Of a stretch of 21,187 bases of DNA, positions 1 through 21,187 are shown in pieces. Every line of letters begins with the position of its first letter. Position 1 is the first letter of the stretch. Both the position numbers and the translations under genes were made by a program. Under the pieces are notes generated by a model. That model searched no databases and was not told the origin of the DNA. It was given only the letters and a program-made list of their open reading frames with translations. The stretch comes from Psilocybe azurescens (Eukaryota; Basidiomycota; Agaricomycetes; Agaricales; Agrocybaceae). The stretch covers positions 1 to 21,187 of the forward strand of contig JAJIRX010000986.1 of assembly GCA_023853785.1 (NCBI GenBank), in the 5' to 3' direction.

Positions 1-720
1 TAAGCTTATAAATAATATATTCCAAATCATAATGATATAGTCTGCTTAGTCAGTATTACATAATATTTCTTACATAAGCTCTTAAATCCATTCAGATTGC
101 ACATATTTGTAATAAATGCGAAATTATAAAATGCACTCAACAGGAATTGAACCAACAGCTTCATATATATTAATTCTATACACACATTACCAACTACACT
201 ATTATTGCTTGTGGTATTATCAACATTTTATGAATTATATACTATTCTTTACAACACCCAATATTATATTCTGGCACTTCCTCTGAAGCTATACCCACAT
301 ATTATATATCAAAATGATCAGAAAATTGAGGGCAATGCATCTGTAATTACACCATCATCATAATATTATGTCAGCATGTTCAATATACAAAATACTGTAA
401 ATTTAAATATATATAGATATTGTAATCTACATTTTGCAACAAAATAGCACTCTGTTAGCTATATATTAATAGTTTTACAATAATAGAAATTAATGGAATA
501 CAAAGATTAATTTTATTCAAGACATTTAGATTATATAAGCGCAGATTTATATGAAAAATAGGTATTTCTTTATTAGAAATTTTTTAATTTTATATAACTA
601 TTACATAAACATATTCTCCTCAATTTTACAATTCTAACAATACCAAATTTGTCACAAACTGTTGAGATCTATGTATACTTTTTGTGTTATTACTTGGTGA
701 GCTGTAAATAGTATGCTGAC
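1..720. other. AT-rich stretch, no gene seen
   Basis: Strongly AT-rich sequence with frequent stops in all frames, no open frame of useful length and no recognisable motif or repeat. Probably old intergenic or transposon-derived DNA. I see nothing in it that I can annotate. Confidence 0.6.
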
Positions 721-1015
721 ATAATATAGTTCCGCTTGGTACCACTCGGATTCCACTCGGAATTGGGTCTAATTGGGTTTCAAATTTGATGAATTCCACT
801 TGGATTCCAGTCGGATTCCAGTCAGATTCCGATTGGATTTTGGTTGGACTTGTTAACAGTGGAACCAGTCGGTACCGGTGGTTCCGATCAGAATCCAGTC
901 GGAATCCGGTCGGAAAAATTTGGACATTTTACTGCTAATTTGGCAGGGACACTGCCAAATAAAATTCCGGTTGAAACCGGTTGGATTCCGACCAGTTCCG
1001 ATCGGTACCTGTGGG
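720..1015. repeat. degenerate GATTCC/AGTCGG minisatellite
   Basis: Imperfect short tandem repetition of motifs such as GGATTCCAGTCGG, CACTCGGATTCC and GAATCCGGTCGG, with GGTACC and GGTTCC variants, at a spacing of roughly 10-12 bases. It is much richer in G+C than the sequence to its left. It ends in a purine-rich GTGGGGAG followed by TGTAAAGACC, which could be a polypurine tract and the start of a plus-strand LTR, but no partner LTR was found. A 73-residue open frame across it looks like repeat read-through, not a gene. Confidence 0.6.
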
Positions 1016-1823
1016 GAGTGTAAAGACCTCACTTGGCCTTTTAACTACTTTGGCGATCAGTGGAAGGCATCAATGGAGCTCTTGTTCAACCAGATTTAAT
1101 TTGAGGCGTAGAGATCTGGCTTGGTAGTGAGCAGATTTAGCAGCAGCTGGGCGGTAGTTTTGTTTTGCCGTCTCTTTCTGATCAATCGTTTTGTTGTATG
1201 TGGTGATATGCCTACTGGCCGGCATGCCATGCACAAAACACAAACAAATTAAAGTAAAGGGGTCAGGCAAGCTACTTCGCAATGAGTGGCTCTGAGGGTT
1301 GCAAATCGAGGTTTTGGGAGCGTAGGCAGTGATGAGGAGTCAGACATTGAAGTGTACTAACTTATACGAGGCTTGATAGGGAGACCGAGTGACGATATAC
1401 AATGTTTGAGGGCTGAATATGATGTTCGAGGACTGAATACAAGGTACGAGGGTGCTAACGAGTTACAAGGACGCGGTTTCTGAGTTTGAGACAGTGAGAT
1501 ACAACAATATACCAGGGATATGAGGTTCTATTCTTCAAAGTAGACTACATATAAGCTTATATAGGTAGAACTTGAGACTCTAAAGGGTTTAATCAAAGCA
1601 GAAAAGGAATTAAACAAGCAAAGGGGGAGCAGGAAATGGTACAGAGTAGCGCAGAGAAAAGGAAATGAATTAAAACAAATATTGAAACCTATTAGAAATC
1701 ATCCGAAACCGCAGGTATGCTCTGTGAAGACTAGCCAAGACATTTTGAGGTGTTTAGTGACCAAGGGGTGTTCAGTTGGACCTCGGTTACCTTCGATTGG
1801 CTTTGGTCGTACCCTGGAGGTCT
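1016..1823. other. unassigned sequence beside gypsy relic, possible degraded LTR
   Basis: This lies at the 3' side of the minus-strand gypsy relic, where its 3' LTR would be expected. I could not match any part of it to the sequence beyond 7227, where the other LTR should be, so no LTR pair is claimed. On the minus strand there is a short open stretch beginning MSDSSSLPTLPK (around 1350), without recognisable family membership. A loosely repeated AT-rich motif (TACAATGTTTGAGG / GATGTTCGAGG) occurs near 1398-1450. Confidence 0.35.
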
Positions 1824-2010
1824 TTAGTAGATGTTGGTAGGTAATTTGAACCCTCTAAATGGTGTGGAAAACTTGGAAAATGGGTTTACTGAGTATAGGG
1901 GACTGCAGTGCGTATCAGTGGTGAGAATTTCTTTTCGCAGTGTCTCAAGCTCTTCCACGGTTTGATCGGCCAAAGGGGTATCAAAGATAGGGGTTTTGAG
2001 TTGGTTTGTT

Positions 2011-2619
2011 TCAGAGCTTCAAGTGAAAGAAGAGGCGATACATCGGAGAAGACAAGGCATCAGGATGGTCAGAGTTTGTGTAATCGATGATATTCTCAAG
2101 AATCTCGCTGTTGTCGCCGAATGTGTCATCTTTTTCCCACATTGCTTCGGAGATAGGGAATCTGGTCCATTTGATAAGATACTGATATTTTTGCTTTCCT
2201 TTCTTGGGTTTTTGTCCCGTCTTTCTGTGATTCAGAATAGTTTCAACTTCCCAGTGTTCTTCCTGATTTTTGATCTTGGGTGGTGGTCTAGGAAAGTTCA
2301 GTCTGTATGTTTCCGTCTCGTTATATGGCATGAGCAGAGTGGCATGGAAAACATCGTGGATCTTCCATATCTTGGGTATTTTGAGTCTGTACGTGAGAGG
2401 TCCCAAGACCTCTGTGATCGTGAACAGGCCTTCTCGCTTCGGTTTCATCTTCAAATGATACCTCGTGGAGATGTTGCGGGAGTCTAGCCAGACTTTTGTT
2501 CCTTTCTCAAATGGTTTGAAGTTCGATTTTTGTCTTTCAGCTATCCTTTGTCTTGCAAGTTCGTGGGCGGCTAACGCTTCTTCTCGATCTTTTAGGAGGT
2601 GTTTGACCTTTTCCTCCAC
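2011..2619 (-). pseudogene. gypsy integrase C-terminus: GPY/F and chromodomain
   Basis: An uninterrupted 202-codon stretch contains a GPY/F-type module (LGPLTYRLKIP, WKIHDVFHATLL). It then has a chromodomain (EEHWEVETILNHR, YQYLIKWTRFP, MWEKDDTF). Chromodomains at this position define chromoviruses and are thought to guide insertion into particular chromatin. The tail after FGDNSEILENI changes frame near 2011, and a plausible C-terminal tail continues to 1824 in another frame. Confidence 0.87.
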
Positions 2620-3689
2620 CGATGGGGCTTTGGTGTTCTCGAATGCAAGTGGAATGGCTATCAGGGATGAACCTAGGTGAGTTCGAACAGGGTTTTGGCC
2701 CTTTCAGAGTGTTTCCTATTGTTGTGAGTGAACTCTAATGTTCCAACTGACTTGTTCCAGTCAGTTGGGTGTGATGAGCAATAGATGGATAGATAGGCTT
2801 CTATTTCTTGATTGAATCATTTGGTGGTTCCATCTCCTATTGGATGATAAGCCGTAGTTAATTTGGACTTGATTCCCAAGAGTTTCATGAGTTCTTGAAA
2901 GACTTTTGCAGTGAATAGGGGAGCTCGGTCAGAGATGATACTATCTGGGAGTCCAAATCATTTGAAAAGGTTGTCAAGTAAGAGTTGAGCTGCTCCTTCC
3001 ACGTCAAGTGCTTCTCCTGGTTTCCCTTTCTTCTGGCAAGGTATTAAAATCACCCTCTTAGTAAGCCCATGGTCTACCACAACCATGATCGCATCCACAA
3101 TCTGTCCTGCGCCATTTTTAACTGGCGGTAAGTCAGTTAGAAAGTCCATCGAACAGTTTGCAAATAGTCACATAGAGGTTGGTCTGGCTATTGGCATGAA
3201 GGATGGGTGCGAGGGGTTCCTGTTAATCTTGAATTGTTGACAGATCCCGCAGCCTTTGACATATTGCTTAATGAAGGATCGCAGCCCTGGCCACCAGTAA
3301 TGTGTTTTTACTGTGTTGTAAGTTTCAAGTTCTCCCGGGTGTCCTGCCAAGGGTAGATCGTGAAAGGATTTTACTACCTGTTGTTGTAGATTTTGGTTCT
3401 TCGGTATATATGTCTTGTCTTTATAAAAATGATGTTTTTCCTGTTGAATTCTTCTGTTCTCCAGTTGTTGAGGTCGGTTCGTAAATTCGGTGGTCCCCCT
3501 TGTAATAGAGCTTTCAAGATTTCTGCAATATCCATGTTGAATTCTTCTGAATCAATGATTTTCTGTTGTAGTTCAGTGTCAATCAGATTGATGAAGAGTT
3601 CCTCTGGTAATAGGGTTACATCTTCATTATTATGGTCTTTGTCTAGTATAAGATCTGGTCTTCTGGACAAGGTGTCGGATTGAATCATT
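2620..3689 (-). pseudogene. gypsy integrase zinc-binding region and core
   Basis: The HHCC zinc-binding region is visible as HDLPLAGHPG and CGICQQFK (about 3380-3230). The catalytic core follows as MDFLTDLPPV (first Asp, about 3149) and then [11 protein letters not shown] with FNQEIEAYL (second Asp and Glu region). In-frame stops fall near 2957, 2820 and 2670. Integrase would insert the element cDNA. The order and spacing fit a chromovirus integrase that has decayed. Confidence 0.82.
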
Positions 3690-4204
3690 TTCGTCCCAGG
3701 CATGTGGATCAGTTTCAGATTAAATTTGGATAGGAATAATGACCATTGAGCTTGCCATCTGTTCAGATTTCTTGGGCTTCTGAAGTAGGTCAGGTTCTTG
3801 TGGTCAGAATGAATGACTGTTGTGTGTTCGGATCCTTGGATGTAGTGTCTCCATTCCTGTAATGCTTGTACAATTGCCAGGAGTTCTCAATCGTAGATCT
3901 CGTAGTTTCTTTCCGTTGCAGAGAAGGTTTTTGAAATGAATACACATGGGTGTCTTTCACTGTTTCCATTGAGTTGAGTCAGAACGGCTCCAGATGCATA
4001 TTTGGAGGCGTCGCATTCAATTTGAAATGGTTTGCTTGGGTCTGGCATTGAGAGAACCGGTTCTTCCGTGAATCGTTGTTTTAGTTTGTCAAATGCTTGT
4101 TGAGCTGCTTCTGTCCATTTGAATTTCTTGTCCTTTTGAGGAGGTTGTTCAGGGGTTGTGCTACCATAGAGAACTTCCTGATGAATTTTTGATAGAAATT
4201 TCAA
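3690..4204 (-). pseudogene. gypsy RNase H domain with in-frame stop
   Basis: Translation shows FKWTEAAQQAFDKLK, then FQIECDASKYASGAVL (first RNase H Asp) and SATERNYEIYD. It is followed by an in-frame TGA at 3887-3889, and the same frame resumes with ELLAIVQALQEWRHY and HSDHKNLTYF. The domain would degrade the RNA strand of the RNA/DNA hybrid. The downstream frame runs on to MPGTKMIQSDTLSRRPD at about 3700, the usual end of the RNase H region in gypsy elements. The stop shows decay. Confidence 0.85.
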
Positions 4205-4873
4205 ATCCCAGGAATCCCCTGACTTGCTTGACTGTGGTAGGCGCAGGCCAGTCTTGGATTCCTTTAAGTTTTGATTGGTCCATGGAGATCTTTCCTTCTT
4301 TGATTATCATTCCCAGGTATTTGACTTTTGGTTGTTTGAAGATGCATTTCTCTGGTTTGAAGTACAGGTCGTTATCTTTTAGCCTCTGTAGGACAATCCA
4401 TTCATATTTTGTCAAATCTTCTTGATTTTTGGCATAGATTAAGATGTTGTCCATGTAGATAATCATGAATCCTCCAGAGATTTTGCCTTTGAACAGCGAA
4501 TCCATCATGGATTGAAAAGTGGCCGGGAATTGCATAACCCAAAAAACATAACCGTGGGTTCAAAGAGTCCTCGATTTGTTTTGAAGGTGGCTTTCCGTTG
4601 ATCTTCCTTTCGAATGCGAACATTGTTATATCCTTGCCTGACATCCAATTTGGTAAAAAATTTCCCTCCTTTGAGTTTGTCCAGTAGATCCAGGATCTGT
4701 TGCAGAGGGTAGGCATTCTTTACTGTCCATTCATTTAGATATTGATAGTCTTGACAAGGTCGTAGTTTTCCATCTTTCTTGGCTACAAAGAAAAAAAGCC
4801 GATGCGATGTCCGATTCTGATTTGACAATATATCCTTTGTCCAGCATTTCCTTAAGAAACTTGTCCTGTTCAA
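4161..4873 (-). pseudogene. gypsy reverse transcriptase, YMDN active site
   Basis: Two overlapping frames give most of a Ty3/gypsy RT. The first (4873-4505) has [17 protein letters not shown] and [16 protein letters not shown], covering RT motifs with the first catalytic Asp in LDVRQGYN. The frame changes near 4540. The second (4535-4161) has [19 protein letters not shown] and YLGMII. The catalytic box at 4446-4457 reads Tyr-Met-Asp-Asn where active enzymes have Tyr-x-Asp-Asp, so one metal-binding Asp is lost. With the frameshift this marks a dead RT. Confidence 0.88.
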
Positions 4874-4930
4874 TTTGTTCTTCTGGGGTGAGGCTGTAGA
4901 CTTTGCATGGTTTCGGTTTGAATCCGGGTT

Positions 4931-5683
4931 TCAGTTTGATCTTGTGGTCCCAGGGTCTTGAGATGGGAAATCGATCTGCTGCTTTTTTGTCAAAGAGTCT
5001 GAGATAGTCATGAAGGTCCGGGGAATAAGTTCTTCCAGAGGTTTAGCAGGTGTCCTGTTTTCGTGTTCCATTGCCAGAGTTTGTGAAGCCGTGGTTTTCA
5101 CGTTGATCCATGCCTGGTCCATTTCTTCGGAGTCTTTTGCTTTGATAAAATCTATTACCAAAGCATTGAAGTCCTCAAGTGGGGCATCTGTGGTGTCCAT
5201 GATTGGTTCAGTTTCTTCCAGTTCTTCTTCCATAGTGGTAGAGTGGATGGATTTGGAAACTCTCCATTTAACTCTTCCAGTTTCACAATCGATATCTGGG
5301 TTTTGTTTCTGAAGCCAAGGCAGTCCTAGAATAATCTTTTGTTGTCCCAGTCCAGAGACAAACAGAATTTCCTTGTTTGTTCTGTTCCCGATGGTAAGAT
5401 TGAGTTCTACAAAGGTAGAGATTGTTCCTTTCTTGTTGAGAGTTCTGTCCGTGTTGTACACCTTGAGGCTTCTCTTCAAGGGTTTTTGTTTGAGTCCTAG
5501 CTTCTTAGCATAGTTTTGGTTGATGAATTTTCCACCAGCTCCAGAGTCAATTAGACCCAAGATTTCGACGATTTGTGGCTTTCTGTTTTTTATGGCAGAG
5601 AATGAAATCAGTAAATGCATAGATTTATTCTTGAGCATAGCCATAAATATAGAATAGATGCCTAATCGTGGAGAGACCAACAT
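4931..5683 (-). pseudogene. gypsy aspartic protease domain
   Basis: An open stretch of 250 codons with the retroviral-type aspartic protease signature LIDSGAGG near the N-terminal third and ILGLPWLQ about 80 residues further on. The protease would cut the gag-pol polyprotein. The DSG motif is intact here. The stretch continues into the linker before the RT (GLIPRT-like and TKKQQIDFPSQDPG) and then loses frame close to 4931, where the RT begins in another frame. It is part of the larger decayed element. Confidence 0.8.
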
Positions 5684-6247
5684 CGATTCGGTTCTCCGTT
5701 TTAAAAATCCTCAGTGTTGTTATCCTCCTCCTGGTTTCCCATTGCCAAACTTGCCAGTTCTTCTCTCTCCTCCATGTTCAACTCCCGGATATGGGCATGA
5801 AGGTCCTTGGGTGTCCATTTCTTCTTTGTCGGTTCCTTCGGTATGAAAGGATTGTTGATGGTCGGCTTGTACATCAGCTTAGTAATAGTCACCATTCTCA
5901 ATTTCGTCACTGTCTTGCCTCCTTTGTTTATGCCTTAATCATTGCTCTCGCTTCTCATCACCACCTTCCTCCCATTTGTACTTGCCAATCCTTCATTAGT
6001 TCAACATATCGCTTCTCCTTCTTATGTAGCTCATCCTACGCATCACGCTCGTTCTCACTTATAGTCGCTCTTTTGCTTTCTGTACCTCAGCTGCTTTATT
6101 TCTTCTGCTGAGGTACTTATTGTTTTATTCTGCCTTACTCAGATACTTACTTTTACTCTGAACAGTGTCTAACTTCGTTACTAAGGTAGACAAATACAAA
6201 AGCTGCTTTATTTCTTCTGCTGAGTGTCTAACTTTGTTATTAAGTTC
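5684..6247 (-). pseudogene. gypsy gag-protease linker region
   Basis: Between the zinc knuckle and the protease, the minus strand is A/G-rich and codes for charged, helix-prone stretches (for example SAEEIKQLLYL and LNMEEREELASL). This is usual for the linker in this element class. Stops and frame changes interrupt it. An exact 24-bp direct repeat sits at 6089-6112 and 6201-6224, suggesting a local duplication of about 110 bp. Confidence 0.55.
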
Positions 6248-7227
6248 TCAACAAGGTTTATTGTTTTTCTTCTTCTGAGGGCAATCTACCATGAGATGTC
6301 CCATTTGTTTGCATCTGAAACAAGCCCCTTTTTCATGAGGCTTGTTTGTTCTTCGGTGGTCATGACGTCGACATCCATTGCAAAGGGTCCTTCTTTGGCA
6401 TGGCTCTGGGGATGAATCGCGTGTTTGATTGAGATGGGCCTTTAATTGCCATAGCAAGTCGATAGCTCCTGTCAAAGGTCATGGCTTTGTCGTACCATTC
6501 TTCAATTTTTGTGGGCTTCTTTTCAGACATGATGATTTTCTGCACTAGCGCCCGGGTTTAGCGCCGTTTTGAACATTTCGATCAAGAGTTTGTTTGCAGT
6601 GTTGGAGTCATTTGACATCCCTGCCTCTCCAACCAGTAGTTTGAACTTTGTTACTAGTTGTTCGGCGGTCAGGTTCTTTTGTCGAAGCATTTTTAATTTG
6701 TCTAATGCATCAATGTCTTCTTCTTCTGGCTTGAACACCTTCTGGAATTTGTTGATAAATTCCCTGTAAGTCGGTAAGTCAATATCCCCTGTGTCGAGGT
6801 TCAATTTGTTCTGGATGAATTGTTGTTTCCAAACGACCGTGTTCCCTTCTTGCATGTAAGAGAGAATGAAGCGCAATCTGTTTCGGTTCGGTGTCATAGG
6901 TGTCCTTGTTGATCCCCATATAGAGGATACATTCTTGAAGGAATTTCTTGCTCTTAAACCATTCACTGTTGAAGGGTGTAGGTTTGCTAAGAGAGAGTTC
7001 CCTCGTCTTTGGGGCATCAATTATTTGTTGGTCAACCATTTGTGTTTCGTTCGGTTCAGAGATTTCAGAGGGATCTGAGGCGTTGGTGAAGTATTCTTCT
7101 CCTGACGATAGTCCTGGAGTTCGGGTAGTGGGTTGAACGTCTGATGTAGGTGTTCGTTCACCACTGTCGTCGGTGTCATAGTTTGTGGAGAAGGTTCTGC
7201 TTTGAGATGTTGTGGTGTCTGGTTCAA
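6248..7227 (-). pseudogene. gypsy gag relic with CCHC zinc knuckle
   Basis: Gag forms the particle that packages the element RNA. The capsid-like part reads as PTYREFINKFQKVFKP and EQLVTKFKLLVGEAG (about 6770-6600), typical of fungal gypsy gag. The preceding part (KPTPFNSEW, FLQECILYMG) is in another frame, so there is a frameshift near 6850. The C-terminal part carries CFRCKQMGHLMVDC, a CX2CX4HX4C nucleic-acid-binding knuckle, just before a stop at 6248. At least three frames are needed to follow gag. It is a relic, not a working gene. Confidence 0.8.
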
Positions 7228-7731
7228 GCTCCCAATACCGCTTGTAGACGAAGCAGTATGGTAGAGTGAGAAGCTAGTTCTTTTGTTATGATCTCAAGTT
7301 AGAATCACGCAGTGTGCATAATCTAACCACCAATCATTTACAAGAACAAGTTCAAGTTCAAGTTGAGCAGGTTAAGCAGGTTGGATTCTCAAGAACTAGC
7401 TAAAGAATACAGTAGATGCTTCCTCGTATAAATACTATGAACTGTACAGCTAGTTGAAACAAGATCGAATGTTTATCAGCAGATGTATATAAGAATAAGA
7501 GAAACAGATCAAGTTGAAACAAGTTTGAATGTTCATCAGCAGATGTATATAAGAATAAGAGAAACAGATCAAATGTTCATCAAAAGATGTATCATAAAAG
7601 ATGGAAGTGAAAGTAAAGTTCATCAGAGTGTACGATGATGTATCAATGATGTGAAAGATGACAAAGAAAAGGAAAAGAAAAGAAAAGAAAAGAGAAAAGA
7701 AAAAGAAAAGACTTGTCATAACAGATACAGC
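7228..7731. other. spacer between gypsy and copia relics
   Basis: No gene is seen. The stretch holds a 60-bp tandem duplication (7452-7571) and a purine-rich A/G run of about 45 bases on the plus strand (7666-7710). The copia coding relic starts directly after the purine run, so this may be the scrambled junction where the copia element lost its 5' part. A 103-residue minus-strand open frame here is only the pyrimidine-rich complement of the run. Confidence 0.45.
7452..7571. repeat. 60-bp tandem duplication
   Basis: Two copies of a 60-bp unit (7452-7511 and 7512-7571) differ at only a few positions. A third partial copy (AATGTTCATCAAAAGATGTAT) begins at about 7572. Each unit contains GTATATAAGAATAAGAGAAACAG-like sequence. 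No function is evident. Confidence 0.85.
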
Positions 7732-8801
7732 CATGAAGGACTTGGGATTCACTAGGCTCAAATCTGATTACTGCTGCTACAAATGACAAGAGGGTGAAGA
7801 ATTTGAGATCCTACTTGTCTGGGTAGATGACATCCTATCTATTACAAACTCAGATGCTTGGAACAATTTATTGGAGCAACAATTATGCCAGAAATTTGAT
7901 ATTAAATTGCTGGGACAACCCTCACTACTTCTAGGAATGAATTTTATACAAGATCACCATTCCAAAGTCATTTCCATTTCACAAACTGCCTACATTAATA
8001 ACTACTCAAGAAATTTTGTCTGGAGGATGTAAACCCAGTCACTACTCCCATGGATCCAAATGTGAAGCTTGACAATCCAGATGTACCTCAAGGAAAATTG
8101 GACAAGCAGGGGAGCAGCTAAAACAAGCCAGTGCTAGCTATGCAACACTTATAGGATCGCTTACATATTTAGCAATTGGAACCCAGCCAGACATTGCATT
8201 TTCTGTCCAGAAACTTGCACAGTTCACCAAGAACCCTCAGAAACAGCATTGCACAGCTGTTAAACAAATATTTTGCTACCTTAAAGGTACTTGAGACTAC
8301 AAACTCACCTATGGTCATGAAACCAAGGAAATCAACCAAGAATTAAATATTTACTGTGATGCAGATTGGGCATCAGATAGAGACAGGAAATCTATCAGTG
8401 GATACATTATCAAACTAGCTGGAGGTGCTGTCACTTGGAGTGCAAAGAAACAGAGCACAGTAGCTCTTTCAACTGCAGAAGCAAAGTACACTGCTGCTAC
8501 TCACTGCGCAAAACAGGTACTCTGGCACAGAACATTATTCATGGAATTAGGAATTGATATTCCTACTACCTCAACCATATTCTCAGACAACCAAGCAGCT
8601 GTCTCAATTGCTCACCACCCAGAATTTTATTCCAAAACCAAACACATTGATATCTCCCTCCACTTTCTTCGTGATCTTGTCCAGAATGGCACCCTCAATT
8701 TAGTATATATCAATACCAGAGAAAATATAGCAGATCTATTCACCAAGGGACTACCTAGGACATTACACCAGGACCTCACATTCAAAATTGGAGTATTCTA
8801 G
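7732..8801 (+). pseudogene. Ty1/copia pol 3' end: RT and RNase H relic
   Basis: Plus-strand translation gives DLGFTRLKSDYCCYK and then ILLVWVDDIL, the copia RT active-site region, followed by FDIKLLGQPSLLLGMNF. After frame breaks near 7790, 8030 and 8110 it resumes with YATLIGSLTYLA and FSVQKLAQFTKNP. A TGA interrupts near 8294. The RNase H part is well kept: YCDADWASDRDRKSISGY, STAEAKYTAATHC, SDNQAAVSIAHHP, KTKHIDISLHFLRD and NIADLFTKGLP. It ends with a TAG at 8799-8801. Gag, protease, integrase and the N-terminal RT are absent, so this is a 5'-truncated, inactive copy. Confidence 0.9.
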
Positions 8802-8810
8802 AGATGCCCA

Positions 8811-8822
8811 AGCAAGGGGGAG
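8811..8822 (+). other. copia polypurine tract
   Basis: AGCAAGGGGGAG lies directly before the TGTTGG that starts the LTR. This is the expected position and composition for the plus-strand primer of a copia element. Confidence 0.7.
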
Positions 8823-9017
8823 TGTTGGGAATGTGCTCAAACATTCCACACATTTATCTTGAAGATTTATCTTATTAATATTCTTACTAATATTATCTCA
8901 GTCTCGGCTATACCACACATAGAAATATTTAGACACTGGTAGATTATTCTAGTTACAGTAGATACATGTATATAAGTAGCTGCGAAGTCTACACAATAAA
9001 ATTAAGAACTCCAAACA
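8823..9017 (+). repeat. copia 3' LTR, 195 bp
   Basis: Begins TGTTGGGAATGT and ends CTCCAAACA, giving near-complementary TG...CA ends after the polypurine tract. A short inverted repeat (GGAATGT...ACATTCC) opens it. TATATAA at 8969-8975 and AATAAA at 8995-9000 are plausible promoter and poly(A) signals. No 5' LTR copy was found in the window, so the exact right end is inferred from the CA terminus only. Confidence 0.7.
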
Positions 9018-10062
9018 TAAATTGTCAATAAGTACAAAAGGAGTAGAATGATATTCCAGTATCTGTCTGTCAAAATCTGATAGAGATTATGTCTAGAAGA
9101 GTTCATGCTTTTTACAGGCAAAAGAAGGCTATACCAAGCACTACAGTATTTAAATACTGTTTTATAATATAAGAAGAACAAAACTATTCAAATGAATTTG
9201 CAATAATAAACTATTAATACCACAGGAACAAATTAAGATTATATCATGAAACAAGTTGCAATTTATTAGTCACATAATAATCTACTATTGTGTAAAATTT
9301 TAACTTGTTAGGTAGAGTTGTTCTTGAGTTATTCAAGAAACAGTCCAACTTTAAAATTTATTTGTACAGTTTTGTCCCTCACTGTACATCTGGATGCTAA
9401 ATTTCAGCTATCTTTTATTATTTGTCTTTCCATACAACTAGCCATGGAATGGTCTCTTCAGCAGGTTTTTGAGTTTTTATACAGAGAGTTTGGTAATTGT
9501 GTATGATATCTATCTTTGAAATAGTAGATTTTTGGCCATGAGTTCATTATTGTCACTGTCTGTATCATGTTTATGGACCTTTTCTGTCAAGGGAAAAAAG
9601 TATTCAGATGTTGTTATAACAAGATAATAATGTGAACAACTTTTGTTAGCAGCAATTTTTAGCAAGAGACTTTTTGTTTTTATTTTGTTGAAATAGAAAG
9701 GATTGGCTTGTTTTCTTCCACCTCTTTTATACTTTTCTTGCTTTTCTATCTAGTTCTTCACTTTCTTCTTCACCACTATCCCTAATATACACTGTGTGCA
9801 GTTCATGATCATCATTCAGGCCATCAAGATTATCAGTGAATTGATCATTCTCAGAATACATATGAAATTCTTTAGTAACATTCTCACTCTGTTAATTGAG
9901 TAGTCTATGAATGTGTTTAAAATTAGTTATTATATTTACACTTGTGTCTGACTCTCATGCTTGATTGACAGAATGATTTGAAACCATGGTGTTACATTTA
10001 TATATGTATATTGGACAGATATTTAAAAAGATAGAATGATAATTGATCAACTGATCACAATA
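9018..10062. other. AT-rich intergenic stretch, no gene seen
   Basis: AT-rich sequence between the copia LTR and the end of the GTPase-like gene. The longest open frame (9318-9506, plus) is 62 residues without a recognisable motif, and I do not support it as a gene. The 3' UTR of the minus-strand GTPase-like gene presumably occupies the right edge. Confidence 0.5.
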
Positions 10063-10374
10063 TCAAGTGATGAGGCTAGGATGGGCTAAAGTGATATATA
10101 TAATATTAACATAAATAAAAAGAGACAAATAAATTGGCTTACAAAGAAGGTTTTGAAAAATTATGTTTTGAAATTTTGCAAAATCATCAGCAGATGGGCA
10201 ATATTGTTTTGTGATCCAGTCACCCTTCTGCATAGATGACAAATAAGCTTTTAACAGTTGATCAACTTGACCACATATATCTTTCATATAAATGGTCCAA
10301 GCTACTGAAAATAGGTAAAAGTGTCATCACTAGTTGAAGAGATCCAAAAGAAGATTCAACTGTGATAAGAATAG
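10063..10374 (-). other. GTPase 3' exons and stop
   Basis: After TTTCAG at 10375 a short exon follows whose 3' boundary is unclear. A clear last coding stretch begins at 10304 (ATTTTCAG|TAGCT) and reads AWTIYMKDICGQVDQLLKAY, then SSMQKGDW and ADDFAKFQNIIFQ, a helical tail like that of the family. TGA is at 10063-10065. An optional 57-nt intron (GTAAGCC...ACTTTAG) near the end keeps the frame. RNA evidence would be required to fix the junctions. Confidence 0.55.
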
Positions 10375-13300
10375 CTGAAACAAACAATGAGATAGACAGA
10401 TTAGGAAGACAGAATAAGTATTTACTAACCTGCAAAAGCATTGAGGGATGGCCTCTATAACAATGATATTTAATGAATAACAGAGTTTTAGAAATGCAAG
10501 TCCAGGACCCAAATAGAATCTTACAGGAAATTGATTACAAATATGTTGTTTGATTTGTTCAGTCTATAAAATACAAATAATATCAAAAAAAAAGAACAAC
10601 AATCAGCATGTAATAAGGAATAAAGTTAACACAGCTTACTAACTAAATAGAGTGTGATATTGATATATTATTAATTCAAATCAGCACAAGTAGTATACAC
10701 AACTTACATTCTGAAAAAATATAATGAAAAGAATATTAATAACTGCAGTAAATAACAAACAGTGCACTAAACTTACATGCTGAATAAAAATTAATGCAAA
10801 AAATGTGAGCAATTGCAACCAATCACAAAAAGTGCACACAACTTACAGCCTAAATGAAAAATGAATACAGAAAATGTCAACAATTGCAATCAATCACAAA
10901 AGTGCACACAATTTACATCCTGAATACAAATTAGTGCAGAAACTCTCAGTAATTGCAATCAATCACAAATAGTGCACACAACTTACAAACTGAATAAAAA
11001 TTGGTGCAAAAATATCAGCAATTGCAATTAATCACAAACAGTACACACAATTTACATTCTGAATGAAAATTGATGCAGAAACTCTCAGCAACTGCAATCA
11101 ATTACAAACAGTGTACACAACTTACCTCCTGAATAAAAATTGATATAAAAATATTAGTAATTGCAATCAATCACAAATAGTGTACACAACTTACAGCCTG
11201 AATAAAAATGGATGCAGAAAATATCAGCAATTACAATCAATCACAAACAGTGCACACAACTTACTCCCTGAATAAAAATTGATGCAGAAAATATCAGCAA
11301 TTGCAATCAATCATGAATAGTGCACACAACTTACAACCTGAATGAAAATGGATGCAGAAAATATCAGCAATTGCAATCAATCACAAATAGTGTATACAAC
11401 TTACATACTGAATACAAATTGATGCAGAAACTCTCAGCAATTGCAATTAATCACAAACAGTGCACACAACTTACTTGCTGAATGAAAATTGATGCAGAAA
11501 ATATCAGCAATTGTAATCAATCACAAACAGTGCACACAACTTACAAGCTGAATGAAAATTGATGCAGAAAATATCAGCAATTGCAATCAATTACAAACAG
11601 TACACAACTTACATCCTGAATGAAAATTGATACAGAAAATATCAGCAATTGCAATCAATCACAAATAGTGCATACAACTTACATCCTGAATACAAATTGA
11701 TACAGAAAATATCAGCAATTGCAATCAGTCACAAACAGTGTACACAACTTACTCCCTGAATGAAAATTAATGCAGAAACTCTCAGCAATTGCAATCAATC
11801 ACAAACAGTGTACACAACTTACAAACTGAATGAAAATAGATGAAGAAAATATCAGCAATTGCAATCAATCACAAAAGTGCACACAACTTACATCCTGAAT
11901 GAAAAATGAATGCAGAAAATATCAGCAATTGCAATCAATCACAAATAGTGCACACAACTTACATTCTGAATGAATATTGATGCAGAAACTCTCAGCAACT
12001 GCAATCAATCACAAACAGTGCACACAACTTACATTCTGAATGAATATTGATGCAGAAACTCTCAGCAACTGCAATCAATCACAAACAGTGCACACAACTT
12101 ACACGCTAAATAAAAATTAATGTAGAAAATATCAGCAATTGCAATCAATCACAAATAGTGTACACAACTTACATACTGAATACAAATTGATGCAGAAAAT
12201 ATCAACAATTGCAATTAATTACAAATAGTGCACACAACTTACTTGCTGAATAAAATTGATGCAGAAAATATCAGCAATTGCAATCAATCACAAATAGTGC
12301 ACACAACTTACAACCTGAATGAAAATTGATGCAGAAAATATCAGCAATTGCAATTAATCACAAACAGTGCACAACTTACAGCCTGAATGAAAATTGATAC
12401 AGAAAATATCAGCAATTGCAGTCAATCATGAATAGTACACAACTTACAGCCTGAATGAAAATCAATGCAAAAATATCAGCAATTGAAATTAATCGCAAAC
12501 AGTGCATACAACTTACAGGCTGAATAAAAATTGATATAGAAAATGTCAGTAATTGCAATCAATCACAAACAGTGCACACAGCTTACATTCTGAATTAGAA
12601 TTGAAGTTCAAAATATTAGCAGTTGCAATTGAGCATGCAATCATTTTTCTACTAGTTGGATTCATACATTATAATCCTTATAACATGCTGTTAGCACATT
12701 ATTCATAGTTCTAAATATTGTACTCACATGCTATCTTTATGACATTATTACAATTCAAGTCAAGTAAATATTTGCTACTTACAGTCTAATTTAATGTCAG
12801 TTACTGTATTTTATGACATTGTGGCATGTTCACATACATAAAAGTTATGTGGAAACCAACTGATGACCTCAAATATCAAATGATCCTTTATATATGAATT
12901 AACCACTTAAATCATCTAACACACCTTAACCAACATACCATATTCATTATATTTGTTATATTTGAATTCCCAATGCTAAAAGAATATAATAAGCAACATT
13001 AAAATATAACAAACTAATAACATACTTCTTTATTGCATATTCAATGCATATCTTTAAATTATTCTGCTGAACAGTAACAAACAGCATTTTCAGAGCAAGG
13101 TTATCTATTGATGCTGTTTTTTTGATCAACTCTTCAATTTGTTTTTGGTGATCACTTTCATTTTTATCAAGTGCTATTCATAATATTAAGTCTCTAAATT
13201 GATTTGGCAAATTATAAATGACTTACCCTCAAGCCGAACATAACTTTGTGGGGAAATTTATAGCTTCTAAGTGGCTGCTCAAACTTCTGCTGCAAAGTGT

Positions 13301-14137
13301 CCAAAGCATGCTTGGTATTCTGCTCTGGGGTATTGTTTCTGTTCCAAACCTGGCTGATAAGATCATCAAATTTCATGAAGATTGCCACAACTGGCACTGG
13401 TTTCATGTAAGTTTTCATCATTGAAATGTTTGTGCCAAGCTTACCATTCCATTTGCGGTTTTCATTAAAAATTTAACTTCCAAGTCCAATAAGGGGCGTG
13501 ATACATCTGGATCAAAGCAAAACCTACACCCATTGTGATCTGAGGTGCTTCAAATAAAATAAAAACAATAAACACATACCATATGATATGAATTTGATCA
13601 TTTACTTCATTGGCCTTTGAACCCTCTTCAATGAAATCCATTACAGCCTTCAGTTCCTCCCTCGCCCCCTGCCTCAAAACCCGCCGAGTCATGGAAGATG
13701 AACTTCGGGTTACTCTTAAATGTGAATGCTCGACGGACGTCATGAGTTCCACGCTTCAATACCAAAAGTCAGTCGTTTGATCTGTGGGAATGCAGAAATT
13801 ATGGAGTAGTACCCTCGAAGTCGGTTCAAGCTATTGACAAATAATAAGTGTCTGATATCTTGCGTAGGGCTGGATAGCTCACAAGATTTTTACCCTCATC
13901 GTAGATGGATGGCTCTTCAGTCGTGTTACATACCCGCTTTAACAGGGTTGTTTTGCCAGCGTTCGCCCTCCCGATAACAAGAATGCGGAAACGGGTGTAT
14001 TTGGCTCGAAGTTTCGCGGCCTCTTTCCTTGATACTGTCCCAGTACTCGGCGATCCAAGTCCCAGGGATTTCTTCAGTCGATTGCCCAACGCTTTGACTT
14101 TCGACTCTTTAGCAGGATTTTGACGATTAGCGGACAT
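10063..14137 (-). CDS. P-loop GTPase-like gene with single-codon microexon array
   Basis: An intron-rich gene on the minus strand, about 4.1 kb and roughly 40 introns. The N-terminal half is a TRAFAC-like G domain: GRANAGKT P-loop, FIFHDSAGFE (DxxG) and AIFMKFD (family TKxD position). I recognise it as a lineage-expanded Agaricomycete family of P-loop proteins of unknown role; this is recall, not a search. After the G domain come seven-plus ordinary exons, then 31 single-codon exons and one 9-nt exon, then exons coding for a hydrophobic segment and a helical tail ending at TGA 10063-10065. The start at 14137 (MSANRQNPAK) is preferred over an upstream in-frame Met because the family starts near there. 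A 1-nt insertion in exon 2 and two junctions that do not close in frame mean that this copy, as given, is not translatable end to end. It is a pseudogene or has assembly indels. Function is unknown. Confidence 0.7.
10430..10563 (-). other. GTPase exon after the array
   Basis: Enters in phase 0 at TTTTATAG|ACT and is open over 134 nt: TEQIKQHICNQFPVRFY, then LGPGLAFLKL and SLNIIVIEAIPQ, a hydrophobic stretch, up to TGCAG|GTTAGT. Open phase-0 continuation after 31 codon-sized exons is the main support that the triplets are codons. A possible extra intron starts at CCT|GTAAGATTC and ends ATTGTTATAG (70 nt). If it is used, the downstream frame becomes RPSLNAF and AILITVESSFG instead. Confidence 0.6.
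10640..10919 (-). other. array microexons 25-28 and downstream microexon TTA
   Basis: In transcript order: 10917-10919 GAT (Asp, donor GTAAAT); 10847-10849 GCT (Ala, acceptor TTTAG); 10777-10779 CAT (His); 10708-10710 AAT (Asn). A further 3-nt exon, TTA (Leu) at 10640-10642, sits between CTATTTAG and GTAAGC in a diverged 65-nt intron that no longer resembles the array but keeps GCTGAT. Its donor opens a 76-nt intron ending TTTTATAG. Confidence 0.75.
10987..11337 (-). other. array microexons 19-24
   Basis: In transcript order: 11335-11337 GTT (Val); 11265-11267 GGA (Gly); 11195-11197 GCT (Ala); 11126-11128 GAG (Glu); 11056-11058 AAT (Asn, donor GTAAAT); 10987-10989 TTT (Phe). All are in phase 0 between GT...AG introns of 66-67 nt. 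Confidence 0.8.
11405..11755 (-). other. array microexons 13-18
   Basis: In transcript order: 11753-11755 GGA (Gly); 11683-11685 GAT (Asp); 11613-11615 GAT (Asp); 11545-11547 CTT (Leu); 11475-11477 CAA (Gln); 11405-11407 TAT (Tyr). The CAA-TAT pair repeats the pair in microexons 6-7 and shares rare intron variants with it. Confidence 0.8.
11823..12175 (-). other. array microexons 7-12
   Basis: In transcript order: 12173-12175 TAT (Tyr); 12103-12105 CGT (Arg); 12033-12035 AAT (Asn); 11963-11965 AAT (Asn); 11892-11894 GAT (Asp); 11823-11825 TTT (Phe). The two AAT units are identical over the full 70-bp period, a very recent duplication. The CGT unit uses a TTTAG acceptor. Confidence 0.8.
12243..12589 (-). 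other. array microexons 1-6
   Basis: In transcript order: 12587-12589 AAT (Asn); 12517-12519 CCT (Pro); 12448-12450 GCT (Ala); 12380-12382 GCT (Ala); 12312-12314 GTT (Val); 12243-12245 CAA (Gln). Each lies between a TTCAG acceptor and a GTAAG donor, phase 0. The first donor is GTAAGC. Confidence 0.8.
12668..12785 (-). other. upstream non-repeat microexons: ACT, CAT, GATTATAAT
   Basis: Three tiny phase-0 exons precede the tandem array in introns not part of the homogeneous repeat. ACT (Thr) at 12783-12785 lies between ATTAAATTAG and GTAAGTAGC, with branch CTGAC. CAT (His) at 12728-12730 lies between AAAGATAG and GTGAGTAC. GATTATAAT (Asp-Tyr-Asn) at 12668-12676 lies between GTTATAAG (branch GCTAAC) and GTATGAATC. 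The introns are 52, 52 and 51 nt. The next intron (78 nt, 12667-12590) has a 3' half resembling the array intron. Confidence 0.65.
12838..12975 (-). other. GTPase exons 6 (12939-12975) and 7 (12838-12867)
   Basis: Exon 6 (37 nt) follows CTTTTAG and completes the codon left by exon 5, reading NIGNSNITNIMNM, and ends in phase 0 at ATG|GTATGT. Exon 7 is 30 nt, in phase 0: VISWFPHNFY, between TTTGAG and TAT|GTATGT. From here every exon up to 10563 has a length divisible by three and starts in phase 0. Exon 7 introduces the microexon series. Confidence 0.65.
13026..13173 (-). other. GTPase exon 5
   Basis: After acceptor ATGAATAG the exon reads LDKNESDHQKQIEELIKK, then ASIDNLALKMLFVTVQQNN and ICIEYAIKK, a conserved stretch after the G domain in this family. 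Donor AAGAA|GTATGT leaves two bases. The entry phase does not match exon 4 (one base short), but the exit phase matches everything downstream. Confidence 0.8.
13227..13396 (-). other. GTPase exon 4: G4 region
   Basis: Reads VPVVAIFMKFDDLISQVW, then NTKHALDTLQQKFEQPL and SYKFPHKVMFGLR before the strong donor AGG|GTAAGT. The G4 position, usually T/N-K-x-D, reads MKFD here, so the first residue is unusual while Lys and Asp are kept. The exon is open over 56 codons. Its junctions to exons 3 and 5 each miss one base in phase. Confidence 0.8.
13445..13523 (-). other. GTPase exon 3
   Basis: Acceptor GGTGTAG and donor ATG|GTAAGC enclose 79 nt. Joined to the TG left by exon 2, it reads W-FCFDPDVSRPLLDLEVKF-LMKTANGM, the usual stretch between G3 and G4 in this family. 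It ends in phase 0, while exon 4 needs one leftover base, so the junction is 1 nt short. Confidence 0.75.
13580..13753 (-). other. GTPase exon 2: DxxG motif, then 1-nt insertion
   Basis: The acceptor TTGAAG (branch CTGAC) opens in phase 0 with RGTHDVRRAFTF, then SNPKFIFHDSAGFEAGGE, containing the G3 motif DSAG. Directly after GGCGAG an extra G (GAGGGAGGAAC) shifts the frame. The expected continuation EELKAVMDFIEEGSKANEV and DQIHIIW is intact in the next frame up to the donor ATATG|GTATGT. Read literally, the exon reaches a TGA 12 codons later. No splice site can bypass the extra base. Confidence 0.8.
13883..14137 (-). other. GTPase exon 1: P-loop
   Basis: 85 codons from ATG to AATCTT|GTGAGC, phase 0. 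A basic, Ser/Lys-rich N-terminus (residues 1-45, with KALGNRLKKSLGLG) is followed by FRILVIGRANAGKTTLLKRV. The Walker A/G1 motif GRANAGKT is at residues 56-63. CNTTEEPSIYDEGKN is the conserved switch-like stretch of this family. There is no signal peptide. The frame is uninterrupted. Confidence 0.85.
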
Positions 14138-16188
14138 CTCGATGACGAGTGTAGCAAAACAACAGTCCGGTTGGGAAGCGCAGAGGGGCGATGTCGTCGG
14201 TCGACATCTCATCCCACGGACTGCTGATCAGCCGCAGACCAGTGGGTGCAGAGAGCACTATTAATGGATGGCCGGGACTCGGGAAGGAAGCTGCATCTCA
14301 TGATCAGTTGAGCGGCTTGGGACGTGACAATGCCTCCCTTTCCAAATTTACAGCGAACGTTTCATGTCTCTCCATACATGGTTCTATATAAAGTCGAAGT
14401 CTGATTTCGACGGAGCCATGGATTCTCTTACTCGGCAAGGAAAGCAGAAGGCAGCGGTCGGTCACTACCCCACCAGCTCAAGCTGATCACGACCTCTGAG
14501 GTCAAAATGAACATCAGATACCTGCCATCCCTCAACAATTTTCTTCTCCTGTGGACATGATCGATTTCTAACACGAAGAGAGATCTATTCTCATCGTCTC
14601 TGTGTCATGTTCAATACACAGCCCTGATCGTCATCATCCAATTGAGGATAATTCACGACTACCAGGGTAGTTTGATCATAGTGAGTACCGTGCTGGACTT
14701 TGCACACGTACCCATTTTATATCACAAAAATTAACTAGAGGTATACTGTAGGGTATAGATACGCTACAAATGAATGCAACAGTTCTCTGTCCACAGTAAC
14801 ACCCGGAAGATTGCACGTATATGATTACCGTAGCTAGCATTGAGAACGTAGTTAAATGGTCACGGTTTATACCTAACCAATATAATAGGAGTGCAGAGAA
14901 GGAGGTTCTCTTAGTATCGAGTATCGAGTATAAATAGACGAGGATGATCATAGAGTCACGGAAGGTGGTGGAGTACATAGGCGATCCCAAAACCTGTAGG
15001 TAGGCTATGAACGGGTCTCGTAGCTGGAACAAATACTGGATTAGAAATACATAGTAGCCTCCTCCGGTTTGAAGCTATGGGGCAGTGTTCACGATATGGA
15101 AGCAATGTGAGAGTAGGAGCCTCAAATCCATATTTAGATATTGAAACAACGCACAAGGTTTCGTAGATGAGAGGGCAGATGCGATATGAATGAAACAGTA
15201 TAGGCTCCATGAAGGTCATGAGTCGGCGGCAAAAAGAAGCGGGGAGCCATCGATACAGGAAAGGAATGAAGGAACGACGGGTCCTCAACGATTCTCCTCT
15301 AGACGTGTTGCTACACCCCAAGTGCCTTTGTGGCACCATTCCTGTCGATGTCTTGAGAATCTACTGGGTCGACGATCTACATATCACCCAGCGTCGACGA
15401 TGATCTCATAAGTGGGAAGACAAAGAGCGTGAGGGAGCTTGGACGTAGCGACGACTACGCGACTGTAGAGGATGCAGCAGCAACGACGGCAATGCAGCTG
15501 TAGAAGATACAGCAGTGGTAGTGTGGATGGTTGGTTAAGACAAGGAGGCTAACGCGTCGGTCGATGGGGAGACTCGCAGAACACGCTGAGTCTGGGAAGG
15601 AGGTTCAAAAACAAACGATGGGTACGTCTCACAGTCCTGAGGGGCACTATAACATATCTTTCGCCCCGAATCATCACTGTACTCTCCAAACATAGACCAG
15701 ATTCCACAGGCAGTGAATGAACGGAACAGTCGATGTTGATATGGTCCGCCATCCGATAGTTTGATTACAATTCGAACAGCTTCACTGCGGGCGTGAGCTG
15801 TTGGAGACCAGCGTACATCAGTTTCCGATGTTTAGGCAGCAAAGTTTCAATCGAACAGGTGAGGAACGAGGGCTTACCATCGTGAGAGCCGGAGTGAATA
15901 TTTCGTCTAATGGACATTCAAAGATATGTCGCTTTTTAATTAAATCACATCACCTACTTGAAACGCACCTGCAGTGTGTGTCTGAAGCCGCGATACTAAG
16001 CGAAAGGACGGTACGTTTGATAAGGCTATGTATGGCGCCCGGGCCGTAGCAGTACCATCCGAATGAGTTTATGCTTATGTGCGAGGCGGATGAGATCGTA
16101 TAAGACAAGTGGAGGTGGAAGAGATCATGACGAAGCAGTTATGACCAGAGCAAGGACTTTCACGTTACCCGAGGACGAAATTGATATT
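14138..16188. other. no recognisable gene; 5' flank of GTPase-like gene
   Basis: More GC-rich than the left half of the window. Several open frames of 60-127 residues exist on both strands (longest 14956-15339, minus), but none shows a motif or splice structure that I recognise. The first ~250 bases should hold the promoter of the minus-strand GTPase-like gene. TATATAAA at about 14387 on the plus strand could serve a plus-strand transcript, with an ATG at 14418 that opens only 23 codons. Confidence 0.4.
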
Positions 16189-16195
16189 AACATTA
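16189..16195. repeat. target-site duplication, left copy
   Basis: AACATTA immediately left of the palindrome. It is repeated exactly at 18361-18367 on the other side. Confidence 0.8.
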
Positions 16196-17213
16196 CACCT
16201 AATATTCCCACTGTTCGGAGCTACTTAGCTGGCAGGATCCGATACTCACGTGCCGCCTATTTAGCCTGCTTTTTGCTGATTTCTCTTGCTCGCCAAGAAT
16301 GTCTGTCAATATCTCTCTGACTTGTGCAGAGGTTCTCGGTGTGTTATCCCCGAGGATACCGACCACTGTCCCCGCCCGCTTACCGACATGCCGGACATGG
16401 TGCCACGATGCCATCATACCAGAAATGGTATGTCGGCTGTTGATGGCAACTTTGGGCACTGTTCCGCTGCCTTGTGCTCGCTGTTGGACACAGTGAGCAT
16501 GAATATTCCGGTGTCCCCTTTCAATTTTTTCTTGCTTTTTGGTATTCCCATACTTTCCTATGTGTATATCAAGTAATAAATGTGTTTATTGTGCTCTGGC
16601 ACCCTATTTAGGCATAGAAAGGAGGTGTTCCTCCTGGAGTAATTCCGAGTACTCCTAGCCTTGCTCATGGCACATATACAGAAATATGTTATCTAGAATT
16701 AATCTAATGAAATTTATGAACTGATTTAAAGAGACATTTTGGCCATAGAGATAGCAGAACATGTCTAGATAGAGAATAGACCTGGAGGATGGTAGGTATT
16801 CCTATGAGGCTGCTTGCTAGCTATGGCTAGAGCTATCAAGTATTTGATCTTTCCCTGACAGTATTTATTCATTTAAAAGTTAAAAATGCGACCGCTTCAA
16901 CAGGAATACAATGATTTGAAGCTGGCTGGATAGTGCTTATCATGGGGTCATAAACACAGTAATGGAGGTAAAATAAAATGCAGAGAATGCTTTCATTTCA
17001 CTTAATAGGATATAATATGTCACAATATAGCTATTGAATGGCTAGAAACGAGTATCTAATGCGTCTAAATAGTGAGAAGAACTAGGTATTCAAAAATCGC
17101 GTATTTCTCACTTAGCTCCACTAATATCGGTCATAAAATTGAGATAAATGTGTAGATATGTAGCCTTTAACAATAGAAATAAGATACAAAAACCCGAAAG
17201 GGATTCATGCAAG
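16196..17213 (+). repeat. palindrome left arm
   Basis: 1018 bp, reverse complement of 17350-18360. The differences I found are seven extra bases here: one T near 16270, one T near 16528, two bases near 16650, one A near 16876 and two bases (TC) near 17107. The ends near the centre are ...GGATTCATGCAAG. Confidence 0.85.
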
Positions 17214-17349
17214 TGATAAAAGATATAGCGAAAAATGTCCCAAAATCATCGAAATTGATGGAAGCTTACTGACTTCTATTTAAGTGTATATCATTGACAT
17301 CATCAATGTGTCCTTTTATTAACGCTATTTTCTCAATATCTCCTCACCG
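17214..17349. other. palindrome centre (loop)
   Basis: 136-bp AT-rich spacer between the arms. Its outer edges still show weak inverted similarity (AAGATATAGCGAAAA against the complement of TTTTCTCAATATCTCC), so the original palindrome may have reached further in and decayed. Confidence 0.7.
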
Positions 17350-18360
17350 CTTGCATGAATCCCTTTCGGGTTTTTGTATCTTATTTCTATTGTTAAAGGC
17401 TACATATCTACACATTTATCTCAATTTTATGACCGATATTAGTGGAGCTAAGTGAAATACGCGATTTTTGAATACCTAGTTCTTCTCACTATTTAGACGC
17501 ATTAGATACTCGTTTCTAGCCATTCAATAGCTATATTGTGACATATTATATCCTATTAAGTGAAATGAAAGCATTCTCTGCATTTTATTTTACCTCCATT
17601 ACTGTGTTTATGACCCCATGATAAGCACTATCCAGCCAGCTTCAAATCATTGTATTCCTGTTGAAGCGGTCGCATTTTTAACTTTAAATGAATAAATACT
17701 GTCAGGGAAAGATCAAATACTTGATAGCTCTAGCCATAGCTAGCAAGCAGCCTCATAGGAATACCTACCATCCTCCAGGTCTATTCTCTATCTAGACATG
17801 TTCTGCTATCTCTATGGCCAAAATGTCTCTTTAAATCAGTTCATAAATTTCATTAGATTAATTCTAGATAACATATTTCTGTATATGTGCCATGAGCAAG
17901 GCTAGAGTACTGGAATTACTCCAGGAGGAACACCTCCTTTCTATGCCTAAATAGGGTGCCAGAGCACAATAAACACATTTATTACTTGATATACACATAG
18001 GAAAGTATGGGAATACCAAAAAGCAAGAAAAATTGAAAGGGGACACCGGAATATTCATGCTCACTGTGTCCAACAGCGAGCACAAGGCAGCGGAACAGTG
18101 CCCAAAGTTGCCATCAACAGCCGACATACCATTTCTGGTATGATGGCATCGTGGCACCATGTCCGGCATGTCGGTAAGCGGGCGGGGACAGTGGTCGGTA
18201 TCCTCGGGGATAACACACCGAGAACCTCTGCACAAGTCAGAGAGATATTGACAGACATTCTTGGCGAGCAAGAGAAATCAGCAAAAGCAGGCTAAATAGG
18301 CGGCACGTGAGTATCGGATCCTGCCAGCTAAGTAGCTCCGAACAGTGGGAATATTAGGTG
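17350..18360 (-). repeat. palindrome right arm
   Basis: 1011 bp, reverse complement of the left arm. A 135-residue minus-strand open frame (18271-17864) has a near copy in the left arm (16286-16576, plus) that is interrupted differently because of the indels. This argues against a conserved protein. Confidence 0.85.
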
Positions 18361-18367
18361 AACATTA
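18361..18367. repeat. target-site duplication, right copy
   Basis: AACATTA directly after the right end of the palindrome, identical to 16189-16195. Confidence 0.8.
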
Positions 18368-18792
18368 GGTTGAAATGATGCACAGGACCAAACAATAGCC
18401 TGGGAGTCGCCCGGAAGCCACGGCTGGTTCGCAATTGGCATAAGTAGACCATCCACCACCATTCTTGATACAGCCTCTGAGCTCTGAGCTGCGCAATCCC
18501 AGACGTAATGAATCATGCATGACCTCCCAAATTCTCCATCCTTGTTCCGTCATCAACGATTTGTGAGAAAAGAATATCCGAAGCCTCGTGTTCAACGACC
18601 TTGCAACAAGATACAACCAAATCCAGAGTTATAGCTTCCACAAGACACTGTCATACCACCACCCGCTCTTCTTTTCCGCCTTCTCCGCCTTTCCTGTATA
18701 TCCTTTTCATATCTTATCCACTCCAGCTGTATCCCCCAAATAGGCCGTTGAACGGATTTACGGTTAGTGAATCTTTGCTATTCCTTACACAG
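18368..18792. other. no recognisable gene
   Basis: Sequence right of the palindrome. Open frames of 60-85 residues lie on both strands without family motifs. The stretch around 18655-18720 is pyrimidine-rich on the plus strand, as in fungal promoters, just before the possible spliced gene. Confidence 0.4.
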
Positions 18793-19355
18793 CACCATCG
18801 ACGTCTGCCTCGACTAACATTCCTTATATTAACGATGAACAGGCACAACCAAGAGTAGTGAAAGTGGCATTGGTGAAGGTTGACGTCGGATGCATCGTTT
18901 CCACTGTCTACTGTCAATGTGAGTGTTATATCCTGACGAAGACATCTTAACTGATACCCACAGGACTTTTCTACCTTCTAATCTATCTGTATGATGCTTC
19001 AGGTGCAGTGGGCTATGAGTACCGCCCTATTAGGGGATTCGGTCGTGTGAGACCAGTCGGACGTGCACCGCCTCTATTCCACTTACCATCATCCTCGTCG
19101 CAAGGTAGCTTCCGCGCTTTAGATCTATCTTTATACAGGCATTTAACTGGAATCCAGCGACCTGGCAAAGCCGAATAACTATTCTTCGTCAAGAATCCTC
19201 CACGTCCCAGTGGTTTAGAATGATGGTTTGGGATCGGGTAAGCGCATGTTCTGCACAAAATTCGTTATGTCTTACCGATTCTCGTTTTTTGCAACTACCC
19301 ATCTCAGAGATCTCTTGGGGCCATAGGTTCTACCACAGCCGCAGCCGCTCCTTAA
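18793..19355 (+). CDS. possible spliced gene of unknown function
   Basis: Four putative exons join in frame on the plus strand. 18793-18918 reads INDEQAQPRVVKVALVKVDV and ends CAAT|GTGAGT. 19003-19104 reads AVGYEYRPIRGFGRV and ends CAAG|GTAGCT. 19158-19237 reads TWQSRITILRQESS, MMVWDR and ends CGG|GTAAGC. 19308-19355 reads SLGAIGSTTAAAAP and a TAA stop. The introns have plausible branch sites. The 5' end is unresolved because no in-frame ATG was found. No family is recognised. Competing open frames exist on the minus strand, so this is weakly supported. Confidence 0.22.
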
Positions 19356-19718
19356 CTAGCACCTACTTAGTCCACTCGGTGAGGGTTCCCCACGAATGCA
19401 CAAACGTTCTCTGCGTCTCAATTGAGCACTAATAACGGCTAAACTCCTGGTGAGTATTTCTATAAACTCAGTCAAACATGTATTTCCTGTATTTCCTTTT
19501 CTCATCGTCATCATCTACTATGCATCTACTCGTCATGGTATTCGATGTGCATTCTGCCTGCCAACTGAACGTTAATTCATGCTCTCCACAGAGCTCACAC
19601 TCCGTGCCTGCACCGGTTATCAATTTCAAATCAGCACAAGTAGTACACAGGCCGCATCGTTGAGGCCAAGGCAACAAATACCTGTTGTGAACGTCCTAGA
19701 TGCCTTCTTTTTCTTTTA
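19356..19718. other. no firm gene; downstream of aldo-keto reductase
   Basis: Contains a minus-strand open frame with CGLCTTC and CELC cysteine pairs (about 19670-19590), without an ATG start. A 3'-splice-like sequence on the opposite strand (CTGAACG...CTCCACAG) makes coding direction uncertain. It also contains the second copy of an exact 21-bp match to an intron of the GTPase-like gene (19625-19645). Confidence 0.35.
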
Positions 19719-21075
19719 CTAAACACCAAGTGCCCCTGCTTCATCAATCGCGAGAACATCTTCCTCGGTTAGATCTTGAAAATATTATGAGGGCAAACTG
19801 TGTCAATACCATGGATGCGCGATGAAAACGAGACAAGGCTCACTGATATCTCCAGCTTCGAAGTATCCCTGTAATCTCGCTTTCTTTGTGCTCATGCTAT
19901 CAAAAGTCAAAGTGTGACTTGTCGCTCAAAAATTGTCAAGGATTCTGCTTACGTTACAGGAACATAACCTTTGGCTTTAACCCAGGCGAGCAAAACTTGG
20001 TCCATAGAAACCCCAAGACGCTCAGAAATATCACTGAGGGGCTTGTTCAGGGGTCCTCCTGGATGCTTCCTGACTGGCCTGAAGAAAAGACAAGAGTTAA
20101 CATTTCTGCATTCAGAGTCGTTAAGCGAAAGAACACACTCCAGAGGGCTATAAGCTTCTATGACTATTCCTTTTTCCCTCTTGCACAGGTCGACCGTAGG
20201 ACGTTGTTTCTCATAAATATATGGGTGGAAATGAATCTGGAAACGTAGATATGGTTTAGTCTGGTATTATACTTGTCATTGGGTGAATTTGACTCTTACC
20301 TGATTGACAGCAGGTATATACTTCGCAACAGCGAATATTTGCTCCAGATGTTCTACCTTGAAATTGCTGACACCGATACTCCTGGCGTTGTCGGTGAGTA
20401 TCAAAGATTATTAATCTCCTGGGAGATCAGATACCTTGCTAGTCCAGAATCTTTGAGCTTCTCCATTTCTTTCCAGCATTCTGCAATACTGGAATCGTCG
20501 CAGTATTGAGGCCAATGGATGAGATAGAGGTCGATGTAAGCAAGGTCGAGCTACAAACAGAGAATATGTAGCTGAACAACTGATACGCTTAGGAGAGACC
20601 CACCTCCTTTAGGCTGTTCTTGAAAGAAGTTGCAATATCAAGGTTATCCACCTTGGACCATTTCGTGGTAACGAATATCTGTTCTCGAGGAACGCCACAT
20701 TCGCGAATAGCTATACCTGCTTCGGCTTCGTTGGCATAATATTGAGCAGTATCTACGGTCAAAATGCGTATCAACGACAGACAATACCCATTACACTCTA
20801 TAAACCCTCACCTAGATGAAGTACACCCACTGAAATGGCCTGTTTTGCGAACTCGACAGATTTTCTTGTTTTCAAGTCTTCGTTCCATCTCCATGTTCCA
20901 TATCTGCTCGTATTGTCCAGATTCTTCAGATGTCCGAGACGTAGGTGAATACGCACTTACGCGATGCTGGGCATGACATTCCCTGCAACGATAGATTCAT
21001 AAATCATAAATAACATTGCGAGATCTACAAAGGGAGTCACTCGCCATCGTTAAGTCTAACCAGCTCCCAGGGCAT
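19719..21075 (-). CDS. aldo-keto reductase
   Basis: A complete gene of ten exons on the minus strand. Coordinates are 21075-21045, 20982-20961, 20903-20812, 20752-20604, 20550-20435, 20381-20300, 20236-20139, 20078-19953, 19896-19844 and 19774-19719. The 825-nt CDS codes for 274 residues, usual for the family. It is an NAD(P)H-dependent, cytosolic (beta/alpha)8-barrel oxidoreductase acting on carbonyl substrates. The motifs are DTAQYYANEAE (catalytic Asp and Tyr), VTTKWSK (catalytic Lys), LYLIHWPQY (catalytic His), SIGVSNFKVEHL, PAVNQIHFHPY (Asn-Gln region), EAYSPL and a C-terminal LTEEDVLAIDEAG. There are no frame breaks. The first intron seems to use a GC donor (GATG|GCGAGT) to give LNDGNVMPSIAYGTW. 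All other introns are GT-AG. The substrate is unknown. Confidence 0.9.
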
Positions 21076-21187
21076 TATAGTGTCAGGCGGGCTGAGAGCT
21101 AAAGTGGTTGAAACTCGAAGAGGTGGAGCACCGGTAACACTCGACTACGGGTATATACCGCATGATATATGCTCGACGATAAATTAG
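21076..21187. promoter_or_regulatory. 5' flank of aldo-keto reductase
   Basis: The 112 bases upstream of the reductase start. On the minus strand a TATA-like TATATCATG and GTATATACCC lie about 65-95 bases before the ATG. No other feature is visible. Confidence 0.35.

Follow-up and report, generated by a model that had tools for sequence, protein, structure and literature searches.

Can a gene be built in such a way that each copy of a tandem DNA repeat contributes exactly one amino acid to its protein? The question is raised by a window of 21,187 nt from the mushroom Psilocybe azurescens (the whole stretch of DNA analyzed here, contig C849), on whose minus strand a first-pass annotation had read 28 tandem units, each made of an intron and a single codon. 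The units are there: 30 AG-NNN-GTA sites lie between 12785 and 10640, and 28 of them make up the tandem array (period 70, 27.8 copies in TRF). The stricter pattern YAG-NNN-GTRAG has 29 matches on the minus strand of the window, with a longest chain of 22, and none on the plus strand; 200 first-order Markov resamplings gave a mean of 0.9 sites and never two in a chain. A chance origin of the pattern is excluded. When the window gene is segmented freely, with any exon length from 1 to 40 nt allowed, 30 of its 36 exons come out at 3 nt. The reading of the array as a row of single-codon microexons, a prediction from genomic sequence, is supported; the earlier observation is correct, and it understated the case.

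The gene in the window

The array lies within a GTPase gene that has a P-loop and a G domain. Its first exon (13883..14137, on the minus strand, as are all parts of the gene) contains the ATG at 14137 and the P-loop GRANAGKTT. The closest proteins, with identities of up to 84%, are G-domain proteins of Psilocybe cyanescens, other family copies of the genome match three P. cyanescens proteins at 98-100% over single exons, and homologs carry the Pfam domain MMR_HSR1. The last large exon ahead of the array is exon 5 (13026..13173, ending in ..IDNLALKMLFVTVQQNNLKICIEYAIK), which is present at 40 loci. It is followed by exon 6 (12939..12975; 37 nt, and 25 nt in several paralogs with the phase unchanged) and exon 7 (12838..12885; 48 nt, phase 0, ending in ..VISWFPHNFY), both of them placed in an alignment of 27 copies.

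Two single 3-nt exons come next, u1 (ACT, 12783..12785) and u2 (CAT, 12728..12730), then a 9-nt exon, u3 (DYN, 12668..12676), and then the array itself (10708..12589). Its 28 single-codon exons read AAT CCT GCT GCT GTT CAA TAT CGT AAT AAT GAT TTT GGA GAT (1-14) and GAT CTT CAA TAT GTT GGA GCT GAG AAT TTT GAT GCT CAT AAT (15-28). A final 3-nt exon, TTA (10640..10642), precedes the downstream exons. These flanking exons had all been named in the first-pass annotation, and each has AG before it and GT after it. The intron lengths given there, 65-68 nt, also hold (among the 28 introns from the first array codon to TTA, 17 measure 67 nt, six 66 nt, four 65 nt and one 68 nt), as does phase 0 for the exons around the array.

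Downstream lie exon A (10525..10563; 39 nt, also in the paralog consensus, phase 0, TEQIKQHICNQFP), exon B (10430..10454; 25 nt, RPSLNAFA) and exon C (10143..10374), which encodes the conserved C-terminal part. In the paralog consensus (ILISLEYSFWITSTS..KFQNIIFQNLL) exon C is a single open frame of 77 aa; its relatives are found in array classes I-III, defined below, and in the Laccaria protein P0059. Its codon-position bias is weak (0.20/0.16/0.22, C860 left out), and the predicted structure has low pLDDT over the C-terminal part. The peptide of the window gene would run, as inferred from these exons, from exon 7 through T, H, DYN and NPAAVQYRNNDFGDDLQYVGAENFDAHNL to TEQIKQHICNQFP.

In the window copy the frame of exon C is broken by a homopolymer difference. 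By eye, 1-nt homopolymer differences from paralogs and homologs lie at 13250-13690 and 10143-10374, breaking the frame in the G-domain and C-terminal exons, and several further copies also have frame breaks in large exons. The breaks in the window copy may be assembly errors or decay; the same kind of homopolymer difference in other copies suggests assembly errors. The window array is free of defects, with 28 of 28 units intact. Elsewhere in the window there is a near-perfect inverted repeat (16196-18360, ~1 kb per arm with ~136 nt between the arms), which is either a palindrome or a fold-back assembly artefact; the minus strand at 2011-7039 has ORFs with breaks that resemble a Ty3/gypsy-type retroelement, and the plus strand at 8541-8801 has an ORF resembling a Ty1/copia-type RNase H fragment (both by eye).

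A family of arrays

The surmise that GTPase paralogs would have tandem introns of ~67 nt after the IEYAI motif is borne out within the same genome, of which 70.4 Mb in 937 contigs were searched. A protein search with exon 5 found 39 loci which, together with C860 (from the upstream-exon search) and C387 and C323 (from the downstream-exon search), make 42 exon-found loci, and an array is present at 39 of these. Two copies are broken and carry decayed units, four in C211 and one in C693, and the C323 locus is cut by a contig end; a 40th array (C313), at a contig start, was located through its units alone. The upstream exon as probe has 29 near-full matches at 81-100%, the window among them, plus a further 6 that are weaker; the downstream exon has 28 matches, and 26 class I loci have both. 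The exact class I unit pattern has 324 matches in the genome (its reversed control has none), 320 of which fall in family loci, as do all 133 exact class II matches. Introner-like elements, which would place the same intron in many unrelated genes, do not describe this pattern, the matches being confined to family loci. Viral contigs contain neither family units nor the Laccaria relative.

Arrays across the family comprise 7-49 codons, and the 40 parsed array peptides are all distinct (the parse behind this count also takes in a few sites not within arrays). The term "hypervariable", used from the start for the peptide, is apt between gene copies and on an evolutionary scale. By intron sequence there are four classes of arrays: class I, with 29 arrays and a period of 70; class II, with six and a period of 69; class III, represented by C758, with a period of 70 and a resemblance by eye to class I; and class IV (C454, C576, C450 and C438), with a period of 68. 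A tblastn check recovered exon 5, array and C-terminal part in that order at each of the six class II loci, at the single class III locus and at all three class I loci examined; class IV loci yielded no recognizable C-terminal part. Identity to the exon 5 probe falls to 37-49% in class IV genes, which makes it likely that the design is old and that its intron sequences have turned over.

In an alignment of 40 relatives from mushroom-forming fungi most annotated models, judged by eye, go no farther than the exon just before the array or a short way past it; Moniliophthora P0098 extends into a piece of the conserved C-terminal part and Laccaria P0059 covers the whole of it. The only annotated proteins found with the C-terminal part are P0059 and two unnamed ENA proteins, and a repeat search gave none. 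Gene finders may be unable to follow the array, or some proteins may end there. That the protein of the window gene ends before the array (at a VCEYATAL stop, as in the P. cyanescens models), leaving the array and everything downstream untranslated or dead, is very improbable: P0001 does stop there, P0002 differs by one residue, and the stop is visible by eye in many paralogs, but the stretch resembles a typical intron (GTATGT..CTGAC..AG), and an open part beyond the array, related to one Laccaria C-terminus, is kept in classes I-III.

Five further patterns with two consecutive 3-nt exons were also searched for. Four of them matched known loci or nothing, and one matched only C761. About 1.5-8.3 kb of that locus (L082, C761:8500-18400) hold ~117 single-codon exons with two main intron lengths. 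In one segmentation all 63 exons measure 3 nt and most introns either 68 or 50-51 nt; a wider run gives 117 three-nt exons among 130 and no stops, its outer parts being doubtful. The predicted peptide (..REFAEKFRVREKFRETVREIVRENGIREEIRARLKNLEKRLDLKELLDLNERLKRLNDL) is coiled-coil-like, with E, R, K and L in abundance. Hydrophobic residues stand 3-4 apart in 64% of cases versus 25% in shuffles, a spacing for which the higher-order DNA repeats (2-4 units) could be sufficient; the helical moment is not above that of shuffles. Similarity to the GTPase at C761 is at chance level (tblastn with five family proteins, best E 2.4 among the matches listed), and an exon row without GTPase similarity suggests that the device may extend beyond a single family. 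Ahead of the C761 exon row, inspection by eye gives a possible start (MDETLETQIQRLEEK).

Constraint on introns, variability of codons

If the array were a non-coding minisatellite in one intron of 1-4 kb, its triplets never appearing in mRNA, the internal donors, acceptors and branch A should drift, yet they are nearly invariant. When 706 class I units (from 29 array loci and C211) are aligned from branch site to branch site, the donor G and T are each kept in 702 of 705 (one unit having no base there), the acceptor A in 699 of 702 and the acceptor G in 702 of 702 (four having none), rates that are slightly optimistic because the alignment model mildly favors GT and AG. The branch A of CTRAY, on which the alignment is not anchored, is kept in 705 of 707. 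Other intron positions in class I are mostly 2-30% non-major, with three at ~50%. Branch motifs CTGAC or CTCAT stand in the consensus of classes II-IV, with the A non-major in 0, 0 and 1.5%. Thus the units have the GT donor, branch site and AG acceptor of spliceosomal (U2-type) introns; donor, acceptor and an exon of exactly 3 nt occur together in 679 of the 706 class I units, and 15 of 30 copies are without any defective unit. The introns are constrained as introns.

The small exons u1 and u2 lie outside the repeats, yet they too are kept, and this also speaks against a minisatellite. In 27 copies (C387 and C313, which lack the region, being left out) u1 stands between AG and GT (26) or GC (1) without exception, u2 is intact in 26 and u3 in 27. 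The introns before and between them are only 72-82% identical across copies, and u1 and u2 themselves vary as much as their introns (72 and 77% identical), u1 appearing as ACT, AGT, AAC, AAT, GAT, TAT or AAA. Exon length, tried as a proof of coding, gave no support: changes to 0, 1, 2 or 4 nt affect 18 of 706 units (seven of them in copies C139 and C860, homopolymer errors confounding the count), and exon indels are about as common as intron indels, which is what a minisatellite would lead one to expect. One unit of C139 has a 0-nt exon, its acceptor joined directly to a donor, like a ratchet point.

The most variable bases sit between acceptor and donor, which also counts against a minisatellite. 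Exon bases 1 and 2 are non-major in 59% and 57% of the 706 class I units, at the top of the 70 columns, and base 3 in 4%. In class II, likewise, variability peaks at exon bases 1 and 2. Base 3 varies too in class III, where the three exon bases rank above every other position of the unit in entropy (by non-majority share base 3 stands at 0.42, below the top intron site at 0.52); in class IV the first exon base is the most variable, the second being level with the top intron site. The contrast with the introns is sharpest among units whose 67-nt flanks are identical: 1,740 such pairs between genes differ at the three exon bases in 67%, 72% and 0% of cases, as compared with 69% for random draws, and 568 pairs within genes differ in 50%, 59% and 0%.

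There are no stops in 1,078 array codons. Shuffling third bases within arrays leads one to expect 4.4 (P=0.005), and shuffling all bases 12.6. First parses had 2 TGA and 3 TAA from overlapping sites. On re-reading, two of the TAA became TTA followed by a GTAAGT donor, and the third, which belonged to a 2-nt exon, was left out, so that the count was 0 of 1,101 before, and 0 of 1,078 after, dropping 24 sites in all that were outside arrays or ambiguous. Since the third base is T in 966 of the 1,078 codons, the lack of stops is only moderately informative, and to that extent a minisatellite is left some room. A class I codon whose third base is almost always T leaves bases 1 and 2 free to encode 15 amino acids and no stop; Cys, Met and Trp together account for only 6 of 1,078 codons. 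The flanking phases of 0 also accommodate a minisatellite, as removal of the whole array would keep the frame. With the splice sites, the small exons and the placement of the variable bases set against it, we consider it improbable. The reading that we consider probable, from the sequence evidence at hand, is of a mushroom GTPase family with an array of ~67-nt introns and 3-nt exons between conserved parts, predicted to be spliced so as to retain one amino acid per repeat.

Splicing, diversification and known systems

In fungi, short introns are usually recognized through intron definition. If intron definition applies here, a 3-nt exon should be no obstacle. Simultaneous occupation of two sites with 3 nt between them is hardly to be expected, and for that reason the introns would be removed in sequence, in the manner of a ratchet that leaves one codon behind at each step. 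Any number of units could be skipped with the frame still kept. Many peptides might then come from each gene by alternative or stochastic inclusion of different codon subsets (Dscam-like or MEG-like), which is compatible with the array of single-codon exons and can hold on top of it. Near-identical units should allow a donor to pair with a distant acceptor, and every skip preserves phase 0, but definition of short introns favors neighboring sites, and we regard such variation as possible though rather unlikely.

How arrays diverge can be followed in close copies, of which seven pairs were compared. C480 and C281 differ at 1.6% of intron sites and at 75% of N1N2, their codons being scrambled; C553 and C520 differ at 2.6% of intron sites and (by an intron-based alignment) at 23% of N1N2, with the codon order largely kept. 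Diversification is thus not continuous, and constitutive codon hypermutation as the sole cause is ruled out by the second pair. Linkage between sites is weak, and as strong across an exon as within an intron; codons remain weakly linked to intron sites nearby. Intron-bounded replacement finds no support in that test. Arrays often have a lower codon diversity than the pool, as local duplication would lead one to expect, though this does not hold for the window array. The pattern fits exchange of units or arrays together with selection on codons. Gene conversion or unequal exchange would homogenize the introns within and between arrays (the homogeneity is observed), and the codons would diversify, selection in favor of new peptide sequences being the simplest cause. 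A targeted codon mutator, or RNA-mediated copying of introns by reverse splicing, in place of selection and ordinary concerted evolution would account for codons randomized between units with identical flanks and for the C480-C281 pair, but the codon order kept between C553 and C520 tells against it, as does, for intron copying, the linkage across exons; we think it quite unlikely.

The outcome, on the reading of ordinary exchange and selection, would be a peptide of ~30 residues behind a G domain that would serve in recognition of nonself, of a parasite or of a partner. Such a recognition role, like that of the hypervariable repeats of fungal incompatibility genes, is likely, although this part of the proposal is weaker than the rest. 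A broader claim, which we hold tentatively and just on the doubtful side of an even balance, is that codon-by-codon splicing is general in this lineage: an intron repeat, being absent from the protein, would be free to be copied and shuffled as DNA, and arrays of up to 50-100 codons may provide a rewritable recognition peptide that possibly varies between transcripts. If single codons are indeed retained as read in the GTPase family, this is an architecture with the intron as repeat and the codon as payload, in which unequal exchange creates diversity without changing the frame. Dozens of introns 3 nt apart would also be a hard test for splicing models, and a blind spot of gene annotation would be exposed, models of relatives in several mushroom genera ending near here. 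The whole would amount to a new fungal diversification system, with a logic comparable to that of the hypervariable repeats of incompatibility genes.

No description of arrays of single-codon exons was found in the open PMC literature (subscription papers and preprints being mostly outside it). Several known systems share parts of the design. Plant ultra-short microexons show that exons down to 1 nt are spliced, and that annotation misses them (PMC8831610), and Xlr2 of Trichoderma has one microexon in a fungus (PMC11121469); in those accounts microexons are single or few per gene and not in tandem with repeated introns (PMC8831610, PMC11121469). Ratchet points of recursive splicing also juxtapose acceptor and donor for stepwise removal, but as apparent zero-length exons in long introns (PMC8605326); here 3 nt would be left at each step, and AG and GT, instead of being directly joined, are 3 nt apart in 679 of 706 units. 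Schistosome MEG genes are a family thought to make protein variation from a row of very short exons, mostly multiples of three (PMC10526429). The exons there are mostly 15 bp (with overall ranges of 3-81 and of 6-81 both stated) and the introns 0.1-5 kb (PMC10526429); the present family has the chain of short multiple-of-three exons without the long introns, an exon here being one codon and the introns near-identical and 65-68 nt long.

CNN00420 of Cryptococcus is a basidiomycete gene in which a tandem repeat includes a full intron and the splicing of identical introns in a row has EST support (PMC2395259). That is one gene with few repeats of ~107 nt that include exon ends; it is without single-codon exons, and the available text of the report describes no hypervariability (PMC2395259). 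The WD40 repeats of Podospora NWD/HNWD genes are similar in evolutionary behavior: several family members, a variable number of repeats, and concerted homogenization while a few codon positions diversify (PMC1805685). The domains are not shared, neither NACHT nor WD40 being found by Pfam (E 0.01) in a scan that covered five homologs and not the window protein itself, with G-domain families leading. Near-identical repeats with hypervariable codons are common to both, but the Podospora repeat codes and folds (PMC1805685), whereas in the present family an intron is what repeats, and an exon consists of nothing but its variable codon.
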